Of a stretch of 64,000 nucleotides of DNA, positions 1 through 64,000 are shown piece by piece; position 1 is the stretch's first letter, and each line of letters starts with the position of its first letter. A program made the position numbers and the translations under genes. The stretch spans positions 62,001 to 126,000 of the forward strand of contig NZ_JBGGTQ010000004.1 of assembly GCF_041320705.1 (NCBI RefSeq). The letters are read 5' to 3'. The stretch is from Kineococcus mangrovi. GTDB lineage: Bacteria > Actinomycetota > Actinomycetes > Actinomycetales > Kineococcaceae. Under the pieces are notes generated by a model, which saw nothing but the letters and a program-made list of their open reading frames with translations, was not told where the DNA came from and made no database searches.

Positions 1-1232
<1,232 letters not shown>

Positions 1233-1651
1233 GAGCAGGGAGTCTACGGAACCGCTCACGGTGCTCCGGGCCGTGCTCAACCACGTCCCGACCCGCTGTG
1301 CAGAGTGTCCAGCGGACTCACAGGTGCCGTGTCGCCAGGCAGCGGTGATGCTCCCGCGACACGACACCGGTGACGTTCCCGGCCTCCGTGGCGGTGACCC
1401 TCCCCGGCCCGCTCCACGACCTCGCGCTCGCCGCGAACGGCGCGGTGCCCGCCCTCGGCCGGTCCCGCCGCCGGTCCGACCCGGCGCTCACCCCGCGGGG
1501 GTGGGCGGGTGAGCGCCGTCGACGACGTGGCGGTCGTGGTGAAGAGCGGGGGGCTCCGCGCAGAGATCAGGGGATGGCAGGGTTCTCCCGGAGTCATGGA
1601 GTCGACCCGACGGCGATCGTGGCGAGGGCTGCCCGACGAAGGAGAACGCTG
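1233..1651. other. Intergenic stretch with coding-like remnant
   Basis: There is no complete gene here. Between about 1370 and 1510 the plus strand has nearly pure G/C third positions in the frame encoding a peptide beginning [14 protein letters not shown]. The frame beginning GTG at 1509 (VSAVDDVAVVVKSGG) takes over that bias for about 60 bases, and then it fades. The pattern suggests short remnants of one or two genes broken at the junction with the downstream accessory stretch. The promoter of the aspartokinase gene should also lie at the left end, but I cannot point to convincing boxes. Confidence 0.35.
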
Positions 1652-2194
1652 GTGGACCAACACCTCGACGATGGAGCCGTGCCGAACCTGCTCGTGCCCT
1701 TCGACCTGGACTGCGGGGAAGTGGTGCCCGGCCGCCATCTGTGGCTGCGGGGACTGCTCGACGACGGGACCTGGCCCGACGCCGACGGCAACCGACTCCC
1801 GGATGCCGCCGGTGACTCGACGCAGATGGTGTCGCTGGCGTGGGAGGTCGTGCCGCCCGTGGGACCTGACGATCCCGATGCCGAGACCTGGTACCAGAGC
1901 GACCTCGCGAGCGTGCGGTACGAGGTCGAACCACCGCTGTCCTGGGACATCGACACGGCCCAAGGCGTGGGGGGCGGCTCCATGGACACCCCGCCGGGCC
2001 GGCCTGCCTCTCGGGGGTCCGAGGGTCCCTACCCGTTGTCGCCGGAGGCACGACGCGTCACCTTCACCGTGACCCCGTACACGCACCGTCGTCGAGGTGA
2101 GGGTGGCCCTGGTGGTGTCAGCTGGGTGGTCCAGTCCGCAGGAGAGCCGGCGGGGCGCGCCGTGATCGATCTCGACGCCCGCGAAGCCTCGTAA
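1652..2194 (+). CDS. Hypothetical protein, 180 aa
   Basis: I do not recognise this protein. The GTG at 1652 has a strong ribosome binding site, AAGGAG at 1639-1644, seven bases upstream, which fixes the start although the frame stays open further upstream. The product is acidic in its first two thirds (many Asp, Glu and Pro), contains a Trp-rich segment (WYQSDLASVRYEVEPPLSWDI), a Gly/Pro-rich linker near residues 105-130 and a basic patch (HRRRGEGG) before the C-terminus. No signal peptide or membrane segment is evident. It points towards the next gene, which is on the opposite strand, with about 190 bases between them. Third-position GC is lower than in the flanking housekeeping genes, so a horizontally acquired or fast-evolving gene is likely. 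Confidence 0.6.
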   Translation: MDQHLDDGAVPNLLVPFDLDCGEVVPGRHLWLRGLLDDGTWPDADGNRLPDAAGDSTQMVSLAWEVVPPVGPDDPDAETWYQSDLASVRYEVEPPLSWDIDTAQGVGGGSMDTPPGRPASRGSEGPYPLSPEARRVTFTVTPYTHRRRGEGGPGGVSWVVQSAGEPAGRAVIDLDAREAS

Positions 2195-2382
2195 ATCCCC
2201 ACGCGCAGCACCCACTGACCAGCTCGCCGCCGCAACGCTGGTGGCGGGTGGTCGTGCCGCGTCGTACGACGTCGCGGTCACCCCGCGAGCCGGCACGTCG
2301 CTCTTCTCACCATCTCGTCGACGAGCGAACCGGGCACTGTTCCCGAACCTCCCAGTGTCGATGCAGCACTCGACACCTCAGC

Positions 2383-3237
2383 TCACACCGCCTCCAGCGC
2401 CCGAGTGCTCCAGTTCGAGCAGTCCACGACCTGCGGCCCCTCGTCCGTGAGCAGGACGAGCACCTTGCCACTGTCCATCGTCACGACGTCGCGGAAGGGA
2501 CTGCAAGGTCGATGCTCCAGGACCTCCGCATCGTGGGTGAGGCGCAGCAGCGACGTCTGGCCGTCATCCCACACCTGCACCAGAACCCACGTCGCGGTCA
2601 CCGGGTCGTGGACGACGTGTCCGAAGTGGCCAGCCCCAGCCACCCTCGCGCGCTCCCGGCCCTCGAGGTCGAGGAGGCGCAGTGGGCCACCGATCTCGCT
2701 GACCGCCAAGTGCTCCCCGTCGCCGGCCGCGAGCCAGACCGGGTTCAAACCTGTCGGGATCCGGGGCCCCAGCGGATCCAGCGAACCGTCCAGCAGTCGG
2801 AACCAGCCGCTGCCGACCGCCAGCGAGAGGTCCGGAGTCAGCGCGATCACCTGCAGCACGCCCCGCAGCGAACCCACCTCCTCCCCGGTGGCGGCGTCCA
2901 GGACCCGGGTGGGGCCCCGGTTGCAGCTGACGGCGACACGGCCTCCCGCCAGGGCGGTCAGGACCTGCACGTTGGTGCGGCTGCGGTCCTGCCACAACCG
3001 TTCACCGCTCAGGTCGTAGCCGCACACGCCGTGACGCGTGTACGCCCCGGCGACCACCACCGGCCGCTTCCCAGGGACCAACGCCACCCGACGGCCACCG
3101 AAGTCGTAGACCGTCTCGAACGTGGCGCAGCGCGCAGCCCGTTCGCGCGACCACACGTGCACGACCTGCTCGAACTCGGCTGTGACCAGCAGGTCTTCTG
3201 CCCACGGCAGCGCGGCGACCTCCCGCAGGTCGCTCAC
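2383..3237 (-). CDS. Propeller-like repeat protein (hypothetical)
   Basis: A 284-residue protein with recurring short beta-strand segments of the type seen in WD40 or PQQ-type propellers, for example LLVTAEFEQVVHVWSRE, VCGYDLSGERLWQDRS, RVLDAATGEEVGSLRG and LRLLDLEGRERARV. The repeats are degenerate, without clear Trp-Asp termini, so the fold is an inference. No signal peptide or membrane anchor is present, so it is probably cytoplasmic. The GTG at 3237 is preceded by GGGAGG about nine bases upstream; the frame is open further upstream but loses coding character. It is transcribed in the same direction as the frameshifted lipoprotein gene upstream of it. The function is unknown. Confidence 0.65.
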   Translation of the reverse strand: MSDLREVAALPWAEDLLVTAEFEQVVHVWSRERAARCATFETVYDFGGRRVALVPGKRPVVVAGAYTRHGVCGYDLSGERLWQDRSRTNVQVLTALAGGRVAVSCNRGPTRVLDAATGEEVGSLRGVLQVIALTPDLSLAVGSGWFRLLDGSLDPLGPRIPTGLNPVWLAAGDGEHLAVSEIGGPLRLLDLEGRERARVAGAGHFGHVVHDPVTATWVLVQVWDDGQTSLLRLTHDAEVLEHRPCSPFRDVVTMDSGKVLVLLTDEGPQVVDCSNWSTRALEAV

Positions 3238-3386
3238 CGGCGAACACCTCCCACGAGCTCGTCGAAGATCGTGCCGGGGAGTCTGGCCGATGCCTCCGAC
3301 ACAGTCGACGTCACGGTCATCCCGCGATGCGGGCACGGCCACGGCCGGCTGCGACCTCGCGGTCGTGCCGACGCGGTGAACCCCGG

Positions 3387-3883
3387 TCATGCCTCTTGGC
3401 AGCTGTCCAGGTCCTCGACCGCAGCAACGACGTCGACACAGCGCACGTGGGTCCATCCCCGGGACCCGAAGGAGTCCGCGGTGGCGTCGGTGAAGACCTC
3501 CAAGCCTTCACCGGGTAGCGCTCGGTAGTACGTCTCGATCGGGTCCCCCTCCACGGTGTGAGACGTCACGAGGACCTCAGCCCCCTCGCGCCGCCCGTCC
3601 GAGCTGAGCAGGCAGTCCTGCAGAGCCGCCGGATCGACCTGCCCCTGGCCGACGGTGACCGGGGCGCACCGCGGGAGGGCCGAACGTTCCCGGAACGCCG
3701 TCGGAGCTCCCTCAGGAGCGGGGATCTCAACGGTGGCACTCTGCTCCGGGGTCGTCGCTGCCGGGCTCGTGCTGGTCGGCGCTGACGACGCAGTCGGTGC
3801 CGAAGCATCGTCACACAGCTCGCACCTGCCAGGAGACCCACAGCGGCCATGAGGGCCAGACAGCCAGAGCGCACAGCAGCCAC
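3387..3883 (-). pseudogene. Frameshifted lipoprotein-like gene
   Basis: The last 120 or so codons form a clear reading frame (DDASAPTASSAPTS..., ending VEDLDSCQEA), but in that frame the N-terminus is a nonsensical Cys-rich string. In the adjacent frame the same DNA encodes a typical export signal, VAAVRSGCLALMAAVGLLAG followed by ASC, which looks like an imperfect lipobox. The two halves join exactly if one TG is removed from the TGTGTG run near 3814-3820, giving Ala-Ser-Cys-Asp-Asp. The mature part would have a Ser/Thr/Ala/Pro-rich linker and a small domain with four cysteines, a common layout for actinobacterial surface lipoproteins. The gene is therefore called as broken by a dinucleotide insertion; a sequencing error or slippage-based switching would look the same. 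GTG at 3883 is the best start, though no strong ribosome binding site is visible. Confidence 0.6.
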
Positions 3884-4093
3884 ACCACCAGTGAAGCAGC
3901 GGCAAGCTCTCGAAGGCCTGTTCAGGCGACCAGCGGAGGACACGGGAGACGTCACGGTCTTCCAGCAGTGCGCGCTGCCGCTGGCGACTGTCGGCGCCGC
4001 GGTCACGGCGATGGCCGCGTGGTCGATGGCAACGGGCTGCCTGGTCACGGTCGATGACTCGCGTCCCTGCTTGCTGCCCAGCAGACTCCCAGC

Positions 4094-4333
4094 GTGGACG
4101 ACCCGCAGGAAGGCGCCACCCCCGCCAGGATCGAGGTGCTCATCGGCGCAGCAGCCGTCGTCGGCGCCTCCGGCGTGATGTACCTGCTCAACGTCCTGGC
4201 AAGCAGCTCGACGTGCGACACGCTCACCAGAAGTGCTGGAGCCGCCGTGATCACACTGATCGGACTCCTCGCTGCGGGCCCCACCAGTCGTCGTACCGAG
4301 GCGATGCGACGACGTACCCCTCCCAGCGGTTGA
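4094..4333 (+). CDS. Small two-helix membrane protein (hypothetical)
   Basis: A 79-residue product with two hydrophobic segments, about residues 13-36 (IEVLIGAAAVVGASGVMYLL) and 47-62 (GAAVITLIGLLAAG), a polar N-terminus and a basic C-terminus (SRRTEAMRRR). This suggests a small inner-membrane protein with both ends in the cytoplasm. Third positions are G/C-rich in the first half. No ribosome binding site stands out before GTG 4094, which lowers confidence. Neighbours are the frameshifted lipoprotein gene, transcribed away, and the YunG-like gene, which points towards it. I do not recognise a family. Confidence 0.4.
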   Translation: MDDPQEGATPARIEVLIGAAAVVGASGVMYLLNVLASSSTCDTLTRSAGAAVITLIGLLAAGPTSRRTEAMRRRTPPSG

Positions 4334-4373
4334 GGCCCCGACCAGAGGCCCGGTCATCCCACCGTCCGCGTGC

Positions 4374-4778
4374 TCAGGATGAGGAGGATGACTGGGACCG
4401 CAGAGCCGCCGTGACTCTCTCCTGGAGCCGCAGGAACGGCTGTTCCCCAGATCCCCCGGAGTTTCGCCTGGTCGTGACCCGGCGCACGTTGGTCAGTGAC
4501 TCACCAGGGCTGAACTGGTCTCGGGTGAGGTCGAGCTCGATGCCCCCAGCGGTCACGTTCCAGTAGTGCACCCCGGCCACGCGGCCGTCGTGCTCGACGT
4601 CGGCGACCATCAGGTCACCGCCCAGCAGTCCTTGCAGGACCAGAGCGGTCGTTCCGCACTGCCCTCGTGAGGGCTGTCCGTTGCCACGGGCCATGTAGTC
4701 AGCTGACGCGAACGTGGTGTCGGGCCCCCACGACGAGCGCACTGCAGCTTCGATCGTGTTCAGGGTCAACGTCGGCAT
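4374..4778 (-). CDS. YunG-like protein
   Basis: A 134-residue soluble protein with the pattern of YunG-family proteins: a central GQCGTTALVLQGLLGGDL segment containing a conserved Cys, followed by GVHYWN and then ELDLTRDQF. The Cys, His and Asp are arranged as in papain or transglutaminase-like folds, so a thiol-dependent activity is conceivable, but the family has no established function that I can name. ATG 4778 is used; a GTG at 4796 in the same frame, with GGAGG fourteen bases further upstream, is an alternative start. The C-terminus ends in a serine tail. It sits in the accessory stretch between aspartokinase and recR and converges on the small membrane protein gene. Confidence 0.65.
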   Translation of the reverse strand: MPTLTLNTIEAAVRSSWGPDTTFASADYMARGNGQPSRGQCGTTALVLQGLLGGDLMVADVEHDGRVAGVHYWNVTAGGIELDLTRDQFSPGESLTNVRRVTTRRNSGGSGEQPFLRLQERVTAALRSQSSSSS

Positions 4779-4898
4779 GGGGGCATCGTGCCGCACGAGG
4801 ATGACGGTTCGCCTCCGGCTCGGGCGACCCCGGCCGATGTCGACCGCACGGTCTTCCTGTCGTCCGGGCGGTCATCTCGCGAGGCGGCCGGCCACCGG

Positions 4899-5155
4899 TC
4901 ACACGCACCGCCCGAACAACGATCCGACCACGAAGATCCCGCCCCGGACAACGGTGACCAGCCGGGTGCGGCGGCCATCCGCCAAGACCACCACCGCCTC
5001 GCCCGAGCAGTCCACGTCGGCTCCGAGGAGACCAACCCCACGGGGTCGTTCAGGCACCAGACACCGGTGAGCATCGCCCAGATCAACCATCCAGAGACCT
5101 GGTTGGCGCGGTTGCGCGGGACCTGCGCCGAGTCATCACCACGCCGGCTACCCAT
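4899..5155 (-). pseudogene. Frameshifted small membrane protein gene
   Basis: ATG 5155 has an excellent ribosome binding site (GAGGAG at 5165-5170, nine bases away). It opens a frame with a membrane-spanning segment, VSGWLIWAMLTGVWCLND. G/C-rich third positions then jump to the neighbouring frame, which encodes GADVDCSGEAVVVLADGRRT and a second hydrophobic stretch, VVRGGIFVVGSLF, and stops at 4899. The switch lies in the GTGGGG run near 5037-5042: adding one G restores a single protein of about 85 residues. I therefore read it as one gene with a one-base deletion in a homopolymer, real or artefactual. It is divergent from the RidA-like gene with a 46-base gap. The function is unknown. Confidence 0.5.
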
Positions 5156-5201
5156 CCGTCGATTCTCCTCGCCCGTCGGTGCTCGCTGCCATGCTGCGGT
5201 C

Positions 5202-5627
5202 ATGAGCGAGATCACCCGTCTGCGTCCCGAGGGGCTCGTGCACTCCCCGGCCTTCACCCACGTCGCCGTCGTGCCGCCTGGGGCGACCACGATCCACGTC
5301 GGCGGCCAGAACGCCGTCGACGCCCAGGGCGTGATCGTCGGCGGTGACGACGTCGCGGCCCAGACTCGACGCGTCATGGAGAACCTGCGCACCGCCCTGG
5401 CCGCCGCCGGCGCGGGCGTGCACGACCTGGTGTCGGTCACCATCCTGATCCTGGACACCGCCGACCTCGCAGCCGCCTACCCGGCCGCGGCCGCCGGCCT
5501 GGAGGGTGCCGCGCCGTTGGTGCAGGTCGCCCGGGTGGCCGGGCTCAGCGTGCCCGGCGCGCTGCTGGAGGTCAGCGCTGTGGCCGCCCTCGTCGCAACA
5601 CCGGCAGGGGCCGCAGACCCCGGGTAG
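5202..5627 (+). CDS. RidA/YjgF-family protein
   Basis: A 141-residue member of the RidA (YjgF/YER057c/UK114) family, whose founding members hydrolyse reactive enamine/imine intermediates of amino acid metabolism in the cytoplasm as trimers. The segments IHVGGQNAVDAQGVIVGGDD, QTRRVMENLRTALAAAG and the final strand LLEVSAVAAL match the family layout and length. The catalytic Arg of classical RidA, in an ARS-type strand, is replaced: the corresponding strand reads APLVQVARVAG. This points to a Rid subfamily without the classical deaminase chemistry. ATG 5202 fits the usual N-terminus. An upstream open frame exists but does not resemble the family. Confidence 0.8.
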   Translation: MSEITRLRPEGLVHSPAFTHVAVVPPGATTIHVGGQNAVDAQGVIVGGDDVAAQTRRVMENLRTALAAAGAGVHDLVSVTILILDTADLAAAYPAAAAGLEGAAPLVQVARVAGLSVPGALLEVSAVAALVATPAGAADPG

Positions 5628-5705
5628 TTCCCCGCTGTTCCTGCCGTGGATCTCACGGGTGTCCCGCGGTGCGTGCGCTGTCGTGAGCGGCGCGCAACGG
5701 ATCGG

Positions 5706-5725
5706 CCCCGGCACTGGCGCCGGGG
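5706..5725. terminator. Short GC hairpin between convergent genes
   Basis: CCCCGGC at 5706-5712 pairs with GCCGGGG at 5719-5725 across a six-base loop. It lies in the 166-base gap between the convergent RidA-like and DUF5063 genes and could end either transcript. There is no U-rich tail, as is common in such GC-rich genomes. Confidence 0.4.
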
Positions 5726-5793
5726 TCCTGACGCACCGCCGGTCGCCGACGTCGCGGGACACCGCGCAGCAGGGCTCGGGGGTTGCGGGCGGG

Positions 5794-6369
5794 TCAGGGG
5801 TGCAGGGCGTCGAACTCCGCCTCGGCGACCGTCTCGGCGTCGACGTCGAGGCGCAGGTGGGCCAGCAGCGACTGCAGCACCCGCAGCGCCGCCGTCGCCC
5901 GCGGCCCCCAGGAGGACAGGTAGGAGAACTGCCACCACCACAGCGCCTCGGTGAGGTCCCCGCGCTCGTGGTGGCGCAGCCCGTGCTCGAGGTCGGCCGC
6001 GACGGAGGCGAGGTCGTCGGACAGCGCCCCGCGCACGAGCTCGGCGTCGGTCAGGGGGTCGACGACGTCGGCGTAGTCGTCCAGGCCCTCCAGGACGTTG
6101 GCCAGGCTCGTCCGCACCGGGTCGACGTCGGGGTCCGGGCCGGCGTCGGGCTCGAAGCGCCGCGCGGGCACCACGTCGTCCACCGCGCCCAGCCGGGCCC
6201 CGGTGAGGAGCATCTGGCTGACCGCGAGGAGCAGGACCGACAGGGCGGCGGAGTCCAGCCGGCCCGTGGCGACCTCCGTGACGCTGGACAGGAACGCGCG
6301 GGCGTCGGCGGCCGTGGCGTCCGCGAGCGCGGTGAGGTCCGCGGAGAGGGCAGGGGTCGGGTCAGCCAT
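5794..6369 (-). CDS. DUF5063-domain protein
   Basis: A 191-residue acidic, mostly helical protein matching DUF5063 proteins found next to recR in actinobacteria. Features are an N-terminal helix ([21 protein letters not shown]), an Asp-rich middle and a conserved aromatic patch ([26 protein letters not shown]). No catalytic motif is evident. Its ATG at 6369 lies inside the end of recR (8-base overlap), so the two genes are almost certainly cotranscribed and translationally coupled. The recR neighbourhood suggests, but does not prove, a role connected to DNA maintenance. Confidence 0.8.
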
Positions 6370-6961
6370 CGAGGGACCTCCGTCCGGCGAACGCCCGTCC
6401 GAGCGTCACCTCGTCCGCGTACTCCAGGTCGCCGCCGACCGGGAGGCCGGAGGCCAGGCGGGTCACCCGGATCCCCATCGGCTTCAGCAGCCGCGCCAGG
6501 TACGTCGCGGTCGCCTCGCCCTCGAGGTTCGGGTCCGTCGCGATGATCGTCTCGGTCACCTCGCCGTCGGACAAGCGGGACAGCAGCTCGCGCATCCGCA
6601 GGTCGTCCGGGCCGATGCCCTCCATCGGGCTGATCGCGCCGCCGAGGACGTGGTACCGGCCGCGGAACTCGCGCGTCTTCTCGATGGCCACGACGTCCTT
6701 GGCCTCCTCGACGACGCAGATGACGCCCGGGTCGCGCCGCGGGTCCCGGCACACCCGGCACAGCTCCTCCTGCGCCACGTTGCCGCACACCGCGCAGAAC
6801 CGGACGCGGCTCTTGACCTCGGTGAGCACCTCGGCGAGGCGCTTGACGTCCTCCGCGTCGGCCGCGAGCAGGTGGAACGCGATGCGCTGGGCGCTCTTGG
6901 GTCCCACGCCGGGGAGCCGACCGAGCTCGTCGATCAGGTCCTGGACGACTCCTTCGTACAC
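6362..6961 (-). CDS. recR: Recombination mediator RecR
   Basis: RecR helps load RecA onto gapped DNA with RecF and RecO. The 199-residue product has all family elements in order: an N-terminal helix-hairpin-helix ([20 protein letters not shown]), a four-cysteine zinc finger ([16 protein letters not shown]), a Toprim domain ([16 protein letters not shown]) and the [13 protein letters not shown] segment near the C-terminus. ATG 6961 gives the standard N-terminus [13 protein letters not shown]. It follows dnaX in the same direction with about 64 bases between them, the classic dnaX-recR order, and overlaps the DUF5063 gene. Confidence 0.97.
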
Positions 6962-7025
6962 ACGGCGAGCCTACGGGGCCGTCCGGACACGGCCGGACCG
7001 GACGGCACCGGGGGCCGCCGGGCCC

Positions 7026-9191
7026 TCACGCGTCGTCGCTGAGCACCCGGCCGCCGAGGATCTGCTCCACGACCGCGATGCCCACGAGCCCGGCGTCCTC
7101 GGCGTCCTCGTCGTCCCGGCTGGGGGTGTCGTCCTCGGGTGCCACCGGGTTCGCCGGCGCCGCGACCGCCGCCGCGGCGGGCTCGGACCGGCGCGGCCGG
7201 GACAGCTGCTCCTCGCCGGGGTCGTCGATGGGCTCCTCCGGCGGGGGAGCGTCGGCGTAGTAGTCGTTGCCGGCGGGGGCGGGCGCCTGAGCGGCAGGCC
7301 GGGCTGCCTGCTGCTGCGGGGCCTGCTGCTGCGGGGCCCGCGGGGGCGGGGAGACCTGCTGACCCGGTGCGGGGGCGGGGCCGCGCGCGGGCTGCGCCGC
7401 CGCGGGGGCGGAGGGGCGGGCGGGGCTCGACCAGCCCCCGCGGGACGGCCGCTGCCCGCCCCCCCGGCCGCCACCACCGCCGCTGGACGCCTCGCCGCCG
7501 ACGGCCTGGACCTTGGCCTCGATGCCCGTCACCTGGAACAGCGCCTCGGCGACGAAACCCGCGTCGTTGCCGCGCGCGAAACGGGCCGCGAGCTGCGGGG
7601 AGCGGAACTGCAGGCTCAGCACCCCGCCGCGGAGGTCCGCGACGGTCGCGTTCTCGGCCACGAGGGACCAGGTGAGCCGCTTGACGGTGAAGAGGGCGCC
7701 GAGCACCTCGGTCCACAGGCGGCGGACCGTCTCGGCGTCACCCCCGGGCGCGGGCGCCGACGGCGGCGGTGCGTCGACCGGGACCGGCGTCGGGGCGGGT
7801 GCGCCGGACGGCCCGTCGGCGGGCGCGGTGGCGGTGGGTGCGGTGGCCGTGGGCGCGGGGCTCGCCTCGGGCGCGGGGGAGCCCGGGGTGCGGGCAGCCG
7901 GCCAGCCGCCACCGGTGGGCGCCGGGTCCGGCGCGGGCACCGGGTCGGTCGGCGTGGGCGTGGGGGCGGGGGTCGGTTCAGGGCGGGTGGCCGGTGCCGC
8001 GGCGGGGACGAGCGCGGGTGCCGGCGCCCCGCCCGCGGCGGAGAGGCGGCGTTCGAGCCGGTCCAGGCGCGTCCCGAGCCCGCCGTCGGCGTCCGCCCCG
8101 GGCAGCAGCAGGCGCGCGCACAGCAGTTCCAGCTGCAGCCGCGGCGACGTCGCGCCCGTCATCTGCTCCAGCCCGGCGGCCACGACGTCGGCCGCGCGCG
8201 ACAGCTCGGCCCGGCCCAGGTGGGCGGCCTGCGCCCGCAGCCGCTCCAGCGCGTCCTCGGGCACCGCCAGGGCGTCCCCGGCCGCGTCGCCCACGGCGGC
8301 CACGATGACGAGGTCGCGCAGGCGCTGCAGCAGGTCGTCGGCGAACCGGCGCGGTTCCTGGCCCGTGTCGACGACGCGTTCGACGGCCCGGAAGACGGTC
8401 GCGGCGTCGCCGGCGGCGACCGCCTCGACGACGTCGTCGAGCAGGGACGCGTGGGTGTACCCCAGGAGCGCGACCGCGATGTCGTAGGTGACGCCGTCGT
8501 CGCCGGCCCCGGCGATGAGCTGGTCGAGGACGGAGAGGGTGTCGCGGACGGACCCCCCGCCGGCGCGCACGACGAGGGGGAGCACGCCCTTGCCGATCTG
8601 GACGCCCTCCCGCTCGGCCAGCTCCCCGAGGTACGTCGTGAGCTGGGCCGGGGGCACGAGCCGGAACGGGTAGTGGTGCGTGCGCGAGCGGATCGTCGTC
8701 AGGACCTTGTCCGGCTCCGTCGTCGCGAAGACGAACTTCACGTGCGGCGGCGGTTCCTCGACCGTCTTCAGCAGCGCGTTGAAACCGGCCGGCGTGACCA
8801 TGTGGGCCTCGTCGAGGATGTACACCTTGAACCGGTCGCGCGCCGGGGCGAAGGAGACCCGCTCGCGCAGGTCGCGGGCGTCGTCGACACCGTTGTGCGA
8901 GGCCGCGTCGATCTCGACGACGTCGATGCTGCCCGGGCCGCCGTTGGCCAGGTCGCGGCAGGAGTCGCACGTCCCGCACGGCGTCGGGGTGGGGCCCTGC
9001 GCGCAGTTCAGGCAGCGGGCCAGGATGCGGGCGCTCGTCGTCTTGCCGCACCCGCGGGGACCGGAGAAGAGGTAGGCGTGCGTCACGCGGCCCTTGGACA
9101 GCGCGTGCACCAGCGGGGTCGTGACGTGCTCCTGGCCGATGACCTCGGAGAAGGTCTCGGGCCGGTACCGGCGGTAGAGCGCTGTCGTCAC
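7026..9191 (-). CDS. dnaX: DNA polymerase III subunits gamma/tau
   Basis: The clamp-loader ATPase of the replicative polymerase, 721 residues from GTG 9191. The AAA+ domain has Walker A GPRGCGKTTSAR (about residue 44), a four-cysteine zinc site (CLNC then CGTCDSC, residues 60-78), DEAHMV as Walker B and a sensor segment in FATTEPDKV. After about residue 370 comes a long Pro/Ala-rich linker, then a conserved tau-type domain (VRRLWTEVLGALFTVKRLTWSL) and a second low-complexity tail. The frame stays open upstream for 84 codons, but that part overlaps the SRP RNA gene and has no family match, so VTTALYRRYRPETF is taken as the start. No frameshift signal for a separate gamma form was identified. 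Confidence 0.95.
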   Translation of the reverse strand: MTTALYRRYRPETFSEVIGQEHVTTPLVHALSKGRVTHAYLFSGPRGCGKTTSARILARCLNCAQGPTPTPCGTCDSCRDLANGGPGSIDVVEIDAASHNGVDDARDLRERVSFAPARDRFKVYILDEAHMVTPAGFNALLKTVEEPPPHVKFVFATTEPDKVLTTIRSRTHHYPFRLVPPAQLTTYLGELAEREGVQIGKGVLPLVVRAGGGSVRDTLSVLDQLIAGAGDDGVTYDIAVALLGYTHASLLDDVVEAVAAGDAATVFRAVERVVDTGQEPRRFADDLLQRLRDLVIVAAVGDAAGDALAVPEDALERLRAQAAHLGRAELSRAADVVAAGLEQMTGATSPRLQLELLCARLLLPGADADGGLGTRLDRLERRLSAAGGAPAPALVPAAAPATRPEPTPAPTPTPTDPVPAPDPAPTGGGWPAARTPGSPAPEASPAPTATAPTATAPADGPSGAPAPTPVPVDAPPPSAPAPGGDAETVRRLWTEVLGALFTVKRLTWSLVAENATVADLRGGVLSLQFRSPQLAARFARGNDAGFVAEALFQVTGIEAKVQAVGGEASSGGGGGRGGGQRPSRGGWSSPARPSAPAAAQPARGPAPAPGQQVSPPPRAPQQQAPQQQAARPAAQAPAPAGNDYYADAPPPEEPIDDPGEEQLSRPRRSEPAAAAVAAPANPVAPEDDTPSRDDEDAEDAGLVGIAVVEQILGGRVLSDDA

Positions 9192-9271
9192 GGGTCCGAG
9201 GCTAACCCGCCCCGGCGACACGCCCGCGGGCCGCGGCGACGGGCTGTGGACGGGGCCGGAGGGGAACGAAG

Positions 9272-9368
9272 GGACCCCCCGCACACCCGCCAGAGCCCAT
9301 CTACCCTTGCTGCCTTCCGGCCCTGGGGGGGTTTGACGGGGTGACGCCGCACGAGGGGTCTGCGACCA
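9272..9368 (-). ncRNA. ffs: Signal recognition particle RNA (small, 4.5S type)
   Basis: Read on the minus strand, the segment carries the invariant SRP domain IV signature CCGGAAGGCAGCA flanked by complementary arms (the GGGCC side and the GGGTAGATGGGCTC side), and outer arms GACCCC and GGGGTC that close the long hairpin. The roughly 97-base length fits the small actinobacterial form. It guides ribosomes making membrane proteins, together with Ffh and FtsY. It lies between dnaX and tRNA-Ser(GGA), a common actinobacterial arrangement. The ends are approximate, set by the pairing outer arms. Confidence 0.9.
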
Positions 9369-9472
9369 CCGTACGACAGCCCCCGGCCCCGGGTCCAACC
9401 GCCTCCCCGGGCACCCCGTCGGTGCGAGGGCCGTCACGAGCACCCGTCACGGCGCGCTACGCTGGAGGCACT

Positions 9473-9557
9473 GGAGGATTCGCCTAGTGGCCTATGGCGC
9501 ACGCTTGGAAAGCGTGTTGGGTTAACGCCCTCGCGGGTTCAAATCCCGCATCCTCCG
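9473..9557 (+). tRNA. tRNA-Ser (anticodon GGA)
   Basis: The acceptor stem GGAGGAT (9473-9479) pairs with ATCCTCC (9550-9556) and the discriminator is G. The anticodon stem-loop is ACGCTTGGAAAGCGT, giving GGA. A long variable arm and the T loop GGTTCAAATCC are present, as expected for a class II serine tRNA. CCA is not encoded. It reads UCC and UCU codons. Confidence 0.95.
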
Positions 9558-9678
9558 CCGCACGAGGCCCGTCCCGGACACGTTCCGGGGCGGGCCTCGC
9601 TGTTTCCCCACCGGTCCCGCAGCGGTCTTCGGCGCGGTGCCGCAGCGCCCTCCCGCCCGGCCCCTAGACTCCTGCACC

Positions 9679-9978
9679 GTGATCTTCCAGGCCGTCGGCG
9701 AAGGACGCCCGTACCCCGACCACGGGTACGAGACGGTCACGCAGTGGTCCGACGTGCCGCCCCGGCAGGTCAGGTTGGACGAGCTCACGACGACGAAGCG
9801 GACGCTGGACCTCGACGCGCTGCTCGCGGAGGACTCCACCTTCTTCGGCGACCTGTTCGCGCACGTCGTGTCCTGGCGCGGCCGCCTGTACCTCGAGGAC
9901 GGTCTGCACCGCGCCGTGCGGGCCGCGCTGCACCAGCGTCAGGTGCTGCACGCCAGGGTCCTGACGCTGCCGGACTGA
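9679..9978 (+). CDS. VapB-family antitoxin-like protein
   Basis: A 99-residue protein of a widespread actinobacterial group annotated as type II antitoxins of the VapB family. Visible conserved parts are IFQAVGEGRPYPDHG, PPRQVRLDELTTTKRTLDLD, LLAEDSTFFGDLFAHVV and LYLEDGLHRAVRAALHQR. The RxxLxxTKRTLDLD-type start of the second half recalls antitoxin DNA-binding regions. No PIN-domain toxin is encoded beside it, and the gene is followed by a LytR_C protein, so a housekeeping role is as likely as an addiction module. A TAGACT box at 9665-9670 lies eight bases before the GTG start, suggesting a leaderless mRNA. Confidence 0.75.
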   Translation: MIFQAVGEGRPYPDHGYETVTQWSDVPPRQVRLDELTTTKRTLDLDALLAEDSTFFGDLFAHVVSWRGRLYLEDGLHRAVRAALHQRQVLHARVLTLPD

Positions 9979-10039
9979 GACCGCGCCGGGCCGGGACCGG
10001 CGCGCGGCACGCGAGGGACGTCGGGGACGAGGGGGAGCG

Positions 10040-10645
10040 GTGGCACCGGAACGGGACGAGCGGGGACGGGACGAGCGGGTCCTGCCCGAGGTGGACGACG
10101 ACCTGGACGTCGAGTCGTACGAGCGGCTGACGGGGCGGCGGCGGGCGAGGCTGCTGCGCCAGCGGATCGTCTTCGTCGTCGTCGTCGTGCTGGTGCTCGC
10201 CGTCGGCGGTGGCGCCTACCTGGTGTGGAGCGACCGCTGGCAGCCCGGCCGCGCGGCCACGCCGTCCGCGGCGCCGACGCCGAGCTGCACGCCCGCCGCC
10301 CCGCCGGCGCTCCTGGCACCCGGTGAGGTCACGGTCGACGTCCTGAACGGCACGGACCGCCGGGGCCTGGCGGCGTCGGTCGCGGGGGAGCTGCGCGCCC
10401 GCGGTTTCGTCGTGGCGAGCGTCGGCAACGCCCCCACCCCGGTGGGCCCGGGCACGGCGGTCGTCACCTACCCGGAGGGGTCCGTCCAGCAGGCCGTCAC
10501 CGTCGCGGCCCGGTTCGCCGACGTCCAGCTCGTGGCCGACCCCGCGGCCACGGCCGTCACCGTCAGCCTGGGGGACGGTTACCAGCAGGTGCTGGGCGAG
10601 GACGCCCTCGTGGTGCCGCTGCCGCCGGGGTCGCCGACCTGCTGA
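10040..10645 (+). CDS. LytR C-terminal domain membrane protein
   Basis: A 201-residue protein with a charged cytoplasmic N-terminus (residues 1-35, rich in Asp, Glu and Arg), one transmembrane helix (RIVFVVVVVLVLAVGGGAYL, about 37-56), a Pro/Ala-rich linker and an extracytoplasmic LytR_C domain. That domain starts at VTVDVLNGTDRRGLAASVAGEL and ends with DGYQQVLGEDALVVPLPPG. LytR_C domains accompany or stand alone beside cell-wall glycopolymer ligases; the exact role is unknown. GTG 10040 is the chosen start. It follows the VapB-like gene by about 60 bases and ends just before a strong hairpin. Confidence 0.85.
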   Translation: MAPERDERGRDERVLPEVDDDLDVESYERLTGRRRARLLRQRIVFVVVVVLVLAVGGGAYLVWSDRWQPGRAATPSAAPTPSCTPAAPPALLAPGEVTVDVLNGTDRRGLAASVAGELRARGFVVASVGNAPTPVGPGTAVVTYPEGSVQQAVTVAARFADVQLVADPAATAVTVSLGDGYQQVLGEDALVVPLPPGSPTC

Positions 10646-10661
10646 GCGCCCGCGGAGACGA

Positions 10662-10697
10662 CGAAGGGCCCCGGAACCGAGGTTCCGGGGCCCTTCG
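10662..10697. terminator. Strong inverted repeat, bidirectional terminator
   Basis: CGAAGGGCCCCGGAACC at 10662-10678 pairs perfectly with the complementary arm at 10681-10697 across a two-base gap. It lies between the LytR_C gene and tRNA-Ser(CGA), which face each other, and can serve both. Confidence 0.8.
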
Positions 10698-10704
10698 CGC
10701 GACG

Positions 10705-10791
10705 CGGTGACGGTGGGATTTGAACCCACGGAGGAGTTGCCCCCTCACACGCTTTCGAGGCGTGCTCCTTAGGCCGCTCGGACACATCACC
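10705..10791 (-). tRNA. tRNA-Ser (anticodon CGA)
   Basis: On the minus strand, acceptor GGTGATG (10791-10785) pairs with CGTCACC (10712-10706). The anticodon loop CTCGAAA gives CGA. A long variable arm and GGTTCAAATCC in the T loop are typical for serine tRNAs. CCA is not encoded. It reads UCG. Confidence 0.95.
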
Positions 10792-10871
10792 CTGTCCGCT
10801 CCGCGGACCGCTGGTGCGGGCACCGGCGATCGCGTCGCGGGACCACCCTACACGCCGTGACGGGTCGTCGG

Positions 10872-11333
10872 TCACGCCCGCCGTCGCGCGAAGAAGTCGT
10901 CCAGCAGCGCCCGGCACTCCTGCTCGCGGACCCCGCCGGCCACCTCGACGACGTGGTTCAGCCGCGGGTCGCGCACGACGTCGCGCAACGACCCCGCCGC
11001 GCCGAACCGGGGGTCCCAGGCGCCGAAGACGAGCCGGTCGACCCGCGACAGGATCGTCGCCCCCGCGCACATGACGCACGGCTCCAGCGTGACGACGAGG
11101 GTGCAGCCGGACAGCCGCCACTCCCCCCGGGCCCGGGCGGCCGCGCGCAGCGCCAGCACCTCGGCGTGCGCGGTGGGGTCGGCGGCCGCCTCGCGCTCGT
11201 TGCGCCCCCGGCCGAGCACCTGCCCGGTGGCCTCGTCCACGACGAGGGCGCCCACCGGGACGTCCCCGGTGCTCAGGCACCGGCGGGCCTCCTCCAGGGC
11301 GGTCCCGACCCACGACGCCCAGGCCGGGGGCAC
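10872..11333 (-). CDS. tadA: tRNA-specific adenosine deaminase
   Basis: Deaminates A34 to inosine in tRNA-Arg(ACG), allowing it to read CGU, CGC and CGA. The 153-residue protein has the cytidine/adenosine deaminase zinc motifs HAEVLAL (His56, catalytic Glu58) and PCVMC (Cys86, Cys89), with EEARRCLSTGDVPVGALVV at the N-terminus. GTG 11333 is chosen because it starts 11 bases after the stop of the upstream associated-protein gene and gives the normal length; longer versions run into that gene. The expected substrate tRNA-Arg(ACG) is encoded at 15173-15245. Confidence 0.93.
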   Translation of the reverse strand: MPPAWASWVGTALEEARRCLSTGDVPVGALVVDEATGQVLGRGRNEREAAADPTAHAEVLALRAAARARGEWRLSGCTLVVTLEPCVMCAGATILSRVDRLVFGAWDPRFGAAGSLRDVVRDPRLNHVVEVAGGVREQECRALLDDFFARRRA

Positions 11334-11344
11334 GGCCGGCCCGC

Positions 11345-11917
11345 TCAGCGCAGCGACTCCAGCAGGTCGGCGCAGCCGAGGAGCTCCCCGACCCGGACGG
11401 TGGCCTCGGCCGGGTCGGTGCTGGAGGTGGCCAACCGCACCAGGACGTCCGCGGAGCACCCGAGGTCGGTCAGGAGGTCCGGGTCACCGGCCCACACGTC
11501 CTCGGCCACCCCGGACCCCCCGCGCGAGCCGGTGTCCCCGGCCGCGTCCCCGGTGTCGTCCTGGCCGTCCGCGTCGTCGTCGGCGGCGTCGGCGGCGTCG
11601 CTGTCCTCGGGGGTCGGCACCGGCTGACCCGTCGCGGCGGGGAGCTCGGCGAACAGCGGCGCGTAGGCGCTCTCGGTCGCCGCGACCGCGTCGGAGACGA
11701 ACACCCGCACCTCGAGGGCGCCCTCGGTGCGCACGAGGGCGAACCACTCGTCCTCGCGCTCCAGGACGGCCAGCACGGGACGGTCGTCGTCGACGGCGCC
11801 GCGCAGGGCGTCGCCGAGCTCGTCGGGGGAACCCGCTTCGAGGTCGATGTCGACCGACCGCCAGTCGCGGTCGTCGCCGGAACCCTCGGGGGCGAGCACT
11901 GCGGTGAAGTACGCCAC
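11345..11917 (-). CDS. tRNA adenosine deaminase-associated protein
   Basis: A 190-residue actinobacterial protein that typically sits directly upstream of tadA. The N-terminal half ([12 protein letters not shown] through [17 protein letters not shown] and [10 protein letters not shown]) forms a compact domain. The middle is a very acidic Asp/Ala/Gly linker (about residues 102-135), and the C-terminal part ([20 protein letters not shown]) resembles a small helical domain. Its role is inferred only from constant linkage with tadA, from which it is separated by 11 bases here. No membrane segment or catalytic motif is seen. Confidence 0.85.
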
Positions 11918-12016
11918 GTCCCCATCGTGGCAGGAGCAGGTGGGCGCGGGCCACCGCTCGGCGGGTACCCGCGCCGCCGGCCCGCCCGCGGCTCGTCGCG
12001 CGGGGCCCGGGCCGCG

Positions 12017-12022
12017 TACTTT
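12017..12022 (+). promoter_or_regulatory. -10 box of leaderless upp transcript
   Basis: TACTTT matches the TANNNT consensus and ends eight bases before the ATG of upp. There is no ribosome binding site, so transcription probably begins at or within a base or two of the start codon. A clear -35 box is not visible. Confidence 0.5.
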
Positions 12023-12030
12023 GTGGCCTC

Positions 12031-12666
12031 ATGCGCCTGTCCGTCATCGACCACCCCCTCGTCGCCCACAAACTGACCGCCCTGCGCGACCGGGGCACCG
12101 ATTCCCCGACGTTCCGCCGCCTCGCCGACGAACTGGTGACGCTCCTGGCCTACGAGGCCACCCGGGACGTCGCGGTGGAACCGCACCCGATCACCACGCC
12201 GGTGGGGCCCACGACGGGAGTGCGCATCCGGTCCCCGAAACCCATCGTGGTGCCCATCCTGCGGGCGGGCCTGGGGATGCTGGACGGGATGGTGCGGTTG
12301 CTGCCGACCGCCGAGGTCGGCTTCCTCGGAATGATCCGGGACGAGGAGACGCTGCAGGCCACCACGTACGCCAACCGGCTCCCGGACGACCTCACCGGCC
12401 GGCACTGCTTCGTCCTGGACCCGATGCTGGCCACCGGGGGAACCCTGGTCGCCTCCATCACCTACCTCCTGGAGCGCGGTGCGCAGGACGTGACGGCGCT
12501 GTGCCTGCTCGCCGCCCCGGAGGGGTTGGAGGTCGTGCGGACGGCGTTCGACGAGCACGCGCAGGTGACGGTCGTCACGGCCGCCGTCGACGACCGGCTC
12601 GACGAGAACGGGTACATCGTGCCCGGCCTGGGGGACGCGGGGGACCGCCTGTACGGCGTCGTCTGA
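12031..12666 (+). CDS. upp: Uracil phosphoribosyltransferase
   Basis: Salvages uracil to UMP using PRPP. The 211-residue product has the family start [18 protein letters not shown], the segment [16 protein letters not shown], the PRPP-binding loop [15 protein letters not shown] and the uracil-binding C-terminus [18 protein letters not shown]. Length is normal. It is divergent from the tadA-associated gene and probably expressed from a leaderless transcript (box at 12017). Confidence 0.97.
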
Positions 12667-12847
12667 CGGGTCCGGGCGAGCCCCCGGGCCGTTCCGGTGC
12701 CCCCCGAGCCCCGTGCCGCGCGTTCCGCGGCGCGGGGCTTCGTGCTGCCGCGCCCTTTCCGGCAGGATGTCCCCCGATCAGCGCAGTCGTGTCCTCGATC
12801 GGTGAGCAGCAGGGCGTTCTCGCAGAACGCCGGAAGGGAGCCGGCCC

Positions 12848-13009
12848 ATGAAGTGGCGCCGAGTTCTGTGGTGGGTCCTGGTCGTCTTCGCCCTGTACGC
12901 GGTGTACCGCGCACCCGACCAGGCGGCGAACTTCGTCCGCAACGTCGGGGAATGGCTGGGGACGGCCGTCACCAGCATCGGCGACTTCTTCGACGGGCTG
13001 CTCAGCTGA
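12848..13009 (+). CDS. Small membrane-anchored protein, 53 aa
   Basis: ATG 12848 is preceded by AAGGGAG about eight bases upstream, and nearly every third position is G or C. The peptide begins MKWRRVLWWVLVVFALYAVY, a basic start followed by a transmembrane helix. It then has an amphipathic tail ending in FVRNVGEWLGTAVTSIGDFF and a short C-terminus. The protein should sit in the membrane with a short tail. It is followed after 56 bases by the PH-domain membrane protein gene and is probably cotranscribed with it. I know similar small proteins beside PH-domain genes in actinobacteria only as hypothetical proteins. Confidence 0.75.
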   Translation: MKWRRVLWWVLVVFALYAVYRAPDQAANFVRNVGEWLGTAVTSIGDFFDGLLS

Positions 13010-13065
13010 AGCACGGGCGGCGCCGCGACGAGCCGGACCTGGAGGAGCAGGGCCGGGAACTCGTC

Positions 13066-13824
<759 letters not shown>

Positions 13825-13855
13825 GGTCGTCCGGGCGCACCGGGCGTGCAGGTGC

Positions 13856-13895
13856 GTGAGGGGGCGGTATCCCCGCGGAACCCGCCCCCTCTCGC
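13856..13895. terminator. Hairpin between convergent genes
   Basis: GAGGGGGCGG (13858-13867) pairs with CCGCCCCCTC (13882-13891) around a 14-base loop, with partly matching flanks. It lies between the PH-domain gene and the Lsr2-like gene, which converge, and can end both transcripts. Confidence 0.65.
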
Positions 13896-13913
13896 GTCCA
13901 GGAGGAACTCAGC

Positions 13914-14510
13914 TCACTGAGCGGCCTTGTACTGGTCGATGATGCTGGAGGAGATCGGGCCGCGCGGCGCGACGGCGATCCCGTTCGAGGCGGCCCACTC
14001 GCGCACGGCGCGGGCGTCCACGGCGGCCGAGGAGGACGCCGGGGCCGACTTCTTGGCGGCGGCCTTCTTCGTGGTGGCCGAGGTGGCCGCCGGGGCGGCG
14101 GCCGACTTCGCGGTCGTCGACTTGGCGGCGGACTTGCTCGTCGCCTTCTTCGCCGGGGTGGCGGCGGGGGCCGGGGTCTCGACCTCGGGGGCGGGGGTTT
14201 CCTCGACCGGGGCGGGGGCGGCCTTCTTGGCGGTCGCCTTCTTCGCGGCGGCCTTCTTGGCCGGGGCGGCCTTCTTCGCCGGTGCGGCGGCGGCCGGGGT
14301 GGAGGCGGGGGTGCCGGCCAGCGCGGCGGGGAGGTCCTCCCACGCCACGGTGGTGGCGGCCTTCGCGGTCGCCGGGTTCCACGAGACACCGTTCGCGTTC
14401 ACCGTGAAGGTGCCGATCTTGCGACCGTTCCGCTTGACGGGGATCTCGAGGTCGACGGCACCGACGGGCAGTTCGGTGGCCACCTTCAGTGCGACGTCGT
14501 GACTTGCCAT
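13914..14510 (-). CDS. Chimeric nucleoid protein: H1-like linker, Lsr2-type C-terminus
   Basis: A 198-residue protein with three parts. The N-terminal domain (about 1-65) contains LEIPVKRNGRKIGTFTVNAN and VSWNPATAKA, a small beta-rich module I cannot name. The middle (about 66-160) is an Ala/Lys/Pro low-complexity tail with repeated AKKA units, like histone H1 or the HupB tail. The C-terminus (about 163-198), REWAASNGIAVAPRGPI and then IIDQYKAAQ, matches the DNA-binding domain of Lsr2, including the RG pair that inserts into the minor groove. It is therefore likely a DNA-binding, chromatin-organising protein, but it lacks Lsr2's own dimerisation domain. ATG 14510 has GGGAG seven bases upstream. 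The long upstream region (about 660 bases) contains TTGACG at 14630-14635 on this strand, a possible -35 box. Confidence 0.8.
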   Translation of the reverse strand: MASHDVALKVATELPVGAVDLEIPVKRNGRKIGTFTVNANGVSWNPATAKAATTVAWEDLPAALAGTPASTPAAAAPAKKAAPAKKAAAKKATAKKAAPAPVEETPAPEVETPAPAATPAKKATSKSAAKSTTAKSAAAPAATSATTKKAAAKKSAPASSSAAVDARAVREWAASNGIAVAPRGPISSSIIDQYKAAQ

Positions 14511-15126
14511 GCTGGTCTCCCGGGGGAAGTGGCTGGAATCAGGCGTATGCAATGAAACCACAGTTCTGCGGGGGTTCGCGCATCGAACGAGTGATTACCG
14601 CCGTAGTTCCCGGTTCTCCCGACAAGCACCGTCAACGGTCCGGTGAACACCTTCGGCGGCAGTTGTGCCGACCGGTCCGAGAGGGAACTGCCGGGCCGCA
14701 ACAGCGCCGGTCGGCAACGGTCCTCCGGTGCTCGGCGGTCCCCGGGGGTTGTTCGGCGGCGGGGTTCCCCGTGCGGGTTCCACGGCCTCTCGCGGGGTGT
14801 TCTGCGCGGGGACCACCGAGGTGGGGAAGTGCCGGTCACCGGGTGCCGGAGAGCGTTGCGGGGACGGCGGCGGGGAATGCCGCGCCGATTCTCCGGCACC
14901 ACCGGGACGGGAACGGGATCCGGTGTCCCCGCTCGCGCCGATCGCATTTCCGGGTGGTCCGGTCATCGCGGGGCAGCCCGGTCGCCGGGTGGTCGGCGGG
15001 CGCGGGCCCGGAGGAGACCGTCGGGTCCGGCGAGGGCCCGGGGGGCGGGGTGCGTGGGCCGGGGTGGTGGGCCGGGGTGGGTGCGCCGGGGTGGGTGCGC
15101 CGGGGTGGGGACGACACGCCCGGGAA
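14511..15126. other. Long intergenic region upstream of the Lsr2-like gene
   Basis: About 615 bases without a supported gene. All plus-strand frames here lack ribosome binding sites and have mixed codon character, so they are not called. The left 100 bases are relatively A/T-richer and should hold the promoter and 5' leader of the nucleoid-protein gene. The right end holds a G-rich tandem repeat (15056-15110). Confidence 0.5.
15056..15110 (+). repeat. G-rich tandem repeat, about 14-bp unit
   Basis: Four near-identical units of the form GGGCCGGGGTGGGT or GCGCCGGGGTGGGT follow one another. The plus strand has many runs of three to four Gs in close spacing, so a G-quadruplex is possible. It lies about 60 bases from the 3' end of tRNA-Arg(ACG). 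Confidence 0.7.
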
Positions 15127-15165
15127 CGACGAGAGGCCCCCGGGGCGTCCCGGGGGCCTCTCGTC
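15127..15165 (-). terminator. Terminator of tRNA-Arg(ACG)
   Basis: GACGAGAGGCCCCCGGG pairs with CCCGGGGGCCTCTCGTC across a short gap. It starts eight bases beyond the tRNA 3' end on the minus strand. Confidence 0.8.
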
Positions 15166-15172
15166 CTGCCTG

Positions 15173-15245
15173 TGCGCCCGAAGGGATTCGAACCCCTAAC
15201 CTTCTGATCCGTAGTCAGATGCTCTATCCGTTGAGCTACGGGCGC
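15173..15245 (-). tRNA. tRNA-Arg (anticodon ACG)
   Basis: On the minus strand, acceptor GCGCCCG pairs with CGGGCGC and the discriminator is A. The anticodon stem TCTGA encloses loop CTACGGA, giving ACG. The T loop GGTTCGAATCC is canonical. CCA is not encoded. After deamination of A34 by TadA it would read CGU, CGC and CGA. Confidence 0.96.
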
Positions 15246-15390
15246 ATCCAGCGCGCCGTGGCGCGCTGACTGGACCTACTGTAGCGGGCTTCCGTCGTGC
15301 TCACCAATCGACTGCCCCGCAACGGATCCCGCGGTGGTCGTCGGTGCGGCGGGGCGGTGGGGGCCCCGCCGGGCCGGGCCCCGGGACGAG

Positions 15391-15427
15391 CGAAGGCCCC
15401 GGTCGCGTGCTGCGACCGGGGCCCTCG
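15391..15427 (-). terminator. Terminator of tRNA-Ser(GCT)
   Basis: CGAAGGCCCCGGTCGC pairs with GCGACCGGGGCCCTCG around a five-base loop, just beyond the tRNA 3' end on the minus strand. Confidence 0.75.
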
Positions 15428-15434
15428 GCCCTGG

Positions 15435-15523
15435 CGGAGGCGGCGGGATTTGAACCCGCGAGGGGGTGTTAGCCCCCAACCCGCTTAGCAGGCGGGCGCA
15501 CTAGGCCACTATGCGACGCCTCC
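15435..15523 (-). tRNA. tRNA-Ser (anticodon GCT)
   Basis: On the minus strand, acceptor GGAGGCG pairs with CGCCTCC. The anticodon loop CTGCTAA gives GCT. A long variable arm with GGGGGCTAACACCCCC and T loop GGTTCAAATCC are present. CCA is not encoded. It reads AGC and AGU. Confidence 0.96.
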
Positions 15524-15569
15524 AACGCCTTGAAGGCTAGCAGCCCGCGACGTGCGAGCATCACCGACG

Positions 15570-17597
15570 ATGACCGACGACGCACCCGACCCCGAGTCCA
15601 CGCCGCGCGAGCCCGCCGGGCCCCCCGCCGAGGGGGAGCCGCGCCACCTCGGCCGCCGGGCCGTCGTCGTCGCCGCGTCGGGGGTCCTCGTCGCCGGGGC
15701 CGGTGTCGGCACCTGGTGGTTCGTCTCCGGCCGCGACGACCCCGCCGACGGCCTGCGGGCGGCGGCCGACGGCCTCGCCGCGGACTGGTCCGCCGGCAGG
15801 CTCGACCGGGTCCGGTTCCAGGCGGCCCCCGGCGGGCAGCTGCCCGCCGACGTGGCCACCGAGTACGCGCGGCTGGCCGGGAACCTCGCGCAGCCGGCGC
15901 CCGCGGTGTCCGTCACGGCGACGACCCTGGACGCGCAGGACCCGCGGTCGGCCACCGCGACCCTCGAGGTGGTCTTCGACCTCACCACCTCCCACGGCGC
16001 GCCGGCCGGGTCGCGCTTCGCCTACGCCACGACCGCCCGGTTCGCCCGCTCGGAGGACACCTGGCGACCGGTGTGGGAACCGGCCCTCGTCCACCCCGCG
16101 CTGGCGGGGGGCTCGACGTTCCAGGTGGACCGCACGGTCCCGGCGCGCGCCGACGTCCTGGGCCGTGACGGTTCGGCCGTCGTGACCTCCACCCCCGTCG
16201 TCCGGGTCGGGGTCCAGCCGTCCCGCACGAGCGACCCCGTCGCCACGGCGAACGCCCTCGGTGCGGTCCTCGGCGTCGACGCGGCCGGGCTCGCCACCCG
16301 CGTCCAGAAGGCGTCACCCGATGCGTTCGTGGACGTCATCACCCTGCGCCGCAGCGACTACGACGCCCAGCGTGCCGTCCTGCAACCCATCCCGGGCGCC
16401 GTCTTCGCCGAGTCCACCCAACCGCTCGCCCCGACCCGGGGTTTCGCCCGGGCACTGCTCGGCAGCGTCGGGCAGGCGACGGCGGAGGTCGTCGAGGCCT
16501 CCGGCGGCCGGTACGAGGCCGGTGACCTCGCCGGCCTGTCGGGGTTGCAGCGCACCTACGACGAACGCCTCGCCGGCCGGGTCGGGATCACGGTGCAGGC
16601 CACCGGTGGCGCGGGTGCGAGTTCGGCGGAACTGTTCCGCGTCGCCCCGGCTCCCGGCCAGGCCGTCACCACCACCCTCGACGCCGCGGTCCAGCTCGTG
16701 GCCGACGACGCGCTCGCCGCCCGCGCCGCGGAGGCCGCCCTCGTCGCGGTGGACGTCGCCACCGGCGCCGTCGTCGCCGCCGCGAACTTCCCCGCCGACG
16801 GGGGCGACCGCGCCCTCACGGGACGGTTCCCCCCGGGGTCGACGTTCAAGGTCGTGACGACGCTGGCCCTCCTGCGGAACGGCCTCGACGTCGCCGAGGA
16901 CGTGCCGTGCACGCCCACCTACACCGTCGACGGCCGGTCGTTCTCGAACTTCGAGGACGAGGCGTTCGGGAACGTGCCGTTCCGCACCGACTTCGCCCGC
17001 TCCTGCAACACCGCGTTCGCGAGCCTGAGCCCGCGCCTGGGCGACGACGACCTGCCGGCCGCCGCCGAGGCGCTCGGGGTCGGGGCGCCGTGGGCCACCG
17101 GGGTCGAGGCGTTCGCGGGCGACGTGCCCCCCGCGCAGTCCGCCGTCGACCTGGCCGCCGCCAGCTTCGGGCAGGGCCGCACGCTCGCCTCCCCGCTGGC
17201 GATGGCGGTCGCCGCCGCCTCCGTGGCGGCCGGGGAGCTGCGCCGGCCCCAGGTGGTCCTCGACCCCGCCCCCGCCGAGCCCTCGGCACCCGCCAGCGTC
17301 GCCGAACCGGCCCTGCTCGGCACCGTCGGCGGCCTCATGCGCGACGTCGTCACGAGCGGGACCGCCACGGCGCTCGCCGGGGTGCCGGGCGGGGAGGTCC
17401 ACGCCAAGACCGGGACGGCCGAGCACGGCACCGCCGTCCCCCCGGCCACCCACGCCTGGACGATCGGGTACCAGGGCGGCCTCGCCTTCGCCGTGTTCGT
17501 CGACGACGGGGTCTCGGGCGGGTCCGTCGCCGCTCCGCTGGCGGCCGACTTCCTCACGCGGCTCGCCGCGGCGGGCGGGTACACGGGCGGTTCCTGA
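15570..17597 (+). CDS. Class B penicillin-binding protein
   Basis: A 675-residue cell-wall transpeptidase. After a polar N-terminus comes one membrane helix (AVVVAASGVLVAGAGVGTWW, about 29-48). An NTF2-like MecA_N-type domain (about 55-180) and a PBP dimerisation region follow (VLGRDGSAVVTSTPVVRVGV onward). The transpeptidase domain has active-site Ser424 in GSTFK (Ser-x-x-Lys to Lys427), Ser478-Cys-Asn480 and Lys613-Thr-Gly615 in KTGTAE. The domain order resembles PbpA/PBP3-type elongation or accessory enzymes rather than FtsI. ATG 15570 is preferred over GTG 15552 because it gives a normal short N-terminus. It is divergent from tRNA-Ser(GCT) and stands alone as a transcription unit before the 6C RNA. 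Confidence 0.9.
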   Translation: MTDDAPDPESTPREPAGPPAEGEPRHLGRRAVVVAASGVLVAGAGVGTWWFVSGRDDPADGLRAAADGLAADWSAGRLDRVRFQAAPGGQLPADVATEYARLAGNLAQPAPAVSVTATTLDAQDPRSATATLEVVFDLTTSHGAPAGSRFAYATTARFARSEDTWRPVWEPALVHPALAGGSTFQVDRTVPARADVLGRDGSAVVTSTPVVRVGVQPSRTSDPVATANALGAVLGVDAAGLATRVQKASPDAFVDVITLRRSDYDAQRAVLQPIPGAVFAESTQPLAPTRGFARALLGSVGQATAEVVEASGGRYEAGDLAGLSGLQRTYDERLAGRVGITVQATGGAGASSAELFRVAPAPGQAVTTTLDAAVQLVADDALAARAAEAALVAVDVATGAVVAAANFPADGGDRALTGRFPPGSTFKVVTTLALLRNGLDVAEDVPCTPTYTVDGRSFSNFEDEAFGNVPFRTDFARSCNTAFASLSPRLGDDDLPAAAEALGVGAPWATGVEAFAGDVPPAQSAVDLAAASFGQGRTLASPLAMAVAAASVAAGELRRPQVVLDPAPAEPSAPASVAEPALLGTVGGLMRDVVTSGTATALAGVPGGEVHAKTGTAEHGTAVPPATHAWTIGYQGGLAFAVFVDDGVSGGSVAAPLAADFLTRLAAAGGYTGGS

Positions 17598-17728
17598 CCC
17601 CTTCCTGTGCAGGTCCGGTGCAGGACCGCGCCCGGTCCGCGCCGGGAACGCGCCGGACCGGCACCGGATCTCCGCCATTCGGCGTGGAGGAATTGCCAAC
17701 CGCCCCTGCCAGGGGTCAGGATGCTGTC

Positions 17729-17820
17729 GTACGCCCTGTGGGCTACACACGGGCCCGGCTCATCCCCCCCGAGCCGGACCGTCGACGGCCCCCGCTCCCC
17801 CCCAGCGGGGGCCGTCTCCC
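17729..17820 (+). ncRNA. 6C RNA (actinobacterial small RNA)
   Basis: Two consecutive hairpins each display a loop of seven cytosines. Hairpin one is CCGGCTC (17755-17761), loop ATCCCCCCC, GAGCCGG (17771-17777). Hairpin two has 13-bp arms at 17784-17796 and 17804-17816 around loop CCCCCCC (17797-17803). Two C6-or-longer loops are the definition of the 6C motif, an abundant small RNA in actinobacteria. The second hairpin also looks like the terminator. TTGCCA (17693-17698) and CAGGAT (17717-17722, spacer 18) could form the promoter, placing the start near 17729. From memory, the mycobacterial homologue (B11/6C) also lies next to the ssd gene, which is the next gene here. C-rich loops are thought to bind G-rich ribosome binding sites of target mRNAs. 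Confidence 0.85.
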
Positions 17821-18002
17821 ATTTCCCCCCTCCTCGTGCCCGACGCGCCGTCCACCGGCAGGTGCCGCGGCCCTCGTCGGTGACGTCCCGGTCTCCACAG
17901 GCCCGCCGGGGGGGCCTGGGCGTCCACAGGGCGCCCGCGCCCGCCGCCGGTGGGCGCCGCTCGCGACCAGGGTGGTCCTCCCACCGACGCGAGGAGCCAC
18001 CC

Positions 18003-19208
18003 GTGCCCATCCACGAGCCCGTCCACGAGCCCGTCCGTCGTCCCGCGGCCCACCCCGCCCGTCGCCCCGACCGGCCCCGCGCCGCGACGCACGGGTCCAC
18101 CGGCCGCGGCCGGCGGGGGGCCGCCCCCGTCCCGCCGACGGGCCGCGCCGTCCTGCTGACCGGCGACGAGGACCTGGCCGCCGCCCTGGCCCGGTTGGCG
18201 GCCGCCGCCGGCGCACCCCTGCACCGGGCCGGACCCGGGGACCCGCCCGCCGACGACGTGGCCCTCGTCCTGGCCGGCGTCGACGCCGACCCCGACCACC
18301 TCGCCGCGGCGCGCCGGCCCGGGGTGCCGTTCGTCGTGGTCGGCCGGGCCCCGCTCGAGGCGCCCTGGTGGCAGCGGGCGGCGGGTCTGGAGGCCGACCA
18401 CGCCGTCGTGCTGCCCGAGGCGCAGGACTGGCTGCTGGAGCGGCTCTCGGACGTGGCCGAGGGTCGCGGTCGCCGCGGGCCGGTGCTCGGCGTGGTCGGC
18501 GGGGCCGGCGGGGCGGGGGCGAGCGTCCTCGCCGCGGGCCTGGCCCGCGCGTTCGCCGAGACGCTCGGCGGCTGCCTCCTGCTCGACGCCGACCCGCGCT
18601 CCGGCGGGCTCGACCTCCTCGTCGGCGGCGACGCGCTGCCGGGGCTGCGCTGGGGCGACCTCGGCGGCGTGCAGGGGCGGCTCGGACCGCACGTCCTGCG
18701 CTCGGCCGTCCACCTCGGGGCCGGGCTGCACGTCCTGCCCGCCGACCGCCGCGGGGGCGGCGGTCCGGACCCGGCCGCGGTGTGGACGGTGCTCGACGCC
18801 GCCCGCCGGGCCTTCGCCGCCACCGTCGTGGACCTGCCGCGGGGCGGCCTGGCCGGTCTGGGACCCGTCCTCGGGGCCTGCGACGACCTGCTCGTCGTGA
18901 CCCCCGCGACCACCCGCGGCGCGGCCGCCGCGTGCGCCGTCCTCGACGAGCTGGGGGCGGCGGGGACGACCGGGGCGCGGCTCGTGGTCCGGGACGTGGG
19001 GGCCGGCCTGGACGCCGAGGACGTGGCCGACGCCGCCGGTGCGCCGCTGGCCGGGACCGTCCGGCCCGACCGGGACCTCGACGCCGCCCTCGAACTCGGT
19101 GAGGGCGTGCCGGGCGGACGGCGCAGCAGCCTGCGCGTCCTCGCCGCGGCACTGGCCCGGGACTGGGCGCACCGGGCCGAGGCGCCCGCCGCCGGCGGCG
19201 CCTGGTGA
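18003..19208 (+). CDS. ssd: Septum site-determining protein Ssd (CpaE-like)
   Basis: A 401-residue MinD/ParA-superfamily protein that heads the actinobacterial Tad pilus operon and, in mycobacteria, affects septum formation. After a Pro/Arg/His-rich N-terminus (about 1-45) comes a receiver-like domain, then an ATPase-like domain from residue 155. The expected Walker A is altered: GGAGGAGAS (about 166-174) lacks the signature lysines. LLLDADPRSGGLDLLVGG matches the second MinD motif. GTG 18003 is preceded by GAGGAG. It overlaps the next gene by four bases (GTGA), so the operon is translationally coupled. It lies 180 bases downstream of the 6C RNA. Confidence 0.88.
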   Translation: MPIHEPVHEPVRRPAAHPARRPDRPRAATHGSTGRGRRGAAPVPPTGRAVLLTGDEDLAAALARLAAAAGAPLHRAGPGDPPADDVALVLAGVDADPDHLAAARRPGVPFVVVGRAPLEAPWWQRAAGLEADHAVVLPEAQDWLLERLSDVAEGRGRRGPVLGVVGGAGGAGASVLAAGLARAFAETLGGCLLLDADPRSGGLDLLVGGDALPGLRWGDLGGVQGRLGPHVLRSAVHLGAGLHVLPADRRGGGGPDPAAVWTVLDAARRAFAATVVDLPRGGLAGLGPVLGACDDLLVVTPATTRGAAAACAVLDELGAAGTTGARLVVRDVGAGLDAEDVADAAGAPLAGTVRPDRDLDAALELGEGVPGGRRSSLRVLAAALARDWAHRAEAPAAGGAW

Positions 19209-20389
19209 GGCCCACCGGCCGGGAGTTCGCCGGCGTCGTCGAAGCGGTGCGGGACCGCCTGGCCCGCAGCGGCACCGCACCGGACCCGGCGGCCGTGGCG
19301 GCCGCCGCCCGCGCCGAGGGCGTCGTGCTGGGCGCTGCGGACCTGCTGCGGCTCCTGGACGGCGTCGGCGCCGCGCTCGTCGGCGCGGGCCGGTTGCAGC
19401 CGTTGCTGGAGGTCCCCGGCACGACCGACGTGCTCGTCAACGGCGGCGGCGAGATCTGGGTCGACGACGGGTCGGGGCTGCGCCGCTCCGAGGTGTCCCT
19501 GGCCGGGGAGGACGAGGTGCGGCCGCTGGCCGTGCGGCTGGCCGCTGGGGCGGGGCGCCGCCTCGACGAGGCCAGCCCCTTCGTCGACGCCCGCCTGCCC
19601 GACGGGACGCGGCTGCACGCGGTCCTGCCGCCGCTGGCCCCGGCGGGCACCCACCTCAGCCTGCGGGTGCCCGCCCTGCGGCGTCTCGGCTTCGCCGAGC
19701 TGGAACGGTCGGGGGCCGTGCCGCCGGGGTGGGGGCCGGTCCTGCGGGCGGTCGTGGCGCAGCGGCTGTCCCTGCTCGTCAGCGGCGGCACCGGCAGCGG
19801 CAAGACGACGCTGCTGCAGGCCCTCCTCGGCCTCGTCCCGCCGGACGAGCGGATCGTCCTGGTCGAGGACGCGGGTGAGCTGCGGCCCGAGCACCCGCAC
19901 GTCGTCCACCTCGAGGCCCGCCACGGCAACGTCGAGGGGCGCGGGGCCGTGGGGCTCGACGACCTCGTCCGGCAGGCGCTGAGGATGCGCCCGGACCGCC
20001 TCGTCGTGGGCGAGTGCCGCGGAGCGGAGGTCCGGGACCTGCTCGCCGCGCTCAACACCGGTCACGCCGGGGGAGCGGGCACCGTGCACGCCAACGCCGC
20101 CGCGGACGTCCCGGTGCGCCTGCAGGCCCTGGCGGCCACGGCGGGGGTGGCCCCGGCCGTCGTCGACGCGCAGCTGCTGGCCGGGGTCGACGTCGTCGTC
20201 CACGTCGACCGGCGCGCGGGGCTGCGCGCTGTGGCCGAGGTCGGCGTCGTCGGTGAGCGGGCCGGGCGGGCCGTGGTCGTGCCCGCCCTCGTCCGCGACG
20301 GTGCCGGGGCCCGGACGGGGCCGGGGGCCCAGCGGCTGCGCGAGCGCCTGGGGCCGGGCGCCGCCGCCCTCGACGGGGTGGCCGCGTGA
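19205..20389 (+). CDS. tadA: Tad pilus assembly ATPase (CpaF/TadA family)
   Basis: A 394-residue secretion ATPase that powers assembly or retraction of Flp/Tad pili at the inner face of the membrane. It shows a DVLVNGGGEIWVDDG N-terminal segment, Walker A GGTGSGKTT (Lys200), the Asp box VLVEDAGELRPEHPHVVHLE, Walker B RLVVGECRGAEV and the His box NTGHAGGAGTVHANAAADV. Length and order are normal for actinobacterial TadA ATPases. It overlaps ssd upstream and tadB downstream by four bases each. The symbol is shared with the unrelated tRNA deaminase at 10872. Confidence 0.95.
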   Translation: MRPTGREFAGVVEAVRDRLARSGTAPDPAAVAAAARAEGVVLGAADLLRLLDGVGAALVGAGRLQPLLEVPGTTDVLVNGGGEIWVDDGSGLRRSEVSLAGEDEVRPLAVRLAAGAGRRLDEASPFVDARLPDGTRLHAVLPPLAPAGTHLSLRVPALRRLGFAELERSGAVPPGWGPVLRAVVAQRLSLLVSGGTGSGKTTLLQALLGLVPPDERIVLVEDAGELRPEHPHVVHLEARHGNVEGRGAVGLDDLVRQALRMRPDRLVVGECRGAEVRDLLAALNTGHAGGAGTVHANAAADVPVRLQALAATAGVAPAVVDAQLLAGVDVVVHVDRRAGLRAVAEVGVVGERAGRAVVVPALVRDGAGARTGPGAQRLRERLGPGAAALDGVAA

Positions 20390-21027
20390 CCGGTCCGGAG
20401 GGGGCGGCGCCGCTGCTCGTCGGCGGTCTGCTGCTCGCCGCGGGGCTGCTGCGGCCGACCCGCCGCAGCGGTGCCGCAGGGCCCGCGGGGGCCGCCGGGA
20501 GGAGGCGCGGGGGCCGCCGTCCCCCGCCGGGCCGCGGCGGGGGCCGCGCGCGGACCGCGGCCCCCGGCCTGGCGGCTGCCGCCGGCGCGGAACAGGCCGC
20601 GGCCCTGCTGCGGGCCGGTGTCGCCCCCGTCACGGCCTGGGCGGTGCTCGACGCGGCACCGCGCTCCGGTGAGGCCGGTGACGGGCAGGACGTGCGCGTG
20701 GTCCGCGTCGTGCGCCGGCTCGTCGCCGCGACCGGCGCCCCGGCGGCCGAGGCGCTCGACGCCTGCGCGGCCGGTCTGCGGGCGGACGCGGCGGCGCGGG
20801 CGGCGGTGCGCACCGCCCTCGCCGGTGCGCGGGTCAGCGCCCGCACCGTCTCCGCCTTGCCGCTGCTCGGGCTCGGGCTGGGAGCGCTGCTGGGGGCTCG
20901 CCCCTGGGCGGTGCTGGCCTCCTCGGGCCCCGGCCGCGCGTGCGTCGTGGCCGGGGTGGTCCTGCTCCTGGCCGGGCACCGGTGGAGCAGCCGCCTGGTC
21001 CGCCGGGCCGAGGCGGCCGGGCGGTGA
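20386..21027 (+). CDS. tadB: TadB-like pilus inner-membrane protein
   Basis: A 213-residue type II secretion F-domain protein. It has an N-terminal hydrophobic segment (PLLVGGLLLAAGLL), an Arg/Gly-rich cytoplasmic region and the F-domain helices ALLRAGVAPVTAWAVLDAA and AARAAVRTALAGARVSARTV. Two further membrane segments follow (LPLLGLGLGALLGARPW and VVAGVVLLLAGH). It is shorter than classical TadB, as is usual in actinobacteria. It is embedded in the coupled operon, sharing GTGA with the ATPase gene. Confidence 0.85.
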   Translation: MTGPEGAAPLLVGGLLLAAGLLRPTRRSGAAGPAGAAGRRRGGRRPPPGRGGGRARTAAPGLAAAAGAEQAAALLRAGVAPVTAWAVLDAAPRSGEAGDGQDVRVVRVVRRLVAATGAPAAEALDACAAGLRADAAARAAVRTALAGARVSARTVSALPLLGLGLGALLGARPWAVLASSGPGRACVVAGVVLLLAGHRWSSRLVRRAEAAGR

Positions 21028-21034
21028 GCCCGTC

Positions 21035-21676
21035 GTGAGCGAGGTCCCCGGCCCGCACGCGGCGGCGGCGCTCGTGGCGGCCCTGCTGGCCGCGGCGGTG
21101 CTCGTGCCGGGGCTCGCGCCGCTGCGCGGGGCGGGCCCTGAGCGCGGCGGGGCCCGCCCCGCCGCGCGGTTCCTCTCAGCCGCCCGCCGCCGGGTCCTGC
21201 CCGGCCGGGGACGTGAGCGCCGCACCGCACCGGTCGTCGAGGCGCCCCTCGTCGCGGACCTGCTCGCCGCCGCCGTCACCGGCGGTCTGCCGCCCGGTCG
21301 CGCCCTCGCGGCCGTCCTCGACGCGCTCGCCCAGGAGGGGTTCGCCCCCGAACCCGCGCTGCAGCGGGCGGCGGCGCGGTGGGCGTGGGGGTCGGACCCC
21401 GACGGACCCGCCGCGGCCCTGGCCGAGGACCCCGGCCGCTGGGACGAGCTGGCCGACCCGTTGCTGCTGTCGGCCCGCACCGGCGCCCCCGTGGCCGACC
21501 TGCTGCGGTCGGCCGCGTCCTCGGGGCGGGACCGGCGGCGCTGGGAGGCCGAGGCCGCCGCCGCCCGGTTGTCGGCGGCCCTCGTCCTGCCCCTGGGGGC
21601 GTGCACGCTACCCGCGTTCCTGCTGCTGGGGGTCGTCCCGGTCGTCCTCAGCCTGGCCGGGGACGTGCTCTCGTGA
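21035..21676 (+). CDS. tadC: TadC-like pilus inner-membrane protein
   Basis: A 213-residue second F-domain protein. It has an N-terminal membrane helix (AAALVAALLAAAVLVPGLAPL), then the F-domain helices VADLLAAAVTGGLPPGRALAAVL and ARTGAPVADLLRSAASSGRDRRRWEAEA. A C-terminal hydrophobic pair follows (LSAALVLPLGACTLPAFLLL and VVPVVLSLAGDVLS). GTG 21035 starts eight bases after tadB ends. TadB and TadC together form the platform of the pilus machine. Confidence 0.85.
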   Translation: MSEVPGPHAAAALVAALLAAAVLVPGLAPLRGAGPERGGARPAARFLSAARRRVLPGRGRERRTAPVVEAPLVADLLAAAVTGGLPPGRALAAVLDALAQEGFAPEPALQRAAARWAWGSDPDGPAAALAEDPGRWDELADPLLLSARTGAPVADLLRSAASSGRDRRRWEAEAAAARLSAALVLPLGACTLPAFLLLGVVPVVLSLAGDVLS

Positions 21677-21811
21677 CGTCCCGGTGTCCACAGGGCCCGG
21701 CCCGGCCGGTTCCGTCCACAGACCCGCCGGGCGGGGTTCCACCGGTAGCGACCGACGACGAGAGTCGTTGCGGGCCGGGGTTTCCCGGCGACCGACGGAC
21801 GAGGAGGAACG

Positions 21812-22039
21812 GTGCGGGAACACGACGCGCAGGACGTGGGGAACACGGTCGGGCGAGGGCCGGACGAGGAACCCGCGCAGACCCCCGAACCCCGGGACGC
21901 CGGGATGGCGACGGCGGAGTACGCGATGGCCACGCTGGCCGCGTGCGGTTTCGCGGGGCTGCTCATCGCGGTGCTGCGCAGCGACGAGGTCCGGGGGATG
22001 CTCCTCGGCGTCGTCCGGCAGGCGCTGACGCTGGGGTGA
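21812..22039 (+). CDS. DUF4244 protein, Flp-pilin-like
   Basis: A 75-residue protein with a charged 30-residue N-terminus, then GMATAEYAMATLAACGFAGLLIAVL. A Gly just before the hydrophobic helix and a Glu at position five of it match the prepilin processing pattern of Flp pilins. DUF4244 proteins occupy the pilin slot in actinobacterial tad loci, so this is the likely major pilin subunit. GTG 21812 has GAGGAGG eight bases upstream. The 135-base gap before it, larger than elsewhere in the cluster, could hold its own promoter. Confidence 0.85.
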   Translation: MREHDAQDVGNTVGRGPDEEPAQTPEPRDAGMATAEYAMATLAACGFAGLLIAVLRSDEVRGMLLGVVRQALTLG

Positions 22040-22437
22040 GGGCCGGGCAGCGCCGGCGCACCGGTGGGGACCGCGGGTCGGTGACGGCCGAGTTCGCGCT
22101 GCTGCTGCCCGCCGTCGTCGTGCTGCTCGCCCTCGCGCTGGGGACGGTGCGGGCCGTCGTGACGCAGGTCCAGTGCGTCGACGCGGCCCGGGCCGCGGCC
22201 CGCGCCGCCGCCCGCGGCGAGTCCGGCGACGTCGTGCTGCGGGTGGCCCGCGCCGCCGGCCCGGACGGGGCCGCGGTCCGCGTCCACCGGGCGACGGGCG
22301 GGGCGACGGGCGGGGCGACGAGCGGGGGAACGGGGACCGTGACGGTCGAGGTGAGCGCGGCGCAGCGCCTGGCCGGGCCCCTCGGCGGGAACGTCCTGGC
22401 CCGGGGAACGGCCACGGCGGCCGTCGAGGCCCCGTGA
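22036..22437 (+). CDS. TadE-family minor pilin-like protein
   Basis: A 133-residue protein with the TadE layout: short basic N-terminus, then DRGSVTAEFALLLPAVVVLLALALG, with the processing-like Glu in the helix, and a periplasmic domain. The periplasmic domain carries a short repeat of the unit ATGG (ATGGATGGATSGGTG, about 84-98). It overlaps the DUF4244 gene by four bases. TadE-like pseudopilins are accessory components of Tad pili. Confidence 0.85.
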   Translation: MRAGQRRRTGGDRGSVTAEFALLLPAVVVLLALALGTVRAVVTQVQCVDAARAAARAAARGESGDVVLRVARAAGPDGAAVRVHRATGGATGGATSGGTGTVTVEVSAAQRLAGPLGGNVLARGTATAAVEAP

Positions 22438-22856
22438 CCGGCCCCGACCCCCGCCGGGGAGCGGACGAGGGGAGCGGTTCCGTCGTGGCCCTCGGGACGT
22501 GCGCGGCGCTGCTGTCGCTGCTCCTGCTGGTGCTCGCCCTCGCCAGCGCGGTCCTCGCCCGGCACCGGGCCGAGGCCGCGGCCGACCTGGCGGCGCTCGC
22601 GGCCGCCGACGTCGTGGTGGGCCGGGGGACCGGCGACCCGTGCGCCCGGGCCGCCGTCGTCCTCGTCGCCCACCGCGCACGAGCGGACGGGTGCGCGGTG
22701 GCGGCGGACGGGGTCGTCACCGTGACGGCGCTCGTGCGCCCGGCGGGCGTCGTGGGCCTGCTCGGCACGGCCCGGGCGACGGCGCGCGCCGGTCAGGCCG
22801 GCCCGGGGGAGGCGGCACCGGGTGGGGGTGGAGCCGTCGCGGGTGGGGCCCGGTGA
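22434..22856 (+). CDS. TadE/TadG-like protein (Rv3654c type)
   Basis: A 140-residue last member of the pilus operon. It has a GSGSVVALGTCAALLSLLLLVLALASAVLARHRAEAAADLAALAAA segment typical of Tad-like Rv3654c proteins, a short mature domain with two cysteines (DPCARAAVVL and DGCAVAADG) and a Gly/Ala-rich end. GTG 22434 overlaps the TadE gene by four bases. Its last 64 bases overlap the 3' end of the convergent helicase gene. Confidence 0.82.
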   Translation: MTGPDPRRGADEGSGSVVALGTCAALLSLLLLVLALASAVLARHRAEAAADLAALAAADVVVGRGTGDPCARAAVVLVAHRARADGCAVAADGVVTVTALVRPAGVVGLLGTARATARAGQAGPGEAAPGGGGAVAGGAR

Positions 22857-25237
22857 CCCTCCACGGCACCGAGCAGCACGTCGAGGACGGCGAGCGCGCC
22901 GGCCTTGTCGAGCGGCTCGTTGCCGTTGCCGCACTTGGGGGACTGCACGCACGCCGGGCAGCCGTCCTCGCAGGCGCACGCGCGGACGGCGTCGCGGGTG
23001 GCGCTCGTCCACTGCGCGAAGCGCTCGTGACCGCGGTCGGCGAACCCCGCCCCGCCGGGGACGGCGTCGTGGACGAAGACTGTCGGCAGGCCGGTGTCGG
23101 GGTGCGAGGCGGTGGACAGCCCGCCGAGGTCCCAGCGGTCGCACGTCGCCAGCAGCGGCAGCAGGCCGATGGCGGCGTGCTCGGCGGCGTGCAGGGCCCC
23201 GGGCAGGCGCGCGGCGTCGCCGAGGACGGCCTCGGCGACGTCGACGTCGAGGGTCCACCACACGGCCCGGGTGCGCAGCCGGCGCTCGGGCAGGTCCAGC
23301 GGCTGCTCGGACAGGACCGTCCCGGTCCCGGTGCGCCGGCGCAGGAACCCGGTGACGCGGCTGGTCACCTCCACCACGCCGGAGGAGACGGTGACGGGGC
23401 CGGCGGTGCGGGTGCCGTCGACGCCGAGGACCCGCACGTCGGAGGCCGAGCGCGCGTGGGTCGTGTACCCGGGGTCGGGTTCGGGGTGGACGACGGCCAG
23501 GGAGTCCTCGAGGTCGAGCCGGTCGACGAGGTAGGTGCGGCCCTGGTGGACGTGGACCGCGCCCTCGTGGACGGCGGAGTCGGCCGAGGACGCCTCGACG
23601 GTGCCGAGGATGCGGCCGGTGACGGCCTCGACGACCCGGACGCTGCCGCCCGCGCCGCGCAGGTCGGTCAGGTCGACGGCGCGGTCGCGGCGCGTCCAGT
23701 ACCAGCCGTTCGCCCTGCGCCGCAGCACCCCCCGCTGCACGAGCAGGTCGACGACGTCGGCCGCGGCCGGGCCGAACAGGTCGAGGTCGGCCTCGGTGAG
23801 GGGCAGTTCCTGGGCGGCGGCGGCCAGGTGCGGGGCGAGCACGTAGACGTTGTCGGGGTCCAGGACGGTGGCCTCGACGCCGGCGCCGAACAGCGCCTCG
23901 GGGTGGTGGGCGAGGTAGGTGTCCAGCGGGTCGTCGCGCGAGACGAGGACGCCCAGGGCCGGTGTCCCGCGGCGTCCGGCCCGGCCGATCTGCTGCCAGA
24001 AGGAGGCCCGCGTCCCCGGCCAGCCGGCGACGAGCACGGCGTCCAGGCCCGCGACGTCCACGCCCAGTTCCAGGGCGTTGGTCGTGGCCATCCCCACGAC
24101 CCGGCCCGAGCGCAGCCCCTCCTCGAGCACGCGGCGGTCCTCGGGCAGGTACCCGCCGCGGTAGGCCAGGACCCGGCCGGCGAGGTCCTCGTCGACGTCG
24201 GCGAGCCGGCGGCGGGCCCCGGCGGCGACGGACTCCGCGCCCGTGCGGCTGCGGACGAAGGCGAGGGTCCGCACGCCCGCCAGGACGAGGTCGCCGAGCA
24301 GGTCGGACGCCTCGGCGGTGGCGGTGCGCCGTTCCGTCCGCGCGCCCGGGGCGGGAGCGCCGGTGCCGGTGGCGAGGTCGGTGGCGAGGTCGGTGGTGCC
24401 CGGGCGCAGCGGCGGCTCCCACAGCGCGACGGAGACGGCGGGGCGGGCCGAGCCGTCCTCGGTGACGGCGTGCACGTCGAGGCCGGTGAGCCGGCGCGCG
24501 GTCGTCGCCGGGTCGGCCACCGTGGCCGAGGCGAGCACGAACACCGGCTCGGACCCGTAGCGGGCAGCGAGGCGCCGCAACCGGCGCAGGACGGCGGCCG
24601 CGTGGGACCCGAACACGCCGCGGTAGGTGTGCAGCTCGTCGACCACGACGTACCGCAGCCGCCGCAGGAAGCTCGCCCAGTGCTCGTGGCCGGGCAGGAC
24701 GGAGCGGTGGAGCATGTCGACGTTCGTCAGCACGAGGGCGGCGTGCTCGCGGATCCACCGCCGCACCTCCGGCGGGGTGTCGCCGTCGTACGTGCTGGTC
24801 AGCGGCCGGTCCAGCCCGAGCGCGCGCAGCCGGGAGTCCTGGTCGGCGGCCAGCGCCTTCGTCGGCGACAGGTACAGCGCCGTGGCGCCCTTGCCGTTGG
24901 GGGAGGTGCGCGCGCTCTCGCGCAGGGCGGTGAGGACGGGCAGCTGGTAGGCCAGCGACTTGCCCGAGGCGGTCCCCGCCGACAGGACGGTGGACCGGCC
25001 CGCGCGGACCGCCTCGGCGGCCAGCACCTGGTGCCGCCACGGCCTGCCGCCGGTGCCCCGCTCGAGGGCGCCGACCACCTCGGGGTCGGCCCAGTCGGGC
25101 CACGGGAGGCGGACGCCGGGGCGGGCTGCGATCCGTTCGACGTGGCGGACGCGGTCCGAGCGCGACCCGGCGTCGAGCAGCCGCTGCCAGCGGGGGGTCG
25201 CGTCGTCCGGGCCCGCCCCCTCCGCACCGCCGTCCAC
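22793..25237 (-). CDS. MrfA/YprA-like DEAD/DEAH helicase with DUF1998 domain
   Basis: An 814-residue superfamily 2 helicase. It has [13 protein letters not shown] (Walker A), [11 protein letters not shown] (DELH box), SATVADP (motif III), [20 protein letters not shown] and [10 protein letters not shown] (motif VI). The C-terminal DUF1998 region carries a four-cysteine cluster, [20 protein letters not shown], which should bind zinc. The founding family member, Bacillus MrfA, repairs mitomycin lesions with an exonuclease partner; that partner is not encoded here. GTG or ATG near 25237 gives the standard N-terminus. It converges on and overlaps the pilus operon by 64 bases. Confidence 0.92.
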
Positions 25238-25415
25238 GTCACCAGTGTCCCCCCCGTGCCGGGGGCGGCGCGGGCCGCGGACGCGCCTTGGGCGGGCTCC
25301 TCACGCAGCGTGGTGGTTGAATGCGGGGGAGAGGGCGCAGCGGTGCCCTCGCAGTCCACTGCACACACCCGCCACGCACCAGCGGGCAGCAGACCAGCAG
25401 CGAGGAGGGGTCCTA

Positions 25416-25784
25416 GTGGACCTGTCGGTGACCAGCCGCGAGGAGAGCGGCCGGACCGTCGTCGAGGTGTCCGGCGAGATCGACGTGTACACCGCGCCCA
25501 CCCTGCGCGAACGGCTCAACGAACTCGTGGGTGCGGGCCACCACCACCTCGTCGTGGACATGGAGGGGGTCGAGTTCCTCGACTCCACCGGTCTGGGCGT
25601 CCTGGTCGGCGGCCTCAAGCGCGTCCGTTCCCACGACGGCTCCCTGCACCTCGTGTGCCAGCGCGAGAAGATCCTCAAGGTCTTCCGCATCACCGGTCTG
25701 ACGAAGGTGTTCCCCATCCACGACACGGTGGCCGACGCGATCGCCGCCTCCGCGTCCTCGGACGAGGCCAGCACCACCTCCTGA
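25416..25784 (+). CDS. STAS-domain anti-sigma factor antagonist (BldG/RsbV type)
   Basis: A 122-residue STAS protein. [22 protein letters not shown] and [20 protein letters not shown] are the classic strand-loop-helix of anti-anti-sigma factors, with the phosphorylatable Ser in DSTGLG. It would bind a partner-switching kinase/anti-sigma factor when dephosphorylated. GTG 25416 follows GAGGAGGGG. The likely partner is encoded 52 bases downstream, matching the bldG-orf3 arrangement of other actinobacteria. No sigma factor gene is nearby. Confidence 0.9.
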
Positions 25785-25836
25785 GACCCGCACGGGGCCG
25801 GCGGTCCCGTCCCGACCGACCAGGAAGCACCGAACC

Positions 25837-26265
25837 GTGCCCACCGTGACCCTGCGCTTCTCACCGATGGCCGAGCACGTGCGCACCGCGCGCCTCGTGG
25901 CGGTCTCGGTGGCGCGGCGGGCCGGTTTCGCGGAGGACCAGCTCGACGAGATCCGCATCGCCATCGGCGAGGCGTGCGCGCGGGCCGTGGCCGGCGGGGT
26001 CCTCGCGGCCCCGACCGGCCCTCCCGTCTCCCTCGTCGACATGCGGTTGTGCGACGACGAGGACCGCCTCGACGTGACCGTCAACCAGTGCGGTCCCGAC
26101 GGCGTCCCCGTCCCCGACGGGCCGGGGGCGCTCGCCACCGCCGACCCGTTGTCGTTGGCCCTCATGGCCGGGATGGCCGACTCCAGCGCCGAGACGAGTT
26201 CCGCGGGGGGCGTCACGCTGTCGTGGCACCTGCAGCCGGGAACCCCGGTCGCCCGCGCCTTCTGA
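25837..26265 (+). CDS. Anti-sigma-like ATPase-fold protein, degenerate
   Basis: A 142-residue protein with the HATPase fold pattern of RsbW-type regulators: EHVRTARLVAVSVARRAG, LDEIRIAIGEACARAV, a middle strand LDVTVNQCG and a final LMAGMADSS helix. The usual ATP-binding residues are eroded. The N box normally contains Asn (as in EALNNA) but reads EACARAV, and the glycine-rich G1 box is reduced to NQCGPDG. It may therefore bind its partner without kinase activity, as suggested for the bldG-linked homologues. GTG 25837 is the start, in a probable operon with the STAS gene. Confidence 0.8.
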   Translation: MPTVTLRFSPMAEHVRTARLVAVSVARRAGFAEDQLDEIRIAIGEACARAVAGGVLAAPTGPPVSLVDMRLCDDEDRLDVTVNQCGPDGVPVPDGPGALATADPLSLALMAGMADSSAETSSAGGVTLSWHLQPGTPVARAF

Positions 26266-26394
26266 GGGCCCGCACCCCCTCGCAACCCCCTCGTCCCCGC
26301 ACGGGACCCTCCACCACGGTGATCGAGTGCGTAGCACTCCGGGGACCGCTGTCCTACGCTGCGTGCAGAGGTCAGCACACGTCGAGGAGGACGG

Positions 26395-28734
26395 ATGCCC
26401 GTGCCCGAGGACCTGTCGAGTTCCACCCAGGGGATCGCGGTCGCCGTCGCGGTCGTCTCGCTGCTGGCCCTGGCCGCCGCGTTCGTGTTCCGACGACAGG
26501 TGCTCGCCGCGGGTGAGGGCACCGAGCGGATGCGGTCCATCGCCGGGGCCGTGCAGAGCGGGGCCGGCGCCTACCTGCGCCGCCAGTTCCGCACCCTCGC
26601 CTGGTTCGCCGTCGCCGTCGTCGTCCTGCTGCTGGCGCTGCCGGCCGACGGCTGGGACCTGCGCACCGCGCGCAGCGTCGCGTTCCTCGTCGGCGCGGGG
26701 TTCTCCGCCGCCATCGGCTACCTCGGGATGTCGCTGGCGGTGCGGGCGAACCTGCGGGTCGCCGCCGCGGCGCGGCGACCCGACGGCGGACGCGAGGAGG
26801 GGATGCGCATCGCGTTCCGCACCGGTGGCGTCGTCGGCATGACGACCGTCGGCCTGGGGCTGCTCGGCGCCTCGGTCGCCGTGGTCGCGTTCGGCCGCGA
26901 GGCCCCCACGGTGCTGGAGGGTTTCGGCTTCGGCGCGGCGCTGCTGGCGATGTTCATGCGCGTCGGCGGCGGCATCTTCACCAAGGCCGCCGACGTCGGC
27001 GCCGACCTCGTCGGCAAGATCGAGCAGGGCATCCCGGAGGACGACCCCCGCAACCCCGCGACCATCGCGGACAACGTGGGCGACAACGTCGGTGACTGCG
27101 CCGGCATGGCGGCCGACCTGTTCGAGTCCTACGCCGTGACGATCGTCGCGGCCGTCATCCTCGGCAGCGCCGCCATCGGCGAGGACGGTCTCGTCCTGCC
27201 GCTGCTCATCCCCGCGATCGGCGCCGTCACGGCCGCCCTCGGCGTCGTGCTCGTCCGCGCCCGGGCCGGCGTCAGCGGGCTGACGTCGATCCAGAACGGT
27301 TTCCACCTCTCGGCGGTCATCGCCCTCGCCGGCACCGCGGTCGCGTGCTTCGCGTTCCTGCCGTCCTCGTTCGCGGGGTTCAGCGGAGCCGCCGGCACGG
27401 TCGCCTCCCTCGACGGCGACCCGCGCCTCATCGCGTTCGCCGCGGTGTTCCTCGGGATCCTGCTGGCCGTCCTCATCCTGTTCATCACGGGCCACTACAC
27501 GGGGACCGAGGCGCGACCCACGCGCGACGTCGCCGGGGCCTCGGTCACCGGGCCGGCCACCGTCGTCCTGTCCGGGATCGGTCTGGGCCTGGAGTCGGCC
27601 GTCTACACGACCGTCGTCATCGCGGGGGCCGTGTTCCTGGCCTTCGTGCTCGCCGGGGGCGTGCTCGCGCTGGCGATGTTCCTCATCGCCCTCGCCGGCT
27701 GCGGGTTGCTGACGACGGTCGGCGTCATCGTCGCCATGGACACGTTCGGCCCGGTCAGCGACAACGCCCAGGGCATCGCCGAGATGAGCGGCGACGTCGA
27801 CGGGGAGGGCGCCGCCGTCCTCACCGAGCTCGACGCGGTCGGGAACACGACGAAGGCCGTCACGAAGGGCATCGCGATCGCGACGGCGGTCCTGGCCGCC
27901 ACGGCCCTGTTCGGGTCCTACCAGAACGCGGTCACCGATCGGGTCCAGCAGGTGGCCCTGGGGATCGAGCGGCCCTCGGCGTACGTGCTGGCCACGATCG
28001 GCGACTTCCAGATCTCCACCCCCACGACGCTCGTGGGGGTGCTGCTCGGGGCCGCCGTCGTGTTCCTGTTCTCCGGCCTGGCGGTCAACGCCGTGGGTCG
28101 GTCCGCCGGTGCCGTCGTCCTGGAGGTGCGCCGGCAGTTCGCCGAGCACCCCGGCATCATGGACGGGACCGAGGAACCCGACCACGGCCGCGTCGTCGAC
28201 CTCTGCACGCGGGACGCGCTGCGCGAACTCGCCACCCCCGGTCTGCTCGCCGCGTTCGCGCCCATCGCCGTCGGGTTCGGCCTCGGCGTCGCCCCGCTGG
28301 CGGGTTTCCTCGGCGGGGCGATCGGCGCCGGGGTCCTCATGGCCGTGTTCCTCGCGAACGCCGGCGGGGCCTGGGACAACGCCAAGAAGCTCGTCGAGGA
28401 CGGGTCGTACGGCGGCAAGGGGTCCGAGGCGCACGCCGCGACGGTCATCGGCGACACCGTCGGCGACCCGTTCAAGGACACCGCGGGCCCGGCCATCAAC
28501 CCCCTCATCAAGGTGATGAACCTCGTGGCGCTGCTCGTCGCGCCCGCCGTCGTGACCCTCTCGATCGGGTCGGGCGCCAACCAGTGGCTGCGGTACGGCA
28601 TCGCGGGGGTGGCGACCGTCGTCATCGTCGTGGCCGTCGTCGTCAGCAAGAACCGCCGGGTCGACGTGGCGGCCCCGACCTCGGGACCGTCCGGGGTGGA
28701 CCTGCGCGAGGAGGGGGTCGAGCGGCTGCCCTGA
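26395..28734 (+). CDS. hppA: Proton-pumping membrane pyrophosphatase
   Basis: A 779-residue integral membrane enzyme that couples pyrophosphate hydrolysis to proton export. About 16 hydrophobic segments surround the active-site motifs GGIFTKAADVGADLVGK, IPEDDPRNPATIADNVGDN and the C-terminal WDNAKKLVEDG and GDTVGDPFKDTAGPA. At the position that separates K+-dependent from K+-independent enzymes it has Lys487 (GNTTKAVTKG), so it should be K+-independent. ATG 26395 is preceded by GAGGAGG. A TACGCT box at about 26355 could be its -10 element. A soluble pyrophosphatase is also encoded in this window, at 59678. Confidence 0.96.
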   Translation: MPVPEDLSSSTQGIAVAVAVVSLLALAAAFVFRRQVLAAGEGTERMRSIAGAVQSGAGAYLRRQFRTLAWFAVAVVVLLLALPADGWDLRTARSVAFLVGAGFSAAIGYLGMSLAVRANLRVAAAARRPDGGREEGMRIAFRTGGVVGMTTVGLGLLGASVAVVAFGREAPTVLEGFGFGAALLAMFMRVGGGIFTKAADVGADLVGKIEQGIPEDDPRNPATIADNVGDNVGDCAGMAADLFESYAVTIVAAVILGSAAIGEDGLVLPLLIPAIGAVTAALGVVLVRARAGVSGLTSIQNGFHLSAVIALAGTAVACFAFLPSSFAGFSGAAGTVASLDGDPRLIAFAAVFLGILLAVLILFITGHYTGTEARPTRDVAGASVTGPATVVLSGIGLGLESAVYTTVVIAGAVFLAFVLAGGVLALAMFLIALAGCGLLTTVGVIVAMDTFGPVSDNAQGIAEMSGDVDGEGAAVLTELDAVGNTTKAVTKGIAIATAVLAATALFGSYQNAVTDRVQQVALGIERPSAYVLATIGDFQISTPTTLVGVLLGAAVVFLFSGLAVNAVGRSAGAVVLEVRRQFAEHPGIMDGTEEPDHGRVVDLCTRDALRELATPGLLAAFAPIAVGFGLGVAPLAGFLGGAIGAGVLMAVFLANAGGAWDNAKKLVEDGSYGGKGSEAHAATVIGDTVGDPFKDTAGPAINPLIKVMNLVALLVAPAVVTLSIGSGANQWLRYGIAGVATVVIVVAVVVSKNRRVDVAAPTSGPSGVDLREEGVERLP

Positions 28735-28755
28735 CGTGGGGCAGACTCGGCGCAC

Positions 28756-30324
28756 GTGACGTCTGACCCCACGCAGGCCCCGGGCCTCGCCGAGAACCCC
28801 GCACCCGCCGGCCCGCTCGAACTCCTCGCGGGGTTGCGCGCGGACCTGCGGGCCGCGGACTACACCGTCGAGGGCGTCGCCGCCCTCGTCGGCGACGTCG
28901 CCTCCGCGGCCCTGGACCGGGAGCAACCGCTCCCCGCCCTGCGGGCGACGGCCGGTTCGCGCGAACCGGCCGCCGTCCTGCTGCGGTGCGCGACGCTCGG
29001 TCGGGCCGTCACGCGCGCCGAGCTCGACGCGGCCCTGCCCCGCACCCGGACCGCGGGGGCGGCGGCCCTCGGGCTCGTCGCCGCGGCCGGGGAGGGACCG
29101 GACGACGAGGTCCGTCCGCTGGTGGACCTGCGGCCGTACTCCGTGGACGACGCCGGTGGGGTCGCGCAGTGGTGGCTCGTCAGCGACCTCGGTGAGCTCG
29201 CCACCGGCGAGGCGCTGTCGGCGGACCACGTCCTCGGCGTCGGCGGCGCGTCCCTGACGCTGGCCTCGGCGACCGTCCGCACCCCCGTCGGCCGCGTCCT
29301 CGACGTCGGCACCGGCTGCGGCATCCAGGCCCTGCACGCCTCCCGGCACGCCCGGCGCGTCACCGCCACCGACACCTCCGAGCGCGCCCTGGACCTCGCG
29401 GCCGTCAACGCCGCGCTCAACGAGGTGTCCCTGGACCTGCGGCACGGGTCGCTCTTCGGGCCCGTCCGCGACGGCGAGCTGTTCGACCTCGTCGTGTCGA
29501 ACCCGCCGTTCGTCATCACCCCGCGCACGTCGGCCGTGCCCACGTACGAGTACCGCGACGGCGGGATGCCCGGGGACTCCCTCGTCGCCCGGATCGTCGC
29601 CGAGGTGGGCCCGGTCCTCGCCCCCGGCGGCGTCGCGCAGCTGCTGGGGAACTGGGAGCTGCACGACGGGCAGAGCTGGTCGCAGCGGGTCGAGTCCTGG
29701 CTGGAGGGCACGGGGCTGGACGCGTGGGTCGTCCAGCGCGAGGTCGCCGACCCGGCGCTGTACGCCGAGACGTGGATCCGCGACGGCGGGCAGAAAGCCG
29801 GGCCGCGCTTCGACGAGCTGTACGCGGCGTGGCTGGACGACTTCGCCGCGCGCGGGGTGACCGGGGTCGGCTTCGGCGTCGTGACGCTGCGCCGCCCGCA
29901 ACGGCCGGGGACGCCGCTGCGCCGCTTCGAGGAGAACCTCGCCGCCCTCGACGACCCGCTGGGGGAGGTCTTCGCCCGCGGTCTGGCCACCCACGACCGC
30001 CTCGCCGGGCTGGACGAGGCGGGCCAGGACCTGGGCGACCTGACGGTCACCGTCGCCGCCGACGTCACCGACGAACGCTTCCACACCCCCGGCGACCCCG
30101 ACCCCCGCATCGTCCTGCTGCGCCAGGGCGGCGGGCTGCGCCGCGTCGCGCAGGTCGACGGCGACCTCGCCGGCCTCGTCGGCGCGTGCGACGGGGAGCT
30201 GACCCTGGGCCAGATCACCGCGGGCCTCGCGGTGCTGGGGGAGGAGGCCGTGGGCGACGTACGCACCCGGCTCTACCCGCGGGTGCGCTCGCTCCTGGAG
30301 GACGGGTTTCTCCTCCTGCCCTGA
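28756..30324 (+). CDS. SAM-dependent methyltransferase with NPPF motif
   Basis: A 522-residue protein. An N-terminal helical domain (about 20-165) precedes a Rossmann methyltransferase domain with VLDVGTGCGIQALHAS (SAM binding) and VVSNPPFVI, the NPPY/F motif used to methylate amide or exocyclic amino nitrogens. A C-terminal domain of about 200 residues (GVGFGVVTLRRPQ onward) is specific to the actinobacterial family. Related enzymes modify release factors, rRNA or tRNA; the substrate here cannot be told. GTG 28756 lies 21 bases after hppA, and CAGACT eight bases before it resembles a leaderless -10 box. The gene ends just before a long perfect inverted repeat. Confidence 0.8.
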   Translation: MTSDPTQAPGLAENPAPAGPLELLAGLRADLRAADYTVEGVAALVGDVASAALDREQPLPALRATAGSREPAAVLLRCATLGRAVTRAELDAALPRTRTAGAAALGLVAAAGEGPDDEVRPLVDLRPYSVDDAGGVAQWWLVSDLGELATGEALSADHVLGVGGASLTLASATVRTPVGRVLDVGTGCGIQALHASRHARRVTATDTSERALDLAAVNAALNEVSLDLRHGSLFGPVRDGELFDLVVSNPPFVITPRTSAVPTYEYRDGGMPGDSLVARIVAEVGPVLAPGGVAQLLGNWELHDGQSWSQRVESWLEGTGLDAWVVQREVADPALYAETWIRDGGQKAGPRFDELYAAWLDDFAARGVTGVGFGVVTLRRPQRPGTPLRRFEENLAALDDPLGEVFARGLATHDRLAGLDEAGQDLGDLTVTVAADVTDERFHTPGDPDPRIVLLRQGGGLRRVAQVDGDLAGLVGACDGELTLGQITAGLAVLGEEAVGDVRTRLYPRVRSLLEDGFLLLP

Positions 30325-30348
30325 CCCGGTGCGACCGCCGCCGTCCGC

Positions 30349-30411
30349 GGGAACGCCTCGTTGCCTCCCCGAGGCCGATCATCGGCCTCGGGGAGGCAAC
30401 GAGGCGTTCCC
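30349..30411. terminator. 31-bp perfect inverted repeat
   Basis: Bases 30349-30379 are the exact reverse complement of 30381-30411, separated by one base. The arm starts GGGAACGCCTCG and ends GAGGCCGAT. It lies 24 bases after the methyltransferase stop and about 240 bases before topA. A transcript would fold into an extremely stable hairpin, so it probably terminates or protects the upstream mRNA. It is much longer than the other terminators in the window (10-17 bp). Confidence 0.8.
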
Positions 30412-30650
30412 CGGCCCCGCGCGGTGGTGACGCCGAGTGGCGACGGCGGGCCCTCGGCGACCCGCCGGTTGCGTGCCGCGGGTCGCGCCGTGACACATTG
30501 GCAGCGCACGTCCAGAGCAGCCCCGGGTGTGCGCAGGGTGCACCCCGCGTCGGCCCGACGTGCGAGAGTGCACAGCGGGACCACCCGGCCCAGGACCGCG
30601 GCCGGCGTCCTGCGGGGTGGACAGCGAGTCGAAGGTGAGAGGCAGGACCA

Positions 30651-33497
<2,847 letters not shown>

Positions 33498-33512
33498 CAC
33501 CCGTCGTCCACA

Positions 33513-33536
33513 GGCCCGCCGCGCGTGCGGCGGGCC
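33513..33536 (+). terminator. topA terminator hairpin
   Basis: GGCCCGCCGC (33513-33522) pairs with GCGGCGGGCC (33527-33536) around loop GCGT, 15 bases after topA. Confidence 0.7.
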
Positions 33537-33552
33537 CGCGGGGGCGGCCCTC

Positions 33553-33558
33553 TACCCT
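33553..33558 (+). promoter_or_regulatory. -10 box of leaderless MFS-tmk transcript
   Basis: TACCCT matches TANNNT and ends six bases before the GTG start at 33565, with no ribosome binding site between them. This suggests that transcription starts at the start codon. Confidence 0.5.
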
Positions 33559-33564
33559 GACGTC

Positions 33565-35640
33565 GTGACCCCCGCCGCAGCTCCCGACCACGACGTGCGG
33601 GCCCTGCTGCGCGAGCACCCCGACTTCCGCCGCATGTGGCTCTCGCTCATGCTCTCCAGCTTCGGGGACTGGCTGGGCATGCTCGCCAAGCTCGGGACCG
33701 CGGCGGGCCTGACGGTCGGGGACGCCACCCAGACGAGCGTGGCGGTCTCCACCGTCTTCATCCTCCAGCTGGCCCCGGCCGCCCTCCTCGGGCCGCTCGC
33801 CGGGGCGCTGGCCGACCGCCTGGACCGCCGCCTGACGATGGTCGTGGGCGACCTGCTGCGGTTCGCGCTGTTCGTCTCCATCCCGGTCGTCGGCAGCCTC
33901 ACCTGGCTGTTCGTCGCGACGCTGCTCATCGAGCTCGTCACGCTGTTCTGGGGTCCGGCCAAGGACGCGACCGTCCCCAACCTCGTGCCGGCCCGCAAGC
34001 TCGAGGTCGCCAACCAGATCAGCCTCGTCGCCACCTACGGCTCGGCCCCCGTCGCCGGGCTCGCGTTCATCCTGCTGACGCTGCTCACCGGTGTGCTCGA
34101 CAACCTGCTGCCCTTCCTGCGGGGCGGGCAGTCGGACCTGGCGATGTACGTCAACGCCCTGACGTTCCTCGTCGCGGCCGCCGTCATCTGGCGCCTGGAC
34201 GTCCCGCCGCGCGAGGCCCGCCCCCGCGAGGGCGGGCTCGCCCCGACGCTGGGGCGCGACATCGTCGAGGGCTGGCGCTTCGTCGGCGGCTCCCCGCTGC
34301 TGCGCGGACTGGTCTTCGGGATGCTCGTCGCGTTCGCCGCCGGCGGGGTCGTCCTCGGCCTCGGCCGCGCGTTCGTCACCAGCCTGGGCGCCGGCGACCC
34401 GGGGTACGGCGTCGTCGTCATGGCCGTGTTCGCCGGGGTCGCGCTCGGTGTCTGGCAGGGGCCGCGCTGGCTGTCCGGGCTCAGCCGCCGCCGCACCTTC
34501 GGGCTGGCGCTGTCCCTGGCGGGGGTCTCCCTCGTCCTCGTCGCGCTCGTCGGCAACATCGTCGTCGCGGCCCTGTTCGTCGTGGCCCTGGGGTTGTTCA
34601 CCGGGCTGGCGTACGTCTCGGCGTACACGCTGCTCGGCCTCGAGGTCGACGACGACGTCCGCGGCCGGACGTTCTCCTTCGTCGGGTCCAGCACCCGCGT
34701 CGTCATCATCGCCGTCATGCTCGTGGCGCCCTGGGTCGCGAACGCCCTGGGCGAGCGCACCTTCGCCCCCAGCGACCACTGGTCGGTGACCTACGCCGGG
34801 TCCGCGCTGGCGATGGTGCTGGCCGGGGTGATCACCGGCGCGGCCGGTGTCGTGGCCTTCCGGCAGATGGACGACCGCCGCGGCACGAGCCTGCGCGCCG
34901 ACCTCGTCCGCGCCTTCACCGGGCGGGGCGCGGTCGGGGACACTGCCCCCGTGAGGTCGCGCAGCGGGTTCTTCCTGGCCTTCGAGGGCGGGGACGGGTC
35001 GGGCAAGACCACCCAGGTGAGGTTGCTCGCCGAGTGGCTCGACGAGCTGGGCCACGAGGTCGTCGTGACCCGCGAACCCGGCGGGACGGCCACGGGCCGG
35101 GACCTGCGCGAGGTCCTGCTGTCCCACCGCGGCGACGACTCCCCGCTCGGCCCGCGCGCCGAGGCCCTGCTGTTCGCCGCCGACCGCGCCCAGCACGTCG
35201 CCGAGGTCGTCCGCCCCGGGCTGCGCCGCGGTGCCGTCGTCCTCACCGACCGCTACGTCGACTCCTCCCTCGCCTACCAGGGCGCGGGCCGGGACCTGCC
35301 CGCCGCCGAGGTCGAGACGCTGTCGACGTGGGCGACGGAGGGGCTGCTGCCCGACCTCACCGTCGTCCTCGACGTCGACCCGGTGACCGCGGCCCAGCGC
35401 CGCGCCGGCCGGGCGGGCGAGGACCGCATGGAGGCCGAGTCGCGCGCCTTCCACGCCCGCGTGCGCGAGCAGTTCCTCTCCCTCGCCGAGCGCGACCCGC
35501 GCCGCTACCTCGTCCTGGACGCCACGACCACCCCGCAGGCCGTCCACGCCGCGCTGCGCGAGCACCTCGCCCCGCTGCTGCCCGCCGCGGCCGGGACCGC
35601 GGCCGAGCCCGTGACCGTTCCCGGTCCGGTGCGCTCGTGA
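33565..35640 (+). CDS. tmk: Bifunctional MFS transporter / thymidylate kinase fusion
   Basis: One uninterrupted 691-residue frame. Residues 1-450 form a major facilitator superfamily transporter of the MFS_3/enterobactin-exporter type, with about 12 membrane helices (for example VGNIVVAALFVVALGLFTGL) and the loop LADRLDRRLTMVVGD. Residues 463-691 form a complete dTMP kinase with Walker A EGGDGSGKTT (474-483), TREPGGT, the DRYVDSSLAYQG motif and an Arg-rich lid (QRRAGRAGEDRME). dTMP kinase is essential for DNA synthesis, and I see no other copy in the window. A GTG at 34951 (residue 463) could start a free kinase from the same mRNA. Such fusions are annotated in several actinobacteria. The stop overlaps the holB start (GTGA). 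Confidence 0.92.
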   Translation: MTPAAAPDHDVRALLREHPDFRRMWLSLMLSSFGDWLGMLAKLGTAAGLTVGDATQTSVAVSTVFILQLAPAALLGPLAGALADRLDRRLTMVVGDLLRFALFVSIPVVGSLTWLFVATLLIELVTLFWGPAKDATVPNLVPARKLEVANQISLVATYGSAPVAGLAFILLTLLTGVLDNLLPFLRGGQSDLAMYVNALTFLVAAAVIWRLDVPPREARPREGGLAPTLGRDIVEGWRFVGGSPLLRGLVFGMLVAFAAGGVVLGLGRAFVTSLGAGDPGYGVVVMAVFAGVALGVWQGPRWLSGLSRRRTFGLALSLAGVSLVLVALVGNIVVAALFVVALGLFTGLAYVSAYTLLGLEVDDDVRGRTFSFVGSSTRVVIIAVMLVAPWVANALGERTFAPSDHWSVTYAGSALAMVLAGVITGAAGVVAFRQMDDRRGTSLRADLVRAFTGRGAVGDTAPVRSRSGFFLAFEGGDGSGKTTQVRLLAEWLDELGHEVVVTREPGGTATGRDLREVLLSHRGDDSPLGPRAEALLFAADRAQHVAEVVRPGLRRGAVVLTDRYVDSSLAYQGAGRDLPAAEVETLSTWATEGLLPDLTVVLDVDPVTAAQRRAGRAGEDRMEAESRAFHARVREQFLSLAERDPRRYLVLDATTTPQAVHAALREHLAPLLPAAAGTAAEPVTVPGPVRS

Positions 35641-36803
35641 GCGTCTGGGACGACGTCGTCGGCCAGGAGCCGGCCGTGCGGGTCCTGGACCGCGCCGCGA
35701 CGGCCGCCCGCCGCGGCACGGTCGGCATGACCCACGCCTGGCTGCTCACGGGGCCCCCCGGGTCGGGCCGGTCCACGGCCGCGCGGGCCTTCGCCGCCGC
35801 CCTGGTCTGCGAGGACCCGTCGCAGATCGGCTGCGGGCGCTGCGCCGGCTGCCGGACGGCGCTCGCCGGCTCCCACGCCGACGTCACGCTCTTCACGACC
35901 GAGCACACCTGGATCCGCCGGGTCGACGTCGAACCGCTCATCGCCACCGCCCAGCGCCGCCCCTCGGTCGCGCGCTGGCGCGTCATCGTCGTCGAGGACG
36001 CCGACCGGCTCAACGAGACGTCCGGCAACGTGCTGCTGAAGACCGTCGAGGAGCCCCCGCCGCAGACGGTGTGGCTGCTGTGCGCGCCCGCGGTCGACGA
36101 CGTCCTGCCGACGATCCGCTCCCGGTCCCGGCACGTCCCGCTGCGCGTCCCGCCCGCCGACGCGGTCGCCGAGCTGCTCGTGCGGCGCGACGGCGTGGAC
36201 CCCGCCATGGCGGCGTTCGCGGCGCGGGCCGCGCAGTCCCACGTCGGGCTGGCCCGCCGCCTCGCGCGGGACGAGGGCGCCCGCATCCGCCGCCGGGAGG
36301 TGCTGCGGCTGCCGCAGCGCGTCCGCGGGGTCGGCGACGCCGTCCTCGCGGCCGGGGAGCTCGTCGACATCGCGGCCGAGGAGGCCGGTGCCTCGACGGT
36401 CGAGCGCGACGCCCGGGAGAAGGCCGAGCTGCTGCGCGCGCTCGGCGCCGACGGGTCCGCGACCGTGCCGCCGGCGGTGCGGGCCCAGGTGCGCCAGCTG
36501 GAGGAGGACCAGAAGCGGCGGGCCCGCCGGCACCAGACCGACGTCCTGGACCGGGCCCTCGTCGACCTGCTCGCCCTGCTGCGCGACGTCCTGGTCGTCC
36601 AGCTCGGCGCGCCCGTGGAGCTGGTGAACTCGGACATGACCACCGAGGTGCGGGCGATGGCGGCGGCCGGCCCGCCGGAGGAGACGCTGGCGCGTGCCGA
36701 GGCCGTCCAGCTCGCCCGCGAGCGGCTCGCGCAGAACGTCGCCCCGCTGCTGGCCGTGGAGGCGCTGGCCCTGAGCCTGCGGCCCGCGCGCCGGGACGGC
36801 TGA
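35637..36803 (+). CDS. holB: DNA polymerase III subunit delta-prime
   Basis: The clamp-loader delta-prime subunit, 388 residues. It begins VWDDVVGQEPAVRVLDRAA, has a degenerate P-loop GPPGSGRST (Arg replaces the catalytic Lys, as expected for a non-hydrolysing subunit), a four-cysteine zinc site (CEDPSQIGCGRCAGC) and VIVVEDADRLNETSGNVLLK. TVEEPPPQTVWLLC follows, then the collar domain. The GTG overlaps the tmk stop, so thymidylate kinase and clamp-loader synthesis are coupled, the usual tmk-holB linkage. Confidence 0.95.
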   Translation: MSVWDDVVGQEPAVRVLDRAATAARRGTVGMTHAWLLTGPPGSGRSTAARAFAAALVCEDPSQIGCGRCAGCRTALAGSHADVTLFTTEHTWIRRVDVEPLIATAQRRPSVARWRVIVVEDADRLNETSGNVLLKTVEEPPPQTVWLLCAPAVDDVLPTIRSRSRHVPLRVPPADAVAELLVRRDGVDPAMAAFAARAAQSHVGLARRLARDEGARIRRREVLRLPQRVRGVGDAVLAAGELVDIAAEEAGASTVERDAREKAELLRALGADGSATVPPAVRAQVRQLEEDQKRRARRHQTDVLDRALVDLLALLRDVLVVQLGAPVELVNSDMTTEVRAMAAAGPPEETLARAEAVQLARERLAQNVAPLLAVEALALSLRPARRDG

Positions 36804-36829
36804 GCGCCCGGTCCCCCCGTGAGGTCACG

Positions 36830-36835
36830 TAGCGT
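36830..36835 (+). promoter_or_regulatory. -10 box before the exported hydrolase gene
   Basis: TAGCGT lies ten bases before ATG 36846, leaving at most a few bases of 5' leader. Confidence 0.4.
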
Positions 36836-36845
36836 GGGGCGCACC

Positions 36846-38399
36846 ATGCGCCCCCTCCGCCGACCGTCCCGCTCGCGCGCCGTCGTCGGCCTGGTCGCGG
36901 TCTCCGTCCTGCTCACGGGGTGCTCGGCCCTGGGCGGGTCCGGCCCGGACCCCGAACCGGTGGGCACGGCGCGGCCGGTGGCGGGCGAGAACGCGACGGA
37001 CCCGGCCCTGGCCCCGTTCTACTCCCAGCGCCTGCAGTGGGCCGACTGCTCGGGCGGTTTCCAGTGCACGCGCCTGACCGTGCCGGTCGACTACGCGCAG
37101 CCGACCGGTCCCACGACCACCCTGGCCGTCGTGCGGCTGCCCACGCGGGCCACCGGCGAGGACCGCCTCGGGTCCCTCGTCCTCAACCCCGGCGGGCCCG
37201 GGGCCTCGGGGGTCGAGTACGCGCGGGCCGCGCAGAACGTCGTCTCCCAGGACGTCCGCGACCACTTCGACGTCGTCGGCTTCGACCCGCGGGGGGTGGG
37301 GGAGTCCGACCCGCTGCGCTGCCTCACCGACGCCCGGGTCGACACGTTCCTGTCCACCGACCCCACGCCCGACGACCCCGCCGAGGTGCGGGCGCTGGAG
37401 CAGCGGACGGAGGAGCTGGGGCGCGGCTGCGCCCGGGCCGGCCCGCTCGCCGCGCACGTCGACACCCTCTCGGCGGCGAAGGACGTGGACGTCCTGCGCG
37501 CCGCCCTCGGCGACGACAAGCTCAGCTACCTCGGCAAGAGCTACGGCACCTACCTGGGGGCCTGGTACGCCGAGCAGTTCCCGCAGCGCGTGGGCCGCTT
37601 CGTCCTCGACGGGGCCATCGACCCCGCGCTGACGAGCGAGCAGGTCAACGCGGGGCAGGCCGCCGGGTTCGAGGTGGCGCTGCGCTCCTACGTCACCGCG
37701 TGCCTGGCCGGGGAGGACTGCCCGCTGACGGGCACCGTCGACGACGGGGTCGCGCAGGTGCGGGCCCTGCTGGACCGCCTGGACGCGAACCCCCTGCCCA
37801 CGGGGACCGGCCGGCCGCTCGTGCAGGGCCTGGCCTACCTGGGGGTGGCCTACCCGCTGTACTCGGCCTCGCTGTGGCCGCAGCTGTCCACCGCGCTCAC
37901 CGCGGCCCTGCGCGGGGACGGGGCGCCGCTGCTGACCCTGGCCGACGCCTACGCCCACCGCGCCCCCGACGGCCGCTACCTCGACAACTCCACCACCGTC
38001 ATCTACGCCGTGAACTGCCTGGACCGCGACGACACCCAGACCGAGCCCGAGGTCGCGGCCACGGTGCGCGAGTTCGCGGCGCAGTCCCCGACGTTCGGGC
38101 CGTACCTGGCGTGGGGGGCCCTGGCCTGCACGGACTGGCCGATCGCCCCCGTCGGGCAGGTGCGTCCCGTCCACGCCGAGGGCGCCGACCCGATCCTCGT
38201 CGTCGGCACCACCCGCGACCCCGCGACACCGTACGCGTGGGCGCAGAGCCTGGCCGGGGAACTGTCCTCCGGGCACCTGCTCACCCACGACGGGGACGGG
38301 CACACCGCCTACGCCACCGGCTCGGAGTGCGTCGACGACGCCGTCGACACCTACCTGCTCAGCGGCACCGCACCCGAGGAGGGCACCACCTGCCGCTGA
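36846..38399 (+). CDS. Exported alpha/beta hydrolase lipoprotein (S33 TAP-like)
   Basis: A 517-residue secreted hydrolase of the tripeptidyl-aminopeptidase-like S33 group. The basic start and hydrophobic core VVGLVAVSVLLTGCSALGG contain a lipobox (LTGC), so it should be lipid-anchored outside the cell. The fold shows VLNPGGPGASGVEYA (oxyanion region), FDPRGVGESDPLRC, nucleophile Ser in GKSYGTYLG, an Asp in VVGTTRDPATPYAWA and a His in DGHTAYATG. A TAP-like C-terminal domain with extra cysteines follows. Such enzymes cleave peptides or esters; the substrate is unknown. It stands alone between holB and the XRE/cupin regulator. Confidence 0.9.
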   Translation: MRPLRRPSRSRAVVGLVAVSVLLTGCSALGGSGPDPEPVGTARPVAGENATDPALAPFYSQRLQWADCSGGFQCTRLTVPVDYAQPTGPTTTLAVVRLPTRATGEDRLGSLVLNPGGPGASGVEYARAAQNVVSQDVRDHFDVVGFDPRGVGESDPLRCLTDARVDTFLSTDPTPDDPAEVRALEQRTEELGRGCARAGPLAAHVDTLSAAKDVDVLRAALGDDKLSYLGKSYGTYLGAWYAEQFPQRVGRFVLDGAIDPALTSEQVNAGQAAGFEVALRSYVTACLAGEDCPLTGTVDDGVAQVRALLDRLDANPLPTGTGRPLVQGLAYLGVAYPLYSASLWPQLSTALTAALRGDGAPLLTLADAYAHRAPDGRYLDNSTTVIYAVNCLDRDDTQTEPEVAATVREFAAQSPTFGPYLAWGALACTDWPIAPVGQVRPVHAEGADPILVVGTTRDPATPYAWAQSLAGELSSGHLLTHDGDGHTAYATGSECVDDAVDTYLLSGTAPEEGTTCR

Positions 38400-38420
38400 C
38401 CGGCCGGGCGGTGCGCCCGA

Positions 38421-38987
38421 TCAGTCGTGCAGGTGGGCGCGCTCGCCGTCGCGGTCGAAGATCGACAGCACCTCCAGCTCACCGGACCCGGGGGCGGCGC
38501 TGATCCGGTGCGGCACCATCGTGGAGAACTCCGCGGCCTGACCGGGCCCGACCTCGACGACGCGACCCCCCAGTTCCAGGCGGGCGCGGCCGGACAGGAC
38601 CGTGAACCACTCCCGCCCCGGGTGGACGCCGGGTTCGTCGGACAGGGCGCCGGAGAAGCGCATCTTGGCGACCGTCACCCCGGCCGCGGCCCGGTCCCGG
38701 GACAGCAGCCACGACGTGACGCCCGGCCGGTGCTGCGGCTCGGGGCGGATGAGGACGTCCTCGTCGTCGGCCGCGGCGACGAGGTCGTCGAGGGTGGTGT
38801 CGAGCGCCCGGGCGATGGGGACGAGCTGGTCGAGCGCGATGCGCCGGTGACCGGTCTCGATCCGGCTGAGGGTGGAGGGGCTGAGGAAGCAGCGGGCCGC
38901 GAGGTTGTCCAGGGACCAGCCGCGCGCCAGGCGCAGCCCACGGATGCGCTGGCGGATGACGGTGTCGAGGCCCGGTTCTTGCTGCAT
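38421..38987 (-). CDS. XRE-family regulator with C-terminal cupin
   Basis: A 188-residue transcription factor. A helix-turn-helix domain (about residues 8-65; RGLRLARGWSLDNLAAR and LSPSTLSRIETGHRR) is followed by a cupin sensor domain (about 100-185; PGREWFTVLSGRARLELGGR and EFSTMVPHRISAAPG). The cupin may bind a small ligand or metal. ATG 38987 is chosen because longer versions run into the operator and the divergent gene. The gene is divergent from the methyltransferase operon with only 48 bases between starts, and a perfect inverted repeat lies there. It probably controls both itself and that operon. Confidence 0.88.
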   Translation of the reverse strand: MQQEPGLDTVIRQRIRGLRLARGWSLDNLAARCFLSPSTLSRIETGHRRIALDQLVPIARALDTTLDDLVAAADDEDVLIRPEPQHRPGVTSWLLSRDRAAAGVTVAKMRFSGALSDEPGVHPGREWFTVLSGRARLELGGRVVEVGPGQAAEFSTMVPHRISAAPGSGELEVLSIFDRDGERAHLHD

Positions 38988-39013
38988 GCGCAAGATGCTA
39001 TGCCACTTGCGCA
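38987..39013. promoter_or_regulatory. Probable operator of the XRE/cupin regulator
   Basis: TGCGCAAG (38987-38994) and CTTGCGCA (39006-39013) are perfect inverted half-sites with an 11-base spacer, so their centres are 19 bases apart. The sequence TAGCAT on the minus strand (38995-39000), between the half-sites, could be the regulator's own -10 box. It would be blocked when the site is occupied. Confidence 0.6.
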
Positions 39014-39023
39014 CGGCGGGTCG

Positions 39024-39029
39024 TAGCGT
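39024..39029 (+). promoter_or_regulatory. -10 box of leaderless methyltransferase transcript
   Basis: TAGCGT ends six bases before ATG 39036. The GGAGG that follows it is too close to the ATG to be a normal ribosome binding site. Confidence 0.45.
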
Positions 39030-39035
39030 GGAGGC

Positions 39036-39773
39036 ATGAGCCACGGTCACCCTCACCACGAACCCGCCGACGAGGGCGCGGCCCACCGCCGCGTCCTCGA
39101 CCTCGACGCCGAGGTGTTCGGCGCCCAGCTCACCGCCGTCCTCGACCTGCTCGACCTACCGGTCCCGCCCCGCCGCGTCGTCGACCTCGGTGCCGGGACC
39201 GGGACCGGCAGCCGGTCGTTGCGCGACCGGTTCCCCGCCGCGACCGTCACCGCCGTCGACTCCGACCCGCGGATGCTGTCCGTGCTGGCTGACCAGGGGT
39301 TCGCCGTCGTCGCCGCCGACCTCGACGAGGGGTTCCCGGTGCAGCTGCACGGGGCCGACCTCGTGTGGGCCGCGTCCTCGCTGCACCACGTCCACGACGT
39401 CCCGCGGTTGCTGGCCGGCGTCCGCGCGGCGCTCGCGCCTGGCGGGGTCCTGGCCGTCGTGGAACTCGAGGACCTGCCCCGGTTCACCACCGACCCCGCC
39501 GAGGACCGGGCCCGCGCCGCAGCCCGGGCCGCGGGCTGGAACCACCACCCCGACTGGATCCCGCACCTGCGGGCGGCGGGTTTCACCGTGGAACGCCACG
39601 ACCTCGTCCTGGACGTCGCACCGTCCGCGGCCGCGCAGGAGTTCGCCCGCGCCTGGTTGCCGCGCTACCTCGCGATCCCGGGGTTCGACGAGGGGGCGGC
39701 GGTGCAGGCGCTGCTCGACGGCGACCTGGTGCTGGAACCCCGCGCGCAGCGGGCGCTGTGGGTGGCCCGGTGA
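39036..39773 (+). CDS. Class I SAM-dependent methyltransferase
   Basis: A 245-residue small-molecule-type methyltransferase. A His-rich start (MSHGHPHHEPADEG) precedes the Rossmann domain with VVDLGAGTGTGSRSLRDR (motif I), VTAVDSDPRML (motif II), VWAASSLHHVHD (motif IV) and LAPGGVLAVVELEDLPR. The substrate is unknown. It heads a three-gene operon, since its TGA overlaps the next GTG. Together with the divergent XRE/cupin regulator it looks like a regulated response cassette. Confidence 0.85.
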   Translation: MSHGHPHHEPADEGAAHRRVLDLDAEVFGAQLTAVLDLLDLPVPPRRVVDLGAGTGTGSRSLRDRFPAATVTAVDSDPRMLSVLADQGFAVVAADLDEGFPVQLHGADLVWAASSLHHVHDVPRLLAGVRAALAPGGVLAVVELEDLPRFTTDPAEDRARAAARAAGWNHHPDWIPHLRAAGFTVERHDLVLDVAPSAAAQEFARAWLPRYLAIPGFDEGAAVQALLDGDLVLEPRAQRALWVAR

Positions 39774-40741
39774 ACGCCGTGCCCGAGGTGGACGTCGCCG
39801 TCGTCGGGGGAGGGGCTGCGGGTCTCGCCGCGGCGGTCGTGCTCGCCCGCTCGCTGCGCTCGGTCGTCGTCGTGGACGCGGGTGAACCCCGCAACGCCCC
39901 TGCCGTCCACGCGCACAACGTGCTGGGGCGCGAGGGGATCGCGCCGCGGGACCTCCTGGCGGCTGGTCGGGCCGAAGCCACCGGGTACGGCGTGCAGTTC
40001 CGCACCGACCGCGTCGTCACCGCGCGGCGCGAGGGGTCCGGGTTCCACCTCGACCTGCTCGCAGGCCCGCCGGTGCGCTCCCGTCGCCTCCTCCTGGCGA
40101 CCGGCCTCGTCGACGAACTCCCCGACGTGCCGGGCCTGCGGCGGCTGTGGGGGACCGGCGTCCTGCACTGCCCGTTCTGCCACGGGTACGAGGTGCGCGG
40201 GCAGCACGTCGGCGTCCTGGGGTCGCGCCCGAACTCCCTGCACCAGGTCCTGCTGTTCAGGGCCCTCACCGAGCGGGTGACGTTCTTCCGGCAGGACCTC
40301 GACGTGCCCGCCGAGACCGCCGCGCAGTTCCGCGCGCTCGGGGTCGAGGTCGTCGACGGTCCCGTCCGGGGCGTCGACGGGGAACCCGGGGCGATCCGTG
40401 TCGAGCTCGACCGGGGCGCCGCCGAGGTCGAGGCCCTCGTCGTCGCTCCGTGGTTCCGCGCCCGCGGGGAGGTGTTCGCCCAGCTCGGCGGGGAGCTCGC
40501 GACGGGCGCGATGGGGCAGTTCGTGCCCGCCCAGCCCGGCGGTGCCACGGCCGTCCCGGGCGTGTGGGCCGCCGGGAATGTCACCGACCCCGGGGCGATG
40601 GTCGCGGCCGCCGTGGGGGCGGGGGTGCTGACCGGGGCGGCCGTCCACGGTGACCTCGTGCAGGAGGACGTGCGCGCGCTCGTCGCCGGTGCGAAACCGG
40701 GTGCGGTGGCGGGTGCTCCCCCGACAGCATGGGCGGGGTGA
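39770..40741 (+). CDS. Thioredoxin-reductase-like flavoprotein
   Basis: A 323-residue FAD-dependent NAD(P) oxidoreductase of the thioredoxin-reductase-like family. FAD binding is shown by VAVVGGGAAGLAAAVVLARS and by the late GVWAAGNVTDPGAMVAAAVGAG. The redox pair is Cys134 and Cys137 in CPFCHGYEVRG, which is the CxxC position of this family, and VGVLGSRPNSLHQVLL takes the place of the NAD(P) loop. That loop lacks a clear GxGxxG/A, so cofactor use is uncertain. Many relatives are annotated as reductases of unknown disulfide or natural-product substrates. It overlaps its neighbours at both ends (4 and 13 bases). Confidence 0.87.
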   Translation: MNAVPEVDVAVVGGGAAGLAAAVVLARSLRSVVVVDAGEPRNAPAVHAHNVLGREGIAPRDLLAAGRAEATGYGVQFRTDRVVTARREGSGFHLDLLAGPPVRSRRLLLATGLVDELPDVPGLRRLWGTGVLHCPFCHGYEVRGQHVGVLGSRPNSLHQVLLFRALTERVTFFRQDLDVPAETAAQFRALGVEVVDGPVRGVDGEPGAIRVELDRGAAEVEALVVAPWFRARGEVFAQLGGELATGAMGQFVPAQPGGATAVPGVWAAGNVTDPGAMVAAAVGAGVLTGAAVHGDLVQEDVRALVAGAKPGAVAGAPPTAWAG

Positions 40742-41523
40742 CCGCTGACCTGCCGCTCGCCCTCGACCACCGCCCCGGCCCCGGACCGCTCGTGGTCCTC
40801 CTGCACTCCGGGGTCACCGACCGCCGGGCGTGGGCGGGCGCCCTGCCGGCCAGCGCCGCGACCCTGACGTACGACCGGCGGGGTTTCGGGCAGTCCGCAC
40901 CGGCGGCCGACGGGGAGTTCACCCACCTCGCCGACCTGCGGGCCCTCTTGGCCGACGTCGCCACCGGACCCGCCTGGCTCGTCGGGAACTCGATGGGGGG
41001 AGGGCTGGCCCTCGACGTCGCCGTGACCGCCCCCGAGCTCGTCGCCGGGCTCGTCCTGCTCGCCCCCGCCGTCAGCGGCGCACCCGAACCCGTGGAGGAC
41101 GACCCCCGGACGCTGGACCTCGACGAGCGCGCCGAGGCTGCCGCCGAGGCCGGTGACGTCGAGGCGGCCGTCGAGCTCGACGCCCAGCTGTGGCTGGACG
41201 GCCCGACGTCGCCGGTCGGCCGCGTCGGTGGCGAGGTCCGCGAGCTGTTCCGGGCCATGGACGGGACCGCGCACCGGAACCGGGCCGCGTGGGCCGGGCA
41301 CGCGGACGCGGACGCCTGGTCGCGGCTGGGTGAGCTGGACCTGCCCGTGGTCCTGGCGACGGGGGACCTGGACTGCGGCTACCTGCAGCACCGCACCGAG
41401 GAGCTGCTCGCCCAGATCCCCGGTGCCCGCCGCGCCGACCTGCCCGGCGTCGCGCACCTGCCGTCCCTCGAGCGCCCCGACCTCGTGCGGACGCTGGTCG
41501 AGGAGGCGGTACGGACAGCGTGA
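40729..41523 (+). CDS. Alpha/beta-fold hydrolase
   Basis: A 264-residue cytoplasmic hydrolase. Features are VVLLHSGVTDRRAWAGAL (oxyanion hole), TYDRRGFGQSA, nucleophile Ser in GNSMGGGLALDVA, the late acidic residue in VVLATGDLDCGYLQ and the His in GVAHLPSLERPD. Substrates of this broad family range from esters to haloalkanes and cannot be told here. ATG 40729 overlaps the flavoprotein gene by 13 bases; a GTG at 40738 is an alternative. It is the last gene of the operon controlled by the XRE/cupin region. Confidence 0.85.
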   Translation: MGGVTADLPLALDHRPGPGPLVVLLHSGVTDRRAWAGALPASAATLTYDRRGFGQSAPAADGEFTHLADLRALLADVATGPAWLVGNSMGGGLALDVAVTAPELVAGLVLLAPAVSGAPEPVEDDPRTLDLDERAEAAAEAGDVEAAVELDAQLWLDGPTSPVGRVGGEVRELFRAMDGTAHRNRAAWAGHADADAWSRLGELDLPVVLATGDLDCGYLQHRTEELLAQIPGARRADLPGVAHLPSLERPDLVRTLVEEAVRTA

Positions 41524-41590
41524 CTCGTGGTGAGAGCAGGGCCCGACGTCCTGTAGGCTCACTGTCCGTGCCCGAGAGGGCGCTGGTACT

Positions 41591-41667
41591 GCCGCCTTAG
41601 CTCAGTCGGCCAGAGCGACGCACTCGTAATGCGTAGGTCCGGGGTTCGATTCCCCGAGGCGGCTCCA
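41591..41667 (+). tRNA. tRNA-Thr (anticodon CGT)
   Basis: Acceptor GCCGCCT pairs with AGGCGGC, and the discriminator T is followed by an encoded CCA. The anticodon loop CTCGTAA gives CGT. T arm GGGGTTCGATTCCCC is canonical. A TAGGCT box lies about 35 bases upstream. It reads ACG. Confidence 0.96.
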
Positions 41668-41670
41668 CCA

Positions 41671-41702
41671 CGGAGGGCCCGTCCACACGGACGGGCCCTC
41701 CG
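41671..41702 (+). terminator. Terminator of tRNA-Thr
   Basis: CGGAGGGCCCGT (41671-41682) pairs with ACGGGCCCTCCG (41691-41702) around an eight-base loop directly after the tRNA. Confidence 0.85.
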
Positions 41703-41811
41703 TCGTTCCCGGGGTCGGGTGCGGGCACACCCGTGGGTTTCCTGCTCGCCCCGGCGCCGGTGCGATCCGCCCGGACCCGGCCCCCCGGCCGGCTGCCATC
41801 CTGGTCCGACC

Positions 41812-42420
41812 GTGCACCCCTCCGCCGTCCTCGACCTCCTCGACCCCGCGTCCCACGCCGACGACTGGCCGTGGGCGCTCGTCGTCCTGTTCGCGGCCGT
41901 CGTGACCGGGGCGGTGCTGCCGGTCCTGCCGACGGGGGCCGTCGTCTCGGCGATGGCGGCGCTGGGGCACCACCGCTCGTGGCTGTCCCTGGGGGAGGTC
42001 GTCGTGGTGGGGGCCGGCGCGGCCTACGTGGCCGACCTGGTCGTCTACGCGCTGCTGCTGCGCGGGGCGAGCACGCGCGCCGGGCGCCGGCTGCGGCGGC
42101 AGGCCGAGGCGCACGGGCACCTCGAGGAGCTGGGCGAGCGGCTGACCCGGCACGACGTCGGGACGCTCGTCACGTCCCGGCTGCTGCCCGGGGCCCGCGT
42201 CCCGGTCCTGGCGGCGGCGGCCGCGACGTCCTACCCCGTGGTGCGCTTCGCGGCGGCCGACGTGGCGCCGGCGGTGTGCTGGGCCCTGGCCTACGGCGCG
42301 CTGGGGCTGGCCGGGCGCGGGGTCGGCGGCTCGCCGTGGGTCTCCGTGGTGGTGGCCGTCGCCTTCGGCGTCCTCGCCTCGGGCGCGGTCAGCCTCGTCC
42401 GGCGCCTGCGGGCGCGCTGA
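41812..42420 (+). CDS. DedA-family membrane protein
   Basis: A 202-residue protein of the DedA/VTT family, implicated in lipid flipping and membrane homeostasis in other bacteria. Membrane segments are about 19-45, 50-75 (WLSLGEVVVVGAGAAYVADLVVYALL) and two after residue 140. The family signature is in LTRHDVGTLVTSRLLPGARVPVLAAAAATSYPVVRFAAADV, with the conserved Arg and Gly of the re-entrant loop. GTG 41812 is taken as the start without a clear ribosome binding site. Its last 32 bases overlap the 3' end of the convergent GGDEF-EAL gene. Confidence 0.82.
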   Translation: MHPSAVLDLLDPASHADDWPWALVVLFAAVVTGAVLPVLPTGAVVSAMAALGHHRSWLSLGEVVVVGAGAAYVADLVVYALLLRGASTRAGRRLRRQAEAHGHLEELGERLTRHDVGTLVTSRLLPGARVPVLAAAAATSYPVVRFAAADVAPAVCWALAYGALGLAGRGVGGSPWVSVVVAVAFGVLASGAVSLVRRLRAR

Positions 42421-45076
42421 GCTCGGTCGCCGGCAGGGGCCTGCCCAGCAGGTAGCCCTGGGCGGCGTCGCAGTGCGCCTCGCGCAGCGCGAGGAGCTGG
42501 TCGTCGTCCTCCACGCCCTCGGCGACGACGCCGAGCGAGAAGCTGTGCGCGGCGCCGATGACGAGGCGGACGAGGTCGGCGTGCGCCCGGTCGCCGGAGA
42601 CCAGGAAGCTGCGGTCGATCTTCAGGCAGTCCACGGGCAGCCGGGACAGCTGGCCGATCGAGGTGTACCCCGTCCCGAAGTCGTCCAGCGCGACGCGCAC
42701 GCCGAGGGCCCGCAGCGCCCGCAGGTGCTCGCGGGCGGTGGGTTCGTCGACGAGGACCGTCTCGGTGATCTCGACGGTGAGGCGGTCGGGGGCGATCCCG
42801 GCCCCCGCGCAGGCGACGGCGACGTCGCCCAGCAGCCGCGGCTGCGCCAGGTGCCGGCCCGAGACGTTGACGGCCGCGGTGATGCCCGCCAGGGCCCCGC
42901 CCTGGGCGTCCCACGCGGCGAGCTGCGCGGCGGCGGTCGCCAGGGCCCAGCGGCCCAGGTCGCAGACGAGGTCGGAGGCCTCGGCGACGGGCACGAAGGC
43001 GTCGGGCGCCAGCAGCCCCGCCCCGGGCCGGTCCCAGCGCACGAGCGCCTCGACGCTGCGCACGGACTCCGTCCGCAGGTCCAGGACGGGCTGGTAGTGC
43101 AGGACGAGCTCGCCGACCTCGAGCCCGGCCCGCAGGGCGTGCTCGAGGTCGGTGCGGTGGGCGATGTCGCGGCGCAGGGCGTCGTCGAAGACCTCGACCG
43201 TCCCGCGGCCGGCGGCCTTGGCCCGGTACGCGGCGGCGTCGGCCTCGCGCAGCAGCCGTTCGGCCGAGCAGCCGCCGACGGGGCTGACGGCGACCCCGAC
43301 GCTCGCGCCGACGCGCACCCGCACGCCGGTGCGCCGGCCGGACAGCTCCACGGGGGCGCAGACGGAGTCGATGAGCCGCGTCCCGAGGTCGACGAGGCCG
43401 CCCTCGTCCTCGACCTGCTCCACGACGACGACGAACTCGTCGCCGCCGAGCCGGGCGAGGACGTCCCCGCCGCGCAGGCACCCGGCCATCCGGGCGCTGA
43501 CGACGCGCAGCAGCTCGTCGCCGGCCGCGTGGCCGTGGGTGTCGTTGACGGCCTTGAAGTGGTCGAGGTCGACGAACAGCAGCCCGACGCGGCCGTCGTG
43601 GCGGGCCATCCGGTGCAGCGCGGCGTCGATGAGCTCGGAGGCCCGGGCCCGGTTGGGCAGTTCGGTGAGGGCGTCGTGGGAGGCCTGGTGGGCCAGGACC
43701 GCCTGCAGCCGCTCGCGTTCGCGCAGGGCGCCGACCATCTGCCGGACCGAGGCGTGCACGACCTCCCCGAGCGGTCCGTGCACGGGGCGGGTGACGACGT
43801 CGGCGTCGAGGGCGCCGTCGGTCACGGCCTGGGCCTGGTCGCGCACGCGGCGCAGGTTGTCCACGGCGACGGCCAGCCCGCGGGCCACCGTCCGCACCTC
43901 CACCGGGCCGCCCTCCTCGACGTCGACGAGCTCGCCGTCGCTGACCGCCCGGGCCTGGTCGGCCAGCCGGCTCAGCGGCAGCGCGATCCACCGGCGCAGC
44001 AGCAGCGCGGCGGCCAGCGTCCCGAGCACGATGAGCGTGCACGTCGCGACGAGGGCCCGCAGGGTGCCGCGGGCCGTCTGCGCGGGGGTGAAGACCGTGG
44101 TCCGGGCCTTCTTGCCGGTGCTCAGGACGACGGCCCGCACGGCCGTGTCCCGGGCACCGTTGGCGTCGGCGAGCCCGATGAACGCGGACAGCGGCGGGGA
44201 CGACCAGGTCAGGGCGGCCTCCTGCAGCGGGTCGTCCACGGCGCGGGCGCCGGGGCCGGTGGTCGCGGCCCGCCACTGCGCCGCCACGACGGGGGAGCCC
44301 AGCGTCAGCACGTCGGCGGACGCGGCCCGGTACCCGCCCCAGGCCTGGAGGAAGGCCTGCCGGTTCTCGAGCCGGCCGGCGCCGGCGCCGGCGGTGGCGG
44401 CGAAGTACAGCGGGACCTCGACCCCGGCCAGGGCCGAGGCGCGGGAGACGAGCTGCAGGTCGGCGAGCGCGCGGGTGCCGCTCTCGTCCAGGCCCTGCGC
44501 CCTGGCCGCCTGGAGCAGGGCGCTGACGCGGTCGGTGAGCTCGTCGGTGACGCGCTGGTACCCGGCGAAGACGGTGTCGAGGTCTCCCCGGCGGGCGGCG
44601 GCGCGCAGCTGCCGGACCGTCGCCGCGCTCCGGCGGGCCACTCCCGCCGCGGTGGTCCGCTCCGCGGCGCGGGCCGCGGCGTCGGTGTCGGCGCGCACGG
44701 CGGTGGACTGCCCGGTGAGGGTCGGGCGGGCCAGGGGCGACAGGGTCGTGACCTCGCGCTCGTCGACGCCGACGGAGCCGGCGGTGCGGGGGTCGTCGAG
44801 GACGGCCTGCCCCAGGACGGGCACGACCTCGCGGGCGACGGCGGCCCGCAGGGTGTCCAGGGCGACGGCGGCGTCGACGTCCGCGGCGGCCGCGGCGGCG
44901 GCCCCGGCGCGGTGCGCCTGCTCGTCCACGGCGTACCCCATGAGCCCGACGAGTCCCAGGACGGGCCCGAGGACGAGGGCGATGAGGCTGCGGTGCAGCG
45001 TGCCCGGTCTCCTGCGTGATCGGCCCGGCCGCCGGCGGCGGGGAGTCCGGCGCGTGCGGGCGCGGGTCAGCGGCAC
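42389..45076 (-). CDS. GGDEF-EAL c-di-GMP enzyme with sensor domain (1)
   Basis: An 895-residue membrane protein: helix 1 (about 28-50), a large extracytoplasmic helical sensor region (about 52-345), helix 2 (TLIVLGTLAAALLLRRW), HAMP, GGDEF and EAL domains. GGDEF is intact at 544-548, with an inhibitory RxxD site (RGGD) at 535-538. The EAL motif is intact at 676-678, with VNVSGRHLAQ, VEITETVLVDEP, DDFGTGYTSIGQL and KIDRSF following. Both cyclase and phosphodiesterase chemistry are therefore possible. It is a close paralogue of the next gene upstream. GTG 45076 has GAGGAG seven bases upstream. Confidence 0.94.
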   Translation of the reverse strand: MPLTRARTRRTPRRRRPGRSRRRPGTLHRSLIALVLGPVLGLVGLMGYAVDEQAHRAGAAAAAAADVDAAVALDTLRAAVAREVVPVLGQAVLDDPRTAGSVGVDEREVTTLSPLARPTLTGQSTAVRADTDAAARAAERTTAAGVARRSAATVRQLRAAARRGDLDTVFAGYQRVTDELTDRVSALLQAARAQGLDESGTRALADLQLVSRASALAGVEVPLYFAATAGAGAGRLENRQAFLQAWGGYRAASADVLTLGSPVVAAQWRAATTGPGARAVDDPLQEAALTWSSPPLSAFIGLADANGARDTAVRAVVLSTGKKARTTVFTPAQTARGTLRALVATCTLIVLGTLAAALLLRRWIALPLSRLADQARAVSDGELVDVEEGGPVEVRTVARGLAVAVDNLRRVRDQAQAVTDGALDADVVTRPVHGPLGEVVHASVRQMVGALRERERLQAVLAHQASHDALTELPNRARASELIDAALHRMARHDGRVGLLFVDLDHFKAVNDTHGHAAGDELLRVVSARMAGCLRGGDVLARLGGDEFVVVVEQVEDEGGLVDLGTRLIDSVCAPVELSGRRTGVRVRVGASVGVAVSPVGGCSAERLLREADAAAYRAKAAGRGTVEVFDDALRRDIAHRTDLEHALRAGLEVGELVLHYQPVLDLRTESVRSVEALVRWDRPGAGLLAPDAFVPVAEASDLVCDLGRWALATAAAQLAAWDAQGGALAGITAAVNVSGRHLAQPRLLGDVAVACAGAGIAPDRLTVEITETVLVDEPTAREHLRALRALGVRVALDDFGTGYTSIGQLSRLPVDCLKIDRSFLVSGDRAHADLVRLVIGAAHSFSLGVVAEGVEDDDQLLALREAHCDAAQGYLLGRPLPATELSAPAGAGRG

Positions 45077-45097
45077 GGGACTCCTCGAGGGCGATTT

Positions 45098-45137
45098 GTC
45101 ACCTGTTGGTCACAGGGGGTCACCTAGAGGGTGTCAC
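45098..45137. repeat. Four spaced GTCAC repeats in the gap between paralogues
   Basis: GTCAC occurs at 45098, 45109, 45119 and 45133, spaced 11, 10 and 14 bases apart, in the 57-base gap between the two GGDEF-EAL genes. The near-helical spacing puts the first three on one face of DNA, as for an operator of a cooperatively binding regulator. Confidence 0.45.
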
Positions 45138-47791
45138 GTCCGCGGCTCGGTGACGAGGATGGCCGCCGCCGGCAGCTCCGCCGCGGGCACGGGACGGGCG
45201 AAGAGGTAGCCCTGCGCGGCGTCGCAGGAGGCGTCCAGCAGGGCCGAGAGCTGGCCGTCCTCCTCCACGCCCTCGGCGACCACGCCGAGGGAGAAGCTGT
45301 GCGCGGCGCTGATGAGCAGCCGCACGAGGTCCCCGTGGCCGGCCTCGGGGGAGGACACGAAGCTGCGGTCGATCTTCAGGACGTCCACGGGCAGCCGGGA
45401 CAGCTGCCCGATCGAGGTGTAGCCCGTCCCGAAGTCGTCGATGGCGACCCGCACGCCGAGCTCGCGCAGCGACCGCAGGTGCTCCAGCGCGAGCGGCTCG
45501 TCGACCAGGACCGTCTCGGTGATCTCCACGGTCAGGCGGGAGGGGTGGATCCCGCTGGCCGTCAGGGCGTCGGTGACGTCGTCGAGCAGGTGCGCCTGGG
45601 CCAGGTGCCGGCCGGAGATGTTGACGGCCACGTCCAGGCCGCGGTGGTGCCCGCCCTCGACGTCCCACCGCACGAGCTGGGCCGTGGCCTCCGCCAGGGC
45701 CCACCGTCCGAGGTCGCAGACCAGCGAGGACGCCTCGGCGACGGGGATGAAGGCGTCCGGCGGGACGAGCCCGTGCCCGGGCCGGACCCAGCGGACCAGG
45801 GCCTCCACGCTCTTGGTCCGGCCCGTCTCCAGGTCCAGGACCGGCTGGTAGTACAGGACGAGCTCGCCGGTCTCCAGCCCGTGGCGCAGGGCGGTCTCGA
45901 GCTCGGACCGGGCGCTGAGCTCCGCGCGCAGCTCGTCGTCGAAGACCTCCACGACACCGCGGCCGGCGGCCTTGGCCCGGTACGCGGCGGCGTCGGCGTC
46001 GCGCAGGAGCCGCCCGGCGTCGAGCGTGCCGGGCACGCTGACCGCCACGCCCACGCTGGCCCCGACCCGCACGTGCTGGGTCTGCGGCAGACCCGTCAGC
46101 GCCGCCGGGGCGCTGAGCGCGGCGATGAGCCGCCCGCCGAGGTCGACGAGCCCCTTCTCGTCCTCGACGCCCTCGACGAGGACGACGAACTCGTCACCCC
46201 CGAGCCGGCACACGACGTCCCCGCCGCGGACGGTGGCGTTCATCCGGGCCGCGGCCGTGCGCAGCAGCTCGTCCCCGGCGGCGTGCCCGAAGCTGTCGTT
46301 GACGGCCTTGAAGTGGTCCAGGTCCAGGAACAGCAGGCCGACCCGGCTGCCCTGCCGGGCGGCCCGGTGCAGGGCGCGGGCGGCCAGGACGAGGGTCTGG
46401 GCGCGGTTGGGCAGCTCGGTGAGCGCGTCGTGCGCGGCCTGGTGGGCGAGGTCGGCCTGCAACTGCTCGCGCTCGTGGAGGGCGGCGAGCACCTGCGTCA
46501 CCGACGCCTGGACGAGCTGCCCCAGCGGCCCGGGCACGGGCGTGCGGACGACCTCGCAGTCCAGCTCACCGGCCGCGATGGCCTCGGCCTGCACCTGCAC
46601 GCGGCGCAGGGTGTCCACGGCCGCGGCCAGCCCCTGGGCCACGACCCGGACCTCCGTGGGCCCCTGCTCCTGGACGTCGACGAGCTCGCCGGCGGCCACC
46701 GAGCGCGACTGCGCGGCGAGCCGGCCCAGCGGGGTCGCGATGGCGCGTCGCACCAGGAGGGTCCCGGCGAGCGTGGCGGCCACCACGAGACCGCACAGGA
46801 CGAGCAGCTGCTGCAGCTCGCGGCGGGCGGCGTCCGCCTGGTCCCGGGCCTCGTCGACGACGACCTCGGCCACCCGGGTGAGCACCGAGCGCAGGGTGGC
46901 GTCGCGGGCGGCCGAGCCCGTGGCGACCGCGGTCAGTTCCGCGAGGGTGAGAGTGCCGTCCCGGTCGGTGACGCTCGCGAGGACGTCCGCCAGCCGCTGC
47001 GAGGTCGCCGACCGCTGTGCCCGGGACCAGTCGCGGGCGACCCCGGGGGAGCTGAGGGTCACGACGTCGGCCGAGGCCTGCTGGTAGGCGCCCCACACCT
47101 GCAGGAAGTCGCGGCGCGTGACGGTGCGGGCGTCGGCGACGGTGCCCAGCCACGTGGTGATCTCGCGGCTGGCGAGGGCGGAGGCGCGCGAGACCCGCTG
47201 CAGATCGCCCAGGGCCGAGGCGAGGTCGCCGGCGAGGCCGAGCGAGCGGGCGGTCCGCAGGTGCTCGTTCACCTGCGTGGTGAGGTCGGCCAGGAGCTGG
47301 TCGTACAGGGTCAGGCCCCTGTCGACGTCGGCGGCCGTGGCGGTGCGCGCGCCCAGGAGCCGTGCGGGCAGCTGCGCGAGCACCTCCCCCGACCCCGTCG
47401 CGTCCCCGGCGCGGGCGGCGGCCACGGCGGCGTCGGTGGCCTCGGTGCTGCCCGCCGCGCCGGACACCCCGCGCTCGTGCAGCAGGCGGTCGGCCTGCTC
47501 GGGCGTCAGCGCGAAGGCCGCCAGCACGCCCGGCTGGGTCAGGGCCGCCGCCCCGAGGACGGGGACGACCTCGTGCCCGACGGCGCTGCGGACGTCGTCG
47601 AGCGCGATGGCCGTGCGGACCTCGTGCAGGGCCGTCTCGGCCTCCCGCGCGTGCTGCAGCCGGTCGTCGACCCCGACGACCCCGACGACGCTCAACCCGA
47701 CGACGGGCACGAGGACCAGGGCGAGCAGGGTGGTCTGCAGGGGTCGGCTGCGCCGCGGTCGGTGGGGGAGGCGGAGGCGGGCGGCGGTCAC
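45134..47791 (-). CDS. GGDEF-EAL c-di-GMP enzyme with sensor domain (2)
   Basis: An 885-residue paralogue of the downstream gene with the same architecture: membrane helix near 22-42 (TTLLALVLVPVVGLSVVGVV), extracytoplasmic helical sensor, second helix (LLVLCGLVVAATLAGTLLV), HAMP (AIATPLGRLAAQSRSVAAGEL), GGDEF at 531-535 with RGGD I-site at 522-525, and EAL at 663-665. Catalytic-domain motifs are intact. The two proteins agree strongly from HAMP to the C-terminus but weakly in the sensor region, so the pair probably arose by duplication and diverged in input. GTG 47791 is the start; no strong ribosome binding site is seen. Confidence 0.94.
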   Translation of the reverse strand: MTAARLRLPHRPRRSRPLQTTLLALVLVPVVGLSVVGVVGVDDRLQHAREAETALHEVRTAIALDDVRSAVGHEVVPVLGAAALTQPGVLAAFALTPEQADRLLHERGVSGAAGSTEATDAAVAAARAGDATGSGEVLAQLPARLLGARTATAADVDRGLTLYDQLLADLTTQVNEHLRTARSLGLAGDLASALGDLQRVSRASALASREITTWLGTVADARTVTRRDFLQVWGAYQQASADVVTLSSPGVARDWSRAQRSATSQRLADVLASVTDRDGTLTLAELTAVATGSAARDATLRSVLTRVAEVVVDEARDQADAARRELQQLLVLCGLVVAATLAGTLLVRRAIATPLGRLAAQSRSVAAGELVDVQEQGPTEVRVVAQGLAAAVDTLRRVQVQAEAIAAGELDCEVVRTPVPGPLGQLVQASVTQVLAALHEREQLQADLAHQAAHDALTELPNRAQTLVLAARALHRAARQGSRVGLLFLDLDHFKAVNDSFGHAAGDELLRTAAARMNATVRGGDVVCRLGGDEFVVLVEGVEDEKGLVDLGGRLIAALSAPAALTGLPQTQHVRVGASVGVAVSVPGTLDAGRLLRDADAAAYRAKAAGRGVVEVFDDELRAELSARSELETALRHGLETGELVLYYQPVLDLETGRTKSVEALVRWVRPGHGLVPPDAFIPVAEASSLVCDLGRWALAEATAQLVRWDVEGGHHRGLDVAVNISGRHLAQAHLLDDVTDALTASGIHPSRLTVEITETVLVDEPLALEHLRSLRELGVRVAIDDFGTGYTSIGQLSRLPVDVLKIDRSFVSSPEAGHGDLVRLLISAAHSFSLGVVAEGVEEDGQLSALLDASCDAAQGYLFARPVPAAELPAAAILVTEPRT

Positions 47792-47895
47792 GAGGGGCGT
47801 CTCGTCCCCGCCGGCCGCCGACCTGAGCGCTTGGGCCCCGAACCACCCGTCTGCTGCGCGACCCCTGGAAGACGGGGGGCCCCGGAGCTAGAAGG

Positions 47896-48906
47896 TCAGG
47901 GCTTGAGGAGGACCTTCAGGGCCCCGCGGCGGGCGGCGAGCTCGTCGAGGGCGTCCTTCGCGTCGGCCAGGTCGAACTCGTGCGTGATGAGCGGCGTCGG
48001 GTCCAGGACGCCCGCCGAGAACGCCCGGACCGCGTACGCCCACGCGCGCGTCGGGGCGCCGAAGACGGTCAGGACGTGCACGTTGCGCGAGACGAGCTCG
48101 AGGGAGGACAGGTCGTCGGCGTCCTGGGCGGGGATGCCCGTGAGGACGACGCGCCCGCCGCGGCGGGCCAGCCGGGCCGACGTGCGGGCGATGCCGGGGA
48201 CCCCGGCGGCCTCGATGACGGCGTCGAACGTCGCGCCCAGCGTGGAGGCGTCACCGGTGTAGTGCGCGGCCCCGCAGCGCTCGGCGAGCTCGCGGCGCTC
48301 GTCGTTGTGGTGGACGACGGTCACCTCGCACCCCGCGCCCTTCAGCAGCTGCACGCACAGCAGGCCGAGCGTCCCGGCACCGACGACGGCGACCTTCGAG
48401 CCCGCGGAGACGTCGGCCAGCAGGACGGCCTCGGCGACGCACGCGGCGGGCTCGATGCCGGCGGCGGCGCGCAGGTCCGCTCCCTCGGGCAGCAGGTGCA
48501 GGTAGCGCGCCGGCAGCGTCAGCCACGTCGACCAGCCGCCGGGGAGGGTGAACCCCGTCTCCTCGTAGTCCTGCGGCCAGCCCTCGGTGTCGCCCTCGAC
48601 CGAGGCCGGCGTGCCCTCCGCGGTCCGGATGCCCTGGCCCACGACCCCGCGGCCCACGAGCCGGTCGGGGACGCCCGCCCCTACCGCGCGCACCGTGCCG
48701 GACCACTCGTGGCCGGGCACGACGGGGTAGCGGACGAACTCCGCCGGGCGGGTGCCCGCGAAGACCTCGCGGTCGGAGCCGCAGATGCCGCAGTAGGCGA
48801 CCTCGACCAGCGCCTCACCCGGGCCGGGGTCGGCGTGGGCGGTGTCGACGAGTTCGAGGGAGCCGGGTTCGGTGATCCGGACGGCGCGGCCGGTGCGCTG
48901 GGTCAT
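47896..48906 (-). CDS. Zinc-type alcohol dehydrogenase-like (MDR) protein
   Basis: A 336-residue medium-chain dehydrogenase. Catalytic zinc ligands are in YCGICGSDRE (Cys) and VVPGHEWSGTV (His, Glu). The NAD(P) site is VAVVGAGTLGLLCVQLLKGAG. The four-cysteine structural zinc lobe usual after GHE is absent; the corresponding segment reads RLVGRGVVGQGIRTAEGTP and has no Cys. The substrate is unknown; sugar alcohols or threonine-type substrates are possible for this subgroup. The gene stands between the GGDEF-EAL pair and the small hypothetical gene, all on the minus strand. Confidence 0.88.
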   Translation of the reverse strand: MTQRTGRAVRITEPGSLELVDTAHADPGPGEALVEVAYCGICGSDREVFAGTRPAEFVRYPVVPGHEWSGTVRAVGAGVPDRLVGRGVVGQGIRTAEGTPASVEGDTEGWPQDYEETGFTLPGGWSTWLTLPARYLHLLPEGADLRAAAGIEPAACVAEAVLLADVSAGSKVAVVGAGTLGLLCVQLLKGAGCEVTVVHHNDERRELAERCGAAHYTGDASTLGATFDAVIEAAGVPGIARTSARLARRGGRVVLTGIPAQDADDLSSLELVSRNVHVLTVFGAPTRAWAYAVRAFSAGVLDPTPLITHEFDLADAKDALDELAARRGALKVLLKP

Positions 48907-48970
48907 GGGCGCAACGTATCCGGTCCCCGGGGGGTCCTCCCGTCCGCCGGGCCGCCGGGCCGCCGGACGA

Positions 48971-49330
48971 TCAGGCGGTCGGGCCCTCGGCGCGTTCGAT
49001 GACCTCGGTGAGGGCGGTGACGAGGCGCTGGGCCTCGGGCAGCGACAGCTGCCCGATGTCGCCGATGAAGACGCGGGGGCCGAAGCGCCGCAGGACGGTC
49101 TGGCCGTTCTCGGCGTAGGCCAGGTCGGTCGACTCCAGGCGCACGGGGCAGGGCCGCTCGGCGCCCTCGTCGCCCTCGAGGGGGACGACGCGCGCCTCGT
49201 AGCCGTGCAGCCACCCGCCCTCGACCTCGAGTCCTCGGGACGCCCACTTGGGGGCGTCCCAGCGGATCACCTGGACCGAGTCGTCGGCCACCTGCGCGGG
49301 GTTGGCCGCAGGGGTGCGCTGGTCGTCCAT
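48971..49330 (-). CDS. Hypothetical protein, 119 aa
   Basis: A soluble 119-residue protein I do not recognise. It has strand-rich segments (VQVIRWDAPKWASRGLEVEGGW, GYEARVVPLEGDEG, FGPRVFIGDIGQLSLPEAQRL) and a C-terminal helix (VTALTEVIERAEG). ATG 49330 is a natural start after a disordered polar leader; the frame is open much further upstream but overlaps metY and metX in antisense. It is divergent from metY, with a 16-bp palindrome in the shared upstream region. Confidence 0.6.
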   Translation of the reverse strand: MDDQRTPAANPAQVADDSVQVIRWDAPKWASRGLEVEGGWLHGYEARVVPLEGDEGAERPCPVRLESTDLAYAENGQTVLRRFGPRVFIGDIGQLSLPEAQRLVTALTEVIERAEGPTA

Positions 49331-49435
49331 CGAGGCTCCACAACTGAGCAGTAGGCGGCAAGGCAAGCTGAACGTGAAAGGGGTGTTGCACAGAGTTGCG
49401 ACGTCAGCCTGCCAGACCGTGCCCGGTTTCGCGCT

Positions 49436-49451
49436 GTGTTCGATAGAACAC
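49436..49451. promoter_or_regulatory. 16-bp palindrome upstream of metY
   Basis: GTGTTC-GATA-GAACAC is an inverted repeat with six-base half-sites and a four-base spacer. It lies between the divergent hypothetical gene and metY and looks like an operator for a dimeric regulator. The regulator is unknown. Confidence 0.5.
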
Positions 49452-49526
49452 TCTCTGTTGATCTTCGGTGAGCGTTCGGGGTCCTGCGAGTTGCCGGGGG
49501 GTCGCCCCCACCGGCACCATCGGAAC

Positions 49527-49610
49527 GTGCTCCCGCTGCCGGTCGTGCTCGACCCGTTCTGGCCGAGCCGCCGCGCGTACCTCTTCGACGGGCTGTGTCG
49601 GCGCCCCTGA
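49527..49610 (+). CDS. Possible 27-aa leader ORF of metY
   Basis: GTG 49527 opens a 27-codon frame in which all but one third position is G or C, ending TGA at 49610, 38 bases before metY. The peptide starts VLPLPVVLDPFWPSRRAYLF and ends GLCRRP. Only one Cys and no internal Met are present, so simple Cys or Met starvation sensing is not obvious. The frame is open upstream, but the composition there is not coding-like. TTGCCG at 49491-49496 could be a -35 box; no good -10 is visible. A leader peptide is inferred, not shown. Confidence 0.35.
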   Translation: MLPLPVVLDPFWPSRRAYLFDGLCRRP

Positions 49611-49648
49611 CGCGCCCCGACCCCACCCCACCAGCCGGAGGACCACCC

Positions 49649-51004
49649 GTGAGCACCGAGAACACCCCCGTCGACCCTGCCCAGACCCCCGCCGTGGACC
49701 CGTCCACGTGGAGCTTCGAGACCCTCCAGGTCCACGCCGGGCAGAGCCCGGACCCCACGACCGGCGCCCGCGCGCTGCCGATCTACCAGACGACGAGCTA
49801 CGCCTTCCGCGACACCGAGCACGCCGCCGCCCTCTTCGGCCTGACCGAGATGGGCAACATCTACACGCGGATCATGAACCCGACGCAGGACGTCGTCGAG
49901 CAGCGCATCGCCGCGCTCGAGGGCGGCGTCGGGGCGCTGCTGGTCGCCTCCGGCCAGGCCGCCGAGACGCTCGCGATCCTCAACATCGCCTCCGCCGGTG
50001 ACCACGTCGTGTCCAGCCCCCGGCTGTACGGCGGCACCTACAACCTCCTGCACCACACGCTGCCCAAGATGGGCATCTCGGTGAGCTTCGTGGCCGACCC
50101 CGACGACCCCGCCTCGTGGGCCGCGGCCGTCCGCCCCGAGACCAAGCTCTTCTACGGCGAGACGATCTCCAACCCCGCCGGTGACGTCCTCGACCTCGAG
50201 GTCGTCGCGGGCGTCGCGCACGAGCACGGCGTCCCGCTTGTCGTCGACAACACCATCGCCACGCCCTACCTCGTCCGGCCCCTCGAGCACGGCGCCGACG
50301 TCGTCGTGCACTCCGCGACGAAGTACCTCGGCGGCCACGGCACGAGCGTCGCGGGCGCGATCGTCGACTCCGGCCGCTTCGACTGGGCCGCCTCCGGCCG
50401 GTTCCCGGGCCTGACGACGGCCGACCCCAGCTACCACGGCGTCGTCTTCACCGACGCCGTCGGGCCGCTGGCCTACCTCACGAAGATGCGGGTGCAGCTG
50501 CTGCGCGACCTCGGTCCCGCCGTCGCGCCCTTCAACGCGTTCCTCATCGCCCAGGGCCTGGAGACGCTGTCCCTGCGCATGGAGCGGCACGTCGAGAACG
50601 CCGGGGAGGTCGCCCGCTTCCTCGCCGCGCGCGACGACGTCCTGTCGGTGAACTGGGCCTCGCTGCCCACCTCGCCCTGGCACGCCCAGGCGCGCAAGTA
50701 CGCGCCCAAGGGGTCCGGGGCCGTCCTGGCCTTCGAGATCGCCGGTGGCCTCGCCGCCGGGCGGGCCTTCGTCGACGCCCTCGTCCTGCACAGCCACGTC
50801 GCCAACATCGGCGACGTGCGCTCCCTCGTCGTGCACCCGGCGTCCACGACGCACAGCCAGCTCACGGAGGAGGAGCAGCGCGCCTCCGGGGTGACGCCAG
50901 GCCTGGTCCGCCTCGCCGTCGGCGTCGAGCACGTCGACGACGTGCTGGCCGACCTGCGCGCAGGCTTCGCGGCCGCCGCCTCCGCCCGGTCCGCGTCCGC
51001 CTGA
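49649..51004 (+). CDS. metY: O-acetylhomoserine sulfhydrylase
   Basis: A 451-residue PLP enzyme that makes homocysteine (or methionine) from O-acetylhomoserine and sulfide. It begins with [31 protein letters not shown]. It has [23 protein letters not shown], the PLP lysine in [12 protein letters not shown] and [19 protein letters not shown] near the C-terminus. Length is normal for the MetY branch. GTG 49649 follows CCGGAGGACCACCC, a good ribosome binding site. metX, which makes its substrate, follows 45 bases downstream, so the pair is an operon for methionine synthesis. Confidence 0.96.
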
Positions 51005-51049
51005 CCCCCGGGGTCGGGGACACTGGACGCCGAGGGGGTTCGAGAACGA

Positions 51050-52306
51050 GTGGTCGTCGCCGAGGTGGGTCGCAACGTGGGTGCGCAGGAGCTGGCCGTG
51101 GACGTGCCGGGGCAGTTGTCGCGGGACGCGCCGGCGCGGGTGGCCCGGGCCCTGGCTCCCGCCGCGCCCGCCGCGACCGGGGCGTGGCGGGAGGGGGACC
51201 CGGCCGGGCACCGGCGCTTCGCCGACGTCGGTGACCTGCCGCTGCAGCTCGGCGGGGTGCTGCCGCAGGTGCGGCTGGCCTACGAGACGTGGGGCACCCT
51301 CGCCGCGGACGGCTCCAACGCCGTCCTCGTCGAGCACGCCCTGACCGGCGACTCCCACGTCACCGGCGACGCCGGTCCCGGCCACCCGACCGCCGGCTGG
51401 TGGTCGGCCCTCGTCGGGCCGGGCGGGGCGGTCGACACCGACCGCTGGTTCGTCGTCGCGGCCAACGTCGTCGGCGGCTGCCAGGGCAGCACGGGCCCGT
51501 CCTCGCCGCGGCCCGGGACGTCCCGGCCCTGGGGGTCGGCCTTCCCGCGCATCACCGTCGCCGACCAGGTCGCCGCCGAGGCCCGGCTCGCCGACACCCT
51601 CGGCATCACCCGGTTCGCCGCCGTCCTGGGCGGTTCGATGGGCGGCATGCGGTCGCTGGAGTGGGCTGCGGCGCAACCGGACCGCGTCGGTGCCGCGCTC
51701 GTGCTCGCCTCGGCCGCCGCCTCCAGCGCCGACCAGATCGGCGGCCAGAGCGCCCAGATCACCGCGATCGTCTCCGACCCCGGCTGGCGCGGCGGGGACT
51801 ACCACGACGCCCCCGACGGCCAGGGCCCGCACACCGGCCTCGGTCTGGCCCGGCGGCTGGCGCACCTGTCGTACCGGACGGCCGCCGAGCTCGACGTCCG
51901 CTTCGGCCGGGACGCGCAGTTCGGCGAGGACCCCCTCGACCCGGCCGCACCGGGCCGGTACGCGGTCCAGAGCTACCTCGACCACCACGCCGACAAGCTC
52001 GTGCGCCGCTTCGACGCCGGCTCCTACGTCGCCCTCACCGACGCCATGAACACGTGGGACGTCGGCCTGGGCCGCGGCGGCACCGAGGCGGCGCTCGCGG
52101 CCGTCCGGACGCCGATGGTGGTCGTGGCCGTGGACTCCGACCGCCTGTACCCCGTCGCCGACTCCCGGCGGATCGTCGAGGCGGCCCCCGCCGTCGTGGG
52201 GGGCCTGCGCGTCGTGACGTCGACGTCGGGCCACGACGGGTTCCTGCTCGAGGCCGACCAGATCGCCCCGCTCGTCACCGAGACGCTCCGGCTCGGCGCC
52301 CGCTGA
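51050..52306 (+). CDS. metX: Homoserine O-acetyltransferase
   Basis: A 418-residue alpha/beta-fold acyltransferase that activates homoserine with acetyl-CoA for MetY. Features are LAYETWGTLAADGSNAVLVEHALTGDSH (oxyanion region), GWWSALVGPGGAVDTDRWFVV, the GCQGSTGPSS loop, nucleophile Ser in VLGGSMGGMRSLEWA, Asp in VVAVDSDRLYPV and His in TSGHDGFLLE. GTG 51050 is used; the first 40 residues are poorly conserved, so a later start is possible. It ends before a strong hairpin shared with the convergent dctA. Confidence 0.95.
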   Translation: MVVAEVGRNVGAQELAVDVPGQLSRDAPARVARALAPAAPAATGAWREGDPAGHRRFADVGDLPLQLGGVLPQVRLAYETWGTLAADGSNAVLVEHALTGDSHVTGDAGPGHPTAGWWSALVGPGGAVDTDRWFVVAANVVGGCQGSTGPSSPRPGTSRPWGSAFPRITVADQVAAEARLADTLGITRFAAVLGGSMGGMRSLEWAAAQPDRVGAALVLASAAASSADQIGGQSAQITAIVSDPGWRGGDYHDAPDGQGPHTGLGLARRLAHLSYRTAAELDVRFGRDAQFGEDPLDPAAPGRYAVQSYLDHHADKLVRRFDAGSYVALTDAMNTWDVGLGRGGTEAALAAVRTPMVVVAVDSDRLYPVADSRRIVEAAPAVVGGLRVVTSTSGHDGFLLEADQIAPLVTETLRLGAR

Positions 52307-52422
52307 GCCTGCCCGTCGAGACCAGGCGCACCGCCCCGGTGGCGCAGGTCCCCGGCGGCACCACCGGGGCCGCCCGCGTCCGGTGCGCCGCCCCGTCGCG
52401 TCCGCGAACACCCCTGGGACGG

Positions 52423-52461
52423 CCGGACGCCCCGACCCTCGTCCAGGGTCGGGGCGTCCGG
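52423..52461. terminator. Bidirectional terminator between metX and dctA
   Basis: CCGGACGCCCCGACCCT (52423-52439) pairs perfectly with AGGGTCGGGGCGTCCGG (52445-52461) around a five-base loop, between convergent metX and dctA. Confidence 0.85.
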
Positions 52462-52474
52462 GTCCTCGGCGCGG

Positions 52475-53860
52475 TCAGGGGGCGGCGACCGGCGCCTCCT
52501 CCCGCTCCGCGGCGGGGGTGTTCTCGGCCGGGTCCATCGACGTCTCGTCGAACGGGCGGTCCCCCGCCAGGACCGCGTCCAGCTGCTCGCGGTCCAGGGT
52601 GCGGCTCCAGGTGGCGATGACGAGGGTGCCGACGGTGTTGCCGATGAAGTTCGTCACCGCGCGGGCCTCGGACATGAACCGGTCGATGCCGACGATGAGA
52701 CCCACGCCGTCGAGCAGGGCCGGCTTGTGGGCGGCCAGGCCACCGGCGAGCGTGGCCAGCCCGGCGCCGGAGACCCCGGCCGCGCCCTTGGAGGCGATGA
52801 CCATGAACAGCAGCAGGGAGACCTGCTCGCCGATCGACAGCGGGTCGCCGAGGGAGTTGGCGATGAACAGCGAGGCCATCGTCAGGTAGATCGCGGTGCC
52901 GTCGAGGTTGAAGGAGTACCCGGTCGGGACGACGATGCCCACGGTGGGCTTGGCCACGCCGGCGTGCTCCATCTTGGCGATGAGGCGGGGCAGGGCGGTC
53001 TCGGAGCTGGAGGTCGAGACGATGAGCAGGATCTCGCGGGCCACGTACCGCAGGACCTTGAACAGCGAGATCCCGGTGATGAACCGCAGGAGCAGTCCCA
53101 GGACGACGAAGACGAACACCGCGCAGGTGGCGTAGAAGCCGAGCATGACGATCGCGAGCGCCTTCAGCGCCTCGACCCCGGTCTCGCCGACGACGGCGGC
53201 GATGGCGCCGAACGCCCCGATCGGGGCCGCCCACATGACCATGGCCAGGACCTTGAAGACGATCTTCTTCAGGCCCTCGACCGCCCGCAGCGCCGACTCG
53301 CCGGTCGTGCCCAGGCCCTGGATCGCGAAACCGACGAGGAGCGCGACGAACAGCGCCTTGAGCACCGACCCGTCGGTGAGGGAGGAGAACAGGGAGTTCG
53401 GGATGATGCCCAGCAGGAAGTCGGTGGCACCGCCGGACTCCTCCGCCTTGTCGGCCAGCGAGGCGCCCTGCCCGCGCAGGGAGTCGGTGAGCTGCAGGTC
53501 CGTCGTCGGCAGCAGGTTCCCGACGACGAGGCCGACGACGAGGGCGAACCCGCTCATCACGAGGAAGTACAGCAGCGCGGTCCCCCCGACGCGGCCGACC
53601 TGCGCGGCCCGCCGGACCGAGCCGATGCCGAGGACGATGGTGCAGAAGATGACCGGCGCGATCATCATCCGCACCAGGGCGACGAACCCGGTGCCGAGCG
53701 GTTTGAGCTCCCTGCCGAGGCCGGGGGCCAGCAGACCGACGGCGATGCCGGCGGCGACCGCGACGATGACGGCGATGTACAGGAAGTGCGTGCGGTCGCG
53801 CTTGCCGGCGGCCGGTGCGGTGGGGAGCGCGGAAGCGGAGTTCTGAGCGCCTGTGCTCAT
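52475..53860 (-). CDS. dctA: C4-dicarboxylate/cation symporter
   Basis: A 461-residue DAACS-family symporter that imports succinate, fumarate, malate and related acids. Family marks are GTGFVALVRMMIAPVIFCTIVLGI, the serine-rich re-entrant loop STSSSETALPRLI, VVPTGYSFNLDGTAIY and GGLAAHKPALLDGVGLIVGIDRFMSEARAVTN with NFIGN. About eight membrane helices are visible. ATG 53860 is followed by a polar 20-residue start. It is divergent from a CitA/CitB-type two-component system 75 bases away, the usual genetic context for dicarboxylate-controlled transporters. Confidence 0.95.
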   Translation of the reverse strand: MSTGAQNSASALPTAPAAGKRDRTHFLYIAVIVAVAAGIAVGLLAPGLGRELKPLGTGFVALVRMMIAPVIFCTIVLGIGSVRRAAQVGRVGGTALLYFLVMSGFALVVGLVVGNLLPTTDLQLTDSLRGQGASLADKAEESGGATDFLLGIIPNSLFSSLTDGSVLKALFVALLVGFAIQGLGTTGESALRAVEGLKKIVFKVLAMVMWAAPIGAFGAIAAVVGETGVEALKALAIVMLGFYATCAVFVFVVLGLLLRFITGISLFKVLRYVAREILLIVSTSSSETALPRLIAKMEHAGVAKPTVGIVVPTGYSFNLDGTAIYLTMASLFIANSLGDPLSIGEQVSLLLFMVIASKGAAGVSGAGLATLAGGLAAHKPALLDGVGLIVGIDRFMSEARAVTNFIGNTVGTLVIATWSRTLDREQLDAVLAGDRPFDETSMDPAENTPAAEREEAPVAAP

Positions 53861-53881
53861 GGGACCCTCTCGGTGACGTCC

Positions 53882-53908
53882 GGGGACTGCGGGGACTGCG
53901 GGGACTGT
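53882..53908. repeat. Three 9-bp direct repeats between dctA and kinase gene
   Basis: GGGGACTGC, GGGGACTGC, GGGGACTGT follow one another without spacing, with a decayed fourth unit after them. They lie 22-48 bases upstream of the dctA start and are candidates for response-regulator binding sites. Confidence 0.6.
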
Positions 53909-53935
53909 GGGGAGTTGCGGGGGAGGACTGGGGTG

Positions 53936-55612
53936 ATGGTGCTCACAGGAGGTCGGACCGGACGTGCTTCCGGTCGTTTCGTTCACGCCCGCGCGGTCCG
54001 GCCCTCGCGGCGGCGCTGGACGCTCGCCTCGCGCGTCCTCGTGCTGCAGCTGCTCGTCGTGGGCGTCGTCCTCGTGGGGGCGACGGCGGCCCTGGGCTGG
54101 CAGCTGCGCACCGACACCCGTCGCGACGCCACGACCCAGGTCACCGACGTCGCCGCCGCCGTCGCGCAGTCCCCCGACGTCCGCGGCGGCCTGGCCGATC
54201 CGGCCACCGCCGACCGGGCGGGCGTCCAGGACCACGTCGAGGCCGTCCGCCGTGCGACGGGCGTCTACTTCATCACCGTCATGGACCGCGAGAAGGTCCG
54301 CTGGACCCACCCCGACCCCCGCCGCATCGGGCAGACGTTCGTCGGCAACGCCGACGCCGCGCTGGCCGGCGGGGAGGTCGTCGAGACGTACACGGGCACG
54401 CTGGGGCCGTCGGTGCGGGCGGTGCTGCCGGTGCGCGGACCCGACGGCACCGTGGTGGGCGCGGTGGCGGCCGGGGTCGCGACGCGCTCGGTGACCCGGG
54501 ACCTGCTGGACCGGCTGCCCGTCCTCGTGCTCGCCCTGGCGCTGTCGCTGTCGCTGTCCCTCGTGGGCAGCTGGGCCCTGTCGCGGTGGGTGCGCCGCCG
54601 CACGCACGGCCTGGAACCGGCCGACCTGACCCGGCTGTGGGAGGTCAACGACGCCGTCCTGCACTCGCTGCGCGAGGGGCTGGTCGTCGTGGACGCGGCC
54701 GGGCGGGTGCAGGTGGCCAACGACGAGGCCCGTCGCCTCCTGCCGACGGGCGGGGACGGCGAGCTGGAGCTCGGCCCGGCGCTGAGCCGGCTGCTGGCGG
54801 CCGGGGAGGACGTCGTCGACGACGTGCAGGTGACCGACGACCGCGTCCTGGTGGTCAGCCGGCTCGACGCGCACTGGGAGGGCCGCCGCGTCGGCACCGT
54901 CGTGACCCTGCGCGACCACACCGAGCTGCAGGCCCTGACCCGCGACCTCGACGCGGTCCGGGGGCTGGCCGAGGCGCTGCGCTCGCAGGCCCACGAGTCG
55001 GCGAACCGGCTGCACGTGGTCGTGACGCTCGTCGAGCAGGGGCAGGCCGACCGCGCGGTGGAGTTCGCGACGGCGGAACTGGCGGCGGCGCAGCAGCTCA
55101 CCGACCTGGTCGTCGCCGACGTGGCGGACCCGGCCGTGGCCGCCCTGCTCATCGGCAAGTCCGCCCAGGCGGCCGAACGCGGCGTCGAGCTGGAGGTCGA
55201 ACCGGACACCGCCCTGGCCGAGGGGCTGCTGCCGGCGCGCGACCTCGTCACCGTCGTCGCCAACCTCGTCGACAACGCCGTCGAGGCCGCGATGGCGGCC
55301 CCCGGCCCCCGCTGGGTCCGCGTCCGCATCACCGCCCCGGCCGGTCGCGTCGAGGTGCGCGTCACCGACTCCGGCGAGGGGCTGCCCGCGGGCCGGCTGG
55401 AACGGGCGATGGAGCGCGGCTGGTCGCGCAAGGAGCACCGGCTGTCCCCCGGCGGCTCGCACGGCCTCGGGCTGGCCCTGGTGGGGCAGGTCGTCCGGCG
55501 CCACGGCGGCTCGGTGCGCGTGGAGGAGCCGGTGACGCTCGACGACGGCGGCGGGACGATGGTCGTGGAACTGCCCGTCCGGCTGCCCGCGCCCGCACCG
55601 GTGTCCTCGTGA
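53936..55612 (+). CDS. Sensor histidine kinase, CitA/DcuS family
   Basis: A 558-residue kinase. Helix 1 (about 33-55), an extracytoplasmic PASC-like sensor domain (about 58-190, with TGVYFITVMDREKVRWTHPDP and VVGAVAAGVAT), helix 2 (193-215) and a cytoplasmic PAS domain follow (EGLVVVDAAGRVQVANDEA). The SpoOB-type phosphoacceptor His353 is in QAHESANRLHVV, and the ATPase has NLVDNAVEAA and DSGEGLPAGRLERAM. The family senses citrate or C4-dicarboxylates. ATG 53936 has GGAGG nine bases upstream. It overlaps the response regulator gene by four bases and is divergent from dctA. Confidence 0.93.
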   Translation: MVLTGGRTGRASGRFVHARAVRPSRRRWTLASRVLVLQLLVVGVVLVGATAALGWQLRTDTRRDATTQVTDVAAAVAQSPDVRGGLADPATADRAGVQDHVEAVRRATGVYFITVMDREKVRWTHPDPRRIGQTFVGNADAALAGGEVVETYTGTLGPSVRAVLPVRGPDGTVVGAVAAGVATRSVTRDLLDRLPVLVLALALSLSLSLVGSWALSRWVRRRTHGLEPADLTRLWEVNDAVLHSLREGLVVVDAAGRVQVANDEARRLLPTGGDGELELGPALSRLLAAGEDVVDDVQVTDDRVLVVSRLDAHWEGRRVGTVVTLRDHTELQALTRDLDAVRGLAEALRSQAHESANRLHVVVTLVEQGQADRAVEFATAELAAAQQLTDLVVADVADPAVAALLIGKSAQAAERGVELEVEPDTALAEGLLPARDLVTVVANLVDNAVEAAMAAPGPRWVRVRITAPAGRVEVRVTDSGEGLPAGRLERAMERGWSRKEHRLSPGGSHGLGLALVGQVVRRHGGSVRVEEPVTLDDGGGTMVVELPVRLPAPAPVSS

Positions 55613-56307
55613 TCCGCGTCCTCGTCGTCGAGGACGACCCGGTGCTGGCGGCCGGGCACGCCGGCAAGGTGTCCGCGGTGCCGGGGTTCACCGTGGCGGC
55701 CGTCGCGAACTCCGGGCGCGAGGCCCTCGCCGCGGTGGGGGCGGCCGGGGAACGGACGCCCATCGACCTCGTGCTCCTCGACATGACGCTGCCCGACGTC
55801 GACGGCCTGCAGGTGCTGCGGGCCCTGCGCGCCGCGGCCGTGCCCGCCGACGTCATCGCCGTCACGGCCGCCCGCGACCCGGCCGTCGTCCGGCAGGCGC
55901 TGTCGATGGGGGTCGTGCAGTACCTGCTGAAGCCGTTCACGGCCGCCGCGCTGGAGGAGCGGCTGCGCGCCTACGCGCGGTTCCGGGCCGACGTCGCGGC
56001 CGCCTCGGGCGAGCACGGCATCGACCAGCGGGCCATCGACGAGGCGCTCGCGCAGCTGCGGACCTCGGCCGGCCCGGTGCGCGGGGTGGCCGGCCCGACG
56101 CTCCGGGCCGTGGTCGCGGCGTTGCGCGCAGCGCCTGCGGGAGAGGGGCTCTCGGCGGCCGAGGTGGCGGCGGGGACCGGGCTGTCCCGGGTGTCGGCGC
56201 GTCGCTACCTGGAGCACCTGACCAGTGCCGGACGGGTCCGGCGGGAACCGCGCTACGGCGGGTCCGGCCGGCCCGAGCTGGTCTACCACCCGACGTCCGC
56301 GCTCTGA
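55609..56307 (+). CDS. Response regulator, CitB/DpiA family
   Basis: A 232-residue regulator. The receiver domain has the acidic pair EDD (8-10), phosphoacceptor Asp58 in LVLLDMTLPD and Lys in YLLKPF. The C-terminal DNA-binding region has a winged helix pattern, LSAAEVAAGTGLSRVSARRYLEHLTSAGRVRREPRYG, typical of CitB/DpiA. It is cotranscribed with the kinase (GTGA overlap). The likely target is dctA through the repeats at 53882. Confidence 0.93.
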   Translation: MIRVLVVEDDPVLAAGHAGKVSAVPGFTVAAVANSGREALAAVGAAGERTPIDLVLLDMTLPDVDGLQVLRALRAAAVPADVIAVTAARDPAVVRQALSMGVVQYLLKPFTAAALEERLRAYARFRADVAAASGEHGIDQRAIDEALAQLRTSAGPVRGVAGPTLRAVVAALRAAPAGEGLSAAEVAAGTGLSRVSARRYLEHLTSAGRVRREPRYGGSGRPELVYHPTSAL

Positions 56308-56444
56308 TCCGCGTCGTGACCCGCGTCGTGACGGGCCCCGCCGGGGTCGACTCCCCTCCGGCCGGCCCCGGCGCGAACGGCCGTCCGCCCAGGCGGTGAG
56401 CGTATCGACTCCCGGGGGCGCGGGGGTTCCCGGCACCGGTGGCC

Positions 56445-56450
56445 TAGGGT
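56445..56450 (+). promoter_or_regulatory. -10 box of leaderless SMP-30 gene transcript
   Basis: TAGGGT ends seven bases before GTG 56458, with no ribosome binding site between them, so the transcript is probably leaderless. Confidence 0.55.
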
Positions 56451-56457
56451 TCTGGGC

Positions 56458-57330
56458 GTGGCAGCAGCGGAGCGCATCACCGACCGGCTCGTCGGACACG
56501 GGGAGGGGCCCTGCTGGTCCCCGACCTGGGGGGGTCTGCGCTTCGTCGACCTATACGAGGGCGACATCGTCACCCTCGGCCCCGACGGGTCGACCTCCCG
56601 CAAGCACTACGGGGACGTCGTGGCGATCAGCCGGCCGCGCGTCGGCGGGGGAGCGGTCGTCGCCGTCGAACGCGGTTTCGTCCTCGAGGACGCCGACGGT
56701 GAGCTGACCCGCCTGCCGGAGCTGTGGGGCCCGCGCGTGCGGATCCGCATGAACGAGGGCGGCTGCGACCCCGACGGCCGCTTCTACGCCGGGAGCATGG
56801 CCTACGACCAGGCCGACGGCAGGGGCGAGGGGCGCGGGGCGGTGTTCCGCCTCGACGCCGCCGGCGACGTCGAGGTCGTCGTCGAGCACGTGACGATCTC
56901 CAACGGCCTGGGCTGGAGCCCGGACGGCGCCCTCGCCTACTACAACGACACCCCCACGGGCCGCACCGACGTCTTCGACTACTCCCGCGACGGCGGGCTG
57001 GCGAACCGCCGCCCCTTCGCCCAGGTCAACGACGACAGCGGGCTCAACCGGCCCGACGGGCTGTGCGTCGACGCCGAGGGCGGGGTGTGGATGGGCCTGT
57101 TCGGCGGGTCCGCCGTCCGCCGCTACGCCCCCGACGGCACGCTCGACGCGGTCGTCGAGGTCGGGGCCCGGCAGGTGACCGCCTGCACCTTCGGCGGCGA
57201 CGACTACTCCGAGCTGTTCATCACCACGTCGCGCGAGGGCCTGGCCGACGACGACGACCCCGCCGCCGGGAGCGTCTTCCGGTACGTGCCGGGCGTGAAG
57301 GGGATGGCGGCGCTGCCGTACGCGGGCTGA
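56458..57330 (+). CDS. SMP-30/gluconolactonase-family protein
   Basis: A 290-residue six-bladed propeller enzyme of the SMP-30/LRE family, which usually hydrolyses sugar lactones with a bound divalent metal. The metal-site Glu is in GHGEGPCWSP. Other conserved segments are MNEGGCDPDGRFYAGSMAYD, TISNGLGWSPDG with Asn and Asp ligands, YYNDTPTGRTDVFDY, GLNRPDGLCVDAEGGVWMG and FITTSREGL. The true substrate is unknown. Transcription looks leaderless (box at 56445). No sugar-pathway gene is adjacent. Confidence 0.9.
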   Translation: MAAAERITDRLVGHGEGPCWSPTWGGLRFVDLYEGDIVTLGPDGSTSRKHYGDVVAISRPRVGGGAVVAVERGFVLEDADGELTRLPELWGPRVRIRMNEGGCDPDGRFYAGSMAYDQADGRGEGRGAVFRLDAAGDVEVVVEHVTISNGLGWSPDGALAYYNDTPTGRTDVFDYSRDGGLANRRPFAQVNDDSGLNRPDGLCVDAEGGVWMGLFGGSAVRRYAPDGTLDAVVEVGARQVTACTFGGDDYSELFITTSREGLADDDDPAAGSVFRYVPGVKGMAALPYAG

Positions 57331-57363
57331 CCCGCGGGCCGACCCGCGAGCCGACCCGGACGG

Positions 57364-57654
57364 TCAGCAGGGGGTGACGCGGACGAGGGACTCGGCGACG
57401 ACGAGGTCGCTGGTCCACGTCACGTCCACGCACCGGCCCGGGCGCACCCCGGCCAGGGCCAGGTGCTCGACGTGCTCGCGGTCCAGGCAGACGTCGTGCC
57501 CGGAGGTGGTCAGGCAGACCTCGCCGGGGGCGGCGCTCGTCACCGTGCCCCGCGCCGTCGTCGGCGCGGGCTGACGCAGCAGCACCACCCCGGCGACGGC
57601 GACGAGCACGGCCATGACGAGGACGGGCACCACCCGGCCGACCTTGTTGACCAC
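57364..57654 (-). CDS. Small single-helix exported/membrane protein
   Basis: A 96-residue protein with a short basic start, a hydrophobic helix (VVPVLVMAVLVAVAGVVLL, about residues 8-26) and an outside domain with three cysteines (EVCLTTSGHDVCLDREH, RCVDVTW). It looks membrane-anchored, with the small domain outside the cell. GTG 57654 is the natural start. I do not recognise the family. It lies downstream of the MerR gene, on the same strand, 35 bases apart, and may be cotranscribed. Confidence 0.6.
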   Translation of the reverse strand: MVNKVGRVVPVLVMAVLVAVAGVVLLRQPAPTTARGTVTSAAPGEVCLTTSGHDVCLDREHVEHLALAGVRPGRCVDVTWTSDLVVAESLVRVTPC

Positions 57655-57689
57655 ACCGCGTGATCGGCCGCGGAGGGGGCCGGCTTGAG

Positions 57690-58136
57690 TCAGGCGGTGG
57701 GGTGCGCCTCGCGGACCGGCGGCTCGGGCGCGGGGGACCCGCCGTCGTGGCGGCCCTCGGCCTCCTCGCGCAGCCGCTGCGCGAACTCCTCGGCCATCAT
57801 CAGCCGGTCGCGCAGCTTCCCCACGCGCGCCTCGGCGGCCTGCCGGAACTCCTCCAGCGTGGCGAACAGCTGCTCGCGGGGCGTGTCGGAGGCGACGCGG
57901 CCGTCGAGGGCGTCGAGGACGGACAGCAGCTCGCGCATCTCGTCGAGGGAGAAGTCCAGCGGCTTCATGCGCTTGAGGACGAGCAGCCGGTAGACGTCCA
58001 TCTCGGTGTAGAGCCGGAAGCCGCCGGGCGTGCGCTGCGAGGGGGAGACCAGGCCCATCTCGTCGTAGTACCGGATGGTGCGGAAGCTGTACCCGACCCG
58101 CTCGGCGACCTCGCCGATCTGCATGAGTCCGGACAC
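57690..58136 (-). CDS. MerR-family transcription regulator
   Basis: A 148-residue regulator. The winged helix (LMQIGEVAERVGYSFRTIRYYDEMGLVSPSQRTPGGFRLYTE) is at the N-terminus, followed by LVLKRMKPLDFSLDEMRELLSVL and a long C-terminal coiled coil (LEEFRQAAEARVGKLRDRLMMAEEF). No metal- or ligand-binding Cys is present, so the signal is unclear. GTG 58136 is chosen over ATG 58124 because AGGGGG lies upstream of it and relatives have a few residues before MQIGEVA. It is divergent from the NlpC/P60 gene region. Confidence 0.88.
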   Translation of the reverse strand: MSGLMQIGEVAERVGYSFRTIRYYDEMGLVSPSQRTPGGFRLYTEMDVYRLLVLKRMKPLDFSLDEMRELLSVLDALDGRVASDTPREQLFATLEEFRQAAEARVGKLRDRLMMAEEFAQRLREEAEGRHDGGSPAPEPPVREAHPTA

Positions 58137-58299
58137 CACTACCCCCTGCTCGCCGACCGCCGTCGTCACGACGGCGGTCGGACGACGGTCGATCGTAACG
58201 GTCCGGGCACGGCGGCCGGGCGGGCTCGGGGAGCACCTCACCCGTTCGTCCGCGCGACGGACCCGGTGCCGGGTGTTCCCCCGCGGGACGCGTGGTGCG

Positions 58300-58305
58300 T
58301 ATTCT
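58300..58305 (+). promoter_or_regulatory. -10 box upstream of NlpC/P60 gene
   Basis: TATTCT is the best -10 sequence in the area, with TTCCCC at 58276-58281 as a possible -35 (spacer 18). The predicted start of transcription falls at the GTG of the short ORF at 58313. Confidence 0.55.
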
Positions 58306-58312
58306 TCACGCC

Positions 58313-58351
58313 GTGACGGGACTGACTACCAAGGGTGACCATCGTGGGTGA
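58313..58351 (+). CDS. Possible 12-aa leaderless upstream ORF
   Basis: GTG 58313 lies seven bases after the TATTCT box and opens a 12-codon frame (VTGLTTKGDHRG) ending TGA at 58351. The frame overlaps the start of the NlpC/P60 gene (GTG 58344). Translation of a leaderless mRNA would begin here and could feed ribosomes into the main gene. This is inferred from position only. Confidence 0.35.
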   Translation: MTGLTTKGDHRG

Positions 58352-59573
58352 ACGCACCACCCGGCGCACGCTGCTGCTGGCGTTCGCCGCCGCCCTCCCG
58401 GTCGCCGCGATCGGCGGGCTGCCGGGCGCCGCGGCCGCCGACCCCGTCTACCCCAGCCAGGGCGACGTCGACGCGGCCCGGGCCGCAGCCGACGCCCAGG
58501 CCGCCCAGGTCGCCTCCCTGCAGGCCCAGCTGACCGCCCAGCAGGACGCGCTCGACGCGGCGCAGACGACGTTGTCCGTCGCCGCCGAGGACTACGACGA
58601 GGCCCGCGCCCTCCTGCAGCAGCGGACCGCCGAGGCGAACGCCGCGCAGGCCGCCGCCGACCGCGCCGCCGCCGCCTACGAGCAGGCCCGCGCCGCGCTG
58701 GGCCGCGTCGCCTCCGAGCAGTACCGCGGCGTCTCCGACGGCTGGTCGCCCCTGGCCACCGTCGCGACGAGCGGCGACATCGAGGACTACGTCAACGGCC
58801 GGGCCACGCTCGAGCACCTCGCCGGCGGGCGCGCCGACGTCCAGCGGGAGGCCGCCGACGCCAAGGCGCTCGCGCAGTCCACCGCCGCGCAGGCCGCCGC
58901 CGCGAGGACGGCCCAGCAGGACGCGACGACGCAGGCCGCCGCGGCCCGGGCCACCGCCCAGCGGGCCGCGGACGCCGCGACCACCGTCGTGGCCGCCACC
59001 CAGCAGCGGACCGACGCGCTCATCGCCCAGCTCGCGACCCTGCAGCAGACGTCCGTGCAGCTCGAGCAGCAGCGGCAGGCCGGTCTGGAGGCCGAGCGCC
59101 AGGCCGCCGCGGCCGCCGCCGCCCAGGCCGCGGCGCAGGCGGCCGCGCGCTCGGCGGCCCGCAGCTCCGGCGCCGCGTCCGTCCGGCGCGCCGCCGCGCC
59201 GACGGCCGGGGCGGGCACCGCGGTGGACCAGGCGCTCGCCGAGCTCGGCAAGCCGTACCTGTGGGCCGCCGACGGCCCCGACTCCTTCGACTGCTCCGGC
59301 CTGACGATGCACGCGTGGGCCGCCGCCGGCGTCTCGCTGCCGCACTCCTCGCGGATGCAGTACTCCGGCCAGGCCAAGGTCGACCTCGCCGACCTGCGAC
59401 CCGGCGACCTCGTCTTCTACGCGACCGACACGTCCGACCCCTCGACCATCCACCACGTCGGCATGGTCATCGCGCCGGGGACGATGGTGGAGGCGCCGCA
59501 CACGGGCGCGAACGTGCGGACCAGTTCGATCTACCGCTCGGGGCTCCTGCCCCTGGGCACGCGCCCCTCCTGA
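58344..59573 (+). CDS. Secreted NlpC/P60 peptidoglycan hydrolase
   Basis: A 409-residue exported cell-wall peptidase. It has a signal peptide (TTRRTLLLAFAAALPVAAIG, cleavage near AAAADP), a long Ala/Gln-rich coiled coil (about 40-275) and a C-terminal NlpC/P60 domain. Catalytic Cys317 is in FDCSGLTMHAW, His371 is in IHHVGMVI, and a polar third residue follows. The coiled coil resembles the RipA/RipC type that is held inactive or docked to divisome partners. GTG 58344 is chosen because AAGGG lies eight bases upstream; GTG 58335 is an alternative. Confidence 0.9.
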   Translation: MGERTTRRTLLLAFAAALPVAAIGGLPGAAAADPVYPSQGDVDAARAAADAQAAQVASLQAQLTAQQDALDAAQTTLSVAAEDYDEARALLQQRTAEANAAQAAADRAAAAYEQARAALGRVASEQYRGVSDGWSPLATVATSGDIEDYVNGRATLEHLAGGRADVQREAADAKALAQSTAAQAAAARTAQQDATTQAAAARATAQRAADAATTVVAATQQRTDALIAQLATLQQTSVQLEQQRQAGLEAERQAAAAAAAQAAAQAAARSAARSSGAASVRRAAAPTAGAGTAVDQALAELGKPYLWAADGPDSFDCSGLTMHAWAAAGVSLPHSSRMQYSGQAKVDLADLRPGDLVFYATDTSDPSTIHHVGMVIAPGTMVEAPHTGANVRTSSIYRSGLLPLGTRPS

Positions 59574-59599
59574 CCCCGCGCCCGGCGCCGTCGCCGGTG

Positions 59600-59669
59600 C
59601 CGGGGGTGGGGTCGTCGACACCTCGCGCCCGACCTGCGAGCCGGCAGGGTCGACGTCCCCACCCCCCGG
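59600..59669. terminator. Imperfect long hairpin between convergent genes
   Basis: CCGGGGGTGGGG followed by TCGTCGA on the left is largely complementary to TCGACGTCCCCACCCCCCGG on the right, with a loop of about 30 bases. It separates the NlpC/P60 gene from convergent ppa. Confidence 0.5.
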
Positions 59670-59677
59670 GGCGGGCG

Positions 59678-60199
59678 TCAGTGCCCGGAGGCGCCCAGCT
59701 CGTAGGACGTGCCCCTGGCGCGCTCGATGCTCGCCTGGATCTCCTTCTCCGCCTCCTCGCGACCGGCCCAGTTCGCGCCCTCGACGCTCTTGCCGGGTTC
59801 GAGGTCCTTGTAGGTCTCGAAGAAGTGCTGGATCTCCAGGCGGTCGAACTCGCTGATGTCGCCGAGGTCCTGGGTGCCGTCCCAGCGGGGGTCGCCCGCC
59901 GGCACCGCGAGGATCTTGTCGTCGCCGCCGGCCTCGTCGCGCATGTGGAAGAGGCCGATGGCCCGGCAGGTGATGAGGCAGCCGGGGAACGTGGGCTCCT
60001 CGAGGATGACGAGGACGTCCAGCGGGTCCCCGTCCTCGCCCAGCGTGCCCTCGATGAAACCGTAGTCGTGCGGGTACCGCGTCGAGGTGAAGAGCATGCG
60101 GTCCAGCCGGATCCGGCCCGACTCGTGGTCGACCTCGTACTTGTTGCGCTGACCCTTGGGGATCTCGATGGTCGCGTCGAACTCGACTGGGGTGCTCAC
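59678..60199 (-). CDS. ppa: Soluble inorganic pyrophosphatase
   Basis: A 173-residue family I pyrophosphatase that drives biosynthesis by removing PPi. Family signatures are [45 protein letters not shown] with the metal-binding Asp residues, [13 protein letters not shown] and [15 protein letters not shown]. Length is as expected. GTG 60199 gives the standard start MSTPVEF. It is divergent from the D-Ala-D-Ala carboxypeptidase gene, a common actinobacterial neighbour pair. The membrane pyrophosphatase at 26395 shares its substrate. Confidence 0.97.
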
Positions 60200-60406
60200 G
60201 TGGCTCCTCTCGACCGGGGTCGTCCGACCCCGTCCGTCACGGTGTGGTTCACGGCCGGCCGGAGGGCTCCCGGCCGGCGGACCGCGCTAGTGTCGCGCAG
60301 AGACGGCCCGCGGAACGAACCGGGTGCGACGCGCGATGCGCCGCCCGTGACCGCCCGTGACGGGTTCAGGGGCGGGTTCGAGGGTCGGGACTGACGGGGG
60401 AGCGGC

Positions 60407-61840
60407 GTGCGCGGGGTCCGGACGGTCCTGGCCGGCGGGGCCGCCGTCGTGGTCCTCGCCACCGGGTACGCCGGTCTCGACGTGACCGGCGCGGTCCCCG
60501 GTCCGCTGACGACGACCCCCGCCCCCACCGCGGCCCCCCTGCCCACCGCCCCCGGGGCGCAGCCGCCGCCGCAGACCCCGGCCCCCGTCCTGCCCACCCT
60601 GGACGCCGGCGCCCCCGTCCCGGACCCGGCCGCCCTGGCCCGCGCGGTCGGCCCGCTCCTGACCGACCCGGCCCTCGGCGCCTCGGTGTCCGCCAGCGTC
60701 GTCGACGCCCGCACCGGCCGGTCGCTGCTGGCCACCGCCGAGACCGTCCCCCGCACCCCCGCCTCCACGACGAAGGTCCTCACCGCCGTCGCCGCCCTGC
60801 GCGCCCTGGGCGACACCACCCGCGTCCAGACGCGCGTCGTCGCGGGCAGCACCCCCGACGAGGTCGTGCTCGTCGCCGGCGGGGACGTCCTGCTGGCCGC
60901 CGGAGCGGGGGACCCCGACGCCGTCGACGGCCACGCCGGGCTCGGCGACCTCGCCGCCCGGACGGCCGACTCCCTGCGCGCGGCGGGCCGGAGCACGGTC
61001 GCCGTCCGCCTCGACGACGGCCTCTTCACGGGCCCGGCGACGTCCCCCGGCTGGGGTCCCGGCGACGTCGGCGCCGGGTTCGTCATGCCCATCGCCCCGC
61101 TGGCCGTCGACGAGGCCCGCCTGGCGGCCGGGGAGTACGCCCCCCGGGCCCCCGACCCGGCGGCGGCCGCGGCCCGCCTCTTCGCCCAAGCCCTCGCCGC
61201 GGACGGCATCACCGTCCTCGACGCCGGGGCCGGGCCCGTCGTGCGGGTGCCGGCCCCCGCCGGGGCCGCGGTGCTGGCGTCGGTCTCCTCGGCCACGACC
61301 GCCGAGCAGGTCGAGTTCATGCTGACCGCCAGCGACAACACCCTCGCCGAGGTCCTCGCCCGCCGCGTGGCCCTGGCCACCGGCCGCCCCGGCACCTTCG
61401 ACGACGCCTCCGCGGCCGTCGTCGAGCAGGTCGCCGACCTCGGCGTCGACGTCACCGGCGTGCAGCTGCAGGGCGCCAGCGGCCTGGGCCGGGACACCCG
61501 CATCCCCGCCCGCACGCTCACGGACGTCCTGAGCCTCGTCGCCTCCGGCGAGCACCCCGAGCTGGGACCGGTCGCGGCCGGGCTGCCGGTGGCCGGCGTC
61601 AGCGGGACGCTCCTGGACCGCTACGACCAGCCCGGCACGACCGCCGCCGCCGGGGTCGTGCGCGCCAAGACCGGCACCCTCACCGGCGTCAGCAGCCTCG
61701 CCGGTCTCCTGCGCGACACCGACGGGCGACTGCTCGCCTTCGCCGTGATGTCCGACAGCGTCGTCCCGGGCGGGTCGGTGTCCGCGCGCCGGGCCCAGGA
61801 CCGGTTCGCCACGGCGCTCGCGGGCTGCGGCTGCCGCTGA
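60407..61840 (+). CDS. dacB: D-alanyl-D-alanine carboxypeptidase (PBP4 family)
   Basis: A 477-residue exported penicillin-binding protein that trims or cleaves peptidoglycan peptides. It has an N-terminal signal or anchor helix (VLAGGAAVVVLATGYAGL), then a Pro/Thr/Ala linker. The S13-type domain has Ser120 in ASTTK (Lys123), Ser309-Asp-Asn311 in TASDNTLAE and Lys421-Thr-Gly in AKTGTLTG. FVMPIAPLAVDEAR is typical of PBP4. A TAGTGT box at 60288 could be the -10, leaving a leader of about 110 bases. The next genes, metalloprotease and tilS, follow in the same direction. Confidence 0.94.
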   Translation: MRGVRTVLAGGAAVVVLATGYAGLDVTGAVPGPLTTTPAPTAAPLPTAPGAQPPPQTPAPVLPTLDAGAPVPDPAALARAVGPLLTDPALGASVSASVVDARTGRSLLATAETVPRTPASTTKVLTAVAALRALGDTTRVQTRVVAGSTPDEVVLVAGGDVLLAAGAGDPDAVDGHAGLGDLAARTADSLRAAGRSTVAVRLDDGLFTGPATSPGWGPGDVGAGFVMPIAPLAVDEARLAAGEYAPRAPDPAAAAARLFAQALAADGITVLDAGAGPVVRVPAPAGAAVLASVSSATTAEQVEFMLTASDNTLAEVLARRVALATGRPGTFDDASAAVVEQVADLGVDVTGVQLQGASGLGRDTRIPARTLTDVLSLVASGEHPELGPVAAGLPVAGVSGTLLDRYDQPGTTAAAGVVRAKTGTLTGVSSLAGLLRDTDGRLLAFAVMSDSVVPGGSVSARRAQDRFATALAGCGCR

Positions 61841-61957
61841 ACCTCCTGCGCGCTCCCTCCCCGCGGTCGGTGGGGGTGGGCACGGGGTGACCTCGTGCCC
61901 GGACGGACGGTGGGCGGCAGGGCCCGTGCCCCGTCTCGCGCAGGCGGCGTCGCCGCG

Positions 61958-61963
61958 TACGGT
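61958..61963 (+). promoter_or_regulatory. -10 box of leaderless metalloprotease transcript
   Basis: TACGGT ends six bases before ATG 61970, with no ribosome binding site between them. Confidence 0.5.
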
Positions 61964-61969
61964 GCGGAC

Positions 61970-63157
61970 ATGCGCGCACGCGGTGACGAGAGGGGCCCGG
62001 ACGGGTCCGGCGGTGCCGTCCAGGAGGACGACCGCGCGGACGACGGTCCCGGGGGGCGTTCCGTCGTCGACCTCGTCGACTTCGACCTGGCCGCCCAGGT
62101 CGCCGGCGGCCTCGTCGGGCCGGGGCCGAAGCTGAGCCGCGGCGAGATCGACGACGTCGTCGCCGAGCTGCGCACCGCCGCCGCGGAGGCCGCCGGGCCG
62201 GTCGCGGCCACCGCCCACCTGCCCTCGCCCGACCCGGTGCCGCCCGCCCTCGTCGTGGACCGGGCGTCGTGGGCGCAGGCCAACGTCGACGCCTTCCGCG
62301 CCCTGCTGGGGCCCGTCGTCGTCCCGCACCGCCCCGGGTCCCCGCCCGGACGCGCCGGGCAGGCCGTCGACCGCGCCACCACGGCCGTCGGCCGGCGCAC
62401 CACCGGCGCCGAGCTCGGCAGCCTCCTGGCCTTCCTCTCCAGCCGGGTGCTGGGGCAGTTCGACGTCTTCAACGGCGTCGACGCGCCGCAGGGCCGGGAG
62501 GAACCCGGCCGCCTCCTGCTCGTGGCGCCCAACGTCGTCCAGGTCGAACGGGACCTCGGCGTCGACCCGCACGACTTCCGCCGCTGGGTGTGCCTGCACG
62601 AGGAGGCGCACCGGTTGCAGTTCGGCGCCCACCCGTGGCTGCGCGCGCACGTCACCGCGGAGGCGCGCGGGCTGTCCGCGGAACTGCTGGCGCAGCCGCG
62701 CGACCTGACCGAACGGCTCACCGGCGCCCTGCAGTCGCTGCCGGACGTCCTGCGCGGCACGGCCGAGGGGTCGGGCATCGGCCTGGCCGACCTCCTGCAG
62801 ACCCCCGCCCAGCGCGAGCGCGTCGCGGGCCTGGTGGCCGTCATGTCCCTGCTCGAGGGCCACGCCGACGTCGTCATGGACGAGGTGGGGCCGCAGGTCG
62901 TGCCGAGCGTGGCGACGATCCGGTCCCGCTTCACCCAGCGCCGCAAGGGCGGGGGGAGCCTGGACCAGCTGCTGCGCCGCCTGCTCGGCCTGGACGCCAA
63001 GACGCGCCAGTACGCCGACGGGGCGAAGTTCGTGCGCGGGGTCGTCGGCGCCGTCGGCTGGGACGGGCTCAACGCCGCCTGGACCGGACCGCAGCAGCTG
63101 CCGCGACCGGCCGAGATCGCCGACCCGGCCGCCTGGGTCACCCGCGTCCACGGCTGA
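61970..63157 (+). CDS. Zinc-dependent metalloprotease (DUF2342, F420-associated type)
   Basis: A 395-residue protein of the actinobacterial DUF2342 family, annotated as zinc metalloproteases or as F420-biosynthesis associated. The zinc motif is intact: His210-Glu-x-x-His214 in CLHEEAHRLQF, with a further acidic residue in LLEGHADVVMDEVG. Other conserved parts are FDVFNGVDAPQGREEPGRLLLVAPN and the C-terminal QYADGAKFVRGVV and GLNAAWTGPQQLP. Protease activity is predicted from the motif only. The first 50 residues are low complexity. It sits between dacB and tilS, its usual place in actinobacteria. Confidence 0.88.
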   Translation: MRARGDERGPDGSGGAVQEDDRADDGPGGRSVVDLVDFDLAAQVAGGLVGPGPKLSRGEIDDVVAELRTAAAEAAGPVAATAHLPSPDPVPPALVVDRASWAQANVDAFRALLGPVVVPHRPGSPPGRAGQAVDRATTAVGRRTTGAELGSLLAFLSSRVLGQFDVFNGVDAPQGREEPGRLLLVAPNVVQVERDLGVDPHDFRRWVCLHEEAHRLQFGAHPWLRAHVTAEARGLSAELLAQPRDLTERLTGALQSLPDVLRGTAEGSGIGLADLLQTPAQRERVAGLVAVMSLLEGHADVVMDEVGPQVVPSVATIRSRFTQRRKGGGSLDQLLRRLLGLDAKTRQYADGAKFVRGVVGAVGWDGLNAAWTGPQQLPRPAEIADPAAWVTRVHG

Positions 63158-63160
63158 CCC

Positions 63161-64000
63161 GTGAGCGGGCCGCCCCCGGCCGTCGCGGCGGTCCGCGTCG
63201 CGGTGCGGCGCTGCCTGCGGGGCCTACCTCCCGGCCCGGTCCTCGTCGCCTGCTCCGGCGGGGCCGACTCGACCGCCCTGGCCGCCGCCACCGCGTTCGA
63301 GGCGCGCACCGCCGGCCGCCGCGCCGGGCTCGTCACCGTCGACCACGGCCTGCACCCGGGCTCCGCGGCCGTCGCCGCCCGCGTCGTCGCCCTGGCGGGC
63401 TCCCTCGGGCTCGACCCGGCGCGCGCGGTCCGGGTCGCGGTGGGCCGGACGGGTGGTCTCGAGGCGGCCGCCCGCACCGCCCGGTACGCCGCGCTGGAGG
63501 CCGCCGCGGCCGAGGCCGGGGCGGTCGCGGTGCTGCTCGCGCACACCCTCGACGACCAGGCCGAGACGGTGCTGCTGGGGTTGGCCCGCGGGTCCGGGAC
63601 GCGCTCGCTGGCCGGGATGCCCGCTGTCCGCGGGCTGTTCCACCGCCCCCTGCTCACCGTCCCGCGCGCCACGGTCCGGCAGGCGTGCGCCGAGGAGGAC
63701 CTGCCCGTCTGGGAGGACCCCGCCAACGCCGACGACCGGTTCGCGCGCGTGCGGGTGCGCCGCGACGTGCTGCCGCTGCTGGAGTCCGCCCTCGGTCCCG
63801 GCACCGCCGCGGCCCTGGCCCGCACCGCCCGCGCGGCCCGCGACGACGCCGACGCCCTCGACGCCCTCGCCGCCGGCTCGGACCCGTTCGCGGACGGCTC
63901 GGCCGCGGTGGACGACCTCCTCGCCGCCCCGCCCGCCCTGCGTCGCCGGTGGCTGCGCGCCGCGGCGCTGGCGGCGGGGTGCTCGGCGAGCGCGCTGGGC
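63161..64000 (+). CDS. tilS: tRNA(Ile)-lysidine synthase, 3' end beyond window
   Basis: Modifies C34 of tRNA-Ile(CAU) to lysidine so that it reads AUA. The visible 280 residues contain the PP-loop ATP site [13 protein letters not shown] (Ser32-Ser37). [49 protein letters not shown] and the conserved [22 protein letters not shown] follow. GTG 63161 begins three bases after the metalloprotease stop. The frame runs off the window end without a stop. Confidence 0.95.

Follow-up and report, generated by a model that had tools for sequence, protein, structure and literature searches.

The window, a stretch of 64,000 nucleotides from Kineococcus mangrovi, carries on its minus strand a coding sequence (13914..14510) for a chimeric Lsr2-type protein of 198 amino acids plus stop, MASHDVALKV...IIDQYKAAQ, read from an ATG at 14510 to a stop at 13914. 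The stop-to-stop frame comprises 226 amino acids and extends upstream of the chosen ATG. In the family alignment, similarity starts at this ATG, and GGAG stands immediately 5′ of it in every orthologue, here as part of a GGGAG resembling a ribosome-binding site (14517..14521, minus strand). The open reading frame described in a first interpretation of the letters alone (the sequence-only reading) is confirmed in place and strand and is conserved at the protein level, with representatives in 11/11 Kineococcus genomes. Gene order is conserved as well: upp, an uncharacterised ORF, the chimera gene, tRNA-Arg(acg), tRNA-Ser(gct) and a penicillin-binding-protein-like ORF. Downstream of the last of these, a 6C RNA is found at 17749-17820 of the plus strand (Rfam RF01066, above the gathering score). 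Judged from sequence comparison, the chimera family is conserved vertically and in place. The more divergent pairs differ mostly at third codon positions (dN 0.06 and dS 0.40 against L033), and it is in such pairs that purifying selection on the N-terminal module is seen.

The start of the gene lies 661 bases from the tRNA-Arg. This long upstream region (about 660 bases) had been taken as a sign of complex control; its length stands, and the complexity is not supported, since only the ~110 start-proximal bases are conserved, the rest is variable and the tRNA has a terminator-like hairpin of its own. Similarity in blastn stops ~75 bases 5′ of the ATG and the family alignment extends to ~110 bases, beyond which relatives differ in both length and sequence. 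A strong inverted repeat 3′ of the tRNA (~15131-15163) appears, from its sequence, to be the terminator of that gene. The proximal region contains a conserved block, GCGCGAAC-CCC..GAACTGTGGTTTCATTG (14550..14581, minus strand), which is unique in the genome and is probably a promoter, a leader or a regulator site. Within it, GAACTGTGGTTTCAT is invariant in close Kineococcus orthologues and missing from K. xinjiangensis; it is in its extended form that it has no other copy in the genome. An SOS/LexA box was considered for the GAAC-N4-GTTT of the block and rejected (three mismatches to TCGAACNNNNGTTYGA; not among the sites with up to one mismatch). A scan of the upstream region for sigma-70-type promoters found nothing, and the one weak terminator-like hairpin upstream has a stem that is not conserved. 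The simple reading is a single proximal promoter or leader for the chimera gene.

The protein is built of three parts. At its C-terminus (residues 162-198; 13917..14027, minus strand), the Lsr2 DNA-binding domain proposed earlier is borne out by the only significant family in an hmmscan search against Pfam, PF23359 (Lsr2_DNA-bd), at residues 163-197 with E 9.2e-12 and a score of 44.6 bits (curated cut-off 26.9). The Lsr2 C-domains 6qkq, 6qkp and 2kng are retrieved from the PDB by phmmer (E ~0.002), and phage Lsr2-like families of PHROGs match the same region. AlphaFold2, given seven family members as input, predicts residues 162-198 at pLDDT ~90, with helices at 166-175 and 188-197 in the two-helix arrangement of Lsr2; the model and 2kng overlay to 0.7 Å across 31 residues. 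A phage or plasmid origin of the gene was rejected (the DNA-binding domain alone matches Streptomyces phage Lsr2-like proteins, and no plasmid match was obtained), as was a defence system, for which PADLOC gave no match.

The middle part (residues 67-161; 14028..14312, minus strand) is an Ala/Lys/Pro-rich tail or linker of 95 residues with 37 Ala, 17 Lys, no Arg and 4 acidic residues (net +13), including the acidic stretch VEETPAPEVET. From about 70 to 161 it is predicted to be disordered (pLDDT <50), and its likening to the K/A-rich tails of histone H1 and HupB holds good; an NCBIfam search of the chimera gave low-complexity noise only. The window genome itself encodes an HU protein with a comparable K/A-rich tail (L160). 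While HupB and HupS share with the chimera a long, disordered tail of this kind, the chimera has no HU domain (no match to PF00216, HU/IHF, whose genome-wide matches are two other genes) and its tail sits between two folded modules. By its composition, this tail could be mainly a spacer.

The N-terminal module (residues 1-66; 14313..14510, minus strand) has a predicted β4-α fold of ~45 folded residues, four strands and one helix, with residues 21-64 modelled at pLDDT ~90. The claim that it is not the Lsr2 oligomerisation domain is upheld: PF11774, the Lsr2 dimerisation domain, finds no match in the chimera, although the Lsr2 of the same genome scores 4e-29, and homology with the Lsr2 N-domain was rejected on a profile-profile probability of 0.5% in hhalign. 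The domain search of the N-terminus that had been suggested found no significant Pfam family (POB3_N at E 0.08 and PH_TFIIH at 0.03 both fall below the cut-off). A sequence search of the PDB gave no significant match, and Foldseek detected no confident structural relative in the PDB (best E 0.4) or among the viral models of BFVD (best 0.09). The top PDB fold matches are PH domains from FACT, in its subunit SSRP1/Pob3 (E 0.4, not significant; TM 0.41). The resemblance to the N-terminal PH domains of SSRP1/Pob3 and to Rtt106 lies in a β-meander plus helix; it amounts to only about half a PH domain and is taken as a lead rather than as homology. Given the lack of a confident structural relative, self-association of the module is a guess from architecture. 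That it is a new oligomerisation fold replacing the Lsr2 dimerisation domain, the chimera being a linker-histone-like and AT-insensitive chromatin protein, is rather doubtful.

The distribution of the module is narrow. It was found, at 41-99% identity, in 11/11 Kineococcus genomes examined and in a single genome from another genus of the same family, and is absent from 27 genomes of other families of the order. Across 395 sampled genomes of the class, none was found beyond the window's own genome, except for an antisense match inside a gyrase-B/ParE-like gene that was dismissed as chance. When 84,980 species were scanned by pattern, the module turned up in Kineococcus records alone (sp. TRM81007, siccus, rubinsiae, vitellinus, indalonis and xinjiangensis, with two copies in xinjiangensis); since the query consisted of two strict peptide patterns, more distant relatives may have escaped it. 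Ten of the 11 Kineococcus genomes have a close orthologue (module identity of at least 80%), while in the eleventh, a draft of 1,060 contigs, only a 48% paralogue was seen. Two genomes have three module genes, and the paralogues bear longer, Ser/Thr-rich tails. PF11774 proteins stand alongside the chimera family in 11/11 Kineococcus genomes, each of which has a classical Lsr2. The survey of actinobacterial genomes proposed earlier thus finds the module only in Kineococcus and one sister-genus genome, with classical Lsr2 encoded separately by the Kineococcus genomes. The window genome also encodes a second Lsr2 N-domain protein (L032; G000:C10, ~89.2 kb) with a degenerate C-terminus and no PF23359 match.

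A further difference from Lsr2 lies in the DNA-reading hook. Where Lsr2 has its AT-hook-like RGR, the chimera has R183-G184-P185 (13956..13964, minus strand). The RG pair pointed out before is there, and the third residue of the motif, which had gone unmentioned, is proline. RGP is found in 13/13 distinct module-bearing proteins, R183 and G184 being invariant, whereas the 67 other Lsr2 domains surveyed have RGR (64), KGR (1), RGK (1) and RGP (1). The lone RGP outside the family belongs to the window genome itself (L031; G000:C6, ~287.6 kb), in a Phd/YefM-type antitoxin with a truncated Lsr2 DNA-binding domain that adjoins a PIN-like toxin ORF; to go by its sequence, this antitoxin fusion has apparently borrowed the DNA-binding domain of the chimera family. 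Classical Lsr2 in the same Kineococcus genomes retains RGR. With RGP in all module proteins and RGR in classical Lsr2, the change would most simply be ancestral to the chimera family and maintained since.

This natural, family-wide change falls in the motif to which AT selectivity is ascribed. Mycobacterium tuberculosis Lsr2 reaches into the minor groove with Arg97-Gly98-Arg99 (PMC6906086), and mutations of Q/RGR abolish DNA binding by Lsr2 and H-NS, as cited in PMC8125055. The xenogeneic-silencer specificity attributed to the chimera by the sequence-only reading is undercut by RGP in place of RGR, even if some minor-groove selectivity may remain with R183 and G184 retained. That reading amounts to a second AT-selective xenogeneic silencer in which the RG pair suffices and the N-terminal module oligomerises. 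The invariance of R183 and G184, a DNA-binding fold that stays within 0.7 Å of 2kng and a PF23359 score well above the Pfam cut-off speak for such a silencer; the family-wide replacement of the second arginine, set beside the groove insertion and the mutational effects just cited, makes it unlikely.

The presence of classical Lsr2 in every Kineococcus genome also suggests an antagonist, or counter-silencer, which would occupy the sites preferred by Lsr2 and relieve silencing, being unable to build an Lsr2 filament since the Lsr2 dimerisation domain is missing. An Lsr2-fold DNA-binding domain kept without the Lsr2 N-domain fits this view by analogy, and there is a precedent in Ler, whose hook is altered (VGR motif) and which alleviates H-NS silencing (PMC4466236). 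Without its second hook arginine, however, the chimera should compete less well for Lsr2 sites; its long basic tail and conserved N-terminal module suggest more than a dominant-negative DNA-binding domain, and the paralogues have multiplied, with Ser/Thr-rich tails. On balance, a counter-silencing role seems improbable.

The preferred interpretation, to which a probability of roughly 60% may be given, is that Kineococcus has in the chimera a nucleoid-associated protein of its own lineage, serving broad DNA coating and compaction beside the AT-selective Lsr2 and probably not the silencing of foreign genes alone. Sequence comparison and modelling establish the three-part anatomy, with its predicted disordered tail, the Lsr2 fold of the C-domain, the fixed RGP, the coexistence with Lsr2 and the vertical conservation; the function is read from these features and from analogy. 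The protein would have originated when a new N-terminal module and an Lsr2 DNA-binding domain became linked by a basic tail of HupB/H1 type. The Lys-rich tail would bind the DNA backbone strongly and independently of sequence, while the RGP hook would still lie against the minor groove and, lacking the second arginine, be less selective for AT-rich DNA. Self-association or partner docking by the N-terminal module could substitute for the Lsr2 dimerisation domain. Overall, the chimera would coat and compact the nucleoid broadly, next to an Lsr2 that remains AT-selective. If so, the DNA-reading domain of Lsr2 has been separated from its original partner domain and adapted to a general chromatin role, and a single Kineococcus cell would contain a matched pair of RGR and RGP paralogues in which the role of the hook in selectivity can be tested directly. 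A link between the chimera and the stress tolerance of Kineococcus is possible but speculative.

That the Lsr2 DNA-binding domain is detachable is already known from the fusions surveyed here and from the published Ku-Lsr2 fusions of phages (PMC8612146). When 118 genomes from the class were surveyed for PF23359 and 70 loci, selected with a bias toward long open frames, were examined, most of the proteins proved to be classical Lsr2. About 11 were built otherwise, among them SbcC-like ATPases, single proteins resembling SMI1 and SMP-30, a recombinase, N-terminal DNA-binding domains and a second chimeric class (partner names are mostly read from sequence). The SbcC/SMC-like ATPases, found in several actinobacterial genomes, have a terminal Lsr2 DNA-binding domain with RGR (L030 at G000:C4, ~408.8 kb; L093; L099), and in a recombinase-like ORF (L089) the domain is inserted in the zinc-ribbon region. 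The second chimeric Lsr2 class (L077, L082, L090 and L092) combines a short N-terminal LTIDxxDxLxDVLRVVGALYGV module, for which Pfam gave no match in two members tested, with an Ala/Arg-rich linker and a DNA-binding domain bearing RGR.

Such fusions, the antitoxin included, leave some room for a non-chromatin protein, in which the N-terminal module docks a specific partner (an enzyme, RNA polymerase or a membrane protein) that the tail and DNA-binding domain tether to DNA, much as actinobacterial and phage Lsr2 domains carry other modules. The ~45 folded residues of the module are little for this purpose and show no recognisable catalytic motif, and the neighbours (upp, the uncharacterised ORF, the tRNAs and the penicillin-binding-protein-like ORF) point to no partner, so that tethering is quite improbable. 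Fusion of the Lsr2 DNA-binding domain to other modules is recurrent in actinobacteria and their phages, and the proposal of a distinct class of chromatin protein is fair in the narrower sense of a genus-restricted family.

The Ku-Lsr2, SbcC-like, SMI1-like and LTIDxxDxLxDVL proteins resemble the chimera in their use of the Lsr2 domain as a detachable DNA-binding module, the last class also in its basic linker. Their N-terminal modules differ, and the fusions examined keep RGR, save for the Kineococcus antitoxin. No description of the chimera's N-terminal module, tail and RGP hook was found in the open-access literature (subscription papers lay outside the search). Lsr2 of Mycobacterium and Streptomyces, a xenogeneic silencer made of PF11774 and PF23359, likewise has two folded ends and a flexible linker, whereas the chimera lacks PF11774, has a 95-residue Lys/Ala tail and RGP for RGR, and is additional to classical Lsr2. 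By analogy, the closest functional precedent is MSMEG_1060, an Lsr2 paralogue of M. smegmatis that lacks Q/RGR and has a basic tail of 20 residues; its binding to both AT- and GC-rich DNA is tighter than that of Lsr2, and it covers the entire nucleoid (PMC8125055). Both proteins are Lsr2 paralogues without Q/RGR that carry a basic stretch and coexist with Lsr2; the N-terminal domain of MSMEG_1060 is described as Lsr2-like, whereas that of the chimera is new and its basic tail is internal.
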